In this document: positions 1 through 64,000 of the stretch, in pieces
Layout: each line of letters starts with the position of its first letter
Position numbering within the stretch: the first letter of the stretch is position 1
Source of the DNA: Desulfatibacillum alkenivorans DSM 16219
Lineage (GTDB): Bacteria; Desulfobacterota; Desulfobacteria; Desulfobacterales; Desulfatibacillaceae
NCBI RefSeq assembly: GCF_900142135.1
Contig: NZ_FQZU01000010.1
Span: forward strand, 1-64,000
Direction of reading: 5' to 3'
Length of the DNA stretch: 64,000 nt
Program-made: the position numbers and the translations under genes
The notes under the pieces: generated by a model
Database searches by the model: none
The model's input: the letters and a program-made list of their open reading frames with translations, nothing else
Told to the model about the DNA's origin: nothing

Positions 1-279
1 CGCCGGGTCGGCGGCCCGAGGAGCTCTATCGGTTTTTGGATCAAGGGCCGGGTTTTTTCCGTCCAGAACCCGATGGGTGACTGGTGCAGCAGCAAAACCG
101 CTGACACATAAGAACGGATACATCCCAGGCGAATCAAGAGTCCGGGCGGTTATGCAACTCCGGAGGGCAAGAAAACAGAGTTTCGTTGCCACAGGTAGAG
201 TGTTTTTTCTTGACCTCCGCCTCTAATGGGTGACCCCAATTTTTCAGGGGCAATTAAATGGCTAAAGTTATGCTCAGAT
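1..279. other. No gene recognised at the left edge
   Basis: No start-to-stop frame or RNA gene can be supported here. All three plus frames are open for a short distance from base 1 (stops at about 78, 109 and 224), so the tail of a truncated gene is possible, but no frame has recognisable protein sequence. The stretch ends at the first copy of the REP-type repeat. Confidence 0.4.
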
Positions 280-328
280 CCTATTCTCCTTCCAATGCTT
301 TGTAGTTTCAGGGCTTGCCCTGCTTAGT
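280..328 (+). repeat. REP-type repeat, copy 1
   Basis: This 49-bp sequence recurs at 2077-2125 in the same orientation with 47 of 49 bases identical. It contains GTAG (302-305), three bases, then the palindrome CAGGGCTTGCCCTG (309-322). A GTAG foot followed by a hairpin is the recognised layout of REP sequences moved or processed by RAYT proteins. Weaker similarity between the two copies continues about 28 bp upstream of the core. Confidence 0.85.
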
Positions 329-532
329 ATGATGATGGATTAAGCGCAGAAGCATCCCGCATGCCGGAAGATGTGCATTTCCTTCAACGCCCTCAGCAAA
401 AAATACGCACTTGCATTTCTTTGGAGAAAGAACTAACGATTTGTGGGAATCAATTTTTTATGCCTCATTAGTTAAGAATTAGCCCTTAAGGGGTGCTGGT
501 ACAGGGTTGGGGCCAATGGACGCGAAACGATT

Positions 533-904
533 ATGCAACTGGTTGAAAAATTCAATGGGGGCTCCAGCACCTCCGGGGTGCCTGACCGTATATGCCGATC
601 CACAATCACAGCGCTGGATTCGATGACAGTGGGAATTGTACAGGAGCATCGTTTTGCCTTTTATTACTGGGCTAAACATTCGATGGAGGATGCAGCCCAA
701 ACAATCCTCATTTCTTTGGATTCGCATGACGACTCGGGTGTTCCAAACGAAGTCAAACCAGAGGATCTTGATAGCCTAAATTTAAAAAATGACGTTGAGT
801 TAGGACTTTTTGCCCGGCTTCGTCTTAGGAGTTTGAATGACGGTCACATTCTTCCCGCGCTGTACTTAAATTTTTTTTTCGGATGCTTTTATCCTGATGA
901 ATAA
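533..904 (+). CDS. UPF0489-like protein, N-terminal half (probably frameshifted)
   Basis: The 123-residue product carries blocks resembling the UPF0489/C5orf22 family, an uncharacterised group: VGIVQEHRFAFYYW, then LISLDSHDD, then a leucine-rich LNDGHILPALYL stretch. The expected second acidic motif (DLDFF) is in the next frame, in the gene starting at 897. The break lies near a run of nine T (871-879), so a lost base, a sequencing error or programmed slippage are all possible. Neither this ATG nor the internal one at 623 has a convincing ribosome binding site. The region is clearly AT-richer than neighbouring genes and lies between two REP copies, which suggests acquired DNA. The family call rests on short motifs. 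Confidence 0.45.
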   Translation: MQLVEKFNGGSSTSGVPDRICRSTITALDSMTVGIVQEHRFAFYYWAKHSMEDAAQTILISLDSHDDSGVPNEVKPEDLDSLNLKNDVELGLFARLRLRSLNDGHILPALYLNFFFGCFYPDE

Positions 905-1301
905 TAGTGATAATACTGATGATTTTAAAAACTTAAATTTAAATGTGTCATTAAAGGATGGGGATGGTTTTGATCATGAAGTGAAATTTTTTCAGAATGC
1001 CGAAAGCCTGCTTAATGCTATTCCTACTGAGGCCCCAGTTTTCCTCGATATTGACCTTGATTTTTTTATTACCGAAGAAACGGTGAACCTTGGAGAGGAC
1101 AAGGCAATACCAAAGGCAGATGAAGAGATTGAGTCAATGCTTGCCCGCAAAGGACCACTTATGGATAAACTGTGGGATAGAACGGTTGGCCTGACAATTG
1201 CCCTTGAGCCAACATACTGTGGCGGCTTCCATCGCTCTCTTCATATTTTAGAGATTGTAAATCAGCAGCTTTTTCATGGAGGTTTGTGGGCAGGCGCCTA
1301 A
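897..1301 (+). CDS. UPF0489-like protein, C-terminal half
   Basis: A 134-residue frame overlaps the preceding one by eight bases. It holds VFLDIDLDFF (the acidic motif expected downstream of LDSHDD in UPF0489 proteins) and a C-terminal block, GLTIALEPTYCGG then SLHILEI, that reads like the conserved end of the same family. With 533-904 it would make one protein of about 250 residues. As a separate protein it would lack the N-terminal half of the domain, so a frame-split gene or pseudogene is more likely than two genes. No good ribosome binding site precedes the ATG. No function is assigned. Confidence 0.45.
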   Translation: MNNSDNTDDFKNLNLNVSLKDGDGFDHEVKFFQNAESLLNAIPTEAPVFLDIDLDFFITEETVNLGEDKAIPKADEEIESMLARKGPLMDKLWDRTVGLTIALEPTYCGGFHRSLHILEIVNQQLFHGGLWAGA

Positions 1302-1337
1302 AAGGGATGATCTAAAGCATGTTTGCAAATAGGAGTG

Positions 1338-2054
1338 CTAATACGCAGTCGGATTCTCTTTATCATACGCCCATTTTGCCGGGTTGTTTATGATGTATTC
1401 TCTGGCAAGATTCAAAGACCGCTCGTTTCGGATTACGTGCTCATAATAATTCGGCTGCCAGATTGGGCCTGAGCGGTTGAAACGTTTGTTTATCTCTCGT
1501 GTGGAAAGGGATTTAAAGGCGCCAACCACCTCTCCCAGGGAGTACTCCTCTTTGGGATTAGTACATGTTTCAGACATTTTGCCGGATTTTTCCGCAGATG
1601 AGGTTTTTAAATTTTCCAGGGAAAGGCAAGCCTTCTCCTGGGGCAGGGCAAGCCCTGAACCTACATTGTTTTGGGAAGGGCATTGGGGCTGGGAGCGGGG
1701 ATTGGATTTGGAATCCCTTTTACGGATATTGGGACTGCTGCCTGCTGACCTGGCTATTGTTCCGGGAAAAATCAAAATGCCGTGGACGTGATTGGGCATG
1801 ATTATGAAGGCGTCCAGATTCAGACGGGAAAAACGTCCAGGCAGGTTGTTCCAAACATCCAAAACCAGTTGTCCCGCCTGGTTCAGAATCATGGACGTTT
1901 CCGTAATGCGTCCGAAAATGCTTTTCCTATCCTGTGCGCAAATCGTTACGAAATACGCCCCCGCACTTGAATAATCGTATCCTCTTAGACGCAACGGTCG
2001 AAAAGCCGGCTTGATATTCCTCTTAACCATGTTGCTTGTCCTCAAATGCATCAA
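1338..2054 (-). CDS. REP-associated tyrosine transposase (RAYT, IS200-like Y1)
   Basis: The 238-residue protein has the Y1/HUH transposase core: MPNHVHG at about 86-92 gives the metal-binding His-x-His pair, and WQPNYYEHVIRNE at about 199-211 carries the candidate catalytic tyrosine, followed by REYIINNPAKW. RAYTs are single-copy housekeeping relatives of IS200/IS605 transposases that nick REP hairpins. Residues of about 101-169 between these motifs form a low-complexity insertion, making the protein longer than the usual 150-180 residues; the insertion contains a REP core in the DNA itself (1644-1664). An alternative start is Met9 at 2030. REP copies lie just upstream (2077-2125) and beyond the 3' side (280-328), as expected for a RAYT locus. 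No terminal inverted repeats of a classical IS were found. Confidence 0.88.
   Translation of the reverse strand: MMHLRTSNMVKRNIKPAFRPLRLRGYDYSSAGAYFVTICAQDRKSIFGRITETSMILNQAGQLVLDVWNNLPGRFSRLNLDAFIIMPNHVHGILIFPGTIARSAGSSPNIRKRDSKSNPRSQPQCPSQNNVGSGLALPQEKACLSLENLKTSSAEKSGKMSETCTNPKEEYSLGEVVGAFKSLSTREINKRFNRSGPIWQPNYYEHVIRNERSLNLAREYIINNPAKWAYDKENPTAY
1644..1664 (-). repeat. REP core inside the RAYT gene
   Basis: On the minus strand this reads GTAG, three bases, then CAGGGCTTGCCCTG, the same arrangement and spacing as in the repeats at 280-328 and 2077-2125 but inverted relative to them. It lies in frame in the RAYT coding sequence and encodes part of the low-complexity insertion. Confidence 0.8.
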
Positions 2055-2076
2055 ATGGACAAATTTGTGTTCAAAA

Positions 2077-2125
2077 CCTATTCTCCTTCCAATGCTGTGT
2101 AGCTTCAGGGCTTGCCCTGCTTAGT
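2077..2125 (+). repeat. REP-type repeat, copy 2
   Basis: This is the second copy of the 49-bp repeat, with GTAG at 2099-2102 and the CAGGGCTTGCCCTG palindrome at 2106-2119. It lies between the 5' end of the RAYT gene and the 3' end of the LutC-like gene, so it may also act as a transcript-end hairpin for the minus-strand operon ending at 2182. Confidence 0.85.
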
Positions 2126-2181
2126 GAGGCGACGGACTTGCCTTAATGGCATCCAATGATCTGAAAAAGGCGCCGGCGCCC

Positions 2182-2853
2182 TTAACTCTCCCTCAAAATC
2201 ACGAACAATTTTTGGGGGCCGTGCATGCCTTTGAAGGGGGTGGCCTGGATGTCGGCCGTCATGCTGGGGCCTGTGATGAATATGGTCTGGGACGGCGGGG
2301 CGCCGCCGTTGAACACCTCGCGGACCATATGTTCGTAGGTGGGCTTTAAACGATCCAGAGGCAGAACGGCGATATGGATGATCGGCGCCAGAGATAGGAG
2401 CCGGGGCATGTCCTCCGAAGCCAGCAGACAAAGGGTTCCTGTTTCCGAAAATCCGTAATCGGCGCCCGTAATTCCCGCCTGGACGGTTTCAAAGGCGGCT
2501 TTTTTGAAGTCATCCCGGGAGGAGTAGTCCTTATGGGTGGTTATTTCCACGCCCTTTCCCTTGCCCCATGCGGGCAGATCCAGGTCAGCCACGGCCTGGT
2601 CCGTGGAGGCCAGGGCCTGGGCGACGCCTTCCTCCTTCAGGACTCCGGCCAGGGCTTCCAGGGCCTGATCCTTATCCTTGACTCGATGGAGAACGCCGGT
2701 CTGGGCTTCCAGCAGGGTTTTGAACTTCTCCACCATTTGCTCCCGGTCCATATTTTCGTCGGGCATGAACACGGAGCAGGGCTGTCCGGGAGGATAATCC
2801 TGAGGCGCTTTTTTGAGCCGGTTCAAAATCTTATCGCGATTGCCTTCGAGCAT
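2182..2853 (-). CDS. LUD-domain protein, LutC-like
   Basis: A cytoplasmic LUD-domain protein of about 223 residues. LutC works with the Fe-S proteins LutA and LutB in L-lactate oxidation in other bacteria; its exact role is poorly defined. Visible family features are GADYGFSETGTLCL and the C-terminal block TGPSMTADIQ followed by GMHGPQKLFVIL. I prefer ATG at 2853 because GGGAGG sits at ideal spacing before it; an in-frame GTG at 2901 would overlap the upstream gene by 28 bp. It is the last gene of a six-gene minus-strand run that begins with a corrinoid protein, so its partner pathway may be one-carbon metabolism as well as lactate. Confidence 0.85.
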   Translation of the reverse strand: MLEGNRDKILNRLKKAPQDYPPGQPCSVFMPDENMDREQMVEKFKTLLEAQTGVLHRVKDKDQALEALAGVLKEEGVAQALASTDQAVADLDLPAWGKGKGVEITTHKDYSSRDDFKKAAFETVQAGITGADYGFSETGTLCLLASEDMPRLLSLAPIIHIAVLPLDRLKPTYEHMVREVFNGGAPPSQTIFITGPSMTADIQATPFKGMHGPQKLFVILRES

Positions 2854-2873
2854 GGCTTCCTCCCAGTCTATTT

Positions 2874-4304
2874 TTAATGCTTTTTGTATTCTTTGATCCA
2901 CTGATTAAAGGTCGGCCTTCCCATGGGCGGCAGGTCGCGGGATGCGAACCAGCCTTCAGGCTTGCCGAACAGTTCCTTGACCATGCCGCCCTGCTTTTTC
3001 TGGTTCAAGGCGGTGCGGGCTCCACGAATCATGACGTTCCACACCTTGGGGCGGGAGGCGGCCAGGGCGAAGGCCCGATATCTGGCTTCCAGGGAGGACG
3101 GCGCGCCGGCGCCGTGGAATTGGGGATTTTTCTCCCGGTTTCTGGCCCGATGGGTCAACAGGATTTTGGGGTGCTCCACGCCGCCGGGGCATACGGACTG
3201 GCAGTGCTTGCACAAGGTGCAGGAGTGGTAAAGGTCCTTGGTTTTATCCAGGCCCAATAGCATGGGGGAGAGCACCTGGCCCATGGGGCCGGAATAAGCC
3301 CAGCCGTAGCTGTATCCCCCGACCTTGCGGTAGATGGGGCAGAAATTAAGGCACGCGCCGCAACGGATGCACTGGAGCGCCTGGCGGTAGGCGGGGTCTG
3401 CATAAACCTTGGAGCGCCCGTTATCCAGAATAATGATGTGCAACTCCTCGGGGCCGTCCGCCTCATCGGCCTTTTTCGGCCCCGTATCCATGGACACGTA
3501 GGCGGAAATCAACTGGCCGGTTGCGCTGCGCGGCAGGTTCCTGAGGACCATCAGGGCTTCTTCCATGGTGGGAAGCACCTTTTCCAAAGTCATGATGGAA
3601 ACCTGGACCTTGGGCGAGGATTTGCACATGCGGATGTTGCCTTCGTTCTCCACATTGATGATGGTTCCTGTTTCCGCCACGGCCATATTCACGCCTGTGA
3701 CGCCTATGTCCAGGAAATGGAACCGGTCCCGGAGGTATTTTCTGGCCGCCCTGCCCAATTCCACGGGATCTTCCGTAGGCGCCTCCATCACGCCTTTTTC
3801 CAGAAAAATGTCCCGGATTTCCGCCGTGGGCACGTTAAGGGCCGGACCGACAATATGGAAGGGTGGCCGCTCCAAAAGCTGGGCGATGAACTCCCCCAGG
3901 TCGGTTTCGTAGGCTGCGATCCCCACGTCTTCCAGGGCCTGGTTAAGGCCCGTCTCCTCCGTCACCATGGACTTGCCCTTGGCCGCATGCCTGGCGCCCA
4001 GTTTTTGGGCCAGATCCACAATATAGGCGTTGGCCTGGGCGCTGTCCTCGGCCCAGACCACCTTGGCGCCCGCCCTGACGGCCTGCTCTTCAAATTGCTC
4101 CAGCAGCTTGGGCAGCCTGGCCACCGCGTTGGCGCGGATATCCCGGCAGGCCTGGATGGCCGCCTGGGGATCTTCAAAGCTCTGGTACACGGCGTCACGC
4201 ATGGCGCTTAGGATCACGGGGAAGAAATCCAGCACGGCGCGGGCGTTGGGTTCTTTCAATTGCTCACGGGCGATATCCATATATTCGTGGGTGCGGATCT
4301 TCAT
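2874..4304 (-). CDS. LutB-like LUD/ferredoxin iron-sulfur protein
   Basis: A 476-residue two-part electron-transfer protein. Residues of about 65-300 form the LUD domain (VTGVNMAVAETGTI). The C-terminal part has two [4Fe-4S] motifs: Cys312, 315, 318, 322 (CIRCGACLNFCP) and Cys362, 365, 368, 372 (CTLCKHCQSVCP). This is the usual LutB size and layout. In LutABC enzymes it relays electrons from lactate; in sulfate reducers such proteins connect to the menaquinone or Fe-S network. It lies 11 bp after the LutA-like gene. The methyltransferase genes upstream make electron transfer to or from a corrinoid or folate reaction an alternative role. Confidence 0.9.
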   Translation of the reverse strand: MKIRTHEYMDIAREQLKEPNARAVLDFFPVILSAMRDAVYQSFEDPQAAIQACRDIRANAVARLPKLLEQFEEQAVRAGAKVVWAEDSAQANAYIVDLAQKLGARHAAKGKSMVTEETGLNQALEDVGIAAYETDLGEFIAQLLERPPFHIVGPALNVPTAEIRDIFLEKGVMEAPTEDPVELGRAARKYLRDRFHFLDIGVTGVNMAVAETGTIINVENEGNIRMCKSSPKVQVSIMTLEKVLPTMEEALMVLRNLPRSATGQLISAYVSMDTGPKKADEADGPEELHIIILDNGRSKVYADPAYRQALQCIRCGACLNFCPIYRKVGGYSYGWAYSGPMGQVLSPMLLGLDKTKDLYHSCTLCKHCQSVCPGGVEHPKILLTHRARNREKNPQFHGAGAPSSLEARYRAFALAASRPKVWNVMIRGARTALNQKKQGGMVKELFGKPEGWFASRDLPPMGRPTFNQWIKEYKKH

Positions 4305-4315
4305 ATAAGCGCCTC

Positions 4316-5047
4316 TCAGGAATCGGTGGGGCCGGCCAAAAGGTCGGCGATGTGCATGACTTTTCTACCGGGATGGTTGCGGGACACGTATCCGCTGATA
4401 TTCAAAAGGCAGCCCGGCTCGCCCATGACCAGAACGTCGGCTCCGGAGTTGATGAAATTGGTCACTTTTTCCTGGACCATGGTTTCGGAAATCTCCGAGT
4501 ATTTATGGGAGAATTCCCCGCCGAATCCGCAGCACACGTCGGCGTTTTGCATGGGGACCAGCTCGGCGCCTTTGACGGAGGCTATGAGCTTTTTAGGCTG
4601 TTCGGACACGCCCAAGCCCCGCAAAAGGCTGCACGACTCATGGTACGCCACCTTGCCGGAGAATGTTGCTCCGGTATCTTCAACCCCGAGGACGTCCACC
4701 AGGTATTGGGTGAACTCATAGGTCTTGGAAGCCATGTCCCGGGCCCGGGCCTTCCATTCCGGCTCGTCTTCAAACAGGGCCGGATACCGCTGGGTGATCA
4801 TTTCCACGCAGGACCCGGAAGGCGAAACCACCACGGGGTCGTCTCCGAAAACCTCTAGAAAATGCTTGGCGACCTTGCGGGCTTCCGGCAGAAATCCGGC
4901 GTTGGACGCGGGCAGGCCGCAGCAGGTTTGCTCTTCGTGATAGACAAACGGGATGTCCAGCCTTTCCAGCAAGCGGACGACGGATTTGCCCGTCTTTGGC
5001 ATGAACATATTCATGAGACAGGGGATGTGCAGGGAGATTGGCGTCAT
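4316..5047 (-). CDS. LutA-like protein with two CCG domains
   Basis: A 243-residue protein with two cysteine-rich CCG domains: Cys10 with CCG at 42-44, then HESC at about 136-139 with CCG at 172-174. The same domain binds the unusual noncubane [4Fe-4S] clusters of HdrB and is found in LutA/YkgE, glycolate oxidase subunit F and succinate dehydrogenase E. The start at 5047 is chosen because AAGGAA precedes that ATG and the product then begins as LutA proteins do (ISLHIPCLMN); the longer upstream frame has no homologous sequence. It follows the pterin methyltransferase gene by 26 bp. Confidence 0.9.
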   Translation of the reverse strand: MTPISLHIPCLMNMFMPKTGKSVVRLLERLDIPFVYHEEQTCCGLPASNAGFLPEARKVAKHFLEVFGDDPVVVSPSGSCVEMITQRYPALFEDEPEWKARARDMASKTYEFTQYLVDVLGVEDTGATFSGKVAYHESCSLLRGLGVSEQPKKLIASVKGAELVPMQNADVCCGFGGEFSHKYSEISETMVQEKVTNFINSGADVLVMGEPGCLLNISGYVSRNHPGRKVMHIADLLAGPTDS

Positions 5048-5073
5048 AGGCTGTTCCTTATTGAGTAAAGCGC

Positions 5074-5901
5074 CTAAAGGTCCGCTCCGGTTTGACCGGC
5101 GAGGCTTGGCTCCAGGGCGCCGGCTCTGAAAGCCTTTAGGTAGTTCATGCAAAAGCCGTCCTTGCCCACCAAGGTTTCGGCTGCGGCGATAGCGGCCATC
5201 ATTTCTTTATCCAGAGGATTAATTATGGCGCCGTCCAGCCCTCGCCCTATCGCCAGTATCATGAAGGTCCTGTTGAGCAGTTTGCGAACAGGCAGCCCGT
5301 AGCTGATGTTGCTAAGTCCGCACATGGCATGGACCGAGGGAAAGAGGTTCAGGATATCCCCCATGGCCAGGAGAAATTGTTCTCCAAAGCCGGCGTCCGT
5401 GGCGACCGGCTGCACAAGGGGGTCCACATAGATATCGTCGGCGTTCATGCCGGCCTGCAACAATCCGCAAACCATCCTTTCTGCAATTTCTACGCGCTGT
5501 TCCCTGCTTTTGGGCATGCCTTGGTCAGAGGTGCACAAGGCCACCAGTTTGCATGGATTATTGGCCGCCAGGGGCAATAGCGAGTCCCAGCGCGTCTTTT
5601 CCAGACTGATGCTGTTCACCAGGGGCGCGCCCTGGTGCACCTCCATGGCCGCTTTAATGGCTTGGGGGTTGGGGCTGTCCAGGGCGCAGGGCAGGTTCGT
5701 CGCCTCCTGCACCACTTTCACAAGCCAGGAAAGGTATTTGGGCTCCTGTTCCGGGAAGACGCCTGCATTGACGTCGATATAGTGAGCGCCCGCTTTTTCC
5801 TGGGCTTTGGCAAGGTCCGCCACAAATTTTTCGTCCTGTTTTTCAATGGCGTTTTTTACGGCGGGCCGGCTGGCGTTTAACAATTCGCCTACGATAATCA
5901 T
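5074..5901 (-). CDS. Methyltetrahydrofolate:corrinoid methyltransferase (DHPS-fold)
   Basis: A 275-residue pterin-binding TIM-barrel protein of the MeTr/AcsE/MtgA group, which moves a methyl group between tetrahydrofolate and a corrinoid protein. It starts MIIVGELLNASRPAV, followed by YIDVNAG (about 42-48), CALDSPNPQAI and a VNSIS block, matching the pterin-site strands of the family. ATG at 5901 has GAGGT at good spacing; an upstream in-frame start adds 12 unrelated residues. The UroD-family methyltransferase and the corrinoid protein just upstream suggest the order substrate, corrinoid protein, tetrahydrofolate, as in MtgBCA-type demethylation systems. The methyl donor cannot be read from the sequence. 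Confidence 0.85.
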   Translation of the reverse strand: MIIVGELLNASRPAVKNAIEKQDEKFVADLAKAQEKAGAHYIDVNAGVFPEQEPKYLSWLVKVVQEATNLPCALDSPNPQAIKAAMEVHQGAPLVNSISLEKTRWDSLLPLAANNPCKLVALCTSDQGMPKSREQRVEIAERMVCGLLQAGMNADDIYVDPLVQPVATDAGFGEQFLLAMGDILNLFPSVHAMCGLSNISYGLPVRKLLNRTFMILAIGRGLDGAIINPLDKEMMAAIAAAETLVGKDGFCMNYLKAFRAGALEPSLAGQTGADL

Positions 5902-5960
5902 AATGACCTCTATGGGGTTTTGTGTCAAGCCCGGCATGGCATGCCGGGCTTGGGTGCGTT

Positions 5961-7013
5961 TCAGTCCAGATCGAGCGGATAAACCCCGAACTCATGAATG
6001 GCCTTGACCATGGCCACATAGTTTTCGGGCTTGACCCCGGAATGAATGGAGTTGCTGGACATGCAGACGTATCCGCCGCCTTTGCCGGCTTTGCGGATGC
6101 AATCCTTTACTTCCCGAACCACCTCGTCCTGGGGGGCTTCGCAAAGGGTGTAAGCACAGCTGACATTGCCGCACAGGGTGACCTGGTCTCCGTATTTTTT
6201 CTTGATTTCCTCCAGGTCAAGCCCCGCCATGGGATCGATGGGATGAAGGCCGTCGATTCCCGTGGCGAGCATGTCGTCAATGATTGGCATGATATTGCCG
6301 TCGCTGTGCTTCAGCACCGGCAGTCCGTGGGCGTGACCCAATTCCACGGCGGCTTTTAAAGGAGGCAGCAGAAACTGCCTGGTCATGGCCGGGGAGACCA
6401 TGGGGGCGGTGGTGGTTGCGAAGTCGCCTGTGATGAACAGGGCGTCCGCCCCCACTTCGATGCAGTTTTTCAGGTACCGGAGATTGTAATCCAGGATGAT
6501 TTCCTGAACCTGTTGGATATAATCGGGATCCTGAATCATGGCCGTGAAGTAGGGAACGTCTCCAATCAGGCTTTCCCGGGCGATGTCGAACACGTCCGTG
6601 GCGTGGGCGATGCACGCCCGCTCGCCCTTCCAGCGCTTGACCCATGCTTGGAGCCAAAGATAGCGTTCCGGCCGGTCCGGGTCCGGCGGGGTGTATGCCT
6701 CCAGGTCCTGGGGGCCTGCCAGGGCCGGAGACATGGGGCTGGGCTGATTGGAGGTCAGGCGCTGGAGTCCTCCCCAGATATCGCGTACGATTCCTTTTTC
6801 CGGGTCCTGGAGTTCCCAGTTCCATCCGGTGAGTTTGTCGTATCCCACCACGCAGTCGATATCCAGAAGCTCGATAAAGTCCTCATAGGTCCCCCCTTCG
6901 GGCGCAATGGCCTGCCAAACAGCGGGGTTATGAAGTTCGCCATGGGGGACCCTGTCCGGCTCCTGGTGCTTCAGGGTGGTGAGCATTCTTTCCAAACCTG
7001 TCATAGTTTTCAT
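5961..7013 (-). CDS. Uroporphyrinogen decarboxylase-family corrinoid methyltransferase
   Basis: A 350-residue UroD-fold protein. Members next to corrinoid proteins (MtaA, MtbA, CmuA, O-demethylase components) are methyltransferases rather than heme enzymes. The conserved core LKHSDGNIMPIIDDM is at about 235-249, and LHPIDPMAG then CGNVSC follow. The Zn-binding His-x-Cys of MtaA-type enzymes is replaced here by His236-Ser-Asp238, so this is not a standard MtaA and its chemistry is open. ATG at 7013 is preceded by GGAGG. It begins 13 bp after the corrinoid-protein gene and is almost certainly co-transcribed with it. Confidence 0.85.
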   Translation of the reverse strand: MKTMTGLERMLTTLKHQEPDRVPHGELHNPAVWQAIAPEGGTYEDFIELLDIDCVVGYDKLTGWNWELQDPEKGIVRDIWGGLQRLTSNQPSPMSPALAGPQDLEAYTPPDPDRPERYLWLQAWVKRWKGERACIAHATDVFDIARESLIGDVPYFTAMIQDPDYIQQVQEIILDYNLRYLKNCIEVGADALFITGDFATTTAPMVSPAMTRQFLLPPLKAAVELGHAHGLPVLKHSDGNIMPIIDDMLATGIDGLHPIDPMAGLDLEEIKKKYGDQVTLCGNVSCAYTLCEAPQDEVVREVKDCIRKAGKGGGYVCMSSNSIHSGVKPENYVAMVKAIHEFGVYPLDLD

Positions 7014-7026
7014 GGATCGCCTCCTG

Positions 7027-7665
7027 TTATTGGCCCTGCATCAAGGCTTGGGCCTTGGTAACGGCGTCCCACGCATCAAATCCGATGGCGTCCGCGCCGA
7101 TTTTGTTGCAGAATTCCTGGGTAAGGGGCGCCCCCCCGATCATGATTTTCGGGGCGGGGTCCAGGCCGGACTCTTTCAGGGCCTTCACGGCCTCCTCCAT
7201 GGCTCCCATGGTCATGGTAAGGAGTCCGGACAGGCCGATGACATCATAGTGTTTTTCGGCGGCCATGGCGCAAAATGCCTGGGCTTCCACGTCCACTCCC
7301 GCGTCATCCACCTCCCATCCGTTAACCTTCAGAATCATGGACACGATGTTTTTTCCGATGTCATGGATATCGCCCCGGACGGTTCCTATGAGAAAGCTGC
7401 CTGTGCGTTTTGCGGCGTTGGGGGGGATATGGGGCTCCACCATGTCCACGGCTTCCTGGACTCCCTGGCCGGCCACCAGGAGTTCGGGAAGGAAATAGAT
7501 TCCCTGGGCGAATTTTTCTCCCACATCCTGGATGCCGGCCACCAGGCCTTCCTGGATAATGCGGCCCGGCTCCGTGTTTTGCTCCAGGGCTTGTTTTGTC
7601 AGGGAAAGGACGTCGTCCGTCCGGCATTGGATGACGGCTTGTTTGAGTTCATTGAGGGTGTTCAT
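7027..7665 (-). CDS. Corrinoid (cobalamin-binding) methyltransferase protein
   Basis: A 212-residue MtbC/MttC/MtgC-type protein. A helical cap (about 1-85) precedes a B12-binding Rossmann domain with D99-x-H101-x-x-G104 (GDIHDIGKN), whose histidine is the lower cobalt ligand, then GLSGLLTMT and GGAPLT. It carries methyl groups between the UroD-type and pterin methyltransferases encoded downstream. GGAG precedes the ATG. It is the first gene of the methyltransferase-Lut run, behind a TetR-type operator (7696-7717). No gene for a reductive activator of Co(II) was found in the window. Confidence 0.93.
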   Translation of the reverse strand: MNTLNELKQAVIQCRTDDVLSLTKQALEQNTEPGRIIQEGLVAGIQDVGEKFAQGIYFLPELLVAGQGVQEAVDMVEPHIPPNAAKRTGSFLIGTVRGDIHDIGKNIVSMILKVNGWEVDDAGVDVEAQAFCAMAAEKHYDVIGLSGLLTMTMGAMEEAVKALKESGLDPAPKIMIGGAPLTQEFCNKIGADAIGFDAWDAVTKAQALMQGQ

Positions 7666-7695
7666 GGGCGTCTCCTTTGTTGGTGTTGTCGCATA

Positions 7696-7717
7696 TTATA
7701 CCGACCGCTCGGTATAA
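7696..7717. promoter_or_regulatory. TetR-type operator upstream of the corrinoid operon
   Basis: Perfect 9-bp arms, TTATACCGA and TCGGTATAA, flank a 4-bp centre (CCGC). ACCGA...TCGGT palindromes are typical TetR-family operators. It lies 31 bp upstream of the corrinoid-protein start codon and 147 bp downstream of the gene encoding a TetR-domain protein, so repression by that protein is the natural inference. Confidence 0.7.
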
Positions 7718-7745
7718 GAATGCTTAAGACGTTTCCTCCTGTCAA
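7717..7745 (-). promoter_or_regulatory. Candidate sigma-70 promoter of the corrinoid operon
   Basis: On the minus strand TTGACA (7745-7740) is followed after 17 bp by CATTCT (7722-7717). The -10 is poor, but the palindromic operator abuts it, as expected for a repressed promoter. Confidence 0.4.
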
Positions 7746-7864
7746 GCGTTTTTTTGAGAGACGTCCCATGTTGTGTTCTCTTTTTCAATGCTATCAGGAT
7801 ATTATGGGGATCTTTCAAACGCCATGGAAAAAAGGCGTCGGTGGTGTCATGGTGTGAAAAGTGG

Positions 7865-9529
7865 TCAGGGCGTCCGGCGGAATCGGAAATAGGGGCCCAG
7901 CACCCGGCTCCAGGCGTTGCGGAGCCTCTGGTAATGGGCTTCGTCCCCGGACACGATGGATTGGATGGCCATGCCCCGGGACAGGTACAGGCTCAAATCC
8001 ATGAGCAGGTCGGGAGGGATGCTGTCCGGCCCGGCGGATTCCAGCGTCTCCGCCGTCAATTCGCCCACCGTGTTGAAAAAATCCCGGGTCACGGGCTCTA
8101 TCAGAGCGCGCAGTTGGGCGTCCGTGCGGGCGGCTACCGTGAATTCCAGCCAGACGTTGCGATGCCAGCCTTGATGAAAAGTGGCCCAGATAAAATCGAA
8201 CATGGCGTGCAAAGGGTCGGGTTCTTTAGCCAGGCGGGGAGCGTTGGCCCGGGCCAGGCGAGCTGTGCCCTCATACATGGCGCGGGCTGCAGCGGCCACC
8301 AGGGCGGTCTTGTTTTTAAAGTGGTGGCGCCACGCGCCCCGGGACACGCCGGCATGGTCAAGAATACGGGATAGGGTGGCGCCGTGGTATCCATGTTCAT
8401 GCAGGCAGTACAGCGTGGACAGGATCAATTGGCGGCGGGTTTTCTGGGATTTGTCCTCCTGGCCCCGGGAGCGGTTGAGGCCTCGCGCATCATGGATAAA
8501 GCTCAGGTCGTGAATGCGCCGCTTTATGCTGGGCATCACGTCATCCGAGACCGGGGCCTCTCCTCCGTTTTCATGGAGGGCCAGGGCTTCCTCCACGGCC
8601 GTCCGGGCCTCTTGGAGGGACGGGTCCCTGCCGGCCCTGCGCGACTCAAAGGCTTTCATAAGGTGGCTGACGGCCGAATCCGTGACTCCAAAGGCCCCGG
8701 CGATTTCCTGGCTGGTGAATCGCCCTCCCTGAAAAAGAAAGGCGATCAGGGCGTCCCGCAGATCCTTGGCGAAATTGCGTTTTCTGGTCCGGGAAAGCAG
8801 CGCCGCCCTGGAAATTCCGCCGTGGGCGCAAACCAGGGCTATGGCCTGATTGATTTGTTGCTGGACCGCGTCGCCGTTCGCTCCGGTTCCCGGGAGAGGG
8901 CATCGGCTGTCCTTGGCGCCGCCGGTTTGGTCCAGGAGGTTGCGCGCCCAGGACGGCGATCCGAGAAAGGCTCCATGCAGGCGCCGGTTCAAGGGGTTTT
9001 CTCCCTTTTGCGTGAAGCGGTTGAAGTCCGCCGTGTAAGGCTTGTTTTCAAGCAAATCCATAATGGGGGACGGGGTCAGATATCCCGGGTGCGGGGCCAT
9101 GCCCGCATATGCCCGGAAACTGCTCCATTGATAGGCGGCCGGGTCTGTTCCGGTTAACGCCCGGGGAAGGTTGTGGATGTAGTGGCTCAGGTCAAGGAGG
9201 GTTTTAGGGTTTTCAATTAGACTTGCTTTGTACCGCCCTTTGAAAACAGCCCCTTTGCGGCGCCGCAACTCGTTGCATTTGCGTGCGAAGGCGGTGCTGA
9301 ACCATTGAAAAGCGCGGCTCAGGTTGGGCTGCTCCGTTTTGATCAGTACGTGATACTCCCGGGGCATGATTGCGTAAGCGAAAATCTGCAGGGAGAATCG
9401 GTCGGCGGTGCGCGCCAGCAGATCCAAGAGGTTTTGGGGAGTCTGGTCTGGGGCGGCGAGGTCAACCGCGGACCGGGCGTGTACATAATAAAGCGCGTCT
9501 TTGTATTCAATGCGTGGTATTCGTCCCAT
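7865..9529 (-). CDS. Y1-transposase-like / HTH / TetR fusion regulator
   Basis: One uninterrupted 554-residue frame joins three modules. Residues 1-150 resemble IS200-like Y1 transposases of the RAYT class (YYVHAR, AYAIMPREYHVLIK, KGRYKASLIENP, DLSHYIHNLPRAL, YQWSSFRAY). The family His-x-His is altered: the first His is Glu58 in MPREYH, although Tyr100 lies where the catalytic tyrosine is expected. Residues of about 222-295 contain a helix-turn-helix (FTSQEIAGAFGVTDSAVSHL) like those that follow such domains in domesticated relatives. Residues of about 363-554 form a complete TetR-family regulator with its HTH at 366-410 (LSRILDHAGVSRGAWRHHF) and a ligand-binding helical domain. The inferred role is a local repressor acting on the palindrome at 7696-7717. 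ATG at 9529 begins directly with the Y1 domain. Confidence 0.85.
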   Translation of the reverse strand: MGRIPRIEYKDALYYVHARSAVDLAAPDQTPQNLLDLLARTADRFSLQIFAYAIMPREYHVLIKTEQPNLSRAFQWFSTAFARKCNELRRRKGAVFKGRYKASLIENPKTLLDLSHYIHNLPRALTGTDPAAYQWSSFRAYAGMAPHPGYLTPSPIMDLLENKPYTADFNRFTQKGENPLNRRLHGAFLGSPSWARNLLDQTGGAKDSRCPLPGTGANGDAVQQQINQAIALVCAHGGISRAALLSRTRKRNFAKDLRDALIAFLFQGGRFTSQEIAGAFGVTDSAVSHLMKAFESRRAGRDPSLQEARTAVEEALALHENGGEAPVSDDVMPSIKRRIHDLSFIHDARGLNRSRGQEDKSQKTRRQLILSTLYCLHEHGYHGATLSRILDHAGVSRGAWRHHFKNKTALVAAAARAMYEGTARLARANAPRLAKEPDPLHAMFDFIWATFHQGWHRNVWLEFTVAARTDAQLRALIEPVTRDFFNTVGELTAETLESAGPDSIPPDLLMDLSLYLSRGMAIQSIVSGDEAHYQRLRNAWSRVLGPYFRFRRTP

Positions 9530-9639
9530 GCTTTGAATTTAAAAGCAAAGCCGGGCAATGTCAAGGGCAAGCCTGCGTCTGGGGAAAAGCCGCGCCCATG
9601 GTATGTGCAAATTGAAGAATGCCGATGACCAAAACGGCG

Positions 9640-10503
9640 TCACACCAGATTGTTTTTAGCGGCCCAGACGGCCGCCTGGGTCCGGTCGTTCACGCCCAGT
9701 TTGTTGAAAACGTGAATCACGTGGCTTTTCACGGTGTGGGGGCTGATTTCCAGCATGTCCGAAATTTCCCCGTTGGTGAATCCCTCGGCCATCAAGCGAA
9801 GCACCTGGATTTCCCGGGTGGTGAGGGTCTCTCCAAAAGGGGCCTGGACCGGATCCTCCGCCTCAGCCGGTTCTGTGCCGCTCTGGGATGCATGGTCTTG
9901 GGGCGGGGTTTCGATTTCCACGGTGGAAACCACTTTTCCTTGCTGGTCAAAGACGGGATACACGACCGTGGAGGCAATGGGCTGGATCAGGTCCGGGCAT
10001 TGGTCCGGGGTGGTCTTGTGCGTGCTGACTGCTGCGGCGAAAGCCATGCAGGTGGGATAGCCGCATTTTCGGCAATTGGTCCTGGGGAGAATTTTAAAGA
10101 TGTCCAGCACCGGGATGTGTTTGTACATGCGATGGTTGGGAGTAATGGAATCCTTTCGGGCGTCCAGGTCGTTCAAAAAGTCCACCAACTTCCAAGCAGC
10201 GGCCACGGCCTCGTCACGGTCCCTGTACAGGCCCATCACCACCCTGTTGGGGTAAAGGGCGCAGCCTGACTCCCCTTTTTTGGGATACAAGGCGCAATCC
10301 GGCTTGTCCCAGTCTTCCTCCCCCCAATGAAAGAGGATGTAGTGGGGCCTTTCAAAATACAGGGCGTCCTCTTTAACCCTGTTGATGTAGGGGAAAAGCC
10401 CCGAAACGTCCTGATCCAGGTTAAACATGGCGTTCCAGGCGGACTGGCTCATGCGCCTGGAAGGCGGGAAGAGCTTGAAGTCGCTGAAACCCTGGATGAG
10501 CAT
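9640..10503 (-). CDS. Fe-S cluster / LuxR-type HTH fusion regulator
   Basis: A 287-residue protein. An N-terminal region of unknown fold (about 1-135) precedes an Fe-S domain with Cys144, 147, 152 and 169 (NCRKCGYPTC plus a distal Cys), the four-cysteine motif of corrinoid/Fe-S protein large subunits and RnfB. A polar linker leads to a GerE/LuxR HTH at about 225-287 (LTTREIQVLRLMAEGFTNGE, then SPHTVKSHV). It probably controls transcription in response to the state of its [4Fe-4S] cluster. Its place 110 bp upstream of the Y1-TetR gene and near the corrinoid operon suggests control of one-carbon or acetyl-CoA-pathway genes. The target is not visible. Confidence 0.85.
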   Translation of the reverse strand: MLIQGFSDFKLFPPSRRMSQSAWNAMFNLDQDVSGLFPYINRVKEDALYFERPHYILFHWGEEDWDKPDCALYPKKGESGCALYPNRVVMGLYRDRDEAVAAAWKLVDFLNDLDARKDSITPNHRMYKHIPVLDIFKILPRTNCRKCGYPTCMAFAAAVSTHKTTPDQCPDLIQPIASTVVYPVFDQQGKVVSTVEIETPPQDHASQSGTEPAEAEDPVQAPFGETLTTREIQVLRLMAEGFTNGEISDMLEISPHTVKSHVIHVFNKLGVNDRTQAAVWAAKNNLV

Positions 10504-10962
10504 GTGTTCTCTCCGTAATGCGATAAGGTCTGATGATCAATGCATGCAAACCATACATCCCTTTACGGTTCTTTTTCAAGACGGCGGGAAAAAAACGTTC
10601 TCTTTGTCTGTTAAGAAATCTGGAAAAGACCGGTTTAAAACCTGTTTTTTTACAGCGGTCATCCTTGGGGTTTTGCCGTTGCATCGGCGAGATTTTTCCC
10701 GCCCCCTTTGGTTTGGGGCGTTTTTTGCAGGGAAAATACGCAGGCGCTTATTCCTTTTGCCAACAAAAATTGTGCCGTATTCTAACCTGGTTATAACCAA
10801 AGGGAGATAAAGCCAGCCAAGCCGGCTAAAAGGAAAAAGCGCCATTTTTCCCGCACCGGTAATTTTTTTATTTGACAAAAAACAACAGATGACCCTATAT
10901 ATTCAGTTTCCCCTGCCTATCTGGGCGGGGGTTATCATTTTTACGAACAAGGAAAAACACTC
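10504..10962. promoter_or_regulatory. Intergenic region with fusA promoter
   Basis: No gene is supported in this 459-bp gap. A good plus-strand promoter lies at 10872-10901: TTGACA (10872-10877), 18 bp, TATATA (10896-10901), about 60 bp before the EF-G start. A perfect 12-bp palindrome TGGTTATAACCA lies at 10788-10799; its binding protein, if any, is unknown. Confidence 0.65.
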
Positions 10963-13056
10963 ATGAAGCCCGACATTCACAAAACGAGGAACATAGGAAT
11001 TTCCGCGCACATCGACGCCGGAAAGACCACGCTCACCGAACGCATTCTTTTCTACTGCCAAAGGATTCACTCCATCCATGACGTGAAAGGCAAGGACGGG
11101 GTTGGCGCCACCATGGATTTTATGGAACTGGAAAAGGAGCGCGGCATCACCATCGCCAGCGCGGCCACGTACTGCACCTGGAAGAACCACGAAATCAACA
11201 TCATCGACACCCCAGGCCACGTGGACTTTACCATTGAGGTGGAGCGCTCGCTTCGGGTTCTGGACGGCGGGATTCTGGTTCTGTGCTCTGTCGGCGGCGT
11301 GCAAAGCCAGTCCATCACCGTGGACCGGCAAATGGCCCGTTACAAGGTCCCTGCCGTAGCCTTCATCAATAAATGCGACCGCAGCGGCGCCGATCCCTTC
11401 CGGGTCATCAGGCAGTTGCGGGAAAAACTGAGCCACAACGCCATCGCCGTGCAGATCCCTATCGGTCTGGAAGCGAATTTTAACGGCGTGGTGGACCTGG
11501 TAACCATGAAGGCCCTTTACTTTGACGGCGATTCCGGCGAAAAAATCCGCGAAGAGGAAATCCCCGCCGACCTTATGGACATGGTGGAAGAACGCCGCGA
11601 GGAACTGATCGACGCAGCCAGCATGTATTCCGACGATCTTATGGAGCAGGCCCTGGAAGGCGAGGTGACTCCCGAGGTTCTGATGGAAGCCATTCGTCTG
11701 GGAACCCTGGAAAGAGGCATCACCCCTGTTTTCATGGGGTCCGCCTATAAGAACAAGGGCGTTCAGCCCCTTCTGGACGGCGTGACCAAATACCTGCCCA
11801 ATCCCGCTGACGTCGCCAACACGGCCGTGGATCTGGAAAACAACGAAGAGCCCGTGGATCTGGTAACCGACTCCTCCAAGCCTTTGACGGCCCTGGCCTT
11901 CAAACTGGAAGACGGGCGTTACGGCCAGCTGACCTACATTCGGGTGTATCAGGGCTCCATCTCCAAGGGCGACACCATTGTGAACGCCCGCACCGGCAAA
12001 AAGGTCAAGGTGGGCCGCGTGGCCCGTATGCATGCGGACCAGATGGAAGACCTGGATAAGTTGGCGGCCGGGACCATCGGCGCCCTGTTCGGCGTGGACT
12101 GCGCGTCGGGCGACACGTTCTGCAGCCCGGACGTCACCTATTCCCTGACCAGCATGCACGTGCCTGAACCGGTCATCTCCCTGGCCATTGTGCCGGAGGA
12201 CAACAAAGCCCAGATCAACATGTCCAAGGCTTTGAACCGCTTCACCAAGGAAGACCCCACCTTCCGCACCAAGGTGGACCCGGAAACCAGCGAAACCATT
12301 ATTTCGGGCATGGGCGAACTGCACCTGGAAGTGTACGTGGAAAGAATGCGCAGGGAATACGGCGCGGCCGTCACCACGGGCAACCCCCAGGTGGCTTACC
12401 GCGAAACCATCACCCAGATGTCCGAATTCAACTACACCCATAAAAAGCAGACGGGCGGCTCGGGCCAGTACGGCCGGGTGGCCGGATACGTGGAGCCCGT
12501 CCAAGGCGAAGACTTTGTCTTTGAGAGCAAGATTGTGGGCGGCGCCATTCCCACCCAGTACATTCCCGCGGTGGAAAAAGGCTTCCAGTCCTGCATGGAA
12601 AAGGGCGCTCTGTTGGGCTTCCCCATCACCGGCGTAAAAATCGTCATCAACGACGGCCAGTCCCACTCCGTGGACTCTTCGGAAATGGCCTTTGCCGCCG
12701 CCGCCAGAGGCGCTTTCAGAGAGGTATACAATAAGTGCAAACCCGCCATCCTGGAGCCCATCATGAAGGTGGAAGTGGAAACGCCGCCTGAATTCCAGGG
12801 CGCGGTCATGGGTTTGCTGAATCAGCGCCGCGGCATTATCCTGGGCACCCAGGAGCAGGACACCCTGTGCTTTGTGGAAGCCGAGGTTCCCCTGGCGGAA
12901 ATGTTCGGGTATTCCACGGTGCTTCGCTCCTCCACGCAAGGCAAGGCCCAGTTCACCATGGAATTCGCTTCCTACAGGAAAGCTCCTCAATCCGTGGCGG
13001 ACGACCTGATTGAAAAGGCCGCCAAGGAAAAAAAGGATAAAGCCAAAGTAGCATGA
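10963..13056 (+). CDS. fusA: Elongation factor G, mtEFG1/spdEFG1 type
   Basis: A 697-residue, full-length translational GTPase that moves tRNA and mRNA through the ribosome. G1 is AHIDAGKTT (about 15-23), G3 is DTPGH and G4 is NKCD; domains II-V follow, with [12 protein letters not shown] in domain IV. The switch I region ([20 protein letters not shown], then ASAATYC) matches the EF-G1 group shared by mitochondria, spirochetes, planctomycetes and delta-proteobacteria. In that group a second EF-G usually handles ribosome recycling. It stands alone, without rpsL, rpsG or tuf, behind its own promoter. It overlaps or abuts the next frame. Confidence 0.96.
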
Positions 13057-13160
13057 GCCCTGATACAGAGCCTATACGCCTCGCACGGAAATTTTCGCGC
13101 GGGGCTGAACTCCAATCCGGCGCCGGCCGGGTCATATATTTGAGGGAAAGATCCCTTTCC

Positions 13161-13871
13161 ATGCTCAAAAAGGAGATTGTCTTGAAAAATCCTTTGCGTT
13201 TGATTGGCGGAGAAGCCGGCCACATCCTGCCGAAAGGCGGTTTCGGGGCCGTGTTGGCAAGGGCCGGGGTGGGTAAAACCGCTGTGCTGGTGCAGATCGC
13301 CCTGGACAGCCTGCTGCGGGAAACCAATGTGCTGCACATCAGCCTGGATCAACCCGTCAGCAAGGTTTGCCTCTGGTACGAAGAAGTGTTCAACCACGTG
13401 GGCAAACACTATCAGTTGAACAACACGGTGGACCTTTGGGACGCCATTCTGCCCCACCGGTTCATCATGACCTTCAATACCGAAGGCTTTTCCATTCCCC
13501 GCCTGGAAGAACGGATCACCGACCTCACCGAACAGGGAATCTTTTACCCCCAGGTGGTGCTGGTGGACGGCCTGTCCTTTGATCAGGAAGTCCGGGAGCT
13601 TTTAAATGAAATGAAACTGGTGGCCAGGGAAAACGAACTCAAAGTCTGGTTCGCCGTGCGCATTCATCGCGAGGACATTTCCGAAGAAAAGCCCGTGCCC
13701 GACAACTTTATGAACGTGGCCGACCTTTTTGACGCCGCGCTTCAACTCTCGCCTCAGGGCCCCCAGGTCATGGTTAACCCCATCAAGACCCCGGGCGAAC
13801 TGGACGAATCCATCAGCCTGTACCTGGATCCCGCCTCTCTGCTCATCAAGGACGGCCAGCCGGGCGAGTAA
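13161..13871 (+). CDS. RecA/KaiC-like P-loop ATPase of unknown role
   Basis: The product has a Walker A motif GFGAVLARAGVGKT near residues 27-40, a beta-strand LVQIALDSLL/VLHISLDQP pattern and a hydrophobic strand ending in aspartate (VVLVDGLSF) that fits Walker B, so it is a RecA/KaiC-fold ATPase of about 236 residues. No substrate is evident. The start is uncertain: ATG at 13053 overlaps the fusA stop codon but adds 36 atypical residues, ATG at 13161 is used here, and TTG at 13182 has the best ribosome binding site (AAGGAG). Coupling to fusA is suggestive only. A terminator follows at 13891. Confidence 0.7.
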   Translation: MLKKEIVLKNPLRLIGGEAGHILPKGGFGAVLARAGVGKTAVLVQIALDSLLRETNVLHISLDQPVSKVCLWYEEVFNHVGKHYQLNNTVDLWDAILPHRFIMTFNTEGFSIPRLEERITDLTEQGIFYPQVVLVDGLSFDQEVRELLNEMKLVARENELKVWFAVRIHREDISEEKPVPDNFMNVADLFDAALQLSPQGPQVMVNPIKTPGELDESISLYLDPASLLIKDGQPGE

Positions 13872-13890
13872 TATCAGTTTGAATCAAATC

Positions 13891-13937
13891 AACCGGGCAT
13901 TCCCTGCTTTATGGGTTTTGCCCGGTTTTTATTTTTT
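13891..13937 (+). terminator. Intrinsic terminator after the P-loop ATPase gene
   Basis: Arms AACCGGGCA (13891-13899) and TGCCCGGTT (13919-13927) flank a 19-nt loop and are followed by a T-rich tract to 13937. It overlaps the 3' end of the convergent MFS gene. Confidence 0.8.
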
Positions 13938-15048
13938 GGACGGCCGCCAGGGAAACCAGGCTCATCGCAGCCCCTGCAAAAAACGGAATCCGGTAGTCAA
14001 TCATCCACATCAAGCCCCCCAATACCGGTATGACAACCGCAGCGATATGATTGATGGTGAAACCTACGGCCATGGTGGGGGCGATATCCTGGGGATCCCC
14101 GATTTTTTGAAAATACGTTCGTATGGCGATGGAGCAGTTGAAGAATATATGATCCAGGACGTATAAAACCCCCACAACCGCCTTGGACTGCGTGGTTGCG
14201 TAGGCAATAAAAACCAGAATCAGGCTGCCGTACTCCACGCTCAACACTTTCCGCTCCCCAAACCGGATAATGGCTTTGCCGATGAAAGGCGCCAAAAAAT
14301 AGTTGATCAGGTTGTTGAGCATGAACAGGAGCGTGACCTCCTTAATGGCGTAGCCGAAATGCTGAACCATGAGGAATACGGCGAAAGCCATGAAAATCTG
14401 CCTCCTGGCCCCCGCCATGAAAGTCAAAAAATAATACAGCCCGTACTCCCGTTTCAGGATCATTTTTTTCTTCTGGAGCGGGACGTCCTTGTTGGTGGGG
14501 TTTTGCCCAAAGGCCCATAAACCCGCCATGAACGCGATCCCGCCGAAAACCAAATAAATTTCCCGGTATTCCAGAATATAGGCCAGACCGAAAATGGCGC
14601 CTCCCACAAAGATGTTGGCTCCGGAAGCCAGGCTGCGCAGCCGTCCAAATACGCGCGGACTGGTGGTCTGGTCGAAATATTGGAGGGTCAGCGACTGGTT
14701 GGTGGTTTCAAAATAATGAAAGCCGAAACTCATGATCAGGGTGGTTATAATCAGGCCTTGAAACGAGGGGAAAAAACCCGTCAGCGCAACCCCGCCGCCC
14801 AAGAACAAAATGGACAAGGCGGAAAGCCGATGCTCCTTGATAACCAGCATGACGAAAATGGCCAGCAGAGACAAAAATCCGGGAATCTCCCGAATGGACT
14901 GGATCGTCCCCACATGCTGCCCGTCCAGGCCCACGCGCTCCACGGCGAAGTTGTTGAACAGGGTCATCCAGGTCTGCAGGCTCAATGCCGAGGCGATGGT
15001 TAAGACCATGAGGAAGACGTACATTTTTTTTGAGGCGGCATGTTCCAT
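13909..15048 (-). CDS. MFS family transporter
   Basis: A 379-residue integral membrane protein with about 12 hydrophobic segments in two six-helix halves (for example FLMVLTIASALSL, FLSLLAIFVMLVI, YFLTFMAGARRQIFMAF, AAVVIPVLGGLMWMI), consistent with a major facilitator. A cytoplasmic loop with KKKMILKREYG separates the halves. No substrate-specific motif was recognised. ATG at 15048 is chosen because GGGAGA precedes it; a start 24 bp further upstream has no ribosome binding site. It is divergent from the marR-RND operon across a 270-bp AT-rich region, so a shared role in drug or metabolite export is possible. Confidence 0.85.
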   Translation of the reverse strand: MEHAASKKMYVFLMVLTIASALSLQTWMTLFNNFAVERVGLDGQHVGTIQSIREIPGFLSLLAIFVMLVIKEHRLSALSILFLGGGVALTGFFPSFQGLIITTLIMSFGFHYFETTNQSLTLQYFDQTTSPRVFGRLRSLASGANIFVGGAIFGLAYILEYREIYLVFGGIAFMAGLWAFGQNPTNKDVPLQKKKMILKREYGLYYFLTFMAGARRQIFMAFAVFLMVQHFGYAIKEVTLLFMLNNLINYFLAPFIGKAIIRFGERKVLSVEYGSLILVFIAYATTQSKAVVGVLYVLDHIFFNCSIAIRTYFQKIGDPQDIAPTMAVGFTINHIAAVVIPVLGGLMWMIDYRIPFFAGAAMSLVSLAAVQKIKTGQNP

Positions 15049-15223
15049 GGTTTTCTCCCGGGTTGATATCACCCTAAAACTTCATACCACACAATGGGAG
15101 AGGTTCCCCTAACAAAAAAATAACAGAAAGATTTTCTGTGTATATGTTTCATGAAATCAACATATTGCTCCTGTATGGGAGGGAGCTTTATGGGGGCCGC
15201 GTCTAGACGGGCGTAATTACACG

Positions 15224-15262
15224 TTGACAAACATAGTTTTTTTTAATTATTAGACTATCTAA
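15224..15262 (+). promoter_or_regulatory. marR promoter and candidate operator
   Basis: TTGACA at 15224-15229 is followed after 17 bp by the weak -10 TTATTA. Overlapping the -10 is the inverted repeat TTAGACTATCTAA (15250-15262), in a very AT-rich stretch. MarR proteins typically bind such short AT-rich palindromes over their own promoter, so autoregulation is inferred. Confidence 0.5.
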
Positions 15263-15320
15263 ATATTTTTTATTTGTTAATCATTAGAGAATTTAATTTT
15301 TTTGAGAGGTATAAATAATT

Positions 15321-15881
15321 ATGCATAGTGAAGAAGTATTGGAGCAGGCCCGGTTTATTTTTTCCAGCGTGGTCATGATGCGGGACCTCATGTTCCGGGC
15401 TCAAAGGAAGTCGGCCTGGTTCGCCAAGCGCAGCGGCCTGGAGAGCCTGACCTTGCCGCAGATGCATGCGGTTTTTGCGGTACAGGCGCGCGGGGAGGTG
15501 ACGATCTCCCAGTTGGCGGAGGCGTTGGACGTCTCTCCGCCTTCGGTGTCGGTCATGGTGGATCGCCTTGTGGAGAAGGGGGTTTTGCAGCGGCGGCATT
15601 GTAAAGAGGATCGCAGGCGCGTCATGGTCTGCATGTCGCCGAAAATAGACGGCGCCATGAAGGAATTCGAAGATACGGGGTTATCCGTGTTTGCGGGCAT
15701 TGTGGAAAAGATAGGTCCGGAAACCAGCCGGAAGTGGGTGGAGGTTTTTGAGGAAATCAGAAAATCGTTGGACGACGGGGATTTGGTCGGATGGGAAAAG
15801 ATTTTTAAGACGCAAATGGAGCGCCGGGGGTCCAGGCGTTATGCCGGCGGACGCGCGAAATCCGGGGATGCGGACTCCTGA
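15321..15881 (+). CDS. MarR family transcriptional regulator
   Basis: A 186-residue winged-helix protein. The DNA-binding core is at about 44-110: LTLPQMHAVFAV, VTISQLAEALDVSPPSVSVM, then the wing VLQRRHCKEDRRRVMVCMS. Family members are dimeric, often ligand-responsive repressors of efflux genes. It is the first gene of a plus-strand operon with an RND adaptor, permease and outer-membrane factor, so it very likely represses this pump. AGAGG lies upstream of the ATG. The C-terminus is longer and more basic than usual (RRGSRRYAGGRAK). Confidence 0.92.
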   Translation: MHSEEVLEQARFIFSSVVMMRDLMFRAQRKSAWFAKRSGLESLTLPQMHAVFAVQARGEVTISQLAEALDVSPPSVSVMVDRLVEKGVLQRRHCKEDRRRVMVCMSPKIDGAMKEFEDTGLSVFAGIVEKIGPETSRKWVEVFEEIRKSLDDGDLVGWEKIFKTQMERRGSRRYAGGRAKSGDADS

Positions 15882-15938
15882 CAGGTTTGATGGACGGGGG
15901 TCTTTGAGGGAATAATTTCAGACTGGCAGGTGGGAGAC

Positions 15939-17288
15939 ATGGAAAAACGAAGTGAGCCCAATCAGAAAGTTATGGTCGTTACCCGCGTGGTGCTGTGCAT
16001 TTTGATTCTTGCAATCGGCGTGGGGGCGTTTTTATTTTTCAGCGCCATGAAAAAGCCGCCCAAAGAGGCTGAAAACCTGGAAAAAGCCATCAAGGTGGAG
16101 TTGCAGACAGCCCGGATGATAGACAAAAGCGTCTCCATTACGGGTACCGGGCCCGCTAAAGTGAAGGACATGGTGAAGATCGCCCCGGAAGTGGGGGGGA
16201 AGGTGGTCAGCGTGCATCCCGACCTGGAGTTGGGGCGGCGCATTCCAAAGGGAGAGATTTTGTTTGAAATCGATCCCGTCAATTACCAGGCTGCGTATGA
16301 CGTGGCGGCCGCCACAGTGGATCAAACCCGGAAGACCATCGAGCGTTTGAAAAAGCAGCAGGCAATCGACACGGAACGCCTTGCCACTATCATCAGAAAC
16401 CGGGATCTGGCCCGGGCCGAATACGAAAGGGTGCGTACGTTGTTTGAAAAGAACAAGGTGGGGACCCAGTCGGGCGTGGACAAGGCGGAAAGCGCCTACA
16501 ACCAGGCGGTGGATCAGGCGGACCAGGTGGGTCTGGCCGTGGATTTGTACCCCATACAAATTCAGGAGACGTACAGCGCTCTGGAATCGGCTAAAGCCCG
16601 ATTGAAAACCGCCAAAGCCGACCTGGAGCGCACCAGGGTCAGGGCGCCCTTTGACGGCAGGGTGGTTTCCAAAAATCTGGAGGCCGGACAGTTTATCCAG
16701 CCCGGCGCAGCGATTCTGACCCTGGCGGATGACTCGGTGCTTGAAATCCACGTGCCCATAGACAGCCGGGACGCCCGGGACTGGCTGCGGTTCAAAAAGC
16801 AGGAAGGCCCCAGGGACGCGGCCTGGTTTGGCGCCTTGGAACAGGTTCCCTGCGAAATCCGTTGGACCGAGGATAAGAACGGGCATTACTGGGAGGGCGT
16901 TTTGGACCGGGTGGTGGCTTTTGACAACAAAACCCGCACCCTGACCGTAAGCGTCAAGATTCCAGCGGAAAAGGCTCTATCCAAGGATGACGACCAGTTG
17001 CCCCTGGTGGAGGGCATGTTCTGCAGCGTGAGCATACCCGGAAAAATCATGCAAGGGGTGGTGGAGCTTCCCCGGTGGGCGGTCAGTTTTGAAAACACGG
17101 TGTATGTCGCCAATGACAAGCGTTTGAACACTGCGCCGGTCAAGGTCGTCCGGATTCAGGGGGAAAAGGCCTACGTCTCCGAAGGATTGCAGGAAGGGGA
17201 TCAAGTGATTGTCACGCGTCTGATCGATCCGCTTGAAAACTCTCTGCTTGAGGTCATGAACGAGAACAAGGGGGATGCCGCGTCATGA
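15939..17288 (+). CDS. RND efflux periplasmic adaptor (HlyD/MFP)
   Basis: A 449-residue membrane fusion protein. A single N-terminal membrane anchor (VVLCILILAIGVGAFLFF) precedes a lipoyl half-motif (GGKVVSVHPDLELGRRIPKG), a long alpha-helical hairpin (about 120-240) and the second lipoyl half (RVRAPFDGRVVSKNLEAGQF); a beta-barrel and membrane-proximal domain complete it. It bridges the RND permease to the TolC-like channel. ATG at 15939 is preferred to the in-frame GTG at 15930 because of GGGAG just upstream. Its stop codon overlaps the permease start (ATGA). Confidence 0.93.
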   Translation: MEKRSEPNQKVMVVTRVVLCILILAIGVGAFLFFSAMKKPPKEAENLEKAIKVELQTARMIDKSVSITGTGPAKVKDMVKIAPEVGGKVVSVHPDLELGRRIPKGEILFEIDPVNYQAAYDVAAATVDQTRKTIERLKKQQAIDTERLATIIRNRDLARAEYERVRTLFEKNKVGTQSGVDKAESAYNQAVDQADQVGLAVDLYPIQIQETYSALESAKARLKTAKADLERTRVRAPFDGRVVSKNLEAGQFIQPGAAILTLADDSVLEIHVPIDSRDARDWLRFKKQEGPRDAAWFGALEQVPCEIRWTEDKNGHYWEGVLDRVVAFDNKTRTLTVSVKIPAEKALSKDDDQLPLVEGMFCSVSIPGKIMQGVVELPRWAVSFENTVYVANDKRLNTAPVKVVRIQGEKAYVSEGLQEGDQVIVTRLIDPLENSLLEVMNENKGDAAS

Positions 17289-20200
17289 GAAGCATAATGG
17301 AGGCTTTCGCCAGGAACCGGGTCTTCGCCAACGTGATCCTGCTCATTATTTTAATAGGCGGAATTGTCGCTGGATTCAAGATGATCAAGGAAACCTTTCC
17401 CGAGTTCTCCCTGGACATGATCACCGTTGAGGTGGTTTATCCCGGCGCTGACCCGGAAGAGGTGGAGGAAGGCATATGCCGCAAGATTGAAGAGGCGATC
17501 GACGGGGTGGAAGGCATCAAGCAATACACCACCTATTCCGTAGAGAATGCGGGCACGGCGCTCATTGAAGTGAAGGAGAACTGGGACGTCCAGGAAGTCC
17601 TGGATAAGGTGCGCAGCAAAGTGGACGCCATTTCAACCTTTCCGGGCGACGCGGAAAAGCCGGTCATCACGGACCTGCCGCTTAAGGATATCGTCTGCCT
17701 GTTGTATCTTTCCGGAGATTTGTCGGAAAGAGGCCTTAAGGAATGGGCCAATGACGTGGAGGATGAAATCAAGAACCTGCCCGGCATCTCCCAGGTGGGC
17801 GTCTTCGGGGCCAGGGAATACGAAATCAGCATAGAGATTTCGGAAGAGCGTTTGCAGGAATACGGGCTCAGCTTTGAGCAGGTGGCCGGCGCGGTGGCCC
17901 GCAGCAACCTGAATCTGGCCGGCGGCGCCATCCGCACTCAGGGCGAGGAAATCCGGGTGCGCACCCTGGGGCGGAAATACACGGGCAAGGAGCTTTCGGA
18001 AATCGTGGTCCTGGCCAGTGAGAACGGCGACATCATCACCCTGGACCGCATTGCAGCCATTCGGGACGGCTTTGCGGAAGACCCGGTGGAGGCGACCATA
18101 GACGGGGAACGGGCCGTTTTGGTGCATATTTTCAAAACTTCGGAGGAAGACTCCCTGGGCATCTCCAAAACCGTGCATAAATTCCTGGAGGAGAAACAAA
18201 AGGTTCTGCCTCCCGGCGCCAAGATCGGCCTCTTGTACGAAAGCACGGACATCCTGAAAGCCCGCATCAATCTGCTTTTGAAAAACGGATTGGTGGGGTT
18301 GATCCTCGTGTTGATTCTGCTGTTCTTGTTTTTAAACGCACGGCTTTCGTTCTGGGGAGGCATGGGCATCCCGGTTTCCATGGCCGGCGCCTTGATCATT
18401 TGCTGGAGCTTAGGCGCCACCATCAACATGATATCCCTTTTCGGGTTTATTTTGGTTTTGGGCATCGTGGTGGACGACGCCATTGTGGTGGGGGAATCCA
18501 TTTATCAGCATCGCCAGAACGGCGAAGGCCCCTTGGAAGCGGCGGTCAATGGAGTCCTGGAAGTGGGCATGCCGGTCACGGCGGCTGTGATCACAACCGT
18601 GGTGGCTTTCATTCCCTTGATGTTTGTAGGGGGGATCATGGGCAAATTCATTGCGATTTTGCCCGTGGTGGTTATAGCCTGTTTGGCCATCAGCTTGTTT
18701 GAATGCCTTTTCCTCATGCCCGCGCATTTGTCGCATCTGCCGGACCCGAACGCGGAGGATAAAAGCCGTTTCGCCCCGATCAGGGGCTGGAACGCTTTTT
18801 TTAACGGTTTTTCCCGAGGCCTGGAAGGCTTTGTCAAGCGCGTTTACATGCCTGTTTTGGAAAAAGCTCTGACCTGGCGCTATGTTAGCTTATGCATCGC
18901 CATCGCCATCCTGATGCTTACCATGGGATTGGTTGCCGGCGGGCTTATCAAGTTCCAGGTCTTCCCCGATATCGACGGCTTTGTCATGACCGCCAACGTG
19001 GAACTGCCACAGGGAACGCCTCCCGCGGTGACGCAAGAGGCCGTGAAGCGAATAGACGACGCCCTGCTTCGGGTTGCGGAAAGAACGCCTACGCTTACCG
19101 GGGAGCCCATGATTAAAAGCCGCCTTTCCCTGGTGGGGCAGACTCTTGAGGATATTCCGGAAAACGGCCCGCATTTGGGGGGCGTGCAGGCGATCATGCT
19201 GGAGTCGGAATACCGGGGCGTGCATTCCAAGGACTTGATGGTGGAGTGGGAAAAGGAAATCGGCCTGATACCCGGCGTAAAGTCACTGACTTTTACAGGT
19301 TTGAGCGCCGGGCCTCCGGGGGCGCCTATTGAAATCTGGCTCCAGGGCAGAAACATGAACGAGATTATCGCCGCCTCCGAAGAACTCATGGACAAGCTGG
19401 CCACTTACGAAGGCGTCAACCAGATTCGTTCGGACTATGCCGCCGGGAAGAACGAAATGCGCCTGGAGCTCAAGCCTGAAGCCAGAACCCTGGGCCTGAC
19501 GGTTAACGATCTGGCCCGGCAGGTGAACTCCGGGTACTACGGGTATGAAGCGGTCAGGCTTCAGCGGGGACGGGACGACGTGCGGGTCAAGGTGCGTTAC
19601 ACCCAGGACGAACGCAGCCGTTTGTCGGATTTTGAGGAAATGCACGTCCGCACTCCCGACGGCTCGGAAGTGCCTCTGTACTCCGTGGCCAACGTCAGTT
19701 TTTCTCCGGGATACTCCAGGATCACCCGGACGGACGGCTTGCGCAGAGTGGCTGTAAGCGCCGGCGTGGATTCCAATAAGGCAAACACCACCGAGATATT
19801 GGTGGATTTGAACCGGTCCTTTTTTTCCGGGTTGAAGGAAAAACATCCGGGATTGCTGGTGGCGGTCCAGGGCGAGCAGAAGAAAATGCGGGAGTCCTTT
19901 GGCAGCCTGATGATCGGCTTTCCCGCCGCGTTGCTGGGAATATTGGTCATCATCGCCATAATGTTCCGTTCGTACCTGCAGCCTTTGATTATTATGGTGA
20001 CCGTGCCTTTCGGCATTATCGGAGGCGTTTTCGGGCATTTACTGCTGGGGTACGACCTGTCCATGATGAGCGCCTTCGGCGCCGTGGCCCTGGCAGGCGT
20101 GGTGGTGAATGACGCCATTGTGCTTATAGAAAGGATCAACGAAAACATTGCCGAAGGCATGGGATTCCGAGAAGCCATTATCCGGGGAGGGGGCCGGCGC

Positions 20201-20569
20201 TTCCGCGCCATATTCCTGACCACCTTGTCTACGGTGGGAGGTCTGACTCCCTTGTTGATGGAAACCGACCTCCAGGCCAGATTCCTGATTCCCATGGGAA
20301 TTTCCCTGGCCGCCGGCGTGGCTTTCGCCACCTTGCTGACCTTGCTGCTGATTCCTTGCCTGCTCATGATCCTGAACGATTTTCGCAGGACCGTCCACTT
20401 CTTCTGGAGAGGGTACTGGCCCACGCGCAGGGAGGTGGAGCCGGCCATTAACAGGCCGGTTCAATCGTATGCTCTTAAAGAGGAATGCGCGCAGGACGAG
20501 GACGGGTTGGAAAGACCTTTTCCGCCGCCCTTGCCCCATGAAGAGGAACCCCCCCCGCTCACTTTGTAG
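17285..20569 (+). CDS. RND superfamily efflux permease
   Basis: A 1094-residue AcrB/MdtC-like proton-driven pump of the inner membrane. The N-terminal helix (VFANVILLIILIGGIVAGF) and two repeats of periplasmic loop plus five to six helices are evident. The proton-relay helix carries LGIVVDDAIVVGESIYQH (about 397-414), with its counterpart LAGVVVNDAIVLIERINENI in the second half. The C-terminal tail is acidic and proline-rich (PFPPPLPHEEEPPPL). The start overlaps the adaptor gene by four bases, so the two are translationally coupled. The substrate cannot be predicted. Confidence 0.95.
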   Translation: MRSIMEAFARNRVFANVILLIILIGGIVAGFKMIKETFPEFSLDMITVEVVYPGADPEEVEEGICRKIEEAIDGVEGIKQYTTYSVENAGTALIEVKENWDVQEVLDKVRSKVDAISTFPGDAEKPVITDLPLKDIVCLLYLSGDLSERGLKEWANDVEDEIKNLPGISQVGVFGAREYEISIEISEERLQEYGLSFEQVAGAVARSNLNLAGGAIRTQGEEIRVRTLGRKYTGKELSEIVVLASENGDIITLDRIAAIRDGFAEDPVEATIDGERAVLVHIFKTSEEDSLGISKTVHKFLEEKQKVLPPGAKIGLLYESTDILKARINLLLKNGLVGLILVLILLFLFLNARLSFWGGMGIPVSMAGALIICWSLGATINMISLFGFILVLGIVVDDAIVVGESIYQHRQNGEGPLEAAVNGVLEVGMPVTAAVITTVVAFIPLMFVGGIMGKFIAILPVVVIACLAISLFECLFLMPAHLSHLPDPNAEDKSRFAPIRGWNAFFNGFSRGLEGFVKRVYMPVLEKALTWRYVSLCIAIAILMLTMGLVAGGLIKFQVFPDIDGFVMTANVELPQGTPPAVTQEAVKRIDDALLRVAERTPTLTGEPMIKSRLSLVGQTLEDIPENGPHLGGVQAIMLESEYRGVHSKDLMVEWEKEIGLIPGVKSLTFTGLSAGPPGAPIEIWLQGRNMNEIIAASEELMDKLATYEGVNQIRSDYAAGKNEMRLELKPEARTLGLTVNDLARQVNSGYYGYEAVRLQRGRDDVRVKVRYTQDERSRLSDFEEMHVRTPDGSEVPLYSVANVSFSPGYSRITRTDGLRRVAVSAGVDSNKANTTEILVDLNRSFFSGLKEKHPGLLVAVQGEQKKMRESFGSLMIGFPAALLGILVIIAIMFRSYLQPLIIMVTVPFGIIGGVFGHLLLGYDLSMMSAFGAVALAGVVVNDAIVLIERINENIAEGMGFREAIIRGGGRRFRAIFLTTLSTVGGLTPLLMETDLQARFLIPMGISLAAGVAFATLLTLLLIPCLLMILNDFRRTVHFFWRGYWPTRREVEPAINRPVQSYALKEECAQDEDGLERPFPPPLPHEEEPPPLTL

Positions 20570-20584
20570 GATGGAGAAAAAGTT

Positions 20585-21961
20585 ATGTTTCGTTATGTGG
20601 TTGCCATTTTACTGATTTTATCCTGCCCGGCCTGGGCCGCCCAGGGAGATTTGGAACAAGCCCCGGCCTGCCCGGATTGGAAAAATGTGGAGGTGCTTGA
20701 CCTGAATACGGCCAAGCAAATTGCACAGGCCAACAACCCAAGCCTGGAAGCGGCCGCCCAGAGGGTGAGCCAGGCCCGGGAAAGGGTCAAGCAGGCCACG
20801 TCGACCTATTGGCCCTGGCTGGATCTTTCCGGGTCCGTGGCCCATGTGGACATGGCTGAAAACGAGTATGATGCAAACCTGGCTCAGTTGAAGGTTTTCA
20901 ACCCCAGGGCTGCTTTGGCCAACCCTGAAGACTATAATACGGCCAAGGCCGGCGTCAGCTGGCTGCTGTTCGACGGATTCAACCGCGAGTTCTCCCGCAA
21001 GGCGGCCAAGCATGGGGTCCAGGCCTTCACCCAATCCCAAGCGGACGTCAAACGGCAGCTTTTCAGCGCAGTGGCGGGAGCTTTTCATAACGCCCAATCC
21101 GCCAGGGAGGATATCGCCATTGCCAGGGCGGACCAGGATTTTAACCAGCGCCTGATGGAAGAAGCCAAGGTGCGCTACGACGTTGGGGCGGGCTCGTTGT
21201 CCGATGTGCTGAATTTTGAAATAGCCGTGCGAAGCGCCCAGACCCAGCTTATCAACAGCCAGAGAAGCTACGAGGTGGCTATGATCGGCTTGGCCGCCCT
21301 GTTGGGATTGGACGACCAGGAATTTGCGTCCAAGGCGTGCCTAGCCCGGTTGGAAAAAGAAACGCCCCACGACCTGACTCCTCCCATAGCGGCGGAGTAT
21401 ACTGATTTGGCGAAAAAGAACCGGCCTGACATCCTGCAGGCCGAGGCGGCCGCCGCCCAGGCAAAGGCTTCCGTGGGAGCGGCTAAAGGTAATTTTTATC
21501 CGACTCTCAGGCTTTCCGCATACTCCGAGGCCTCCCGGGCCAATGATGCGGGCTTTGAAGAGGAAGACGTGGAAAACAGCGTGGCCGCGAGTTTGAGCTA
21601 TAACATTTTTTCCGGCGGATTGCACAAAGCAAAGCTGGCCGAGGCCAGGGCTGCAGAGCGTGAAGCCAAGGCGAGTCTCGCCCAGACGAAACTGGCGGTA
21701 ATTCAGGACGTGAATGAAGCCGTGGCCGGCGTCAAAGCCGCCCAGGAGCAGGTCAAGCTCCAGGAGGAAACCGCGGGGCTGGTGCAGCGGAACCGGGATC
21801 TGGTGCAGGAGGAGTACAAAGCGGGCCAGACAAGCCTGGTCCGGCTTAACGAAGCCCAGAGGGATCTGATCCAGGTTCGCAGCAATTTATCCAGGGCCAG
21901 GGTGTATCTGCGTCAGGCCTGGCATGATTTGTACATGGCTGCGGCGTACATGCCGGAATAA
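20585..21961 (+). CDS. TolC-family outer membrane efflux protein
   Basis: A 458-residue protein with a signal peptide (MFRYVVAILLILSCPAWAA) and two outer-membrane-efflux repeats. Long amphipathic helices rich in Ala, Gln and Glu (LEAAAQRVSQARERVKQAT; AAAQAKASVGAAKGNFYP; VQRNRDLVQEEYKAGQTSL) are typical of TolC barrels and tunnels. It completes the tripartite pump with the adaptor and permease, 15 bp after the permease stop, with GGATGGAGA as ribosome binding site. An inverted REP element follows and may end the transcript. Confidence 0.94.
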   Translation: MFRYVVAILLILSCPAWAAQGDLEQAPACPDWKNVEVLDLNTAKQIAQANNPSLEAAAQRVSQARERVKQATSTYWPWLDLSGSVAHVDMAENEYDANLAQLKVFNPRAALANPEDYNTAKAGVSWLLFDGFNREFSRKAAKHGVQAFTQSQADVKRQLFSAVAGAFHNAQSAREDIAIARADQDFNQRLMEEAKVRYDVGAGSLSDVLNFEIAVRSAQTQLINSQRSYEVAMIGLAALLGLDDQEFASKACLARLEKETPHDLTPPIAAEYTDLAKKNRPDILQAEAAAAQAKASVGAAKGNFYPTLRLSAYSEASRANDAGFEEEDVENSVAASLSYNIFSGGLHKAKLAEARAAEREAKASLAQTKLAVIQDVNEAVAGVKAAQEQVKLQEETAGLVQRNRDLVQEEYKAGQTSLVRLNEAQRDLIQVRSNLSRARVYLRQAWHDLYMAAAYMPE

Positions 21962-22039
21962 TATTGCATTGGTTACGCGGAAAAAGCAGGAGGCGGCCGC
22001 AGGCCTGTCAAAATATCAAAAATTACGACATCACTCTGT

Positions 22040-22257
22040 TTTGTTGGGTTTCGCCCCATGACATCAGTCCCTAAATGCGTTTGCCAAGACGGATCTTAAT
22101 AGCTGCTCAATGCCCTGAATAAGGCTCTACCCAACCTACGTTTTATCTATAAAAATAGTAGGTTGGGTAGAGTTTGCAGGACTTGTTTTAACGAGCTTGT
22201 TTTTTACTCGATAGGACGACGCTTGAAGTCGAAACACTATCTACGAAACCCAACAAA
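22040..22257. repeat. Composite inverted REP/BIME-like element
   Basis: Nested perfect inverted repeats fill most of the 328-bp gap after the efflux operon. The outer arms are TTTGTTGGGTTTCG (22040-22053) and CGAAACCCAACAAA (22244-22257). The inner arms are CTCTACCCAACCTAC (22125-22139) and GTAGGTTGGGTAGAG (22158-22172). Each half reads outward from the centre as GTAGGTTGGGT...ACCCAAC, the layout of a very widespread REP family, so this looks like two inverted REP units. The inner hairpin may also stop transcription. It is not the same family as the repeats at 280 and 2077. Confidence 0.8.
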
Positions 22258-22289
22258 TTTAGGGGTTGCATGATTTCAATCCGGCGTGA

Positions 22290-23132
22290 TTACTTAACCG
22301 GGCAGCCGGGGCCCACGATGGTAAACTTCCATCCGGTCAGGCTGGAAACCACAGACAGGTTGTTTTGCTTTTCCATGTCTTTTAAACAGGGCAAGGCTCC
22401 TGTTTGCAGGCAGGGAGGATTCGTCCGTTGATCCAGGCCGGAGCAAAGCGCCAAAACATCTGTTTTATCCGCGGCGACAATAACCATGGAGTCGGGGACG
22501 GGCATGGCGTTTTCCATGGCTGCAGCGAAATTCTCGGCGTAAATCGCAGCGCCCATGGCGCCGGTTACGGCGCTGTTGTTCGTCACGGGAGCGCCGACGA
22601 TGAAGGATTTTTTGCCCGAGGTTTTTCCCACGACAATGCTTCCCACAACCTCATCGCCTTTCATCAAGCCGGGAAAATAAGCGCGGTCTGAGAGATTCTT
22701 GCCAGTAAGCCCCAGTTCTGCAGTATAGTAAGAACCGTCAGGGTTGATGTAAAAGACCAGCAATTGCGGGTTTTGCTCCTGAAAGGCTGAGATCAGGCCC
22801 TGCATTTTTTCCCAGTCGCCCGAACGCACCTGGGGGGTAAGGGCCAGGGTCCGGAGGTTTTGCAAAACCGCTTCCAGCCGCACGTCCGCCTGGGAAGCGT
22901 AGGCCGCCAGCATGCTTTCGGCCAGATATTTCATCTGGGCGATTTGAGCCGTCCTGGGACCATACGATCCCCTTAAGCATGGAGGGGCGTTGGGCTGTCG
23001 GGCGCCGATGCATGGGGCGGACTTAGGATTGGCAATGCATGGCGGCTCAGCTGCAGCCGGAGCCAGGGACGCACAAAAAAGAACCAGCGCAGCCAGGGCG
23101 ATCAGGGTGCGTAGATTTGCTTGCAAGGTCAT
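22290..23132 (-). CDS. Exported Cache (PDC) sensor-domain protein
   Basis: A 280-residue protein with a signal peptide (LIALAALVLFCASLAPAAA), then a cysteine/proline-rich segment (three Cys in about 25 residues) and a single Cache-like domain at about 75-270: FYINPDGSYYTAELG, LSDRAYFPGLMKGDEVVGSI, SGKKSFIVGAPV. Cache domains bind small ligands in the periplasm, usually as part of kinases or chemoreceptors; here no output domain follows, so it is a stand-alone binding protein. Two further Cys-Leu pairs lie near the C-terminus. ATG at 23132 has AAGGAA upstream; the longer frame to 23285 is not signal-peptide-like. The partner is unknown. Confidence 0.8.
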   Translation of the reverse strand: MTLQANLRTLIALAALVLFCASLAPAAAEPPCIANPKSAPCIGARQPNAPPCLRGSYGPRTAQIAQMKYLAESMLAAYASQADVRLEAVLQNLRTLALTPQVRSGDWEKMQGLISAFQEQNPQLLVFYINPDGSYYTAELGLTGKNLSDRAYFPGLMKGDEVVGSIVVGKTSGKKSFIVGAPVTNNSAVTGAMGAAIYAENFAAAMENAMPVPDSMVIVAADKTDVLALCSGLDQRTNPPCLQTGALPCLKDMEKQNNLSVVSSLTGWKFTIVGPGCPVK

Positions 23133-23308
23133 ATTTTTCCTTTCAATCAAATTGGTTAGGTCAATTATCCATATTTGCTGAATAGTTGAGACATGCTGTT
23201 TGCTCCGCCAAGAATAGCAGCACGGGGCGAGTGGGTGCAAGCCCCTTGCTTGCGATTCTCTAACAAATTGATTGACTTTCCCCATAAAAAGGGTGAAGAT
23301 TTTTATGA

Positions 23309-23457
23309 CTTATTCTCAGGGCGGGGTGAAAGTCCCCACCGGCGGTATTCCAACAGAAATTGGAGAGCCCGCGAGCGCTCCCGAAGGATTCGGGAGGTCA
23401 AGCAGATCCGGTGAAAGGCCGGAGCCGACGGTGATAGTCCGGATGGAAGAGGATAAG
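23309..23457 (+). ncRNA. FMN riboswitch (RFN element)
   Basis: The conserved RFN blocks are all present in order: TCAGGGCGGGGTGAAAGTCC (from 23316), CCACCGGCGGTA, AGCCCGCGAGCGC, GGTCAAGCAGATCCGGTG, CCGGAGCCGACGGTGATAGT and GGATGGAAGAGGATAA. It senses flavin mononucleotide and lies in the leader of ribB, about 200 bp before the start codon. No classic terminator with a T-run follows, so translational control is at least as likely as attenuation. Confidence 0.97.
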
Positions 23458-23655
23458 GCAGTTTACAACCTGCTGCAGCCGGCGACTTTTCGCCGGTCCA
23501 TGCTGTTTGCCTGAAAGCCTTTGGGAAACCGGGCCGTCTGTGATGTTCTGACGCGTCCGGACGATCATTAAGCCCATTTTCGGCTTTTGGGGAAACTGTC
23601 TATTCCCACGCCCTGATTCTGGTCAATCTAACAATTTTGCTTTAGGAGGGTTGCC

Positions 23656-24303
23656 ATGAATCAGACTTTACTGGAACAATTCGGAAACGCCCGGGAACGG
23701 GTGGAAAAGGGCCTTCAGGCTTTGCGAGACGGGCAAGGCGTCCTTGTGGCGGACGATGAAAACCGCGAAAACGAGGGCGACCTGATTTTTTCCGCAGAGT
23801 CTTTAACGGAAGCCCAAATGGCGCTGTTGATTCGGGAGTGCAGCGGCATCGTCTGCCTGTGCATGCCGGACGAAAAAATCCGATCCCTGGAGCTCCCCAT
23901 GATGGTGGAAGACAACTCCAGCCGCTACGGTACGGCCTTTACCGTGTCCATAGAGGCGGCCAAAGGCGTAACCACCGGGGTTTCCGCCAAGGATCGGGTC
24001 ACTACGGTCAAGACGGCCGCCGCCGACGGGGCCAAGCCCGCGGATCTCAGCAAACCGGGCCATGTCTTTCCCTTGCGGGCAAAGCCGGGCGGAGTTTTGG
24101 AGAGGCGGGGCCATACCGAGGCCACCGTGGATATGATGCGTCTGGCCGGCCTGAAAAATCCCTGCGGCGTGTTGTGCGAGCTGACAAACCCTGACGGAAC
24201 CATGGCCCGCCTGCCCCAGTTGGCGGATTTCGCTAAAAAGCACGGCATGGTTCTGCTGACGGTGGAAGACTTGGCGGCCTACCGGGAAAGCCAGGAAAAC
24301 TAG
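23656..24303 (+). CDS. ribB: 3,4-dihydroxy-2-butanone 4-phosphate synthase
   Basis: A 215-residue enzyme that makes the four-carbon precursor of riboflavin from ribulose 5-phosphate. [13 protein letters not shown] (about 34-46) supplies the acidic metal ligands, followed by [23 protein letters not shown] and [16 protein letters not shown]. Its length matches monofunctional RibB; no GTP cyclohydrolase II domain follows. AGGAGGG precedes the ATG. The FMN riboswitch in its leader makes it a flavin-repressed, stand-alone gene away from other rib genes. Confidence 0.97.
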
Positions 24304-24315
24304 TCCAACCGAAAA

Positions 24316-24349
24316 AAGGCCGGGCTCTTGTTTGTACGGGCCCGGCCTT
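24316..24349 (+). terminator. Terminator-like hairpin after ribB
   Basis: Arms AAGGCCGGGC (24316-24325) and GCCCGGCCTT (24340-24349) are perfectly complementary with a 14-nt loop, 13 bp after the ribB stop. The T-run that follows is weak (CCGTTTTT from 24357). Confidence 0.7.
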
Positions 24350-24454
24350 GGTCAACCGTTTTTGGGGATGGGGCGATAGTGGCCGCACCGTTCCTATTTG
24401 TACAAAATTGTCGCCATGGGTCTTAAAACGTCTTTATCTTTGAGTTCTAATTAC

Positions 24455-24526
24455 AGGATATCCTGCCTTTTTTTGATATTGGGCGCGTGTTGAAAAATTT
24501 GGGGTTGCGCTCCCATAGGATATCCT
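24455..24526. promoter_or_regulatory. Paired AGGATATCCT palindromes upstream of the EAL gene
   Basis: The perfect 10-bp palindrome AGGATATCCT occurs at 24455-24464 and 24517-24526, each followed by GC, with centres 62 bp apart (about six helical turns). The rest of the 365-bp gap between ribB and the EAL gene holds nothing else recognised. Two identical sites on one DNA face suggest an operator for an unknown regulator of the EAL gene. Confidence 0.5.
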
Positions 24527-24668
24527 GCATAGTATGAAATAGATCACACCTTGTCCGGTGCACCACACTCCTTTAGGCCTTGTTAACCGTGGGTCGGCGC
24601 CGGCAACAAAACGGGGGGCGACGGGGCGCATAACGCATCCTGGCGCAGTACGTTTAAGAGGGCGTCCA

Positions 24669-25982
24669 ATGTTAAAAAAAATTAGCGACCAAGAAAAGGT
24701 ATGCGTCGACATACACGAGGGGTTTTATTATAACCGCACCTTATCCCTGCCGACGGTCATTCAGGAATATGAGAAAGTGGAGTCCATCTTAATTGAACTC
24801 CAGTACATGGCCTGCATCACCGTGCAGATCGAGCAGCTCAGCAAGGTGGAATACCTGTACGGCAGCAACTCGTATAACTATCTGCTCCTTCAACTTACCG
24901 ACATACTCAAGGATATCAAGCGCAAGGAGTTCCGGGGACGGGACATCTTTGTGGTGGACCTGTATGACGCCGACACCTTTGTGATTTTTTTGTCGGCGCC
25001 CCGGGACGACCGGACCCAACTGGTATACCACCTGGAGGCCATTTCAGAGCGCATCCGCCGGGGGCTGGAAAAAGCGGTGTTCGACCTGCTGTATCCTTAT
25101 CTGAAAGAGTTTGTGCGCCCCAACATCGGGTACGCTCTTGAGATTCAAAACCCCATGGTCAGCAACATGCGGCTGATCCGCCAACTGGTGCGCAACTCCA
25201 AGAAAATGGGCGAGTTCATCGCCGCCAAACGCGATTACCTGAGCCGGTACGGGCTGCAAAAAATCATCATCGAGCAGGATATCCGGACGGTTTTCCAGGC
25301 CATCGTGGATTTCAACACCCTGGAAGTGATCGGGTACGAGGCTTTATCCCGCGGTCCGGAAAATTCGGAATTCGCCAGCCCGACTTTGATGTTCCTTATG
25401 GCCTCGGAATGCGGCCTTTCCTTTGAACTGGACCGGCTTTGCCGGAGACGGGCTCTGGAACGCGTCCGCACCATGTGCACGGACAAGAAAATTTTCGTCA
25501 ACACGCTCAGCATGACCATTCATGATCCGGAATTCCGCGGCCTGTATTTGAAGGAACTTTTGGAGGACCTGGAAATCAAGCCGGAGAACGTGGTTTTTGA
25601 AATCAGCGAAAAGCTGGCCATCGACAACTACGACCTGTTCCGGGACGCCATGCGGGACTATACGGACGTGGGCATTGTTCACGCCGGGGACGACATGGGC
25701 ACGGGATACTCCGACCTGGAGCGCATCATGGAGTTGACGCCCGGGTATATGAAAGTGGACATCTCTTTTGTCAAGGACGTGCACAAGAGCTACTTAAAGC
25801 AGGAAATTGTCAAAGCCATGGTCAACCTGGGAAAAAGCATCGGCTCCCATGTGATCGTGGAGGGGGTGGAAACCAAGGAGGAGTACGAGAAATTAAAGGA
25901 GATAGGAGTTCCCTACGGCCAGGGATATCTTTTTGACGTGCCGTCCAGGGAGTTGAGCCCCGTGAATCTGGATTGGTGCTAA
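24669..25982 (+). CDS. EAL-domain protein (c-di-GMP phosphodiesterase)
   Basis: A 437-residue protein without membrane segments. The N-terminal 190 residues contain a divergent GGDEF-like fold (VDLYDADTFVIFL in place of the GGDEF strand), so diguanylate cyclase activity is not expected. The EAL domain spans about 200-435: YEALSRG (E224), a metal-ligand Asn in FVNTL, FEISEK, DDMGTGYSDL, MKVDISFVKD, EGVET and GQGYLF, so the catalytic set looks intact. It should hydrolyse c-di-GMP. ATG at 24669 starts the conserved sequence; an upstream frame from 24558 adds 37 basic residues that look non-coding. It overlaps the convergent ATP-grasp gene by four bases. Confidence 0.88.
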   Translation: MLKKISDQEKVCVDIHEGFYYNRTLSLPTVIQEYEKVESILIELQYMACITVQIEQLSKVEYLYGSNSYNYLLLQLTDILKDIKRKEFRGRDIFVVDLYDADTFVIFLSAPRDDRTQLVYHLEAISERIRRGLEKAVFDLLYPYLKEFVRPNIGYALEIQNPMVSNMRLIRQLVRNSKKMGEFIAAKRDYLSRYGLQKIIIEQDIRTVFQAIVDFNTLEVIGYEALSRGPENSEFASPTLMFLMASECGLSFELDRLCRRRALERVRTMCTDKKIFVNTLSMTIHDPEFRGLYLKELLEDLEIKPENVVFEISEKLAIDNYDLFRDAMRDYTDVGIVHAGDDMGTGYSDLERIMELTPGYMKVDISFVKDVHKSYLKQEIVKAMVNLGKSIGSHVIVEGVETKEEYEKLKEIGVPYGQGYLFDVPSRELSPVNLDWC

Positions 25983-26809
25983 ATCTGTTTTTCCAGCCAG
26001 GCTTTAATGCCTTCGTGAAGCAGGATGTAATATTGCTCGGATCCCCCCAGGCCCCGCCTGCCGAAAAAGTAATTCACCTCAAGAAATTGGGGCGTGGGGT
26101 CTGGTGAGTCCAGGTCGAAAATCAGGTCGAATCCCGCCAGGTTAATGCCGGTTTTCCTGCAAAGATCCCTTACCGCCTGCTCGCCTTTTTTCATGAGTTC
26201 CGGGTAGGACTTCTGGTCAACCCGGGCGCCGTGGGCCATGCTGACGCCGAATTCCGCATTTTTAGGGGCGACCCTCCAGTAAGTGACCAGCGTTTCGTTG
26301 ATGGCCGCCACCCTCAGGCTTCGGCCTTTCGTCTCTATATGCTCCTGGAACAAAAAACCCTTTTGCCCGGTGTCCTGGCAGGCTTGCGCCTTGGCAAGGG
26401 CGAAAGCCACGTCATCGTGGTTCTGCAGCAGATAGACCGAACTGCCTTCTCCGCCCCAATTGAGCTTGAAGACGATGGGAAACCGCAGCGGCAAGGTGGG
26501 CTCCGCCTTGTGAATGTGCAGGAAGGCTTCCAGGCTGTCGTAGGCGAAGGTGCGGGGATGGGGAACGCCCGTTTCCTGGAACAGCCTGATCTGGCCGACT
26601 TTGCCGGGAAACCTGAACCGGGCGTGGTAATCGGGAAACACCCTGTCGCAGTTCTCTACAGCCATGGTGTATAAAGACTCTTTGCAACCCTGGGGGAGAA
26701 TGACGATTTTAGCCCTTTTGATGGCGGCTTGATCCTCTTCATTGGGTTCGCGGCCGGCGCACAGGCGGTTCTCGTCTCCGACAATTATGGGATGAAAGGA
26801 GAGAATCAT
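25979..26809 (-). CDS. ATP-grasp enzyme, RimK/glutathione synthetase-like
   Basis: A 276-residue protein with an ATP-grasp core: FPIVFKLNWGGEGSSVYLL (about 109-127, the lysine and glycine-rich lid), FLFQEHIETKGRSLRVA, and NLAGFDLIFDL followed by PQFLEVNYFFGRRG (metal-binding Glu-x-Asn). These enzymes form ligated products, usually amides, through acyl-phosphate intermediates. The substrate is unknown. The start overlaps the era stop by four bases, so it is translated with era, an unusual partner. Confidence 0.8.
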   Translation of the reverse strand: MILSFHPIIVGDENRLCAGREPNEEDQAAIKRAKIVILPQGCKESLYTMAVENCDRVFPDYHARFRFPGKVGQIRLFQETGVPHPRTFAYDSLEAFLHIHKAEPTLPLRFPIVFKLNWGGEGSSVYLLQNHDDVAFALAKAQACQDTGQKGFLFQEHIETKGRSLRVAAINETLVTYWRVAPKNAEFGVSMAHGARVDQKSYPELMKKGEQAVRDLCRKTGINLAGFDLIFDLDSPDPTPQFLEVNYFFGRRGLGGSEQYYILLHEGIKAWLEKQI

Positions 26810-27705
26810 TCGTAGCCAAGCCTCCGCATGGCTTTCGCGTCCGTGCTCCAGTTTTTTTCCACCCTGACAAAGAGCTTGAGAAAAACCTTAACGCCCACCA
26901 TCCGCTCAATTTCCTGACGCGCACTGGTTCCGATTTTTTTCAACATAGCGCCTTGTTTGCCTATGATAATGCCCTTCTGGGAATCCCTTTCCACATGGAT
27001 GACGGCGGAGATCTTCACCATGGGCGGTTGTTCCTGCTCGGTGAAGGAGTCCAGGGTCACGGCCACGGAATAGGGGATTTCCTGGGAGGTCATGCGGAAG
27101 ACTTTTTCCCGGATCATCTCGGCGGCCACAAACCGTTCCGGCATGTCGGTCAGGCTGTCCTCGGGAAAGAAAGGAGGCCCCTGAGGGAGCTGTGCCTCCA
27201 AAATTGCCATGAGTTCTTCAACCTGTTCGCCCGTCTCGGCGGAAACCGGAACAATGGCCTTGAAGTCCGCCAAAGGCTCCCACTTGGCGATTAACGGCAG
27301 CAGGGTTTCTTTTTTGATCAGGTCGATTTTATTCAGGACCAGGATCACCGGCATTTTCTGCTTGGCAAGGCCTTTTAAGGCCAGCCTTTCGGAATTGGGG
27401 TCGGGCTTGGAAGCGTCCACCACAAACATGATCAGGTCCACGTCGCCCATGCACTGCATGGCCACGTCCACCATATGCTTGTTAAGGGGCGACTTGGCGC
27501 TGTGAATGCCCGGCGTGTCCAGCATAACAAGCTGGGCGTTCTCCCGGTGCACAACGCCCAAAATCCGGTTGCGGGTGGTCTGGGGCTTGGATGAGGTGAT
27601 GGAAACCTTTTCCCCCAGCATTTGATTCAATAGCGTGGACTTTCCCACGTTGGGAGCGCCGATCATGCCGATAAATCCGGATTTGAAATTTTCAAACATT
27701 GTCAT
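26806..27705 (-). CDS. era: GTPase Era
   Basis: A 299-residue ribosome-assembly GTPase acting on the 3' end of 16S rRNA. G1 is GAPNVGKST, followed by TTRNRILG, DTPGI and NKIDL; the C-terminal KH domain has GIIIGKQGAMLKKIG. Length and layout are standard. GGGAG precedes the ATG, and the start overlaps the end of engB by 14 bp, placing two ribosome-assembly GTPases in one transcript. Confidence 0.97.
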   Translation of the reverse strand: MTMFENFKSGFIGMIGAPNVGKSTLLNQMLGEKVSITSSKPQTTRNRILGVVHRENAQLVMLDTPGIHSAKSPLNKHMVDVAMQCMGDVDLIMFVVDASKPDPNSERLALKGLAKQKMPVILVLNKIDLIKKETLLPLIAKWEPLADFKAIVPVSAETGEQVEELMAILEAQLPQGPPFFPEDSLTDMPERFVAAEMIREKVFRMTSQEIPYSVAVTLDSFTEQEQPPMVKISAVIHVERDSQKGIIIGKQGAMLKKIGTSARQEIERMVGVKVFLKLFVRVEKNWSTDAKAMRRLGYE

Positions 27706-28309
27706 CGTCTCCCTGCTTGAAGTCGTCTATTTCGCATAAATCCAGGATGGACTCCCACAACTCGTCTCTGCCCTGGCCGGTTTTGGCCGAAAAAACGTGG
27801 ATCAAATCCAATGGAATTCCAAGGGCCTTTGCCATTTCCTTTTGTTGGACCAATTGCCGTTGACGGGAGAATTTATCCGCCTTGGTGGCCGCCAGGATTA
27901 CGGGGATGTTGTTCATGTCGAACCAAGCCAGGTTTTCCCGCTCCTGCCCGCCGGGAATGCGCCGGAGGTCCAGAATCAACACCACGCCGTGCAAGGTCTT
28001 GCGGGTGGTGATGAACGTCTCGATCATCTGGCCCCATTTTTTGCGCATTTCCTTGGAAACCTTGGCGTATCCGTATCCGGGAAGGTCAACAAACACCAAC
28101 GACTCGTTAACTTCGAAAAAATTCAAAAGCTGAGTCCGGCCCGGCGTGGAGCTGGTTTTGACCAGCTTTTTCCTCTTGAGCAAGCTATTGATAAGGGACG
28201 ATTTACCCACATTGGAACGGCCGGCAAAGGCTATCTCCGGCAGTTCGGGAGGAGGGTAATTGCCAGGCTTGGTGGCGCTGGATATAAATTTTGCGCTTTT
28301 GATTATCAT
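27692..28309 (-). CDS. engB: Ribosome biogenesis GTPase YsxC/EngB
   Basis: A 205-residue small GTPase needed for late 50S assembly. G1 is GRSNVGKSSL (about 31-40), with STPGRTQLLNFF, VDLPGYGYAKV and ATKADKF as G2-G4. It is the usual size. It precedes and overlaps era. A strong GC-rich hairpin separates it from the upstream aminotransferase gene. Confidence 0.97.
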   Translation of the reverse strand: MIIKSAKFISSATKPGNYPPPELPEIAFAGRSNVGKSSLINSLLKRKKLVKTSSTPGRTQLLNFFEVNESLVFVDLPGYGYAKVSKEMRKKWGQMIETFITTRKTLHGVVLILDLRRIPGGQERENLAWFDMNNIPVILAATKADKFSRQRQLVQQKEMAKALGIPLDLIHVFSAKTGQGRDELWESILDLCEIDDFKQGDDDNV

Positions 28310-28333
28310 GGAAAATCAGCCGGGAAATTCGCC

Positions 28334-28359
28334 TTGCCCGGCGGCGGGCCGCCGGGCAA
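28334..28359. terminator. GC-rich hairpin between aminotransferase and engB
   Basis: TTGCCCGGCGGC (28334-28345) and GCCGCCGGGCAA (28348-28359) form a perfect 12-bp stem with a two-base centre. It follows the aminotransferase stop by 30 bp on the minus strand; no strong T-run follows, so partial termination or mRNA stabilisation is possible. Confidence 0.6.
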
Positions 28360-28388
28360 AGCGTTTTGCTAAAATTACAGGGTTAGGC

Positions 28389-29531
28389 TTACAGGCTGTT
28401 TATGTACTTTTCAAGGCGGTTCATGCCTTCTTCGATATTCTCCAAAGAGTTGGCATAGGAAAAGCGAATATACCCCTCCGCCTGTTGGCCGAAATCAATG
28501 CCCGGGGTGACGCCCACGTGGGCGTTCTCCAGGATGTCAAAGGCCATTTTATAGGAATCGGAGCCTAAATGCCTGGCGTTGGCCAGCACGTAAAAGGCGC
28601 CCGTGGGCTCCACGGTAATGCCTAGGCCGATTTCCCTGAGCCTGCGAATCATAAACCGGCGCCGTTGGTCGTATATTTCCCGCATGCGGGCCACGTCCGG
28701 ACCGGCTTCCTTAAGCGCTGCAATGCCCGCCATCTGGGTCATGGCGTTGGCTGAGATGAAAAAGTTCTGCTGGAGCTTTTGCAGCGGCCTGATAAAGCGT
28801 TTGGGCGCGATCAGGTAGCCCAGCCGCCACCCTGTCATGGCATGGGCTTTGGAAAACCCGTTGAGCACAAAGGCTTCATCGGTAAACTCCAGGATGGACC
28901 GTTCCTTCCCCTCATACACCAAACCATGGTAGATTTCATCGGAAACCACCATTTTACCCAGATCGGCCACCTGCTGCATCCTTTCGGGGGAGAGCAAATT
29001 GCCTGTGGGATTGGAGGGCGAGTTGATCATGACCGCTTTGGTGCGGCCGGTCATATGCTTTTGAATTTCTTCGGCCCGATACTGGAAGCCTTCCTCTTCC
29101 GTCACCGCGACCTTGACGGGCTTGGCGCCGGCGAATTCAATGAAATTCGGGTAGCACGCGTAATGGGGGTCCGAAACGATCACCTCGTCCCCGGCCTCCA
29201 AAAGCGCTGCAAAGGTCATGAAGATTCCCGGAGACGTGCCGTTGGTCACCACAATGTGGTCCGGGTTCACCTCCACGCCGTATTCATTGTAATAATGCTC
29301 GGCGATGGCCTCCCGCAATTCAAGGATGCCCAGGCTGTGGGTGTAATGGGAGTGTCCGTCCCGAAGAGCTTTGATCCCGGCTTCCGTAATGCACTCGGGA
29401 GTATCGAAATCGGGCTCGCCCACTTCCAGATGGACTATGTTCACCCCTTGCCGTTCCATGGCCTTGGCCCGTTCCAGGACCTCCATGACGATAAAGGGGG
29501 TAATTTGATCAACCCGTTTGGAAACTGTCAC
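28389..29531 (-). CDS. Class I/II pyridoxal-phosphate aminotransferase
   Basis: A 380-residue AspC-like fold-type I aminotransferase. Markers are VTNGTSPGIF, NSPSNPTGN (about 165-173), SDEIYHGLVY and the PLP-lysine block GFSKAHAMTGWRLGYL. It transfers amino groups between an amino acid and a 2-oxo acid; substrate specificity is not clear. The position after hisG makes HisC-like activity possible, but the sequence resembles general aspartate or alanine aminotransferases. It starts with GTG, with GGAGGT at good spacing. Confidence 0.9.
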   Translation of the reverse strand: MTVSKRVDQITPFIVMEVLERAKAMERQGVNIVHLEVGEPDFDTPECITEAGIKALRDGHSHYTHSLGILELREAIAEHYYNEYGVEVNPDHIVVTNGTSPGIFMTFAALLEAGDEVIVSDPHYACYPNFIEFAGAKPVKVAVTEEEGFQYRAEEIQKHMTGRTKAVMINSPSNPTGNLLSPERMQQVADLGKMVVSDEIYHGLVYEGKERSILEFTDEAFVLNGFSKAHAMTGWRLGYLIAPKRFIRPLQKLQQNFFISANAMTQMAGIAALKEAGPDVARMREIYDQRRRFMIRRLREIGLGITVEPTGAFYVLANARHLGSDSYKMAFDILENAHVGVTPGIDFGQQAEGYIRFSYANSLENIEEGMNRLEKYINSL

Positions 29532-29573
29532 TGCTATACCTCCGCCGAAGCCGCGGCCCGGCTTGAAAACAAA

Positions 29574-30452
29574 TTAAAAGATCACCTTGTTCAGGGAGTA
29601 TTCAACAATCCCTTCGGCGCCTTTTTCCAAAAGCTGGGGAATCAGGTCCCGGACGACGGACACGTCCACGACGATTTCCACGGACAGCCAGGCGCTTTTG
29701 TACAGGTGGGACACCGTGGGCGCGTTCAAAGAGGGCAGAATGGCGATGACGTCGTCGGCTTTTTCCTCGGCCACGTTCATCTTCAGGCCCACCAGGTTCT
29801 CCGCCACCAGGGCGCTCTTGAGCATCATGGCCAACTGGTTGATCTTTTTCCGTTTAAAAGGATCTTCCCAGGCTTTTTTGTTGGCGATGAGCTGGGTGTT
29901 GGTCTGCATCAGTTCCTTGATGATGCGCAGGCCGTGGGCGCGGATGGTGCTTTCGGTTTCGGTGACTTCCACGATGGCGTCGGCCAGGCCGGAAACCACC
30001 TTGGCTTCCGTGGCGCCCCAGGAGAATTCCACTTCCACGTCAATGCCGCGTTCTTCAAAATACCTTTTGGTGAAGCCCACCATTTCCGTGGCGATTTTTT
30101 TACCCTGCAGGTCTTCCAAGGTTTTAACCGGAGAGTCTCCGGCGACGGCCAGAACCCAGCGGGCCGGCCTGGAGCTGACCTTGGAGTAGACCAGGTCCGT
30201 CACCACGTGCACTTCGGACTGATTCTCGGCAATCCAGTCCTTGCCGGTAAGGCCGGCGTCCAGGGTTCCGTTTTCCACGTAGATGGACATTTCCTGAGCG
30301 CGGCAGATGGCGCAGTTGATTTCGGCGTCATTGATGTCAGGAAAATAGTTGCGGCTGTGGACGTTGATTTTCCAGCCGGAGCGTTTAAACAATTCGATGG
30401 TGGCGTTTTGCAGGCTGCCCTTGGGCACGCCCAGTTTCAGTGTATCCGTCAT
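29574..30452 (-). CDS. hisG: ATP phosphoribosyltransferase, long form
   Basis: A 292-residue enzyme that condenses ATP and PRPP in the first step of histidine synthesis. The N-terminal catalytic halves show [22 protein letters not shown] and [14 protein letters not shown]; the last 80-90 residues are the ACT-like regulatory domain, which makes it a long-form HisG independent of HisZ and probably feedback-inhibited by histidine. ATG at 30452 has AGAGG upstream; a TTG nine bases earlier is less likely. It follows hisI across a gap with two small hairpins. Confidence 0.95.
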
Positions 30453-30467
30453 TTTTTTCAACCTCTG

Positions 30468-30504
30468 GCGGACTTTTTGTCCGCATGGATCCCTTTTGGG
30501 ATCC
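30468..30504. other. Two tandem hairpins between hisI and hisG
   Basis: GCGGAC/GTCCGC (30468-30473 and 30479-30484) and GGATCCC/GGGATCC (30487-30493 and 30498-30504) are adjacent short perfect stems with 5- and 4-nt loops. They may tune hisG expression or mRNA stability. No leader peptide or histidine codon run was found. Confidence 0.45.
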
Positions 30505-30515
30505 GTTTTTGATGA

Positions 30516-30893
30516 TTACTTTTTGTAGACTTCCTTGGGATCGAACACAGGTTCGCCCACGACTGTCAATTTGTCGCCTTCCACCAATTTATGAAAACAA
30601 CTCCTATGACCGGTGTGGCAGGCAGCGCCGCCAATCTGCTCCACTTTCAGCAAAATGGTGTCGTCATCGCAGTCCACGCGAATCTCCTTGACCTTTTGCA
30701 CGTTTCCCGATGTGAGTCCTTTTGTCCAGAGTTCCTGCCGGCTGCGGCTCCAATAAGTGGCCATGCCGGTTTCCAGGGTTTTTTCCCATGATTCCTTGTT
30801 CATGAAGGCGAGCATGAGAACCTCTCCGGTTTCCGCATCCTGACAGATTGCGGGAAGCAATCCGCCTGTCTTCTCGAAATCCAGTTCAATCAT
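30516..30893 (-). CDS. hisI: Phosphoribosyl-AMP cyclohydrolase
   Basis: A 125-residue monofunctional HisI, third step of histidine synthesis, opening the adenine ring of PR-AMP. Key blocks are [24 protein letters not shown], and the metal site DCDDDTIL with [13 protein letters not shown], which supply the Zn and Mg ligands. The PR-ATP pyrophosphohydrolase (HisE) domain is absent and must be encoded elsewhere. It is likely co-transcribed with hisG downstream. Confidence 0.96.
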
Positions 30894-30954
30894 AATTTCC
30901 TCTTGTTGGCGGCTTGACGTCTTAAAGCGCCGAATGGCCCATTAAAACGCCGGA

Positions 30955-31893
30955 TTACTTGATCCTGCTTTTGAAATCCTCAATGACGAGGCCTAAGCCC
31001 GTATCGAGATCGGTTGCGGGGGTCCACCCCATTAATTGTTCCGCCCGCGTGATATCGGGCCTTCTCCTGATTATCTCATTTTCCAGCATGGGTTGAAATA
31101 CGATCTCGGACCGGGAGCCGGAAATTGCGATTATTTTTTTGGCCAGATCCAGGATCGTGACTTCAACGGGGCTCCCCAGATTGACCGGTTCAACGGCGTT
31201 TTCGGCTTCCATGAGCCGGATGAGCCCGTCCACCATGTCGTCCACATAGCAAAAGGTCCGGGTTTGGGCGCCGTCGCCGTTGATATATATGGGCTCGTTT
31301 TTGAGCGCTTTCACCACAAAGGTGCTTACGACCCTTCCGTCGTCCAGGGCGAGGCGCGGGCCGTAGGTATTGAAAATCCGGGCGATCCGCGTATCCACGC
31401 CCCTTTGGTTATGGTAGTCCATCACCAGGGTTTCGGCCACGCGTTTGCCTTCGTCGTGGCAGGCCCTCACGCCGATGGGATTGAGGTAGCCCCAATAGCT
31501 TTCCTTTTGCGGATGCTCCCGGGCCTCTCCGTAAACTTCGGCGGTGGAGGCCTGCAGCAGCCGGGCCTTGCAGCGGGCGGCGTTTTCCAGCATGTTGATG
31601 GTTCCCATCACGTTGGTCTTGACGGTTTTGACCGCGTTTTTTTGGAAAAACACGGGCGAAGAAGGACATGCAAGATTATAAATCCGGTCCACGTCCAGCA
31701 GGATGGGCTCCACCACATCATGGCGGATCAGCTCAAAATTTTTTTTGTCCAGCAGGCGCCGGACGTTATTTTTGGCGCCGGAAATGAAGCTGTCCACGCA
31801 GATTACTTCTGCGCCCTGTTCCACAAGCCGGTCACAAAGACGGCTACCTAAAAAACCGCCTCCCCCTGTCACCAATACTCGGATTTGCCTCAT
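30955..31893 (-). CDS. UXS-like nucleotide-sugar epimerase/decarboxylase with altered active site
   Basis: A 312-residue extended SDR protein closest by eye to UDP-glucuronate decarboxylase (UDP-xylose synthase). The NAD motif is TGGGGFLG (9-16); typical UXS blocks ACPSSPVFFQKN, VKTNVMGTINMLE, ASTAEVYGEAREHPQ and YWGYLNPIGVR follow. In UXS enzymes the catalytic pair is Tyr-x-x-x-Lys within CYDEGKR; here the sequence is CHDEGKR, so His146 replaces the tyrosine while Lys150 remains (codon at 31456-31458). This may reduce or change activity. Other SDR features, including QTRTFCYVDDMVDGL, are intact. It sits alone between hisI and folD, without other capsule or LPS genes. Confidence 0.88.
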   Translation of the reverse strand: MRQIRVLVTGGGGFLGSRLCDRLVEQGAEVICVDSFISGAKNNVRRLLDKKNFELIRHDVVEPILLDVDRIYNLACPSSPVFFQKNAVKTVKTNVMGTINMLENAARCKARLLQASTAEVYGEAREHPQKESYWGYLNPIGVRACHDEGKRVAETLVMDYHNQRGVDTRIARIFNTYGPRLALDDGRVVSTFVVKALKNEPIYINGDGAQTRTFCYVDDMVDGLIRLMEAENAVEPVNLGSPVEVTILDLAKKIIAISGSRSEIVFQPMLENEIIRRRPDITRAEQLMGWTPATDLDTGLGLVIEDFKSRIK

Positions 31894-32078
31894 TCCGGCC
31901 TCACCATAAAATAACGAAGGTTGAACTGAGGTTTCCGCCGCCTGGCGAGCGCCGGGTTTGCATTCTCAATCCAACCTGATTTTTCAAAGGCCGAATTCGG
32001 TTCGGCCGTCCGTTTCCCGGGGATGTTTTCGCCGGGAGGAAAGGGAGAAGCCCCGAAAGGGAGCTCCTCCCCAAAAGA

Positions 32079-32987
32079 CTACATCAAGCCGTTAGCGAAC
32101 TTGAAGGACTTCAAAGTGTTGACCATGAGCATGGTGATGGTCATGGGGCCAACGCCGCCCGGCACGGGAGTGATGGAGCCGGCGATTTCCTTGGCGGCGT
32201 CAAAGTCCACGTCGCCGCGAAGCACGGCAACTTCCTTGCCGGTTTTTTCGCTGATTTTGGTTCCCACGCGGTTCACGCCCACGTCGATGACGCATGCGCC
32301 GGGTTTAATCCACTCGGGTTTGACCAGTCCGGGCACGCCGGCCGCCACGATCAGGATGTCAGCGCGTTTGCAATGAGCCGCCAGATCTTTGGTCCGGGTA
32401 TGGACGATGGTGACGGTGGAGTTGGCGCCGGGGCCTTTTTGCACCATCATGTTTGCGATGGGCTTGCCAACGATATTGGAGCGGCCCACAACAACCACCT
32501 CTGCGCCGCTGGTTTCCACGCCGGCGCGCACGATCATTTCCTGAATGCCCGCCGGGGTGCAGGGAGCGAATTTCACTTCGTCGCCGCCGATCATCAAGCG
32601 GCCCACGTTCACGGGATGAAAGCCGTCCACGTCCTTGTCGGGGTCGATGGCGTTGAGGATTTTCTTGTCATCAATGTGCTTGGGCAGGGGAAGCTGCACC
32701 AGGATGCCGTTGATGGTGTCGTCATTATTGTACTTATCGATCAGGGCCAGGAGATCTTCTTCGGAGATGTCCGGGGACTGGTTGTCCTGAATCTCGGTGA
32801 AGCCAACCCTGTGGGCGGTTTTAATCTTGAGGGTTACGTAAGACACGGAAGCCGGATTTTCGCCGACCAGAATGGTCACCAAGCCGGGAACCTTTCCGGT
32901 TTTTTCCTTGAGTTCAGCAACTTCCTTGGTTACTTCTTCCAGGATTTCCTCCCTGATATCCGTTCCCTTAATGAGCTTTGCAGACAT
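32079..32987 (-). CDS. folD: Methylenetetrahydrofolate dehydrogenase/cyclohydrolase
   Basis: A 302-residue bifunctional enzyme interconverting 5,10-methylene-, methenyl- and 10-formyl-tetrahydrofolate. SYVTLKIKTAHRVGF holds the catalytic Lys, ILVQLPLPKHI and DVDGFHPVN form the folate site, VVVGRSNIVGKP binds NADP, and GGVGPMTITML is near the C-terminus. Start context is AAAGGAG. In sulfate reducers this step belongs to the methyl branch of the acetyl-CoA pathway, which ties it to the pterin/corrinoid methyltransferases at 5-7.7 kb. Confidence 0.97.
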   Translation of the reverse strand: MSAKLIKGTDIREEILEEVTKEVAELKEKTGKVPGLVTILVGENPASVSYVTLKIKTAHRVGFTEIQDNQSPDISEEDLLALIDKYNNDDTINGILVQLPLPKHIDDKKILNAIDPDKDVDGFHPVNVGRLMIGGDEVKFAPCTPAGIQEMIVRAGVETSGAEVVVVGRSNIVGKPIANMMVQKGPGANSTVTIVHTRTKDLAAHCKRADILIVAAGVPGLVKPEWIKPGACVIDVGVNRVGTKISEKTGKEVAVLRGDVDFDAAKEIAGSITPVPGGVGPMTITMLMVNTLKSFKFANGLM

Positions 32988-33305
32988 GTTTTTCTCCTTT
33001 CTAGAGGTTTTGCCTTGTTCGCCTGTATCCAGGTCCAGAATGCTATCCCCCTGATCCCGGGGGTTATGTCCTTTTTTTGCGCACGGTCTCCTGAGACGTC
33101 TACCCAGAATCCATTTGTATTGAACAATTTGTCCGGTTCGTCAACCATTATTCGGACTTAAAATGATTAGGAAAGGATGAATTCAGGCAAAAAGGCCCAA
33201 AAAGGAGGTGAAAAATCGAAAAATTCCGGGTTCAAACGGTGTTCTCCCCGCCGCCCTTGCTTATGGAAGGGCGGCGGCTAAGGCGAAACCGCTGTACAGC
33301 GTCTG
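32988..33305. other. Intergenic region with hairpin after the hybrid kinase gene
   Basis: The 318-bp gap has no gene. Arms CCGCCGCCCTT (33248-33258) and AAGGGCGGCGG (33267-33277) form a perfect 11-bp stem with an 8-nt loop, 29 bp after the stop codon of the minus-strand hybrid kinase; lacking a T-run, it is a likely but unproven terminator. A smaller CCCCC...GGGGG hairpin lies near 33049-33065 in the folD leader. Confidence 0.55.
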
Positions 33306-36050
33306 TTACGCGCTTCGATCCAGCACTTGCCGGACCTTGGCCGCCAGAGCCTGTCCGGTAAAGGGTTTTTGGATAAAATCCATGCCATTTTCCAAAACGC
33401 CCTCATTGGCCATAATCTCGTCGTCATATCCGGACATGTAAAGGACCTTGACTTTCGAATCGCCGGACAACTGGTTAAAGAGATCCCTGCCGCTCATTTC
33501 GGGCATGACGACATCCGTCAGCAACAGGTTGATGGGATGGGCCTGATTTTTGATCATTTCCAAGGCCTCGGGGCCGTCTGCGGCGGCCAAAACATGGTAT
33601 CCCCTTCTTTTTAAAACCAGACGGGCCAGATTGCGCACTTGCGGGTTGTCTTCCACAAGCAGAATGGTTTCCTGACCGGATCCGTCCGGTTGCTCGTGGA
33701 CGGGGGAGGCCTCCTTTACGGCGGCGGCATCCTGAACGGGGAGAAAAACTTGAAATTCCGTACCGGCATTGAGCTCGCTGGAAAGGCTGATTTGCCCGTC
33801 GTGCTGCCTGACAATGCCATAGACTGTGGAAAGCCCCAGCCCGGTTCCTTTGTCCTTGGTTTTGGTGGTATAAAAAGGCTCAAAAACGTTTTGCAGGGTT
33901 TCCTGGTCCATTCCCGCTCCCGTGTCCTTGACGGAGAGAACGACATAACGCCCTTCCGGGAGAGCATTTCCTGCTATGGGCGTTTTCCCGTCGGATTCCG
34001 CGACCGAGGTCGTGATACGGAGCTTTCCGCCGCCTGGCATGGCGTCCTGGGCGTTGACCGCCAGGTTCATGATAACCTGTTCCAGGTGGCCTATGTCTCC
34101 CCTGATTGCGGGCAGCGAGGGCGCCAGCTCCATTTCAATGGCCACGTCCTCCCGGATAGTCCGCCGCAGCAGCTTTTCAAATCCGGACAGCACCTGGTTA
34201 AGGTCCAATAATCTGAACTCCAGAATTTGCTTTCGACTGAAAGCCAGGAGTTGGGCCACCAGTTCCTTGGCCTTTGCGCCTGCGCTGATAATTTCCTGGA
34301 CGGAATCCCTGCGGTCGTCGTCCGGTCCAAAATCCTCCATGAGAATTTCGGCGAATCCCAGAATAGGCGTTAGCATGTTGTTCAGATCGTGAGCCACTCC
34401 GCCCGCCAGCCTGCCCACGGATTCCAGTTTTTGGGCCTGCTGGAACTGCTCCTGCAACTGTTTTTTTTCTTCTTGGGCGGTTTTGGATGCAGTGATGTCC
34501 TGAAAGGTTCCAAGCAATCGCACCACTCTGCCGTTCTCAACCACAGGCGAGCATTTGGTGTGGGTCCACAACTGCCGCCCCTTTGCCGTTGTGAAGCGAA
34601 GCTCCAGGTCATACGGCTCGCCGTTTTCCATGGCGTTACGGATTGCCGCGATCAATCGGGGACGATCCTCTTCATGAAAAAAGTTAATGGCTTCTTCTAT
34701 GTTTGGTTTGTAAGCCTTGGGAATTTCGTGGATGTCGTAGGTCACGTCGGTCCAGCGAACGTTATTGGTTTTGGGGTCGATCTCCCAGCCTCCCACTTTC
34801 GCCACTTTTCCCGTTGCGCTCAAAAAGGCTTCGCTTTTCTTTAGGTCCTGCTCCGCCTCCCTGCGTTCCGTGACGTCCATGATATTGCCGAACACGCGGA
34901 CAATCTTGTTTTCTTTGTACAGAGCCTGTCCGGTGGTCCTGACCCATATTTTCTGTCCTGTGGCCTTGACGAAAGGAACTTCAAAATCATAAGGGGCGCC
35001 TTTTTCCATGCATCGCCTGAAGGCGGACAGAATAATGTTCCTGTATTCAGGAGGGTAGCATTCCAGGCTTTTTTGGATGTGCTCCTGGGAATTGGCGGGA
35101 TAGTCTCCTTCCTTGAACCCGTGGATGTTGTAGACCTCCCTGGTCCAATACATTTCCTCCTTTTCCATGTCCCATTCCCAACCGCCGATTTTTGAAAGGC
35201 GCTGGGTGTTATTCAAAAGAGCCTCGCTGCGCCGCAGGTCCTCCATGGCCCGGATGCGCGTTGTTACATCCGCCAGAGCCACCAGGACTTTGGGTTCGTT
35301 GTTCAATATTATTCGGGCCGTGGAAACGCTTAAATAGAGATCTCGCTTTTCTTCTTGATTGCTTACGGGGAGCATGGTCTCGATATTTCTCAGCGGTTCG
35401 CCGGTTTCCAGGGTGTGCAGGACCGATTCCTTGATTTTGCACTGATCGCAGAACGGGGCGTGGCCGCAACCGTTTTCGTTTTCCAGGGCGTGCAGGCACC
35501 GGAGTGCATCTCCACCGCGGAGTCCGATATACTTGGCGTCTTTATTATGGGCATAAGCGGAGGTCAGTTGGTTGAGCCTGAGGATTTTTCTGTCCTTATC
35601 CACCAGCATCATGAGCACAGGGGCGTTTTCATAAATGGCGGAGAGTTCGTTTTCCGTGTTTTTCCGGTCGATGGCGTATCGGATGGCCCTGATTATCTGG
35701 TCCGGTGAGATTTTGCCTTTGACAAGATAATCCTGGGCGCCTTCACGAATTGCCTGCAGCGCCGTCTCGTCGTCGTCTCTTCCTGTAAGAGCAATAATAG
35801 GAATGGACGGGCATTCCTTCACCATGCGGGATACTGTTTCCACCCCTTGGGAGTCCGGCAGGCCAAGGTCGAGCAGGACGACGTCAAACTTGGAGTTCTT
35901 GAGCTGAGTACACGCATCTTCGATGCTGGATGCAGACTCCACGCAAAAGTCATGCACGCCCATTTCCAAGTATTCCGTGACCAAATCCAGGTCGGCGGGA
36001 TTGTCCTCCACCACCAAAACCCTAATTATTCCTTTTTTCAAAAACGGCAT
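33306..36050 (-). CDS. Hybrid sensor histidine kinase (REC-PAS-PAS-PAS-HisKA-HATPase-REC)
   Basis: A 914-residue soluble signalling protein. Receiver domain 1 is at about 9-128 (VLVVEDNPADLDLV, DVVLLDLGLPDSQG, GAQDYLVKG). Three PAS domains follow between about 135 and 530; the first holds a cysteine cluster (CGHAPFCDQC), possibly a redox or metal site. HisKA has the phosphorylatable His in GGVAHDLNNMLTPI, HATPase has VIMNLAVNAQDAMP and GTGLGLSTVYGIV, and a C-terminal receiver (LLLTDVVMPEMSG) ends it. ATG at 36050 follows GGGGG; a TTG two codons earlier is possible. It is the last gene of a four-gene signalling operon. No DNA-binding output is present. Confidence 0.93.
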   Translation of the reverse strand: MPFLKKGIIRVLVVEDNPADLDLVTEYLEMGVHDFCVESASSIEDACTQLKNSKFDVVLLDLGLPDSQGVETVSRMVKECPSIPIIALTGRDDDETALQAIREGAQDYLVKGKISPDQIIRAIRYAIDRKNTENELSAIYENAPVLMMLVDKDRKILRLNQLTSAYAHNKDAKYIGLRGGDALRCLHALENENGCGHAPFCDQCKIKESVLHTLETGEPLRNIETMLPVSNQEEKRDLYLSVSTARIILNNEPKVLVALADVTTRIRAMEDLRRSEALLNNTQRLSKIGGWEWDMEKEEMYWTREVYNIHGFKEGDYPANSQEHIQKSLECYPPEYRNIILSAFRRCMEKGAPYDFEVPFVKATGQKIWVRTTGQALYKENKIVRVFGNIMDVTERREAEQDLKKSEAFLSATGKVAKVGGWEIDPKTNNVRWTDVTYDIHEIPKAYKPNIEEAINFFHEEDRPRLIAAIRNAMENGEPYDLELRFTTAKGRQLWTHTKCSPVVENGRVVRLLGTFQDITASKTAQEEKKQLQEQFQQAQKLESVGRLAGGVAHDLNNMLTPILGFAEILMEDFGPDDDRRDSVQEIISAGAKAKELVAQLLAFSRKQILEFRLLDLNQVLSGFEKLLRRTIREDVAIEMELAPSLPAIRGDIGHLEQVIMNLAVNAQDAMPGGGKLRITTSVAESDGKTPIAGNALPEGRYVVLSVKDTGAGMDQETLQNVFEPFYTTKTKDKGTGLGLSTVYGIVRQHDGQISLSSELNAGTEFQVFLPVQDAAAVKEASPVHEQPDGSGQETILLVEDNPQVRNLARLVLKRRGYHVLAAADGPEALEMIKNQAHPINLLLTDVVMPEMSGRDLFNQLSGDSKVKVLYMSGYDDEIMANEGVLENGMDFIQKPFTGQALAAKVRQVLDRSA

Positions 36051-36062
36051 AGCCAAGCCCCC

Positions 36063-36494
36063 TTAATCCGGAGAAAACTGCACGATGGAGAACCAAAAGC
36101 ATTTAATGCCTTTCACGATTTTGCCAAAGCCTTCCAGGTTCACGGGTTTGGTGATATAGGCGCTGGCTTGGAGATCATAGGATTTGACCACGTCTTCTTC
36201 CGCAGAAGAAGATGTTAGCACAATCACCGGGATGCGCTTGAGATCCTGGTCCGCTTTCATTTCCGCCAGAACCTCCCTGCCGTCCTTTTTCGGCAGGTTC
36301 AGGTCCAAGAGCACCATGTGGGGCTTCGGAGCGTCGGAATATTGGCCTCGCTTTTTGAGAAAATCCATGGCGGCCACGCCGTCGGGAACAGTGAATAACT
36401 CGTGGAGAATTTTAGACGCTTTCAGGTTTTCCCTGGTAAGGTCAACGTCCGCAGGATTGTCTTCCACCAAAAGAATTTTAACCTTGTTGTCCAT
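36063..36494 (-). CDS. CheY-like response regulator (Rcp1 type)
   Basis: A 143-residue single receiver domain. ILLVEDNPADVDLT carries the acidic pocket, HMVLLDLNLPKKDGREVL the phospho-acceptor Asp, and VLTSSSAEEDVVKSYDLQAS then YITKPVNLEGF the Thr/Lys switch. Its sequence style matches Rcp1-like regulators that pair with phytochrome-type kinases. It overlaps the preceding kinase gene by 17 bp and precedes the hybrid kinase by 12 bp, so it probably shuttles phosphate between the two. Confidence 0.95.
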   Translation of the reverse strand: MDNKVKILLVEDNPADVDLTRENLKASKILHELFTVPDGVAAMDFLKKRGQYSDAPKPHMVLLDLNLPKKDGREVLAEMKADQDLKRIPVIVLTSSSAEEDVVKSYDLQASAYITKPVNLEGFGKIVKGIKCFWFSIVQFSPD

Positions 36495-38346
36495 GGATAT
36501 GCTCCTTGTCCTGGCCTTTTTCAGGGATGGAAAAGAAGAAGCTGGCCCCTTTCCCTTCCTGGGATTCTATCCAAATGCGGCCCCCATGCCGCTCCACGAT
36601 TTTTTTTACGATGGCCAGACCGATTCCGGTGCCCTCGTATTTGCCCCTTTCATGCAACCTCTGAAAAATTATAAAGATGCGATCGTGAAAGCTGGGATCT
36701 ATGCCGATGCCGTTGTCATGGACCTGAAAGGTCCAGGCGGTTTCATTTTTTTCTGCCGAAATCCGGACGGCGGGAGGATCGTCCCCCCGGAACTTGAGGG
36801 CGTTTGCAATCAAATTCTGGAAAACCTGGCCCAATTGAATGGCGTCCGCCTGGACAACCGGCAGATCGTCAACGACAATCCCCGCTTTTGTCTCCGCTAT
36901 GGTGCGTTTCAAGCTCTTCAGAACCTGCTGAACCACCTCATTGCAGTCGGTGGGTTCAAAGGGCGCCCCGCGGGTTCCAACCCTGGACAACTGCAATAGA
37001 TCGTTGACCAAATGCTGCATCCTGGTGGCGCCTTCCACAATGTAGCCGATGTATTTATTCGCCTTTTCGTCCAATTGGCCTTCATAACGCTGGGCCAGCA
37101 GTTGCGTGTAAGAAGCCACCATGCGCAGCGGCTCCTGAAGGTCATGGGAGGCCACGTAGGCGAATTGCTCCAACTCCTGGTTGGAACGTTCCAGGTCCGC
37201 CATGGCGGCCTTGCGCCTGGCCGCTTCTTTGATTAACCGGTCTTTGGAAACCAAAGATTCCTTCAACTCCCTTCTCATTTGATCGAGGCTGCGGGCCAGG
37301 CTGCCGACTTCCCCTTTGGCTGAGGTGACGATTTCCGTTTCCAAATCGCCTGTGCCCATAACCCCCGCGCTTTGCGCCAGTTTCGCCAAAGGCCTTGTGA
37401 TGGTCCTGGCGAAAATCAGGCCTAAAAAAGCGGAGGTAAAGGCTATGACCAGCCCGAAAAGCGCAATGGTCTTTCTTAGCCGGTATATTGGCGCATAGGC
37501 TTCGCTCTGATCCACTTCCGTAATGATGGCCAATTCCTTATCGGGGACCCAGCGATAGGCTCCTATAACAGGGATCCCCCGGTAATCTTTGTAAAAGGCG
37601 AAGCCCTCCGATTTTTCCAAGGCCAGGGCCACCCCTTCCGTATGGATGGTTTTTTTAAGGGCGTAGTCCTCGCCAAACAGGGGCTCCGTAATAAAAAAAT
37701 TGAATTTGTTGACCAGGTATGTGTCTTCCGTTTTCAGCCGGCTGCTGCGTCTGCTAATGATCTTGGAGAGCGTTGAAATGTCCACCCTGGCGGCAAGGAC
37801 TCCCATCAATTCTCCGCCCACGAGTTTTAAAGGCGCGCTGATGGTAATGGCCGGCTCCCTGATGGACATGCTGTAGTATACGTTTTGTATATATGTTCGG
37901 GATTTTCCTTCCTTAAAATACGGCTGATCCTTTTTTACTTTGCCTTCCTGGTTTTGGTCTGAGGACACGATAACGCTTCCCTTTTCCGGCTCCATAATGA
38001 ACAGTTCGAAAAAACCGCCGTTTTTCAAATAGGGGGCAAAAAAATCCCTTTTAAGTTGATTTTTCTCCTCCAGTCCAAGCTGGTGCAGTTCGCCGTTTAG
38101 CAACATGTTTTCAGGGAAACGGCTTTTTACATAATGGGAGTTGGCGGCCAGTTCCAGGAACGCCGTCTTTTCCTGCAGCCATGCGTCCAGTTCGGCCTGC
38201 TTGAGGATGTTGGTGGAATAAAGGTGGTTAATAGCCTGGGTCTGTATGGTTTGGCGTCCGCTGATGTATGCGATGGCGCCTACAGTCAGCAAGGGAATGA
38301 GTGAAATGAAAAGAAAAAATATCGAGAGCCTTTTTGAAAGCGTCAT
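36478..38346 (-). CDS. Membrane sensor histidine kinase (Cache-HAMP-HisKA-HATPase)
   Basis: A 622-residue transmembrane kinase. TM1 (LSIFFLFISLIPLLTVGAIA) and TM2 (TIALFGLVIAFTSAFLGLIF, about 288-308) enclose a large periplasmic double-Cache region (RTYIQNVYYSMSIREPAITI, GVLAARVDISTLSKI). HAMP follows, then a linker and HisKA with ASHDLQEPLRMVASYTQLL, and HATPase with VFQNLIANALKFRG and GTGIGLAIVKKIVERHGG. This kinase core is like bacteriophytochrome kinases. The start overlaps the stop of the binding-protein gene (ATGA), suggesting that the binding protein presents a ligand to this sensor. Confidence 0.94.
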   Translation of the reverse strand: MTLSKRLSIFFLFISLIPLLTVGAIAYISGRQTIQTQAINHLYSTNILKQAELDAWLQEKTAFLELAANSHYVKSRFPENMLLNGELHQLGLEEKNQLKRDFFAPYLKNGGFFELFIMEPEKGSVIVSSDQNQEGKVKKDQPYFKEGKSRTYIQNVYYSMSIREPAITISAPLKLVGGELMGVLAARVDISTLSKIISRRSSRLKTEDTYLVNKFNFFITEPLFGEDYALKKTIHTEGVALALEKSEGFAFYKDYRGIPVIGAYRWVPDKELAIITEVDQSEAYAPIYRLRKTIALFGLVIAFTSAFLGLIFARTITRPLAKLAQSAGVMGTGDLETEIVTSAKGEVGSLARSLDQMRRELKESLVSKDRLIKEAARRKAAMADLERSNQELEQFAYVASHDLQEPLRMVASYTQLLAQRYEGQLDEKANKYIGYIVEGATRMQHLVNDLLQLSRVGTRGAPFEPTDCNEVVQQVLKSLKRTIAETKAGIVVDDLPVVQADAIQLGQVFQNLIANALKFRGDDPPAVRISAEKNETAWTFQVHDNGIGIDPSFHDRIFIIFQRLHERGKYEGTGIGLAIVKKIVERHGGRIWIESQEGKGASFFFSIPEKGQDKEHIHGQQG

Positions 38347-39347
38347 GATTTATCGCTCCCATATACGGATTGCAGGAATTCCATGGAAAAGATGGATTTT
38401 ACACCCAAAGGGGCCGGCAGTATCTTTTGTTCGTAAAGACGGTCGCACATGGCGCGCCAGACATCCTCCTTCATCCAGCCAATATGATGCTCGCCTGTAT
38501 GGATCAAGGGGATTTGCGCCTCCATCATTCCGGTTTGAACCTCAATATCTTTGACTTTGGCGTATTGCATAACATCCTGGACGGCGGCTTCAGGATCTCC
38601 TATGGCCGTCCTCCAACCCTTTAGCGTAGCCCTTAGGACGCGCTGCACCAATTCCGGCTTTTCCCTGATCAAGGCGTCCGTCGTCACGAAAACGTCGGAA
38701 TAGGACTGCACCCCAAAGTCGCCCGGCCAGATTATGTTGAATGCTATCCCTTTTCCTTTAAGTTTGATGGCTCCTCCGGTCAGATAGGCGGCGGTAACGT
38801 CCACATCGCCGTTTATGAAACCTTTGTAAGAAGGGTCGTACTCTATCATATGCATCTGGGAAGGTTCCAATCCGTACATTTTTATAAGAGAATTAAATTG
38901 CAGCTCAAAATCCCGGACGCTTCCGGCGGAGCCGGCGGCGGCGATTGTTTTGCCGGCAAAATCCTGGGGGCGAAGAATGCCTGAATCCTTCCCGGACAGA
39001 TAGACCACGGCGCTGCGCCGGTAGATTGCGGCAATGGCTTTTAAAGGCGCGCCCTGGGAACGCTTGATGATGACGTCTTCCGGCGCAAAAACCCCAAATA
39101 GGGCTTGCCCGGAAATGACGGATTTCGCCAGATCCACGTCGTTGCCGCCCTCCAGAAATGACACGTCCAGATTTTCATCGGCGTAATATCCCTGCTCTTT
39201 GGCTACGTAAAACCCGGCGAATTGGGCCTGGTGCACCCACTTGAGTTGAATGGTGACTGGGTCCGGAGGCTGTTTTTCCTCCTGGGAGGTGCATGAGGCC
39301 ATCGCCAGAAGGGCTGTCAAAATAATGGCTGTTTTTTTTAGGTTCAT
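38343..39347 (-). CDS. NMT1/THI5-like substrate-binding lipoprotein
   Basis: A 334-residue lipoprotein with lipobox LLAMASC (Cys19). The mature protein is an NMT1/THI5/SsuA-type periplasmic binding protein: IQLKWVHQAQFAGFYVAKEQ, GYYADENLDVSFLEGG, SGQALFGVFAPEDVIIKRSQ, FAGKTIAAAGSAGS, DVFVTTDALIREKPELVQRV. Relatives bind pyrimidine thiamine precursors, sulfonates or nitrate. No ABC permease or ATPase gene is adjacent; instead three phosphorelay genes follow in an overlapping series, so a sensory role is inferred. The ligand is unknown. Confidence 0.9.
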   Translation of the reverse strand: MNLKKTAIILTALLAMASCTSQEEKQPPDPVTIQLKWVHQAQFAGFYVAKEQGYYADENLDVSFLEGGNDVDLAKSVISGQALFGVFAPEDVIIKRSQGAPLKAIAAIYRRSAVVYLSGKDSGILRPQDFAGKTIAAAGSAGSVRDFELQFNSLIKMYGLEPSQMHMIEYDPSYKGFINGDVDVTAAYLTGGAIKLKGKGIAFNIIWPGDFGVQSYSDVFVTTDALIREKPELVQRVLRATLKGWRTAIGDPEAAVQDVMQYAKVKDIEVQTGMMEAQIPLIHTGEHHIGWMKEDVWRAMCDRLYEQKILPAPLGVKSIFSMEFLQSVYGSDKS

Positions 39348-39516
39348 GCTAAGGGCTCCCTTCCTAAACGGAATTCATCTAAAAAGAAGAACATCATGGG
39401 ATTGCGCCTTTGAGACGGGTTTTTGCATTCTCTCCTCAACTTTTTAATATTGCGGCTAAAATGCAGCCAAAACAGGCTGAGCAAATTTCCTCTTTCTTGC
39501 CGAAGGCAATTAGGAT

Positions 39517-40314
39517 ATGATGTCTCCGGAGCTTGGGAGAAGAGAGAAAGGGCTGAATTTGAGCTGCATTATTTGTGATTTTGATACTTATGCAAAGTCT
39601 GTGCCCGAGGCTCTGGATGAGTCCGGCCTGCCGGATTTGCTGCAAGGCGTGGAGAAAGTCCTCGTCAAGCCCAACCTGGTTAACGCCTCGCCCTTTCCCG
39701 TCACAACCAGACCCGAGTGCTGCGCGGCCGTTGTGGATTTCGTCCGGTCCTGCTCCAATGCTTCCATTGTGATTGCCGAGGGATGCGGCGAGCCTTCCAT
39801 GGAGACGACGGACATCTTTCGCAGCCTTGGATACGAGGAGATTGCACTACAGCTTGATGTGGAGCTGGTGGACCTCAACTACGCCCCTTTAAGGCGGCTG
39901 GCCGATCCGGAATGCGCCGTATTTCCTGACATATTCCTGCCTGAAATGGCTTTCACCCACTTTATTATTTCCGTACCCGTGCTCAAGGCTCATTCCCTTG
40001 CCGGCATTACGTGCAGCCTGAAAAGTATGATGGGTTTTGCGCCGCCCCAGTATTATTCGGGCAGTCACGGCATATGGAGAAAAGCCGTATTTCATGAGAA
40101 TATGCATCAGTCCATCAAGGATTTGAACAAATACCGAACCCCGGATTTCACCCTGGTGGACGCCAGCGTGGGGCTTGCGGACTACCACCTTGGCGGGGCG
40201 GCCTGCAACCCGCCCGTATGCAGATTGGTCGCTGGCGCCGACGCCCTTGCCGTGGACCGGGAATGCGCCGCGCTGCTGGGTTTGGACTGGAAAACCATAG
40301 ATCATTTGGCATAA
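39517..40314 (+). CDS. DUF362 family protein
   Basis: A 265-residue protein with DUF362 blocks: VLVKPNLVNASPFPVTTRPE (about 48-67), IVIAEGCGEPSMETTDIF, SVPVLKAHSLAGITCSLKSM, and HQSIKDLNKYRTPDFTLVDA. The family is often found with ferredoxin domains and was once proposed to take part in iron-sulfur metabolism; its reaction is unknown. No ferredoxin module is present here. The start is uncertain, with no strong ribosome binding site at this ATG. It precedes the phoH-like gene by 131 bp on the same strand. Confidence 0.82.
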   Translation: MMSPELGRREKGLNLSCIICDFDTYAKSVPEALDESGLPDLLQGVEKVLVKPNLVNASPFPVTTRPECCAAVVDFVRSCSNASIVIAEGCGEPSMETTDIFRSLGYEEIALQLDVELVDLNYAPLRRLADPECAVFPDIFLPEMAFTHFIISVPVLKAHSLAGITCSLKSMMGFAPPQYYSGSHGIWRKAVFHENMHQSIKDLNKYRTPDFTLVDASVGLADYHLGGAACNPPVCRLVAGADALAVDRECAALLGLDWKTIDHLA

Positions 40315-40445
40315 AGCATCAGGCTTTGGCGGACTCCATCAGCGCCTTTGGCAAGGCGGCTGAATAAACCTTTCTAACAAAACCCTAATCAAAATTTTGT
40401 ATGTAGGCGAGAGGCTGGTTTTCGTTTAATCCCTAACCCCCGGAG

Positions 40446-41759
40446 ATGAAACCCCTAATGCAAAAAACCTATGTACTGGACACCAACGTTTTACTCCACA
40501 ATCCTGAATCCCTTTTTGCTTTCGAAGACAATCACATTGTAATTCCTTTCGCTGTCATCGAAGAACTGGACAATCAGAAAAGACGGCAGGATGAAGTGGG
40601 CAGGCACGCGCGCATTGCATCGCGCAGACTGGACGCTTTGCGTCAGAACGGCAATTTGGCGGAAGGCGTAGCCTTGCCGGGAGGCGGCATTTTGCGCGTG
40701 GAGTTGAACCACCACTCCACGCACGACTATCCGCCGGGGCTTTCGCTGGATAAGTACGACAACCGCATCCTGGCCGTGGCTTACAACCTGTCCAAGGAAA
40801 GCGAAGGGCCGGTGATCACGGTCACCAAGGACCTGAACCTGCGGATCAAGGCGGACGTTTTGGGCATGAAAGCCCAGAACTTCACCAACGATATGGTCAA
40901 TTACAGCAACCTGTATCAGGGGGTCCGGGAAATTCATGCCACGGCCGAGGACATCGAACAATTCTACCGCGCCCAGAGTCTTGCCTGGGAGGCGGAGCCT
41001 CCTCTCATGCCCCATGAATTCGTCATATTGAAAAACCCCGCCAACCCCTCACAATCGGCCATCGCCAAATATGCGGACGGCTACCTGGTTCCGCTTAATT
41101 TCAGCGACACGATCAACTGGGGAGTCAAGGCCAGGAATAAGGAGCAGAAATTCGCGCTGGAGCTCTTGCTGGACGACTCCATCCGGGTGGTGACCCTGGT
41201 GGGAACGGCCGGAACCGGAAAGACCCTGCTGGCTTTGGCCGTGGGGCTGGAAAAGGTGGTGGAGCAAAACGAGTATTCCCGATTTTTGATTACCCGCCCG
41301 GTCACCCCCGTGGGCGAGGACCTGGGGTATTTGCCGGGATCCAAGGAGGAAAAGCTCAAGCCGTGGATGCAGGCGGTTTACGACAACCTGGAATACCTGT
41401 TCCAAAAAGCGGACGAGCCCCGGGATGTGCTTGAAGAGCTCGTGGCAAGGGGAGTCCTTGACATGGACACCCTGACCTATTTGCGGGGGCGCAGCATTCC
41501 CAGGCAATTCATCCTGTGCGACGAGGCCCAGAACATTACGCCCAAAATGATCAAAACCCTGGTGACCCGGGTGGGCGAGGGAAGCAAGATCGTTTTCACC
41601 GGAGATCCGGAACAGATCGACCATCCCTACCTGGACCAGAACTCCAACGGCCTGACCTACCTGGTGGAGCGGATTAAGGAGCAGGAGGTGGCCGGCCACG
41701 TTACGCTCGTCAGGGGAGAGCGCTCCGCCGTGGCCGAAATGGGGGCGAAACTGCTGTAA
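40446..41759 (+). CDS. PIN-PhoH family ATPase/ribonuclease
   Basis: A 437-residue PhoH2-type protein. The N-terminal PIN nuclease domain (about 6-150) has YVLDTNVLLHNPE, VIEELDNQK and DKYDNRILA with the acidic metal ligands. The C-terminal PhoH ATPase has Walker A VGTAGTGKT (252-260), RPVTPVGEDLGYLPG and Walker B FILCDEAQN. PhoH2 proteins couple RNA unwinding to RNA cleavage. The start is either the first ATG or the one at 40458 (MQKTYV); GGAG lies just ahead. It is a stand-alone gene with no paired antitoxin. Confidence 0.93.
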   Translation: MKPLMQKTYVLDTNVLLHNPESLFAFEDNHIVIPFAVIEELDNQKRRQDEVGRHARIASRRLDALRQNGNLAEGVALPGGGILRVELNHHSTHDYPPGLSLDKYDNRILAVAYNLSKESEGPVITVTKDLNLRIKADVLGMKAQNFTNDMVNYSNLYQGVREIHATAEDIEQFYRAQSLAWEAEPPLMPHEFVILKNPANPSQSAIAKYADGYLVPLNFSDTINWGVKARNKEQKFALELLLDDSIRVVTLVGTAGTGKTLLALAVGLEKVVEQNEYSRFLITRPVTPVGEDLGYLPGSKEEKLKPWMQAVYDNLEYLFQKADEPRDVLEELVARGVLDMDTLTYLRGRSIPRQFILCDEAQNITPKMIKTLVTRVGEGSKIVFTGDPEQIDHPYLDQNSNGLTYLVERIKEQEVAGHVTLVRGERSAVAEMGAKLL

Positions 41760-41842
41760 TTCATTTTTTTGAAACGGGGTTTCTCTTGTGCTTTGGCATA
41801 TAGCCGGGTTTGCAACGTAGAGCAAATTTCAAGGAGATGAAT

Positions 41843-42334
41843 ATGATTAAGAAAGCATTAATCAGTCCGAGTGGACGATATCGCTGGAGTCTGGAAAGAA
41901 TATGGGATGAAAGCGGTCCGATTATAAATTTTGTCGGCCTGAACCCCTCAACGGCTGACGATAAAAATGACGACCAGACCATTAAATTATGTATCCGTTT
42001 TGCTAAAGGCTGGGGTTACGGCGGATTAATCATGACCAATCTGTTTGCCTGGAGATCTAGAAATCCAAGGGCCATGGAGCAAGCAGAATATCCTGTGGGC
42101 GAATTCAATGATGAACATATTCTTGGTGCAGCTCATCGAAGTGCGGGCGTCGTGGCTTGCTGGGGCGCCCGCGGGAATTTTCAGGGCCGCGACAAGAAAG
42201 TTCTTGCACTTCTGGTTAAAAGAAAAAATGTTATGTGTTTAGGCTTAACCAAGTATGGGCAGCCAAGGCATCTGATCGGGCTTAGGAAAGACACAGAACT
42301 GTGTGTCTTTGAAAAATGTCGAGGGGATGTTTGA
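41843..42334 (+). CDS. DUF1643 domain protein
   Basis: A 163-residue protein of the DUF1643 family, whose function is unknown. Conserved features are RYRWSLERIWD, FVGLNPSTADDKNDDQTI, CIRFAKGWGYGGLIMTNLFA, ACWGARG and KYGQPRHLIGLRKD. ATG at 41843 is preceded by AAGGAG. Base composition is noticeably AT-richer than the neighbours, which suggests recent acquisition; such genes often travel on mobile elements, but none is visible here. Confidence 0.88.
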   Translation: MIKKALISPSGRYRWSLERIWDESGPIINFVGLNPSTADDKNDDQTIKLCIRFAKGWGYGGLIMTNLFAWRSRNPRAMEQAEYPVGEFNDEHILGAAHRSAGVVACWGARGNFQGRDKKVLALLVKRKNVMCLGLTKYGQPRHLIGLRKDTELCVFEKCRGDV

Positions 42335-42651
42335 TCATGCAACGTCGGGTCGCTGCGCACGGACTCCTAATGTTTTGATTTCAGATTTGGTTTCTGGTAT
42401 CAGTTCCGCTTTAACAAAAAATGCTTCGCACACTGGCAGGATACTGCTCTGCCGGCGCCACCCAAAAGCAGAGGAGCTCGCAAGGCTTCCGAATGAGATC
42501 CTTGGCCTGGGAGGATTTTTTCCGGGAGTGCGCTTGCCATCCGGGCGAACGGCCCAAGCGCTTCCTTCTTTCGAGTATCCCATGATCCAAAGGTTTTTGA
42601 TTAAACTTTTTGCAAAAAGTTTACCGCCGGAGGCCTGCTTTTAGTAGAATA
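42335..42651. other. Intergenic region ending in a perfect palindrome
   Basis: No gene can be supported in this 317-bp gap. A perfect 22-bp palindrome at 42602-42623 (arms TAAACTTTTTG and CAAAAAGTTTA) lies just beyond the stop of the minus-strand metallophosphoesterase gene and may act as a bidirectional terminator for it and the DUF1643 gene. Confidence 0.6.
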
Positions 42652-43824
42652 CTAAGCCGCCTGATCCGAGCGCAGGACGACTTTGAGGATTTCACCCGGG
42701 CGCCACAGGCGCATCCTGGGGCCCCAGGTCCCCGTGCCCCGGGACACGATCACGGCCATGCCGCCCACCTGATACCGGCCGGTGAACAAGGGGTACTCCC
42801 TTTTCACCAAAAAGCCGAAGGGCCAGATCTGGCCGCCGTGGGTGTGGCCGGAAAGCATGAGGTCCGCCCCGGCTTTGGCGGCGGTCTGCGCCCCGTCCGG
42901 CCGATGGGACAGGAAGATGACTGCGGCATTCTCGGGAATTCCCTCAAGGGCTTTTTGCACATTGGGAAACCGGGTGCGTTTGACATATCCGGGAAAATCG
43001 TCCACTCCGGCCAGGACCAACCCCGGCCGCACCTCCCGCCAGTGGTCCATGAGCACGTTCATGCCGGCCGCCATCAAAAAGTTGGCGCCTGTTCCCGCGT
43101 TGCCGTGGCTCTCGTGGTTGCCTGTCACGCCCCAGACTCCCAGGGGCGCCTTCAGCATTTGCAAGGCCGGGATGACTCCCCATTCATGATCTCCATGCCC
43201 CTCTATGATGTCGCCCACCGCGAATATGATGTCCGGCTCCAGGGCGTGAATTTGTTCGACCCGTTTTTCCATCCATTTTTTTCCCACAAGGGCGCCCAAA
43301 TGCGTGTCCGTAATGACTGCCGCGGTCAAACCGTCTGCCTCGGCCGGGAGCCCGGGCATCACAACCTCATGCTCCGAAATCACCGGAGGCCGCATTCCCT
43401 GGAACATGGCCGCCGCCGATAAAATGCATGCGCAGATAAGGGCGGCGGTTCTCAGGCCGGGGACGAACCGTTTGAGCCATAGGCCGAATCCGGTCAAAAC
43501 ATCCACGATGCCAAAGCAAAGCCAAAGCAGAAGCATCACGCCCATCCACTCGGCGCCGAAAAACTCCAGGGGATAGGCCCAGGCGCCCGCGCCCATACGA
43601 TCCAATGCGTGCCCGCCCAGGAAGGCGCCCCAGGCGGCGAACATCAGACAATAGACATACTGCCTCGGAATGCGCTTGGAAACAAAGGGAATGGAGCTGA
43701 TTCTCCAGAATACGTAAAAATGAAAAGCGGTCCAAATAGTAAGCAGCTTGACGAAAAACACCCGGCCCTCCAAATATCGGAAAAATAAGGGCGCGAACGC
43801 CTCTATTTTTTTGCGTAGCCGCAT
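42652..43824 (-). CDS. Membrane-anchored metallophosphoesterase (YkuE-like)
   Basis: A 390-residue protein. The N-terminal 150 residues contain about four hydrophobic segments (LLTIWTAFHFYVFW, VYCLMFAAWGAFLGG, WMGVMLLLWLCFGIVDVL, AALICACILSAAAMF). The calcineurin-like domain follows: VITDTHLGALVG, DIIFAVGDIIEGHGD, VTGNHESHG, FLSHRPDGA and LMLSGHTHGGQIWPFG, which supply both metal sites. YkuE-type enzymes are membrane-associated phosphoesterases of uncertain substrate, possibly phospholipids. It is not obviously in an operon. Confidence 0.9.
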   Translation of the reverse strand: MRLRKKIEAFAPLFFRYLEGRVFFVKLLTIWTAFHFYVFWRISSIPFVSKRIPRQYVYCLMFAAWGAFLGGHALDRMGAGAWAYPLEFFGAEWMGVMLLLWLCFGIVDVLTGFGLWLKRFVPGLRTAALICACILSAAAMFQGMRPPVISEHEVVMPGLPAEADGLTAAVITDTHLGALVGKKWMEKRVEQIHALEPDIIFAVGDIIEGHGDHEWGVIPALQMLKAPLGVWGVTGNHESHGNAGTGANFLMAAGMNVLMDHWREVRPGLVLAGVDDFPGYVKRTRFPNVQKALEGIPENAAVIFLSHRPDGAQTAAKAGADLMLSGHTHGGQIWPFGFLVKREYPLFTGRYQVGGMAVIVSRGTGTWGPRMRLWRPGEILKVVLRSDQAA

Positions 43825-43933
43825 TTAAAGCAAGATCGTTAACCGTTTTACAAACAAACGGAGGGTAGTGTACCCCGGAACGCTTTACAGGTCCAGACCA
43901 ATCGCCTTTATTGCAGCCCGAATTTGGGCGGTT

Positions 43934-44782
43934 TTACAAAATTCCCCTGGCTCTTAACAACGGAATGGGGTCGATCAGGTGCCTGGTGAACCAGTCTTTT
44001 TTGCCGGCGTCGCCCAGGGCGATGGCCAGCAACTCCGAAAAATGCATGACCGGGATTTTCTTTTTGGAGGTCACGCGCATTTCCAGGTTCAAATGGCACA
44101 TGGAGCAGGCCGTGACAATGCAATCCGCCTTGCTTTGCACGGCGTCCACCATGATTTCGTCTATCAGAGGGGTGACCACTTCGGGCCTTACCACGGAAAG
44201 GAAGGTGCCGCAGCAGCGGGCGCCATAGCCCCACGGTTTTTCCTCGGCGCCTAACGCAATCAGCGCTTTTTCCATGAGCCCCCGGTGCGCCTTGTAATGC
44301 TGCATATCCGGCGGCTGGGCCAGCATGCACCCGTAATAGGTCACAAAGCTGAGGCCGTTCAATGTTCTTAAATGGGGGTGTTTTTCCAGGCCCACGTGTT
44401 CCAGAAGATCAAAATAGTGAATGATCTCCAGGGTGGGATCAAAAGGGCGGCCCCATTTGTGCTCGTACCGGACCCGGGCGTCGTAGCTTTGGCACAGGCG
44501 ATGATGGGCCTGCCGCAGCCTGAGCAGGCAGCTTGGACACGCCACCAGCATGGGCTTGCCTTTGGGAACCAGGGAAAAGTTTCTGGAAGCCAGGTCCACC
44601 GCGAGATCGTGGTTCAGGCTGTGGGCTGAGGAGCTGCCGCAGCAGTTCCAGTCTTTAAGCTCTACAAGTTTATAGCCCAGGCTCTGACACATGGCGTTCA
44701 AGGACTGGTTGTTTTCCTTGGCCGTGGTAGCCATGGAGCAGCCGGGAAAATACGGGATTCGTTTGGGGATTTTATTTGCCAT
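43934..44782 (-). CDS. HdrB-like protein with two CCG domains
   Basis: A 282-residue protein resembling subunit B of heterodisulfide reductase. The first CCG domain has YFPGCS and WNCCGSSSAHSLN with ACPSC; the second has YYGCML, ARCCGTFLS and CSMCHLN. HdrB uses such domains to hold noncubane [4Fe-4S] clusters that cleave disulfides. ATG at 44782 is chosen because it overlaps the hdrC-like stop by 11 bp and starts the conserved sequence (IPYFPGCSM); the frame from 44806 adds eight residues. No HdrA flavoprotein gene is nearby, so its electron donor is unknown. Confidence 0.92.
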   Translation of the reverse strand: MANKIPKRIPYFPGCSMATTAKENNQSLNAMCQSLGYKLVELKDWNCCGSSSAHSLNHDLAVDLASRNFSLVPKGKPMLVACPSCLLRLRQAHHRLCQSYDARVRYEHKWGRPFDPTLEIIHYFDLLEHVGLEKHPHLRTLNGLSFVTYYGCMLAQPPDMQHYKAHRGLMEKALIALGAEEKPWGYGARCCGTFLSVVRPEVVTPLIDEIMVDAVQSKADCIVTACSMCHLNLEMRVTSKKKIPVMHFSELLAIALGDAGKKDWFTRHLIDPIPLLRARGIL

Positions 44783-45362
44783 AAGATTTGCCGTTTCCGT
44801 TTCCATTTGGGAACAGGCTGCGCACCTGCACCAGGTTTTTCACTCGGGAGGGAAGCATGTCCAGTTTGCGCTTGACGAACATCTTCAGGCCTACGTCCAC
44901 GTCTGAAAACAGATCCAGGTTCTTCACCTTGTAACGGATCATGACGTCCAGCTTATGGGTCCTTCCGTATTTTTTAATGGAATCCAGAATGGCGTTGTGA
45001 AAGATCAATGCTTCGGGCTGGGCCGGCATGACGCCTTGCTCCAAGGCGATTTGCCTGAGAGCGTCCATGACCGCAGCCATATCCACCCGTTGCGGGCAGA
45101 TGGTGGAGCATGTATTGCAGCCTACGCAGGTCCAGATGGTTGTGCTGTTTAAAACGGTTTTTTCCTGGCCCAGCAGCACAAGGCGCAAAATCGCGGGAGG
45201 CGAATAGTCCATGGCTTGCACAAAAGGGCAAGTATTATAGCAGGCCCGGCATTGGAAGCACATCCGCGAGTCCGTGTGGGCCAGCCTGTTTACCTTGTCG
45301 GCAAAGCTTTTATCCAGCTTTTTAAGTTTTAGGGCAGGTTTCGGCATGTTTGAAGTATCCAC
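44772..45362 (-). CDS. HdrC-like ferredoxin protein
   Basis: A 196-residue protein with two [4Fe-4S] motifs, CFQCRACYNTCP (about 35-46) and CVGCNTCSTICP (about 79-90), in the HdrC arrangement, which transfers electrons between HdrA and HdrB. The start is uncertain: GTG at 45362 or ATG at 45347 (MPKPALK), neither with a strong ribosome binding site. It lies 46 bp after cysK and overlaps the hdrB-like gene, so HdrCB probably belongs to the nifUS-cysEK transcript. Confidence 0.92.
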   Translation of the reverse strand: MDTSNMPKPALKLKKLDKSFADKVNRLAHTDSRMCFQCRACYNTCPFVQAMDYSPPAILRLVLLGQEKTVLNSTTIWTCVGCNTCSTICPQRVDMAAVMDALRQIALEQGVMPAQPEALIFHNAILDSIKKYGRTHKLDVMIRYKVKNLDLFSDVDVGLKMFVKRKLDMLPSRVKNLVQVRSLFPNGNGNGKSYGK

Positions 45363-45408
45363 AAGATTTCAGCATGAGTCCTTTCATAAAACCCCCCACA
45401 GGTTTCAA

Positions 45409-46332
45409 TCAGTCTACAAATAATTCCGTACTCAGGTAACGCTCTCCGGTGCTGGGAAGAATTGCTACGATCAACTTGCCTTTGTTCTCCGGCTTTTTCG
45501 CCGCTTCCATGGCGGCCCATACCGCTGCGCCGGATGATATGCCGCACAAAATCCCTTCTTTGGCGGCAAGCAGGCGCGAAGTTGAAAACGCCTGCTCGTT
45601 GGTGACGGCCGCAACCTCGTCAATAATGGATCTGTCCAGGATTTCAGGCACGAACCCGGCGCCAATCCCCTGGATCTTATGGGGGCCTTTGGCGCCGCCT
45701 GACAACACGGGGGAATCCGCCGGCTCCACCGCAATGGACCGGAACTCCTTGTTGCGCTCCTTGATAGCCTGGCTGATTCCGGTGATGGTTCCGCCCGTAC
45801 CCACGCCCGCAACCAGGATGCCGGCCTTTCCGTAGGTGTCCCGCCAGATTTCCTGAGCCGTGGTCTCCCGGTGGATCGCCGGGTTGGCCGGATTGGCGAA
45901 TTGGTTGGGCATAAAGGCGTTGGGTGAGGACTTGACGATTTCCTCCGCCTTTTTGATAGCCCCGGCCATGCCTTCGGCTCCGGGAGTAAGCACCAGTTCC
46001 GCGCCAAGGTGCTTTAGGAGCTTGCGGCGCTCCATGCTCATGGAGTCGGGCATGGTCAGACATAGCGTATAGCCTTTGGCCGCGCATACAAAGGCCAGGG
46101 CAATGCCCGTGTTGCCGCTGGTGGGCTCCACGATCAAGGTTTCAGGGGTTATTTGACCGCTTTTTTCGCCGGCCCGGATCATGGCCTGGCCAATGCGGTC
46201 TTTGACGCTGCCCAGGGGATTGAAAAATTCCAGCTTGGCCAGAATCGTCGCTTCAAGCCCCTGGGTTATTGCGTTTAGCTTTACCAGAGGAGTTCCGCCT
46301 ATGGCGCTGGCAATATTATTTAAAACAGGCAT
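45409..46332 (-). CDS. cysK: Cysteine synthase (O-acetylserine sulfhydrylase)
   Basis: A 307-residue PLP enzyme making cysteine from O-acetylserine and sulfide. The PLP lysine is Lys44 in [36 protein letters not shown] and [11 protein letters not shown] bind the cofactor phosphate and substrate. Length and motifs match CysK/CysM. It starts 13 bp after cysE; serine acetyltransferase and CysK often act as a complex, and in a sulfate reducer the sulfide supply is direct. Confidence 0.97.
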
Positions 46333-46345
46333 GACGCCTCCTTTA

Positions 46346-47293
46346 TTAACGATAGCTGAGCGTGGGCGGCTCCATAATCACCCGGGTTCCGGGCGGAATG
46401 GACTCCGTCAGCCACACGTTGCCGCCGACGACCGACCCTTTGCCGATCACGGTGTCTCCGCCCAATATGGTGGCCCCGGAGTATATGATCACATCGTCCT
46501 CGATGGTCGGGTGGCGTTTTTTGTTCCGCAAGGCCTCCCCGGCGTTTTTGGGCAGGGACAATGCCCCCAGGGTCACGCCCTGGTAAATGCGAACGTTTTC
46601 GCCGATCTCCGTGGTTTCCCCGATAACCACGCCGGTTCCGTGGTCTATGACGAAACGGCCGCCTATGGTCGCGCCGGGATGAATGTCGATCCCGGTGAGG
46701 CCGTGGGCGAACTCCGTCATGGTTCTGGGCATGAGCGGAATGCCCATTTCGTATAGCTTGTGCGCTATCCGGTACACGAATATGGCGTACAGCCCCGGAT
46801 AGCTGAAAATAATCTCGTCGTGGCTTTGGGCCGCCGGGTCCCCGTCATAGGCGGCCTGGACGTCGGTCTCCAGGACGTCCCGGATTTCGGGCAGGGCGTC
46901 CAGGAGAGCCAGGGCGGCTTCAAAGCCGCGATCCCCGCAATCGCTGCATTCCTGATCGTAGCGCATGCAGTCGTGGCGGATGCTGTTTGAAATCTGCTGG
47001 GAAAGCATTTCAAACAGCACGGTCACTGTCCTGCCCAGGACAAAGCTCAGGTTAACCGGGTCCAGGCGCTCTTTGCTGAAGTAGCCGGGAAACACCACCT
47101 CCCGCAGCTTGTCGATGATCTCCTCAAGGTTCTCCGTGGACGGAATGGGATCGTAATCCACATGGGAGATGCACGAGTCCTTGCGGCAGTTATCCAGGAT
47201 TTTGTCCACCACGCCCGGCAGCTTTTTCCGGTACCTGGCGGTCAATTCCTCGCCGACCCGGCACGTATGCTGGTCTTTTCGATCGTCTTTCAT
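46346..47293 (-). CDS. cysE: Serine O-acetyltransferase
   Basis: A 315-residue SAT/EpsC-like enzyme that acetylates serine for cysteine synthesis. An N-terminal helical region (about 1-180) is followed by left-handed beta-helix hexapeptide repeats: [20 protein letters not shown] with the catalytic Asp and His, [40 protein letters not shown]. It is longer at the N-terminus than E. coli CysE. It sits 13 bp after nifS and before cysK, directly linking cysteine production to its use by NifS. Confidence 0.95.
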
Positions 47294-47306
47294 AACAACG
47301 CCTCCG

Positions 47307-48473
47307 TTATTGGGGCCTGTCGGCCCAGAACGGGGACATATCCCTCAACCGCTGAATTACCGGCGGCAGCTTTTCAACCACAAAGTCGATTTCCTCCTGA
47401 GTATTGTATATGCTCAGGGAAAACCGGATGGAGCCGTGGGCGCAGGTAAAAGGAACCCCCATGGCTCTCAGCACATGGGACGGCTCCAGGGAGCCGGAGG
47501 TACAGGCCGAGCCGGAGGAGGCGCAAATGCCCAGTTCGTTCATCATCAGCAAAATGGCTTCGCCTTCCACGTACTCAAAACTGATGTTCGTGGTGTTGGG
47601 CAGGCGGCTGTCCGGATTGCCGTTGATCCTGGCGTTGGGGATTCTTTCCAGCAGGCCTTTTTCCAGGCGATCGCGCAAGGCCGCCACCTGGAGGTTTTCC
47701 TTGGCCATGTTCTTGGCCGCCAACTCCGCAGCCTTGCCCAGGCCGATGATGGAGGCCGTGTTTTCCGTGCCTGCACGGCGGCCTTTTTCCTGATGCCCGC
47801 CGACCAGCAGGGGCGAAAACTTGGTTCCCTTGCGGATGTACAGCGCGCCCACGCCTTTGGGGCCATGGAGCTTGTGGCCGGAAATGGACAGCATGTCCAC
47901 CGACGAATTGGCCATATCGATGGGGATTTTGCCCACCGCCTGCACCGCGTCCGTATGAAAAACAATGCCGCGCTTCTTCACCTGGGCTGCGATTTCCTCA
48001 ATGGGGAATATGGTCCCGGTTTCGTTATTGGCCCACATGATGCTTACGATGGCCGTATCATCGTCCAGGCTGCCGTACAGGAATTCCAGGTCCAGGTCGC
48101 CCTTGGAATCCACCGGGACGAAGGTGGTCCTGTAGCCCTTTGTCCCAAGGTGCTCCACCAGGCTTTTGATCGCCGGATGCTCCACCTTGGTGGTGACGAT
48201 GTGCTTCTTCTCCGGGTAGGCGTTCAGGGCCGCCATAACGGCCGTGCTGTCGCTTTCCGTCCCGCAACTGGTGAACAGGATCTCGCCGGGATCGGCGCCG
48301 ATCAACTTAGCTACCTTGGCCCTGGCTTCCCGGATTTTTTCCGCCACCTGCCCTCCAAAGGAATGCATGCTGGAGGGGTTTCCGTACAACTCGGAAAAAT
48401 AAGGCAGCATTTCCTGCAATACTTCGGGCGCCGTCATGGTCGTGGCGTTGTTATCCAGGTAAATGGTATCCAT
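47307..48473 (-). CDS. nifS: Cysteine desulfurase NifS/IscS
   Basis: A 388-residue PLP enzyme that takes sulfur from cysteine for Fe-S assembly. PLP Lys201 lies in SISGHKLHGPKG; the persulfide-forming Cys324 lies in SSGSACTSGSLEPSHVL, typical of class I (NifS/IscS) enzymes. LDNNATT and VEHPAIK are also present. It begins three bases after nifU, so the two are translationally linked; the partner scaffold is the three-domain NifU. Confidence 0.97.
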   Translation of the reverse strand: MDTIYLDNNATTMTAPEVLQEMLPYFSELYGNPSSMHSFGGQVAEKIREARAKVAKLIGADPGEILFTSCGTESDSTAVMAALNAYPEKKHIVTTKVEHPAIKSLVEHLGTKGYRTTFVPVDSKGDLDLEFLYGSLDDDTAIVSIMWANNETGTIFPIEEIAAQVKKRGIVFHTDAVQAVGKIPIDMANSSVDMLSISGHKLHGPKGVGALYIRKGTKFSPLLVGGHQEKGRRAGTENTASIIGLGKAAELAAKNMAKENLQVAALRDRLEKGLLERIPNARINGNPDSRLPNTTNISFEYVEGEAILLMMNELGICASSGSACTSGSLEPSHVLRAMGVPFTCAHGSIRFSLSIYNTQEEIDFVVEKLPPVIQRLRDMSPFWADRPQ

Positions 48474-48475
48474 AA

Positions 48476-49291
48476 TTAAACCTCCTCCACAACAAGGGTG
48501 TCAACCACCAGTTCACGCAACTTGGCTTCCACATGATCTTTCAGGGTCGCCTGGGAAGCCTGGCAACTGGAGCAACGCCCCTGGAGCCTGACAAGGACTT
48601 TATCCCCGTCCACGTCCACCAGCTCGATGTCTCCGCCGTCCTGCTTCAGGGTGGGGCGGACCTCCCGCTCCAGGGTCTCCTGAATAAGCTGGATCTTGCG
48701 GATATTGGTCAGCGGCGCCGGTTTGGGCTTGACGTCTCCCTTGTAGGAGTCCAGGATTTCCTGGATGTCGGCGTGGCACTTCTGACAGCCGCCTCCCGCC
48801 TTCACGTAATTGGTGACCTCCTCGATGGAGGACAGGTTATGCTCTTTCACCACACGGTGGATTTCCTTGTCGGTCACGCCGAAACAATCGCACACAATCT
48901 GGCCGTCCGCCTTTTTGGCTTCCTGGCCCCGGAAATTGGAAATGGCTTTTTCCAATGCATCGCGGCCCATGACCGAACAGTGCATTTTTTCCCGGGGCAG
49001 CCCGCCCAGGGCTTCGGCAATGTCCTCGTTGCTCACCTTTTCCGCCTCTTCCAGGGTCATGCCTTTGAGCATTTCCGTGAGTACGGAAGAGGAGGCAATG
49101 GCGCTGGCGCATCCGAAGGTCTGGAATTTCACGTCTTCGATTTTATTGTCAGGCCCCAGCTTGAAGCTGAGCTTGAGTGCGTCCCCGCATGCCAGGGAGC
49201 CCACTTCTCCGATGCCGTCCGCGTTTTCCACAACGCCCACATTCCGGGGGTTGAGGAAATGGTCTTTAACTTTTCCTGTGTATTCCCACAT
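48476..49291 (-). CDS. nifU: NifU-type Fe-S scaffold (three domains)
   Basis: A 271-residue full-length NifU. The IscU-like domain has scaffold cysteines C35, C61 and C105; the central BFD-like [2Fe-2S] domain has C134, C136, C169 and C172; the C-terminal NifU domain has C240 and C243 (GRCSSCQ). It assembles clusters with sulfur from NifS. ATG at 49291 is chosen for its upstream GGGAGGTG. It heads the nifUS-cysEK-hdrCB run. No nif structural genes are present, so this is probably the general Fe-S system, as in epsilonproteobacteria and many anaerobes. Confidence 0.97.
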   Translation of the reverse strand: MWEYTGKVKDHFLNPRNVGVVENADGIGEVGSLACGDALKLSFKLGPDNKIEDVKFQTFGCASAIASSSVLTEMLKGMTLEEAEKVSNEDIAEALGGLPREKMHCSVMGRDALEKAISNFRGQEAKKADGQIVCDCFGVTDKEIHRVVKEHNLSSIEEVTNYVKAGGGCQKCHADIQEILDSYKGDVKPKPAPLTNIRKIQLIQETLEREVRPTLKQDGGDIELVDVDGDKVLVRLQGRCSSCQASQATLKDHVEAKLRELVVDTLVVEEV

Positions 49292-49356
49292 AGACACCTC
49301 CCGCCGCCATAAAAACGGCCCCAAGCATATATTAATAATTTTAAAGCTGTTCTTGC

Positions 49357-49402
49357 ATTATAGCATTCCGCTTCTTATCTTGAAAAGTACCACATTGTGG
49401 TA
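49357..49402 (-). promoter_or_regulatory. nifU operon promoter with upstream palindrome
   Basis: On the minus strand CTTGAA is read as TTCAAG (-35, 49384-49379), then 16 bp, then TATAAT (-10, 49362-49357). Just upstream of the -35 is the perfect 15-bp palindrome TACCACATTGTGGTA (49388-49402). Its place fits an activator or repressor site, for example an Rrf2/IscR-type or the XRE regulator encoded at 49503. Confidence 0.7.
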
Positions 49403-49502
49403 TATACTTCAAGCGGATAAAATATGGTGCACGCTTAGGGAGCCTGTCAAGGATAAACTTATATAGGGAAGTTTAAATTAATGCAAGCCGGGATTCCAAA
49501 TT

Positions 49503-49919
49503 ATGGATAATGAACAATTTATATTGTTGCGAAAAGCCCTGAAAAAAACCCAAGCGGCTCTGGCGGACCTGCTGGGCGTGTCGGTGAAGGCCGTGCACAG
49601 TTATGAGCAGGGCTGGAGGAAGATCCCGGCCCATGTGGAAAGGCAGATGTATTTTTTAATTTCCCGCAAGGAAAAAAAAGGAAGAAAGAAGGCGTGTTGG
49701 GCCGTAAACGACTGTCCGCCCAAGGTAAAGAGAAGCTGCCCGGCCTGGGAGTTCAAGTCCGGGGATATGTGCTGGATGATTCATGGCACGCAATGCCAGG
49801 GGCATTCCTGCCACGACTCCAGGGACGTGATGGGCCGGTGCCGGGAATGCGGAGTGATCAAGGCCTTGTCGCCCGCATTTTACGATAAAGGAGCGGGAGA
49901 AGGAGAACCAAGCGAATGA
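49503..49919 (+). CDS. XRE-type HTH protein with two-CW cysteine-rich domain
   Basis: A 138-residue protein. Residues 1-55 form an XRE/Cro helix-turn-helix (LRKALKKTQAALADLLGVS, then HSYEQGWRKIPAHV). The C-terminal domain has eight cysteines (65, 71, 79, 90, 98, 103, 113, 116), two in Cys-Trp pairs (CW at 65-66 and 90-91), the pattern called a two-CW domain, which probably binds a metal or Fe-S cluster. It is divergent from nifU with the 15-bp palindrome between them, so it may sense Fe-S or redox state and regulate that operon; this is inference. Its stop overlaps the MOSC gene (ATGA). Confidence 0.85.
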   Translation: MDNEQFILLRKALKKTQAALADLLGVSVKAVHSYEQGWRKIPAHVERQMYFLISRKEKKGRKKACWAVNDCPPKVKRSCPAWEFKSGDMCWMIHGTQCQGHSCHDSRDVMGRCRECGVIKALSPAFYDKGAGEGEPSE

Positions 49920-50356
49920 AGATTGTATCCATTGCGTACAGCAAGAAAAAGGGAACCCGCAAGACCTGCGTGCAGGAAGCCGTCTTGGTCAAGGAGCACG
50001 GACTGGAAAATGACGCCCATGCAGGCCCCTGGCATCGGCAGGTGAGCTTTTTGTCGGCCGAGGCCATTGACTGGGCCAAGGACAAGGGCCTGGACGTGGG
50101 GTTTGGAGATTTCGCCGAGAACATTTCCACTACCGGCATAGACTGGAAAAATGCGCCTGTGGGCTCCAGGTTTAAGCTGGGTAAGGAGGCCGTGGTGGAA
50201 ATCACCCAGATCGGCAAGGAATGCCACAAAAAGTGCGCCATTTATTATCAGGCAGGAGACTGCATCATGCCCCGGGAAGGCGTGTTCGCCCGCGTGTTGA
50301 ACGGGGGAAGCATATCCGTGGGAGACGGCATTGAAGAATTGCCTGGGGGCGATTAG
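49916..50356 (+). CDS. MOSC domain protein
   Basis: A 146-residue stand-alone MOSC domain, the fold that carries sulfur on a conserved Cys in molybdenum-cofactor sulfurases and YiiM-like enzymes. Blocks seen are EHGLENDAHAGPWHRQVSFL, GFGDFAENISTTGIDWKNAP, GSRFKLGKEAVVEITQIGKE and CHKKCAIYYQAGDCIMPREG, the latter with a Cys cluster. Translation is coupled to the XRE gene. Proximity to NifS suggests sulfur transfer, but the substrate is not shown by sequence. Confidence 0.92.
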   Translation: MKIVSIAYSKKKGTRKTCVQEAVLVKEHGLENDAHAGPWHRQVSFLSAEAIDWAKDKGLDVGFGDFAENISTTGIDWKNAPVGSRFKLGKEAVVEITQIGKECHKKCAIYYQAGDCIMPREGVFARVLNGGSISVGDGIEELPGGD

Positions 50357-50733
50357 TCGCCTGATCCAACTTTCAAAGCCCGCAATAGCCCTTTGGGCTT
50401 TATGGATTTAAGCCTTTAATTTTATAAGATAAATTTGTTCCTTGATGAGATCATGCCTTTTAGGGGCTGGGTCATCAGGGCGGCCCAACAATAAGCCTGA
50501 CGTCTATTTGCAGAACGCCTTCCGATGAATTTGACAACCTATTTATTACTATGTAGTATACAGGAATCGTGGCGATAAAATCTGTTGGTTTAGGCGCCGG
50601 AGTCTGTCAATAGGCAATATTGGCGCCCTGGCGCGCTTGGGCGCCGCCAGGCGTGCATAGAACGAATCGGCCCTAACCCCGTGTTATGCTATTGGCTCAA
50701 TATGGTCTGCTCACCCTAACCCAAGGAGACGCC
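50357..50733 (+). promoter_or_regulatory. Intergenic region with toxin-operon promoter and hairpins
   Basis: No gene is present in this 377-bp gap. AAAGCCC/GGGCTTT arms (50375-50401) may terminate the MOSC transcript. A near-consensus promoter TTGACA (50531-50536), 17 bp, TAGTAT (50554-50559) points at the toxin gene. Its 5' leader of about 165 bp holds GGCGCC motifs and a CCTGGCG/CGCCAGG hairpin (50627-50651). Confidence 0.6.
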
Positions 50734-52065
50734 ATGAGCCTTACTCAAGAAAACATTCTGGATATTATACTGGGCCGGATTCCTTGGCCCGCCTCAGAGG
50801 CTGATTTCATGGGGATTCCCGGTCTGGATGGAGTGTATCAGGATGGCGTAGAGCCTTCCGCCGGACTCCGCACAGACCTTCCCCTTGGCCTTTCCGCCGC
50901 CGAACTCATAGCCGCTATGAATAATAATGAGTTCCAGGACTTTAAGAACCAAGTGGCCAGGGGCGAACGCAAAGTGCTGGATCCGCCCAAGCCCTTTTGG
51001 GATGCTGAAACAAAGGATGCGGCAATTCACGCCCTTGGCCTGGATGAGGAAGGGCTGTGGTGGACGGATGACGCAAAGAATCTTGTGTATCATCCGGAGG
51101 GAATTTTGGAAGGGCTTGGGCAAGTGATCACCTCGATTCCCGGGGGCTTTTTCGGCGGCATGGAAGCCATTACCAGGGCCATAAATTGTGTGGCGCTGTC
51201 CAACGAAGTGGATCTGGAGAACTTTCATGAATACATAACCGAGGGCTTTGAAGAGAAAGCCCATGAATGGGATTTCCTGGTTTATGAACCAAGGACTAAG
51301 GGCGCAAACCTTGTTGGCCTGGCCCTTAGCGCTCCCGCTGTCATGCTTTCAGATGCGGGAAGAAGCCTGGCAAGCCTGGAAGCCTTTGAAAACTCGCCTA
51401 ATATACGGGGCGGTCTCCGTTTGCTGGGGGATTTCGGCGGTGCGGTCACTTTGGCCAAACTATACAAGAATAGCGTCAGCAAGAAAACGCCTCCTTCCCT
51501 TGCTGCGCAAGAACACCTTGAGTTGGTCAAACAATTCCAGGAAGCCGGCAATCAGGTTCCATCCTTGGGCTTGAAGGATAAAGTGAAGCGGGCGTTTAGT
51601 TCCGATAGAAAGTATCCTGAGCGTGAACTATTGGACCTGCACAAAAAAACATTGGAGCCTTCCCCTTCTCTTTTGGACATCCTGTCTCCCGAAGAAATTG
51701 CGGAACACTGGAATCGCATGAGTTCCCTGGAAAAGCATATCCTTTCAAACTCCAAGATCATGATGGTCAATGGTCGGCCCGTGGCTTTTTTAAAAGGCAC
51801 CAAGATTGATCCGTTGGTGAAAAAGAAGGATGGACCTTTAAACTACCGAGCGCTAAAAGAGGGATACGCGCCTGAATCCTCAGACGGCCAAATCCTCCAA
51901 CTGCATCACGGAGGACAAATGGACGACGGAATTATTTTCCCTCTTTATGAGAAGCCGCATTCTATTATTCCAAAGCGCAAAGGCAGAGCTGAGATCAACA
52001 GAAGCGCCTTTGGCAAATACCGATCTGATTTCTGGCAAAAGGGAGGAGAATTCTATGGCCCTTAA
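50734..52065 (+). CDS. Polymorphic toxin with C-terminal LHH nuclease domain
   Basis: A 443-residue protein. The last 60 residues match the LHH group of HNH/ENDO VII nucleases: QLHHGGQMDDGIIFPLYEKP (LHH at about 390-392), a later His (PHS) and RAEINRSAFGKYRSDFW. The preceding region has glycine/alanine-rich hydrophobic stretches (GGFFGGMEAI, NLVGLALSAPAVMLSDAG), typical of trafficking or pre-toxin segments. There is no signal peptide, so delivery or intracellular action is unclear. ATG at 50734 follows AAGGAG; upstream in-frame residues are not supported. The gene after it encodes a SUKH protein overlapping by 11 bp, the usual immunity arrangement. Confidence 0.8.
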   Translation: MSLTQENILDIILGRIPWPASEADFMGIPGLDGVYQDGVEPSAGLRTDLPLGLSAAELIAAMNNNEFQDFKNQVARGERKVLDPPKPFWDAETKDAAIHALGLDEEGLWWTDDAKNLVYHPEGILEGLGQVITSIPGGFFGGMEAITRAINCVALSNEVDLENFHEYITEGFEEKAHEWDFLVYEPRTKGANLVGLALSAPAVMLSDAGRSLASLEAFENSPNIRGGLRLLGDFGGAVTLAKLYKNSVSKKTPPSLAAQEHLELVKQFQEAGNQVPSLGLKDKVKRAFSSDRKYPERELLDLHKKTLEPSPSLLDILSPEEIAEHWNRMSSLEKHILSNSKIMMVNGRPVAFLKGTKIDPLVKKKDGPLNYRALKEGYAPESSDGQILQLHHGGQMDDGIIFPLYEKPHSIIPKRKGRAEINRSAFGKYRSDFWQKGGEFYGP

Positions 52066-52429
52066 ATCGCGCAGGGTGCAAACCGTGGAAAAGGAGTTGG
52101 GGGTGGTTTTGCATCCTCAATACGCTTCATTTTTGGACCAATACGGCGTTTATCGAACACCTGAAGTGACGGTATACGGCTATCTTGAAACATTTGGTAA
52201 TACTATCATGCTGCCTTCTGTCATTGGCGCAACTGCACAGAGAAGGGCTGTTTATCACCTTGGTCCTAACCACCTGCTCATAGCTCATACGGAAGACAGC
52301 GACTACGTGGCGGTTTTGGACAACGATACCGGAGAGGTTTTCGAGACGGACATCAACGGGGAGCGCACGGTGGTTGCGCCTTCCTTTGACGAATGGTTCG
52401 CCATGGTCCGGAAGCGCGGCTATATTTGA
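52055..52429 (+). CDS. SMI1/KNR4 (SUKH) immunity protein
   Basis: A 124-residue protein of the SUKH superfamily: an N-terminal EKELGVVLHPQYASFLDQYG helix, VTVYGYLETFG, HLLIAHTEDSDYVAVLDNDT, and the C-terminal VVAPSFDEWFAMV. SUKH proteins are common immunity factors for nuclease toxins. ATG at 52055 follows GGAGGAG and lies within the 3' end of the toxin gene, so translation is coupled. It should bind and neutralise the LHH nuclease; the pairing is inferred from gene order. Confidence 0.85.
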   Translation: MALKSRRVQTVEKELGVVLHPQYASFLDQYGVYRTPEVTVYGYLETFGNTIMLPSVIGATAQRRAVYHLGPNHLLIAHTEDSDYVAVLDNDTGEVFETDINGERTVVAPSFDEWFAMVRKRGYI

Positions 52430-52455
52430 GTGTATGTTTGAATTTTCAGGCGGCG

Positions 52456-53193
52456 CTACTGCTCGTTTGAGAATAGCTGAAACTCTCCGGTGGAGTAGAT
52501 GCTGTCGCCGGAGAAGATGCGGAAGGCGTAGCCTTTGTCCTGGGGCCACAGGCCGGCCTGGATCGCTTCCACGCCCCGGGGGATTTCCCGGGAAAACTGG
52601 ACGACCATGCTTTGGATGTTGCCGCCCTGGGGAAAGGCTGAGGCGATGAGGGCTTCCAGGTAGTCGAAATATACGGCGTTGTTCACGTGGCCCAGGGGAT
52701 CGTAATCGGACGGCCGTGTCGCGATGGTGCAGACGTGTTCGGGGACGGCTTTCTGGTCGGGCTTCCAATCGTCGATGCTCAGGTCCCAGTCAATGCCGGG
52801 CTCCTGGGTGTAGGTTTCGCTGGCGTGTTTTGGGGGGCGAACGATTTTCTTCCGGGCCAGGTCGATGAACAGCCAGAAGCTCTTGGCCGAGACCAGAGCC
52901 TCGCCGCCGCACAGGATTTCAAAATCGCGATAAGCCCGAAAGGCCTTTTGTCCGGTGTGCCAGGTGACCACTTTCAGCCTGTCGCCCAGAGTGGGAGGCC
53001 GGTGGATTTGCACGCCGATCCGGTGCAGAACCCAGGCGTTTCCTGAATTGATCAAATCCTTGGCGCCGAACCCCACCTGCTCCGAATGGATGGCCGCAAC
53101 CTCTTGCAGATAGTTCACCAAGGCCCGGGGCCGCAGGGAAAAATCCGCCTTAAGCTCAAAAAACCGCGTTTGCTTTTCCAGTTCAACTTTCAT
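52456..53193 (-). CDS. Acyl-ACP thioesterase family protein
   Basis: A 245-residue double-hotdog protein of the FatA/acyl-ACP thioesterase family. The N-terminal hotdog has LVNYLQEVAAIHSEQVGFG and WVLHRIGVQIHRPPTLGD; the second has RPSDYDPLGHVNNAVYFDYL with the catalytic Asn-His region and a following Glu. It should release fatty acids from acyl-ACP or acyl-CoA. It overlaps the patatin gene by 11 bp and is the last gene of the minus-strand lipid cluster. Confidence 0.9.
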   Translation of the reverse strand: MKVELEKQTRFFELKADFSLRPRALVNYLQEVAAIHSEQVGFGAKDLINSGNAWVLHRIGVQIHRPPTLGDRLKVVTWHTGQKAFRAYRDFEILCGGEALVSAKSFWLFIDLARKKIVRPPKHASETYTQEPGIDWDLSIDDWKPDQKAVPEHVCTIATRPSDYDPLGHVNNAVYFDYLEALIASAFPQGGNIQSMVVQFSREIPRGVEAIQAGLWPQDKGYAFRIFSGDSIYSTGEFQLFSNEQ

Positions 53194-54070
53194 GGGAATT
53201 CCATTCCCTGATGATGCCGCCGGCCGCGGCCTTGCCTTGTTCGTATCCTTCCAGGAGAATATTTTTGTCTTTGCCCAAACGGCCGGGCTTGAAATTTTCC
53301 GGCGGGCAGATTTCCTGAAACCAAACGCCAGTGGGAGGCTTTCGGATCAAATCTATGGATTCGTTGTAGCGCCGCACTCTATGGGACGCCGCCTGAGCCA
53401 GGGCCGGAAAGTTTTTCAATTGGCTCGACAAAATTTTTTGCGAGAATTTTTCGTTTTTAAAATAGCTTTTCGGCCTGGATCGGATGACCATAATTTGTTT
53501 TGCGCCCATTTTCAAGGCCTGCCTGACTGGTATGGGATCGGCAACGCCCCCGTCCACGCAGGCCCGGTTGTCGATCCGGGGAAATCCGCGATATAAAATG
53601 GGCAAAGCGCTGGAGGCTTTCAGGGCTTCTTCCAGGTCGTCCATGCCGGGCCTTTTGTAGACTGCGCGCCCGGTGTTAACGTCCGTGAGGCAGATGATGA
53701 ATTCCCTGCCGGAAGCCATGATGGTTTTCAGGTCCAGGCGGACTTCCTGGATGGTAATATCCCACAGCCAGTCCAGGTCCATGAGATGGCCGCCTTTGAG
53801 GAAGCGAAAGAAGCTGATGAATTGGGGGCGCAACGAGTAGTCCGTAAAGACTTTGAGGTTGCGTCCGGGCATTTCCGCCAGGAAGGCCGCCAAATTGGCC
53901 GCCCCGGCGGAAACTCCCAAACACAGGTCAAAAGGATTAAACCCCTCTGCAAGGAAGCCGTCCAACACACCAGCAGCGAAGACTCCCCGCATGGCTCCCC
54001 CTTCGACGATCAAGGCTCGGGGAAATGGCCGATCTTTCCCAATGTGGTTCTTTGAATAATCTGTGGCCAT
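53183..54070 (-). CDS. Patatin-like phospholipase
   Basis: A 295-residue lipid acyl hydrolase, close to the YjjU/RssA group. VEGGAMRGVFAAGVL gives the oxyanion loop, LGVSAGAAN the nucleophile Ser54, and VDGGVADPIP the catalytic Asp, so the Ser-Asp dyad is intact. ATG at 54070 is preceded by AGAGGGG; the longer frame from 54157 starts in non-conserved sequence. It may free fatty acids for the beta-oxidation enzymes encoded upstream. Confidence 0.9.
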   Translation of the reverse strand: MATDYSKNHIGKDRPFPRALIVEGGAMRGVFAAGVLDGFLAEGFNPFDLCLGVSAGAANLAAFLAEMPGRNLKVFTDYSLRPQFISFFRFLKGGHLMDLDWLWDITIQEVRLDLKTIMASGREFIICLTDVNTGRAVYKRPGMDDLEEALKASSALPILYRGFPRIDNRACVDGGVADPIPVRQALKMGAKQIMVIRSRPKSYFKNEKFSQKILSSQLKNFPALAQAASHRVRRYNESIDLIRKPPTGVWFQEICPPENFKPGRLGKDKNILLEGYEQGKAAAGGIIREWNSHES

Positions 54071-54153
54071 TTCCCCTCTTACAATAGGAGCCTTGACGGC
54101 GCCTTTTTCGGGCCGGCAACCGGATGACACCGGCCGAAAGGCTATATATAAAA

Positions 54154-55959
54154 TCACCCGCCGAAGCAGTCTTCCGGAATCTCAATGGCTGCGCCGTTTC
54201 CTTGGTTCATGGCGTCCATCTTGCCCAAGGCGACGGGCAGCACATTGTAAATAAAGAACTCCGCAGTTTTAATTACGCCGGAGTAATAGACTTCGTCCTT
54301 GCTCTTGGCTTTTTCCTGGGCCTTTACAGCTATATTGGAACGCCATAAGAGCATCCATGCCATGATTACGTCGCCGGTGGCCTCCATAAACGGAAAAGCG
54401 GAAGCGAATGACGTTTTAATCAGGGGGGTGGCAAGGTTTTGGGACAAGGCCTGGGCGGTCTCTCCTAAACGCGCCAAGGCGTTTGCGAGACGGTCCGCCA
54501 TGGCGGAGAGCTCCGGAACTTCCTTTGCGGCGGTGATGCAGCTATTTACTTCGTCTGCGAATGCTTTAAACAGGGCGCCTCCGCGCATTTGCAGCTTCCG
54601 GCCCAGAAGGTCCATGGCCTGGATGCCGTCGGTGCCCTCGTAGATGGAGGTGATCTTGCAATCGCGTAAAAGCTGTTCGATGGGATATTCTTTGGTGTAG
54701 CCGTATCCGCCGTAAATCTGCATGGCGTTGACGCACACGTCAAAGCTCCTCTGGGCGGAATAGCCCTTGACCAGGGGGATGAAAAAGTCAATGAGGTCCT
54801 GACGGTTTTGCGCCCGGCCGGAGTCGGGTTCGGCTTTCATCCAATCGAACAGGGACGCGGTGTAATAGATAAAGGAGCGCATCCCGTCCACGTGGGCTTT
54901 CATCCAGGTAAGCATGCGGCGGATGTCGGGATGATTGACAATAGTAACGCTGGGGCTGTTTTTGCCGGCGGTCAGGTCTTTGCCCTGGATTCTTTCCTTG
55001 GCGTAATTGCAGGCGTACAAATAGGCGGAAGAGGCGTAGGTAAAGGCCTGGAAGCCCACGTTCAGGCGGGCGTCGTTCATCATGTGGAACATGATTTTCA
55101 TGCCTTCGCATTCCTGGCCCAAAAGCAGGCCGCGGCATTTGCCGGCGCCGCCCAGGGTCAGGCTGCACGTGGCGCTGCCGTGGATGCCCATTTTTTCTTC
55201 CACGCCGGTGCAGACCACGTCGTTGAAATCGCCCATGGAGCCGTCTTCGTTCACCCAGTATTTAGGCACTATGAAAATGGAGATGCCCTTGGTTCCTTCG
55301 GGCGCTCCCTCCACCCTGGCCAGGACCGGATGCACGATGTTTTCGGTCAGCTGATGCTCGCCGTTGGTGATGAAAATCTTGGCGCCGGAAATGGAATACG
55401 TGCCGTCTTCATTCTTCACCGCCGTGGTGGTCAGCGCGCCCACGTCGGATCCCGCCTCGGGTTCGGTCAAAAGCATGGTGCCGCCCCATTGGGCGGTGTA
55501 CAGCTTTTCCAGGAACAGGTCTTTTTGCTCCTGGGAGCCGAAAGCCTCGATCATCTTGCCCGTGCCGTGACCCATGGTGGCGTAGTTTACCAGACAGTAG
55601 TTGCCTCCCCACAGATACTCGCGGGTGGGGAAGTTGATGAGATACGGCGTGCCCTGGCCGCCCAGGCCCGGGTCTTCGTTCATGGCGGTCCAGTCGCCTT
55701 CCCGGATCAGGTCAAAGGCTTTTTTAAAGGACTCCGGAACCAGAACCTCTCCGTTGTCAAAGGTCACGCCGATTTTATCGCCGTCCGCGTTGGTGGGCAG
55801 GATTTCCTTGATGGCCAGGTTCCTGGCCTCGGTAATCATCATGTCGAACAGTTTCCTGTTCATGCCTTTGTAGACGGGCGTTTTGGTGAGCTGCTCCATG
55901 TCAAGCTGCTCATAAAGGACAAAGTCTATATCTCTTCTGTCTGCAAGTACCTGCGCCAT
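54154..55959 (-). CDS. Acyl-CoA dehydrogenase (large, DmdC-like)
   Basis: A 601-residue FAD enzyme of the large acyl-CoA dehydrogenase group, which includes DmdC-type enzymes and has an extra C-terminal domain. LTEPEAGSDVGAL and SGAKIFITNGEHQL form the flavin and substrate region, GIHGSATCSLTLGGAGKCRG follows, and SIYEGTDGIQAMDLLGRKL carries the likely catalytic base Glu. It introduces the trans-2 double bond in acyl-CoA. Two hairpins separate it from the crotonase gene, hinting at partial termination. Confidence 0.95.
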   Translation of the reverse strand: MAQVLADRRDIDFVLYEQLDMEQLTKTPVYKGMNRKLFDMMITEARNLAIKEILPTNADGDKIGVTFDNGEVLVPESFKKAFDLIREGDWTAMNEDPGLGGQGTPYLINFPTREYLWGGNYCLVNYATMGHGTGKMIEAFGSQEQKDLFLEKLYTAQWGGTMLLTEPEAGSDVGALTTTAVKNEDGTYSISGAKIFITNGEHQLTENIVHPVLARVEGAPEGTKGISIFIVPKYWVNEDGSMGDFNDVVCTGVEEKMGIHGSATCSLTLGGAGKCRGLLLGQECEGMKIMFHMMNDARLNVGFQAFTYASSAYLYACNYAKERIQGKDLTAGKNSPSVTIVNHPDIRRMLTWMKAHVDGMRSFIYYTASLFDWMKAEPDSGRAQNRQDLIDFFIPLVKGYSAQRSFDVCVNAMQIYGGYGYTKEYPIEQLLRDCKITSIYEGTDGIQAMDLLGRKLQMRGGALFKAFADEVNSCITAAKEVPELSAMADRLANALARLGETAQALSQNLATPLIKTSFASAFPFMEATGDVIMAWMLLWRSNIAVKAQEKAKSKDEVYYSGVIKTAEFFIYNVLPVALGKMDAMNQGNGAAIEIPEDCFGG

Positions 55960-56028
55960 TTGGTTGCTCCTTTTCGGGGGCGTAAGCAGTATGCCGTATT
56001 TATTGTGTTGCGGCGCCCGCTTTTAATG

Positions 56029-56101
56029 AAAGTGGGGGGGATATTCCATTAAAAGCAGGCCGCAATCGTTATATGGTAAAACCCGGCGGCCAAGCCGCCG
56101 G
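56029..56101 (-). terminator. Two hairpins between crotonase and acyl-CoA dehydrogenase genes
   Basis: Arms CCGGCGGC/GCCGCCGG (56083-56090 and 56094-56101) begin 12 bp after the crotonase stop and are followed on the minus strand by a short T-run. GCTTTTAATG/CATTAAAAGC (56029-56038 and 56047-56056) form a second 10-bp stem. Partial termination within the operon is likely. Confidence 0.65.
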
Positions 56102-56112
56102 ATGGGGTGCCG

Positions 56113-56892
56113 CTATTTGCCTTTAAACTCGGCCTTGCGTTTTTCCAGGAACGCGGCCATGCCTTCCTTCTGGTCTTCGGTGCCGAACAGCATGCAGAAC
56201 AGGTCCTGCTCAATGTGAAGACCGTCCTTCAGGGAGACGTTCAGGCCTTTGCGCATGGCGGTTTTGGCCGCGCGCAGGGCCACGGACGACTTGCTCATGA
56301 GCTTGCCGGCCAGCTTTTTGACTTCGTCCATCAGCTGGTCCTGGGGCACGACTCTGTTAAGAATGCCGTAACGTTCGGCCTTTTCCGCTTTCACCATGCC
56401 GCCGGTCATGACCATTTCAGCCGCCAGGCTGTAGTTGATCAAGCGGGGAAGCCTTTGGGTGCCGCCGCCGCCCGGAATGATGCCCAGGTTGATTTCGGGC
56501 AGACCCACAACCGCGGTTTCGGAGGCGATCCGGAAATCGCAGCAAAGGGCCAGTTCCAGACCGCCGCCCAGAGCGTAGCCGGAAATGGCTGCGATGGTGG
56601 GCTTGGGAATGTCGGCCAGACTTTCCTGAATTCTGAAAGAGCCGTCCGTGAGCTTGAATGCGTCGGAAATCATTCCTTTGGACATGTGCTCGATGTCGGC
56701 GCCCGCCGCAAAAACCTTGTCGGAGCCGGTGAGGACGACCACGCGAACGTCGTCGTCCGCGGCTGCCGCCGCCACGGCCTGTCCGATTTCGTCGAACACC
56801 ACGTGGTTCAGGGCGTTCAGTTTGTCGGGGCGGTTCAGGCGGATCCAGGCGATGCCGTCTTCCGTGCTGTACAAGACATATTTAAGGTCCAT
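56113..56892 (-). CDS. Enoyl-CoA hydratase (crotonase)
   Basis: A 259-residue crotonase-fold enzyme hydrating trans-2-enoyl-CoA. The CoA pocket and oxyanion hole are in FAAGADI (about 62-68) and GYALGGGLELALCCD, whose Glu is one catalytic acid; the second Glu is in VVGLPEINLGIIPGGGGTQR. Length and motifs are standard for short-chain enoyl-CoA hydratases. It follows the dehydrogenase gene hbd by 23 bp. Confidence 0.95.
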   Translation of the reverse strand: MDLKYVLYSTEDGIAWIRLNRPDKLNALNHVVFDEIGQAVAAAAADDDVRVVVLTGSDKVFAAGADIEHMSKGMISDAFKLTDGSFRIQESLADIPKPTIAAISGYALGGGLELALCCDFRIASETAVVGLPEINLGIIPGGGGTQRLPRLINYSLAAEMVMTGGMVKAEKAERYGILNRVVPQDQLMDEVKKLAGKLMSKSSVALRAAKTAMRKGLNVSLKDGLHIEQDLFCMLFGTEDQKEGMAAFLEKRKAEFKGK

Positions 56893-56915
56893 GATATTCC
56901 CCTTGATGGCCTAAA

Positions 56916-57788
56916 TTATTTCTTGGAGTAGTCGTACCAACCCTTGCCGGTTTTCTGTCCGTATTCGCCCTTGGTGTAGTGGGAGACCAATTGGGGCCTG
57001 GGCAGGTCCGCGGGATCGCCGCTGACCCGGAAGGCTTCCATGCCCATGGTGTAGGCCAGGTCGATGCCGGTGAGGTCCATGAGGGTGAAGGGGCCCATGG
57101 GATGGCCGGCGCCGTAAACGCATGCTTTGTCGATGTCTTCCACGGAGGCCACGCCCATTTCGAGCATCCACTGGGCTTCCTCGTAAATCCTCAGGAAGAT
57201 CCGGTTCAAAAGGAAGCCGTTCACTTCCTTCTTCACATGCACGGCCACCTTATCCAGCTTTGTGCACAGCTCCATGGAGATCTGGCAGGTTTCGTCGGAA
57301 ACGTGGGGGCCTTGAACCACTTCCACCAGCTTCATGACCAGGGCGGGGTTGAAGAAATGGAGGTTCAACACCTTTTCCGGCCTGGAGGTGGCGTCCGCAA
57401 TGCGGGAGCTGACGATGGCCGAGGAGTTGGTGGCCAGGATGGCGTGGGCCGGGGCCATTTTGTCCAGGTCGGCGAAAATCTTGCGTTTGAGGGCCAAAAC
57501 TTCCACGGCCGCTTCGATCACGTAGTCGGCTTCCTTGGCGGCGTCGGCCATGTCGCTGGTAAAGCGCAGGCGGGCGCGGGCGGCTTTGGCGTCGTCTTCG
57601 CTCATTTTGCCTTTGGCGACGCGGCCGGGGAGGTAAGAGTCGGCGAAGGCTTCGGCCTTTTTCAATTGTTCTTCACTGATGTCAAAGCAGGTGGTGTTGT
57701 AGCCTTTAATGGCGCATTGCAGGGAAATCTGGTGTCCCATGTTGCCGGCGCCGATAATGCAAATATTTTTTATGTCATCGATATTCAT
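56916..57788 (-). CDS. 3-hydroxyacyl-CoA dehydrogenase (HBD type)
   Basis: A 290-residue NAD(P) enzyme oxidising 3-hydroxyacyl-CoA. The Rossmann motif is GAGNMG (13-18); ATNSSAIVSSRIA, LHFFNPALVMKLVEVVQG (catalytic His) and KEVNGFLLNRIF follow. Size and blocks match 3-hydroxybutyryl-CoA dehydrogenases (PaaH/Hbd). The gene follows the thiolase gene after 142 bp that contain a hairpin. AAGGAG-like AGGAAA precedes the ATG. Confidence 0.95.
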   Translation of the reverse strand: MNIDDIKNICIIGAGNMGHQISLQCAIKGYNTTCFDISEEQLKKAEAFADSYLPGRVAKGKMSEDDAKAARARLRFTSDMADAAKEADYVIEAAVEVLALKRKIFADLDKMAPAHAILATNSSAIVSSRIADATSRPEKVLNLHFFNPALVMKLVEVVQGPHVSDETCQISMELCTKLDKVAVHVKKEVNGFLLNRIFLRIYEEAQWMLEMGVASVEDIDKACVYGAGHPMGPFTLMDLTGIDLAYTMGMEAFRVSGDPADLPRPQLVSHYTKGEYGQKTGKGWYDYSKK

Positions 57789-57837
57789 TTCATTTCCTCC
57801 ATTATTTAAAAAACTTTCCTGATTATGGGAGAGCCGC

Positions 57838-57883
57838 CCGCGTCCTTCACGCCCTTTGACCGAAGGAGAGTTGAAGAACGCGG
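57838..57883 (-). other. Intercistronic hairpin between thiolase and hbd genes
   Basis: CCGCGTCCTTCA (57838-57849) pairs with TGAAGAACGCGG (57872-57883) with one mismatch and a 22-nt loop. It may attenuate or stabilise the operon transcript between the two genes. No T-run is present on the minus strand side. Confidence 0.5.
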
Positions 57884-57930
57884 AGCGGCAGGCATGGCGC
57901 CTTAAGGCATGGCGGCCTTAAGCTGGTTAT

Positions 57931-59139
57931 TTATTTTTGCAGGTTCTCAATCAGGGTTGCGACGCCCAGACCGCCGCCGCAGCAGGATGAGAAGAAGCCG
58001 TAACGTCCGCCCCTGCGGATGAGTTCACGCATGCAGAACATGCCGATGCGGGCGCCGGAAGCTCCGTTGGGATGGCCGTATGCGATGGCGCCGCCCATGG
58101 GGTTCCATTTTTCCATGTCGATGGTTTCGCCCATTTGCTTCTCGATTTCCTTGATGACGGCCAGGTTCTGGACGGCGAATGCTTCGTTGCATTCCATGAC
58201 GTCCATATCGGAGATTTTAAGCCCGGTGCGTTTCAGCATGTTGACGACTGCATAGGCCGGGCCGATGCCCATGATTCTGGGATCCACACCGTAGTCGGCG
58301 CCGGCGACCCAACGAGCCATGGGGGTGTAGCCCAGTTCTTCAGCCTTTTCAGCGGACATCATGAGCACGAAGGCGGCGCCGTCGTTGCGGCCGGAAGCGT
58401 TGCCGGCGGTGACCGTACCATCCTTGGTGAAAGCGGGGCGCAGTTTGGCCAGGCCTTCCAGGGTGGTGTCAAAACGGGGATGTTCGTCTTTTTCAAAGGC
58501 GAATTCCGGAGTCTTGCGGGTGGCCGGAATCGTGACGGGCACGATTTCGCCATCGAAGTAGCCCTTGTCCCAAGCCATTTTGGAGCGCATCTGGCTGTTG
58601 TAAGCGAATTCGTCCGAGGCTTCCCTGGGAACGTCGTACATTTTCTGCAGGTTCTCAGCGGTGATGCCCATGCCAATGCACTCTTCTTCCACAGGAGAAA
58701 GCATCTGGGGGAGCGGCATAGGCGGAATCAGTTTGTAAGGCGGCACGGACATGGAGAACTTGACCGGAATCTGGCTGTAGGCTTCGGAGCCCCCGGCGAT
58801 GATGATGTCAGCCTGGTTGCACTTGATTTTCCATGCAGAGTGGTTGATGCTGTCGATGGCGGAGCCGCACTGCATTTCCACATAAGATGCGGAGGTTTCG
58901 TAGCCCAGTCCGGCGTAAAGGGCGGACCACCGGGCGGGGTTCATTGCCTTGGAGTCGTGGGCGGCGCAACCCATCATGACCGTGTCAACATGGGCTTTTT
59001 CCTTGATTTTGGTCTTGTCCACCAGGCCTTTGATGCAAATGCCGGCCAGCTCGGCGGCGGTAAAATCACGAATGGTTCCGCCCATGCGTCCAAAAGCGGT
59101 GCGAACAGCGTCCACAAATACGACTTCTCTTTCAGCCAT
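57931..59139 (-). CDS. Acetyl-CoA acyltransferase (thiolase)
   Basis: A 402-residue thiolase that cleaves 3-oxoacyl-CoA. The acyl-accepting Cys is Cys91 in EMQCGSAIDS; GHPNGASGARI gives the catalytic His region and SSCCGGGLGVATL the second Cys near the C-terminus. ATG at 59139 follows GGGAG; the frame upstream overlaps the thioredoxin-like gene and is not coding. It starts 13 bp after that gene, so the pair is co-transcribed from the sigma-54 promoter at 59569. Confidence 0.95.
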   Translation of the reverse strand: MAEREVVFVDAVRTAFGRMGGTIRDFTAAELAGICIKGLVDKTKIKEKAHVDTVMMGCAAHDSKAMNPARWSALYAGLGYETSASYVEMQCGSAIDSINHSAWKIKCNQADIIIAGGSEAYSQIPVKFSMSVPPYKLIPPMPLPQMLSPVEEECIGMGITAENLQKMYDVPREASDEFAYNSQMRSKMAWDKGYFDGEIVPVTIPATRKTPEFAFEKDEHPRFDTTLEGLAKLRPAFTKDGTVTAGNASGRNDGAAFVLMMSAEKAEELGYTPMARWVAGADYGVDPRIMGIGPAYAVVNMLKRTGLKISDMDVMECNEAFAVQNLAVIKEIEKQMGETIDMEKWNPMGGAIAYGHPNGASGARIGMFCMRELIRRGGRYGFFSSCCGGGLGVATLIENLQK

Positions 59140-59152
59140 TTTAAATCTCCCT

Positions 59153-59539
59153 TCAGGTAATCCGGTTAATTGTCTCAAGGTTCCTTGTGATGAATTCCAT
59201 AAGCGATTCCCGGCTGATGCAGCCGAGTATCCTGTCCATTTCCTCACCCTTATTGAAAAACAGAAAGGTAGGCGTTCCTTTCACGCTGAACGTCTCGCAA
59301 AAACAGCCCATGAGCTCCTTTGAAATCACAAATGCGCCCAGCATATTTTCAAACTGCTCAACCGCTTCCTCCACAATCGCCATCTGCTCATGGTAAATTT
59401 CGTTTTTGAGCATGCAGGCCATGAGGAGAGGCCGGCGATCATCCAGTATGACCGACTTCAACTCGTCCGGATTATGGATCGTGATAGGCCCTTGTCCGGA
59501 CGGGTTGGAACTGCTTGTTTTATCGAAAGTATTGTTCAA
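59153..59539 (-). CDS. Thioredoxin-fold protein lacking CxxC
   Basis: A 128-residue thioredoxin-like protein. The fold is suggested by PLLMACMLKN at about 37-46, where the active site would lie, EEAVEQFENMLGAFVI, and the cis-Pro block SVKGTPTFLFFNKGEE (about 85-100). The expected WCxxC is replaced by a lone Cys42, so it is probably not a disulfide reductase; two other cysteines lie in GCFCE. TTG at 59539 is the start, with AGGAG at good spacing and the sigma-54 promoter about 30 bp upstream. As first gene of the beta-oxidation run it may modulate those enzymes. Confidence 0.8.
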   Translation of the reverse strand: MNNTFDKTSSSNPSGQGPITIHNPDELKSVILDDRRPLLMACMLKNEIYHEQMAIVEEAVEQFENMLGAFVISKELMGCFCETFSVKGTPTFLFFNKGEEMDRILGCISRESLMEFITRNLETINRIT

Positions 59540-59568
59540 GACCCGCTCCTGTTCTCCGGTGGTGTAAT

Positions 59569-59585
59569 ATCAAACAGCGTGCCAA
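59569..59585 (-). promoter_or_regulatory. Sigma-54 promoter of the beta-oxidation operon
   Basis: On the minus strand the site reads TTGGCACGCTGTTTGAT (59585-59569). GG and GA are ten bases apart, the -24/-12 spacing; the usual GC at -12 is GA. Transcription would begin near 59557, just ahead of the ribosome binding site of the thioredoxin-like gene. Confidence 0.8.
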
Positions 59586-59682
59586 GTCGGATTGTTTGGG
59601 CGGACATGGGGTGTATAGATAGGGATGTTAGGGATTTACACAGTTGTGAAGAAAGATGCCCGGCCGGAAAAAACGGGGCGAA

Positions 59683-59736
59683 AAGCGGGACATGTTACAT
59701 AAGTGTGGCGGGGCAAAAGTGTGACATGTCACACTT
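59683..59736. promoter_or_regulatory. Tandem enhancer sites for the sigma-54 activator
   Basis: The perfect 20-bp palindrome AAGTGTGACATGTCACACTT lies at 59717-59736, overlapping the stop codon of the activator gene. A degenerate copy (14 of 20 matching) lies at 59683-59702. Centres are 34 bp apart and about 115-150 bp upstream of the -24/-12 promoter, typical for bacterial enhancer-binding proteins. Confidence 0.75.
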
Positions 59737-61495
59737 CTTCCGCCGGAGACGCGATCCCGTACCTCTCCATCTTCCGGTAAATGGTCTTCCGGCTCACGCC
59801 CAACAGCCGGGCCGCCTTGGCCTTGTTCCAGCCGGTTCGTTTGAGGGCGTCGAGGATTTCATTGGGCTCGTCGGCCGCGGGCTGCTTTTTAAGGCGGGGG
59901 CCGGCCAGGGAGTAAGCCTCGGCGATTTCGCCGGGGATGTGCTCCAGGGAGATCATTTTATCCCGGCAAAGCACGGTCGCCCGCTCGATGCTGTGCTCCA
60001 GCTCCCTGACGTTGCCTGGCCAGTGGTAATTCATGAAGGCGTTCATGACCTTGTCGGACACGCCGGGGATGGAGACCTTGAATTTTTTTTCAAACCGGGC
60101 CGTGAAATGGTCCGCCAACAGGGGGATGTCCTCCCTGCGCTCTCGCAAGGGGGGAAGTTTAATTTCCATGACGTTCAGGCGGTAGTACAAATCCTCCCGG
60201 AATTCCCCCAGGCGGACTTTTTCCTTCAGGTCCTGGTTGGTGCAGGCGATGACCCGGACGTCCACCTTGATGGGCTGGACGTCGCCCACCCGTTCGAATT
60301 CCCGTTCCTGGAGCACGCGCAGGAGCTTCAACTGGATGCGGGGGGAGATGTCGCCGATTTCGTCCAGGAGCAGGGTGCCGGTATGGGCCGCCTGGAATCG
60401 CCCCTGGTAATCCCTTATGGCGCCCGTGAAAGCGCCTTTCACGTGGCCGAAAAGCTCGCTTTCCAACAGGTTTTCCGCCAGGGCCGAGCAGTTGACCGAG
60501 ACGAAGGGCTTGAAGGCCCGGCTGCCCGTATGGTGGAGGGCCTTGGCCACCAGTTCCTTGCCAGTGCCGCTTTCCCCGGTGATGAGCACGGTGGTTTCAA
60601 AGTCGGCCAGGTTTTCCAAAAGCTGGTACACGGCCTGCATTTTATGGCTGGCCCCGATGATGTTGTGGAACTGGTTGCGCTCCTGCAACTCCCGCTCCAG
60701 GTCCACCAGGCGGGTGATGTCCCGGATGACCAGCACGGCGCCAAGGAATTCGCCGTCCTGGCTTTCCAGGGGGGCGCTGGACAGGCTGACCTTCTGCTGG
60801 GGCCGTTGCTTATGGTTGCATTCCACCTGGAATTCCCGGATGGCGGTTTTCCGTTTGAGGGTTTCGGCCAGAACGTCCCGGCAGGCCTGGCAGCATTCCG
60901 TAGGGCACATGGCGAAGGGGTTGTCCTTTATATCATTGGTTGCTATGCCGCAAATATTTTCCGCGGCTTTATTGGCGTCGATGACCTTGAGGTCCTGATC
61001 CACGGTGACGATGGCGTCCTTGACGCTGCGGAAAATGGCCTCCAGCCGGGTTTTATGCCTGGCCAGCTCCATTTCAGCCTTGCGGCGGTCCGTCACGTCG
61101 CGCATGATGCAGCGGTAGCCGTCGGGCTCGCCCTCCTTGTTTCGACGGAGGGTGATGGAAATTTCCACAACGCTTTTGGAGCCGTCTTTGCGGGTGATTT
61201 CATAATTAAAGGCTTTTTTGGGCTGGCCGGTGAGGTAGACCTCGTTAAAGACGCGAAAGACCTGTTGCGCATTTTCCTTGTCCAGGTAGCTCTTGTATCC
61301 CATACCCTTCATTTCACGGGGGGGATAGCCAACGATCCGGCAAAGGGCGGGGTTGAAATACTGGGTGTATCCGGCGAGGTCGCATTCCACGTAGCCGTCT
61401 TCAATCTCCAGGAACACGGTCAAAAGAGCGTCCCGCTCCTGGGTGACTTTTTCCAGCAGTTCCAGCGGGTCTTGCGGTTCTTTTTCCTTGGCCAT
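59729..61495 (-). CDS. Sigma-54-dependent activator with two PAS domains
   Basis: A 588-residue enhancer-binding protein. Two PAS domains (about 10-130 and 135-255) precede the AAA+ domain: Walker [15 protein letters not shown], the sigma-54 contact loop [21 protein letters not shown] and [13 protein letters not shown] Fis-type HTH is at the C-terminus ([20 protein letters not shown]). The second PAS has a Cys cluster ([11 protein letters not shown]), perhaps a redox or metal sensor. The adjacent palindromes and sigma-54 promoter make it the likely activator of the beta-oxidation operon. Confidence 0.95.
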
Positions 61496-61512
61496 GGTTT
61501 GTCGCCTTTTAG

Positions 61513-63399
61513 TTAATTTTGCGCTTCTTCCTTTTCTGTGTTTTTCGACTGATGCAGGTGGATCATGATAGCGGACAGCGCCGCCGGGGTGATGCCCTCC
61601 ATGCGGGAGGCCTGCCCGAGAGACACGGGCTTGAGCGCGCCCAGCTTGGCTTTCAGTTCATTGGACAGGCCGTGGACCGCCTGGAAGTCAAAGCCTTCGG
61701 GAATGCGCACTTTTTCCATCTCCCGGAACTTTTCTATCTCGCGCAATTGCTTGGCGATGTATCCTTCGTACTTGATCGCTATTTCCACCTGGCGGGAGAC
61801 CCTGGGGTTGACCGGCTCCGGGGAGGGCGCCAGATTCTCCACGGCGTCGTAGCCCAACTGCACCCGTTTCATCAACCTGTCCAGAGGCGCCGCTTCCTTC
61901 AGGGGCGCGGTTTCCTTCGACTCCAGGTATTGATTCACTTCGGGCAACGGCTTGATGATCGTATTCCTGACCCGGTCCAACTCCGCCTGGATCTGTTTTT
62001 TTCTTTCCTGCAAATCCTTATGCGCGTCATCGTCGATCAGACCCAGGTCGTGGCCGTATTCCATCAGGCGCAGGTCCGTATTATCCTCCCTCAGCATAAG
62101 CCGGTATTCGGCCCGGGAGGTGAACATGCGGTACGGTTCGGAGGTCCCCCGGGTGACAAGGTCGTCCACCATGACGGCCATGTACGCCTCGGACCGGTCC
62201 GGCAGAAAGGGCGGCCTGCCCTGGATTTTACAGGCGGCGTTGATTCCCGCCCACATGCCCTGGGCGGCGGCCTCCTCGTAACCTGATGTTCCGTTGAGCT
62301 GTCCGGCGGCGTAAAGGCCCTTCACCAGTTTTGTTTCCAGGGTGGGCTTCAAGCCCGTGGGATGGAGAAAATCGTATTCAATGGCATAGGCGGGCCGCAT
62401 GATCTCCACCTGCTCCATGCCCGGTATAGAGCGGTACAGTTTGATCTGCACCTCCAAAGGCATGCTGTTGCCCAGGCCGGAAACGTATATCTCCCGGGTG
62501 TGTACGCCCTCGTGCTCCAGGATGATCTGGTGGCTTTCCCGCTCGGGAAATTTGACGATTTTGTCCTCAAAGGAGGGGCAATACCTGGCCGAAACCCCTT
62601 TGACGATTCCTCCGTACAAAGCCGAGCAGCTCAGGTTATCCCGGATGATCCGGTGGGTGCGTTCGTTGGTGCGGCCCATAAAGCTGGACATGGGCGTTAA
62701 GGGGCTGGCTTTCGAAAACAAGGAAAAGGGCCGGGGGGGGGCCTCGCCCGCCTGCTCTTCAAAGCAGGAAAAGTCGATGCTGTCCTTGGCCACTCGGGCG
62801 GGAGTGCCGGTCTTCATGCGGCCCATGGCGAATCCCAATTCCAAAAGATGGGAGGCCAGGCTGTACGAGGCGAATTCTCCGGCCCGGCCGGCTTTCATGG
62901 ACTTGTGGCCTATATGGATGACGCCGGACAGGAAGGTGCCGGTGGCCAGGATGACGGCCTCGGCCTGGTATTCGTATCCAAAATGATCCACCACGCCCGC
63001 GACCCGGTTTCCGTCCAAAACCAATCGGTCGATTTTCGCCTGCTTGAGGTCCAGGTTGGGCTGGTCTTCCACGCACTGCTTCATCATCTGATGATACATG
63101 TGCTTGTCGTTTTGGGTGCGCGTGCTTTGCACCGCCGGGCCTTTCCGGGTGTTCAGGGTGCGGTAGCTGATGGCGGTTTGGTCGGTCACCCGGGCCATGG
63201 ATCCGCCTAAAGCGTCCACTTCCTTGACCAGTTGGCCCTTGCCGGCGCCGCCTATGGACGGGCTGCATGGCATGCCCGCCACCGAATCCAGGTGGATGGT
63301 CGTCAGCAGCGTCTTGCATCCCATGCGGGCGGCTGCCAGGGCGGCCTCGCATCCTGCGTGGCCCGCCCCGATTACTATGATGTCATACCGTTTACACAT
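61513..63399 (-). CDS. mnmG: tRNA uridine 5-carboxymethylaminomethyl modification enzyme MnmG
   Basis: A 628-residue FAD protein that, with MnmE, modifies U34 of several tRNAs. The FAD motif is GAGHAGCEAALAAARMG (about 12-28); SIGGAGKGQLVKEVDALGG, YCPSFEDKI and GTSGYEEAAAQGMWAGINA are the conserved MnmG blocks. Length is standard. It lies 17 bp upstream of the sigma-54 activator gene and may be co-transcribed with it. mnmE is not in the window. Confidence 0.97.
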   Translation of the reverse strand: MCKRYDIIVIGAGHAGCEAALAAARMGCKTLLTTIHLDSVAGMPCSPSIGGAGKGQLVKEVDALGGSMARVTDQTAISYRTLNTRKGPAVQSTRTQNDKHMYHQMMKQCVEDQPNLDLKQAKIDRLVLDGNRVAGVVDHFGYEYQAEAVILATGTFLSGVIHIGHKSMKAGRAGEFASYSLASHLLELGFAMGRMKTGTPARVAKDSIDFSCFEEQAGEAPPRPFSLFSKASPLTPMSSFMGRTNERTHRIIRDNLSCSALYGGIVKGVSARYCPSFEDKIVKFPERESHQIILEHEGVHTREIYVSGLGNSMPLEVQIKLYRSIPGMEQVEIMRPAYAIEYDFLHPTGLKPTLETKLVKGLYAAGQLNGTSGYEEAAAQGMWAGINAACKIQGRPPFLPDRSEAYMAVMVDDLVTRGTSEPYRMFTSRAEYRLMLREDNTDLRLMEYGHDLGLIDDDAHKDLQERKKQIQAELDRVRNTIIKPLPEVNQYLESKETAPLKEAAPLDRLMKRVQLGYDAVENLAPSPEPVNPRVSRQVEIAIKYEGYIAKQLREIEKFREMEKVRIPEGFDFQAVHGLSNELKAKLGALKPVSLGQASRMEGITPAALSAIMIHLHQSKNTEKEEAQN

Positions 63400-63450
63400 A
63401 TTGCTTGACCGTGTATAAGCCTAATGGCGTTACAAAATTTTAATTATACC

Positions 63451-64000
63451 ATGCAGACGGCCATGAACGAAAAACCTTATAAGGATCTTGCCGGCTTCCT
63501 CCGGTCCCATTTTGGATGCAGGGTGCAGAAAATCACCCTGGACGCCGGGCTTTCGTGCCCCAATCGGGACGGAACCCTGGGCCGGGGAGGATGCATATAC
63601 TGCAATGAAAGAGGATCGGGCACCGGCGCCGCTCTTCAAGGCCTATCCATAACCCAACAGCTTGAACGCGGCAAGGAAACTTTGGGAAGGCGCTATAAGG
63701 CCAAGAAGTTTCTGGCCTATTTCCAGGCCCATACCAACACCTACGCCCCGGTGGAGAGGCTGCAGGCGTTGTATCGCGAGGCCCTGGCGGTTCCCGGCGT
63801 GGTTGGGTTGTGCATCGGAACCCGGCCTGACTGCGTGGACGAAAAAATCCTGGCGCTTTTGGAGGACCTGGCCGCGGAAGCCATGATTTGGGCCGAGTAC
63901 GGGCTGCAATCCCGCCACGACAAGACCCTCGACCTCATCAACCGGGGGCACGATGCGGCCTGCTTTGAAAAAACCGTCGTGGCCACCGCCGGACGAAACA
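63451..64000 (+). CDS. Radical SAM protein, TIGR01212/YhcC family (3' end outside window)
   Basis: The frame is open to the last base, so the gene is cut by the window edge; 183 codons are visible. The radical SAM [4Fe-4S] cysteines are Cys36, Cys48 and Cys51 (LSCPNRDGTLGRGGCIYCN), in the C-x11-C-x2-C spacing of TIGR01212/YhcC proteins; FLAYFQAHTNTYAP, GLCIGTRPDCV and WAEYGLQSRHDKTL follow. The reaction is unknown for this family. ATG at 63451 is used; 63424 and 63463 are in-frame alternatives, and no start has a clear ribosome binding site. It is divergent from mnmG. Confidence 0.88.
   Translation, partial: MQTAMNEKPYKDLAGFLRSHFGCRVQKITLDAGLSCPNRDGTLGRGGCIYCNERGSGTGAALQGLSITQQLERGKETLGRRYKAKKFLAYFQAHTNTYAPVERLQALYREALAVPGVVGLCIGTRPDCVDEKILALLEDLAAEAMIWAEYGLQSRHDKTLDLINRGHDAACFEKTVVATAGRN

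Follow-up and report, generated by a model that had tools for sequence, protein, structure and literature searches.

A TetR-type regulator joined to a RAYT-like transposase domain without its active-site motif adjoins corrinoid methyltransferase genes in Desulfatibacillum alkenivorans

A stretch of 64,000 nucleotides from Desulfatibacillum alkenivorans DSM 16219 (the window) contains a gene in which a domain related to the Y1 transposases, a helix-turn-helix (HTH) and a complete TetR regulator follow each other in one frame, which raises the question of whether this is a genuine protein, what has become of its transposase part and which genes it might control. The gene (7865–9529, minus strand) proved to be a single open frame of 554 residues without internal stops in the ORF translation, as the first-pass annotation had claimed, and no missed stop was present between residues 300 and 360, where one had been considered. 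The three modules named there were also recovered by Pfam and NCBIfam matches and, for the Y1 and TetR parts, by the fit of model folds: a Y1/RAYT-like HUH core with a subclass extension and a lost active site, seen in the alignment as well (residues 1–225; 8855–9529), an HTH resembling DnaA_C/HTH_23 (residues 226–305; 8615–8854), a linker (residues 306–355; 8465–8614) and the TetR regulator (residues 356–554; 7868–8464), all on the minus strand.

The strength of the profile matches varied along the protein. TetR_N of Pfam was found at residues 375–414 (3.5e-11, 43.2 bits versus a cut-off of 24) and exceeded the Pfam cut-off also in the two full-length relatives described below (39.6 bits in locus L009 of genome G001 and 36.2 bits in locus L056 of genome G134). 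Y1_Tnp matched residues 31–120 of the window protein with 4.4e-4 and 20.8 bits, i.e. under the Pfam cut-off of 23, and had no match at E ≤ 0.05 in either relative, so that fusions of this kind probably carry plain TetR labels and go overlooked. The REP_Tyr_transpos family of NCBIfam covered residues 28–135 (1.1e-8, sub-cut-off), and the middle HTH gave weak, sub-threshold Bac_DnaA_C/HTH_23 matches in Pfam at residues 228–298; its helices were modeled at a pLDDT of about 90 and the region aligned with an unfused family member. Structure prediction, proposed earlier as a check, resulted in two AlphaFold2 models: model 1 from 46 sequences (mean pLDDT 82.6, pTM 0.62) and model 2 from 49 sequences with more TetR rows (mean pLDDT 88.5, pTM 0.54), the relative domain placement in the latter not being reliable because of its lower pTM. 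Residues 1–183 of model 2 fitted the E. coli REP-associated transposase 4er8 in VIA-align (Z 16.2, rmsd 2.5, 152 aligned), which was also ranked top by Foldseek for both models, and residues 355–548 fitted the TetR protein 5wm9 (Z 16.3, rmsd 2.8, 186 aligned; the VIA-align rows mostly comprise residues 356–549), including the all-helical C-terminal ligand/dimer domain.

Homologs keeping the fusion were found in two other genomes of the Desulfobacterota. Among 59 genomes, including the one under study, full-length matches were present in the latter and in G001, a congener (61% identity over residues 1–552, open frame of 562 aa). Evenly sampled across the phylum, 395 genomes yielded these two and G134, which belongs to another lineage (42% identity over residues 2–551, 559 aa; the bin has 8% contamination, which makes the host lineage less certain than the sequence itself), and among 389 genomes of the order the fusion was again seen only in the window's genome and G001. 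These genome sets and those of the searches for unfused TetR proteins and for URO-D orthologs overlap; in the 395-genome and 389-genome searches for the fusion and in that for unfused TetR proteins three candidate stretches were scored per genome, and weaker extra matches could be missed. A contig scan with the window protein as single query had no match, and an alignment-based scan, with both peptide patterns placed in the Y1 part, kept 80 of 98 relatives, 78 of which matched only up to residue 335. The two full-length ones, Desulfatibacillum sp. MAG7 (L067, JAEINP010000025.1) and bacterium PL23a_bin.76 (L068, JANQFG010000049.1), were G001 and G134 again, which leaves the known members at three. 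An assembly error or a missed stop as the source of the long frame was ruled out by the full-length homologs in two other genomes.

The three fusions formed one clade both in a Y1-HTH tree built by a quick method from 92 sequences (SH-aLRT 100, with a long branch of 1.09 leading to them) and in a TetR tree of 23 sequences (98/98). Since both halves gave a single clade with the same branching, the trees are most simply explained by a single fusion whose two halves were then inherited together. A split precursor, that is a Y1-HTH gene adjoining a TetR gene, was absent from the loci examined, and no separate Y1 gene stood in front of the G001 and G134 fusions or of 18 unfused TetR genes. In locus L062 Y1-HTH and TetR genes were both present, 11 kb apart and on opposite strands.

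The HUH motif of Y1 proteins binds metal. The earlier observation that one of the paired metal-binding histidines is gone from the window protein (MPREYH) was borne out by alignment with 127 distinct unfused homologs, 124 of which have HxH at this site (of the other three, one has a gap and two deviate): residues 58–60 read EYH (9350–9358, minus strand), as in G001, and RYD is found in G134, i.e. the motif has been lost in all three fusions. The nicking position, whose tyrosine we take to correspond to Y115 of the E. coli RAYT, is occupied by Tyr in 120 of the 127 homologs (Asp in two, gapped in five). The window protein does have the tyrosine reported there (Tyr117; 9179–9181, minus strand), but the residue is Cys in G001 and His in G134, and because it is kept in the window only, its retention is no functional signature. 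Out of 49 columns in which at least 80% of the unfused homologs share one residue, 21 were kept in all three fusions, 20 were mixed and eight were lost in all three (H15, G20, I24, N57, H58, H94, Q97 and N121). By our own count on the alignment, Q97 of the window protein aligns with Q95 of the E. coli RAYT, which the accessible text of PMC6006769 lists among the residues for guide-sequence interaction. The pattern suggests that the Y1 domain has probably retained its fold and not its chemistry, and would no longer cut DNA. An unfused gammaproteobacterial Y1-HTH protein (L130, 710–1558, plus strand) has lost its active site as well (SYA, with Asp at the tyrosine position), possibly independently of the fusions.

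The fusion DNA occurs in one copy in the genome, no inverted repeat of at least 14 nt spans the gene, and the published 8-nt TIRYT consensus had no match in the flanks within 7000–10400 and one inside the gene; a mobile element was ruled out by the single copy without long or consensus flanking repeats. One scan of viral contigs, with peptide patterns in the TetR part, found no relative, 61 plasmid records matched, none of which covered 80% of the query at a single site, and PHROGs returned weak matches to the TetR part only.

In all three loci the fusion gene lies directly upstream of genes for a corrinoid protein and a URO-D-type methyltransferase. In the window these are an MtbC-like corrinoid protein (7027–7665) and a member of the URO-D/MtaA/CmuA family (5961–7013; 89% identical in G001 and 73–74% in G134), both assigned with Pfam and NCBIfam, followed by a methyltetrahydrofolate:corrinoid methyltransferase (5074–5937; NF005719, 1.1e-99), a CCG-domain (HdrB-type) protein (4316–5047; Pfam, start placed by hand at MTPIS) and a LutB-like protein with a LUD domain and 4Fe-4S (2874–4304), all on the minus strand. 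G001 has kept all five downstream genes (74–89% identity) as well as the gene upstream of the fusion (66%). The corrinoid protein of G134 is 57% identical, and the 9 kb of that locus showed no methyl-THF methyltransferase, CCG or LUD gene; a row of corrinoid protein, URO-D-type MTI and methyl-THF MTII is therefore present in the window and G001, and its first two members within 9 kb in G134. The best PDB relative of the window MTI, over residues 153–342, was 4ay7, a methylcobalamin:CoM methyltransferase. URO-D orthologs at E ≤ 1e-90 were restricted to four of the 395 genomes of the phylum, namely the three with the fusion and G114, in which a 7.9-kb contig carries corrinoid (47%) and URO-D (54%) genes without Y1 or TetR, so related genes of this kind can do without the fusion. 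On the other side of the fusion gene, in G001 as in the window, lies a gene (9640–10503, minus strand) for a protein with a putative Fe-S cluster motif (PF04060) and a LuxR-type HTH (PF00196), resembling also the gamma subunit of acetyl-CoA decarbonylase/synthase (NF003195); its domains would be compatible with a possible Fe-S-sensing regulator.

The fusion gene has a likely promoter of its own, judged by its match to the consensus (TTGACA-17-TAAATT; 9536–9564, minus strand). In D. alkenivorans and G001 alike it ends 6–7 nt ahead of the ATG (6 nt in the window, 9529–9564; L009 1465–1505 in G001), and the mRNA may for this reason be leaderless. A possible promoter of the corrinoid operon (7717–7745, minus strand) consists of TTGACA (7745–7740), 17 nt and CATTCT (7722–7717), the latter being weak as a -10 box; the promoter scan listed none at 7717–7745. 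A comparable arrangement of TTGACA, 17 or 18 nt and a hexamer precedes the corrinoid gene in L009 of G001 and L056 of G134, with a better -10 (TATCAT) in G134.

The palindrome which the first-pass annotation had placed at 7696–7717 is real: TTATACCGA-N4-TCGGTATAA has perfect 9-nt arms (7696–7704 and 7709–7717) separated by 4 nt, it sits at the operon promoter in a layout common to the three loci, and none of 100 window shuffles matched it with up to three mismatches. ACCGA starts 32, 33 and 37 nt past the start of the TTGACA box in the three loci, which puts the palindrome in the -10/start region; its right half is degenerate in G134. The core ACCGA-N4-TCGGT is not enriched in the genome (six places versus 11 for a control pattern), and alignment by eye of the three intergenic regions revealed no other convincing shared motif. 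In G134 (L056) the stretch that separates the fusion from the corrinoid gene further contains a 19-nt inverted repeat (1948–1966 and 2055–2073, 89%) flanking 88 nt, which was not reported for the other two loci.

Unfused TetR relatives of about 200–240 aa are common in the order, often beside catabolic genes, and provided a comparison. Nine of 18 such loci have a palindrome of the form AAACAnACY-N4-RGTnTGTTT with perfect arms of 7 nt or more in the intergenic gap that directly follows tetR (L159 7630–7651, L163 6837–6858, L169 5964–5985, L059 7309–7330 and others), comprising five distinct sequences, of which L159–L162 share one and L163–L164 another. Their consensus, AAACAAACCGATCGGTTTGTTT (22 bp), differs from the window's palindrome in the flanks, and the sites probably mark a regulon, as far as recurrence and position indicate. 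Some of them precede genes for HgdB-type (2-hydroxyacyl-CoA dehydratase-like) proteins or FAD-dehydrogenases. A motif made from the five palindromes, chosen without reference to the window, placed the corresponding site at the top of both L057 (17 kb) and L056 (9 kb), in each case in the gap before the corrinoid gene, with a chance by gap length alone of about 1.5% and 3.4%, respectively; the window's own site, with its different flanks, came only 25th to 31st in 64 kb. An earlier motif, under which the window site had rank 2, was partly circular, four of its sites having been picked for likeness to the window palindrome. It scored the three sites at 9.2 (window), 13.6 and 14.8, compared with 5.8–15.6 for the best hit in each of 20 window shuffles, and with such a range the motif scores by themselves do not reach significance over 64 kb; it is the ranks in the two smaller loci that count. 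Together with its position this makes 7696–7717 a probable candidate operator of the TetR part.

On balance the gene is best read, with reasonable though far from full confidence, as encoding a TetR-type repressor which permanently carries a catalytically dead RAYT-like transposase and HTH arm and which controls the corrinoid operon. TetR family regulators act as dimers. Given the position and the motif, a dimer of the TetR part would bind the palindrome where the downstream operon begins and thereby block the corrinoid protein, URO-D-type and methyl-THF methyltransferase genes, until a small molecule, perhaps a methylated substrate or product, as might be expected from the family, releases it. 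The Y1-HTH arm would no longer cut DNA and, judging by its conservation, might have been retained as a module that binds nucleic acid or oligomerises and in this way raises affinity, makes a second contact with DNA or holds together a higher-order complex. The earlier description as a 'transposase-derived repressor of a methyltransferase operon' was right about the neighborhood, corrinoid methyltransferase genes adjoining the fusion in all three loci, and overstated the transposase part, since repression is probably the work of the TetR half, which derives from a family whose other regulators occur unfused.

A rival possibility is that the TetR half does all the work and that the Y1-HTH part, left over from read-through between two neighboring genes, is carried along passively and is slowly decaying. 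Between the window and G001 the TetR N-terminal part is 88% identical and the Y1 core 57%, the fusions sit on a long branch of the Y1-HTH tree, and the unfused TetR relatives manage without such an arm, all of which agrees with decay. The codon comparison of the same pair (Nei-Gojobori) nevertheless gave dN/dS values that lay, in rising order, at about 0.08 in TetR N, 0.21 in both the HTH and TetR C, 0.35 in Y1, 0.45 in the linker and 0.53 in the extension, which indicate that every module is constrained, TetR N most strongly; a pseudogene was ruled out by these statistics. Constraint on Y1 and HTH, the 21 family-conserved columns shared by the three fusions and the high model confidence in both modules speak against a mere passenger, which we regard as an unlikely explanation that still deserves some weight.

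It is also conceivable that a separate TetR protein is produced besides the fusion from an internal start in the linker (Met332 in the window, Met339 in G001). G001 has GGAGGAGGTG 8–11 nt ahead of the in-frame ATG, and in the window GGAGGAG stands farther ahead of the corresponding ATG, but there the spacing is long (about 20 nt), the layout differs between the two species, and the unfused relatives have their start only around the position of residue 355 in the window protein; such a second product appears quite improbable. Least credible, to the point of being nearly dismissed, is a Y1 half that still works as a single-strand nuclease or transposase under control of the TetR half: Tyr117 and one histidine are left in the window protein, but none of the three fusions has the HUH motif and two lack the tyrosine, the glutamine aligned with Q95 of the RAYT is gone, and the gene is present as a single DNA copy and not spanned by inverted repeats of at least 14 nt.

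The claim that no regulator of this architecture had been described held for one part of the protein. According to the accessible text of PMC6006769, a Y1 domain followed by a C-terminal HTH of the Bac_DnaA_C/HTH_23 kind defines TnpA-Y1 subclass 2.1.2 (RAYT-like/TIRYT), which its authors linked to TIRYT elements with terminal inverted repeats and near which they found no REP elements. The fusion shares the Y1 core, the extension and the C-terminal HTH with this subclass, but it has lost HUH, showed neither flanking repeats nor further copies, and continues after the HTH into a complete TetR; the word TetR is absent from the main text of that paper. Y1 with HTH was thus already known and only the added TetR is new; no paper describing a Y1-TetR fusion was recognised among the matches listed, which cover the subscription literature thinly and are no proof. 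The E. coli TnpA-REP/RAYT (PDB 4ER8) resembles residues 1–183 in fold (Z 16.2), but its active-site His, the residue at Q95 and, in two of three cases, the tyrosine are replaced in the fusions. The unfused Desulfobacterales TetR proteins share the DNA-binding and C-terminal domains, mostly at 37–45% identity, but lack the Y1-HTH arm and have other neighbor genes. A eukaryotic parallel is SETMAR, in which, as far as covered by the available part of PMC6326780, a host methylase is joined to a transposase-derived DNA-binding part; this likewise combines a host protein with a piece of a transposase, but the transposase is another one and a methylase takes the place of TetR.

The gene set in the window and G001 is that of the three-component corrinoid demethylases and dehalogenases CdmBCA (PMC13222342) and MtoABC (PMC8630106), described in the accessible parts of these papers as consisting of a corrinoid protein, an MTI and a methyl-THF-type MTII, with CdmB being a structural relative of UroD (PMC13222342). 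According to the same part of PMC13222342, no regulatory system has been identified yet for cdmBCA, and the regulation of methyltransferase systems in Acetobacterium dehalogenans is largely unexplored.

By the features that were tested the fusion protein is, at the level of sequence, a TetR regulator, and a HUH transposase by descent, with the motif lost. One speculative extension, to which we would attach only slight expectation, is that the HUH domain, though dead, has kept the ability to bind a folded single strand, either a DNA hairpin or mRNA. If true, this would constitute a new class of bacterial repressors, in which TetR reads a double-strand palindrome and a domain taken from a transposase reads hairpins, and the palindrome might be read in both linear and extruded forms or the repressor be tethered by the transcript of its own operator. 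RAYTs are discussed in the available text of PMC6006769 as processors of single-strand DNA; the fusion presents a RAYT that has lost its active-site motif and become permanently attached to a gene switch, and the sequences give evidence of both steps. For corrinoid methyltransferase systems of this general kind, the locus offers a candidate regulator, a candidate operator and a candidate target operon.
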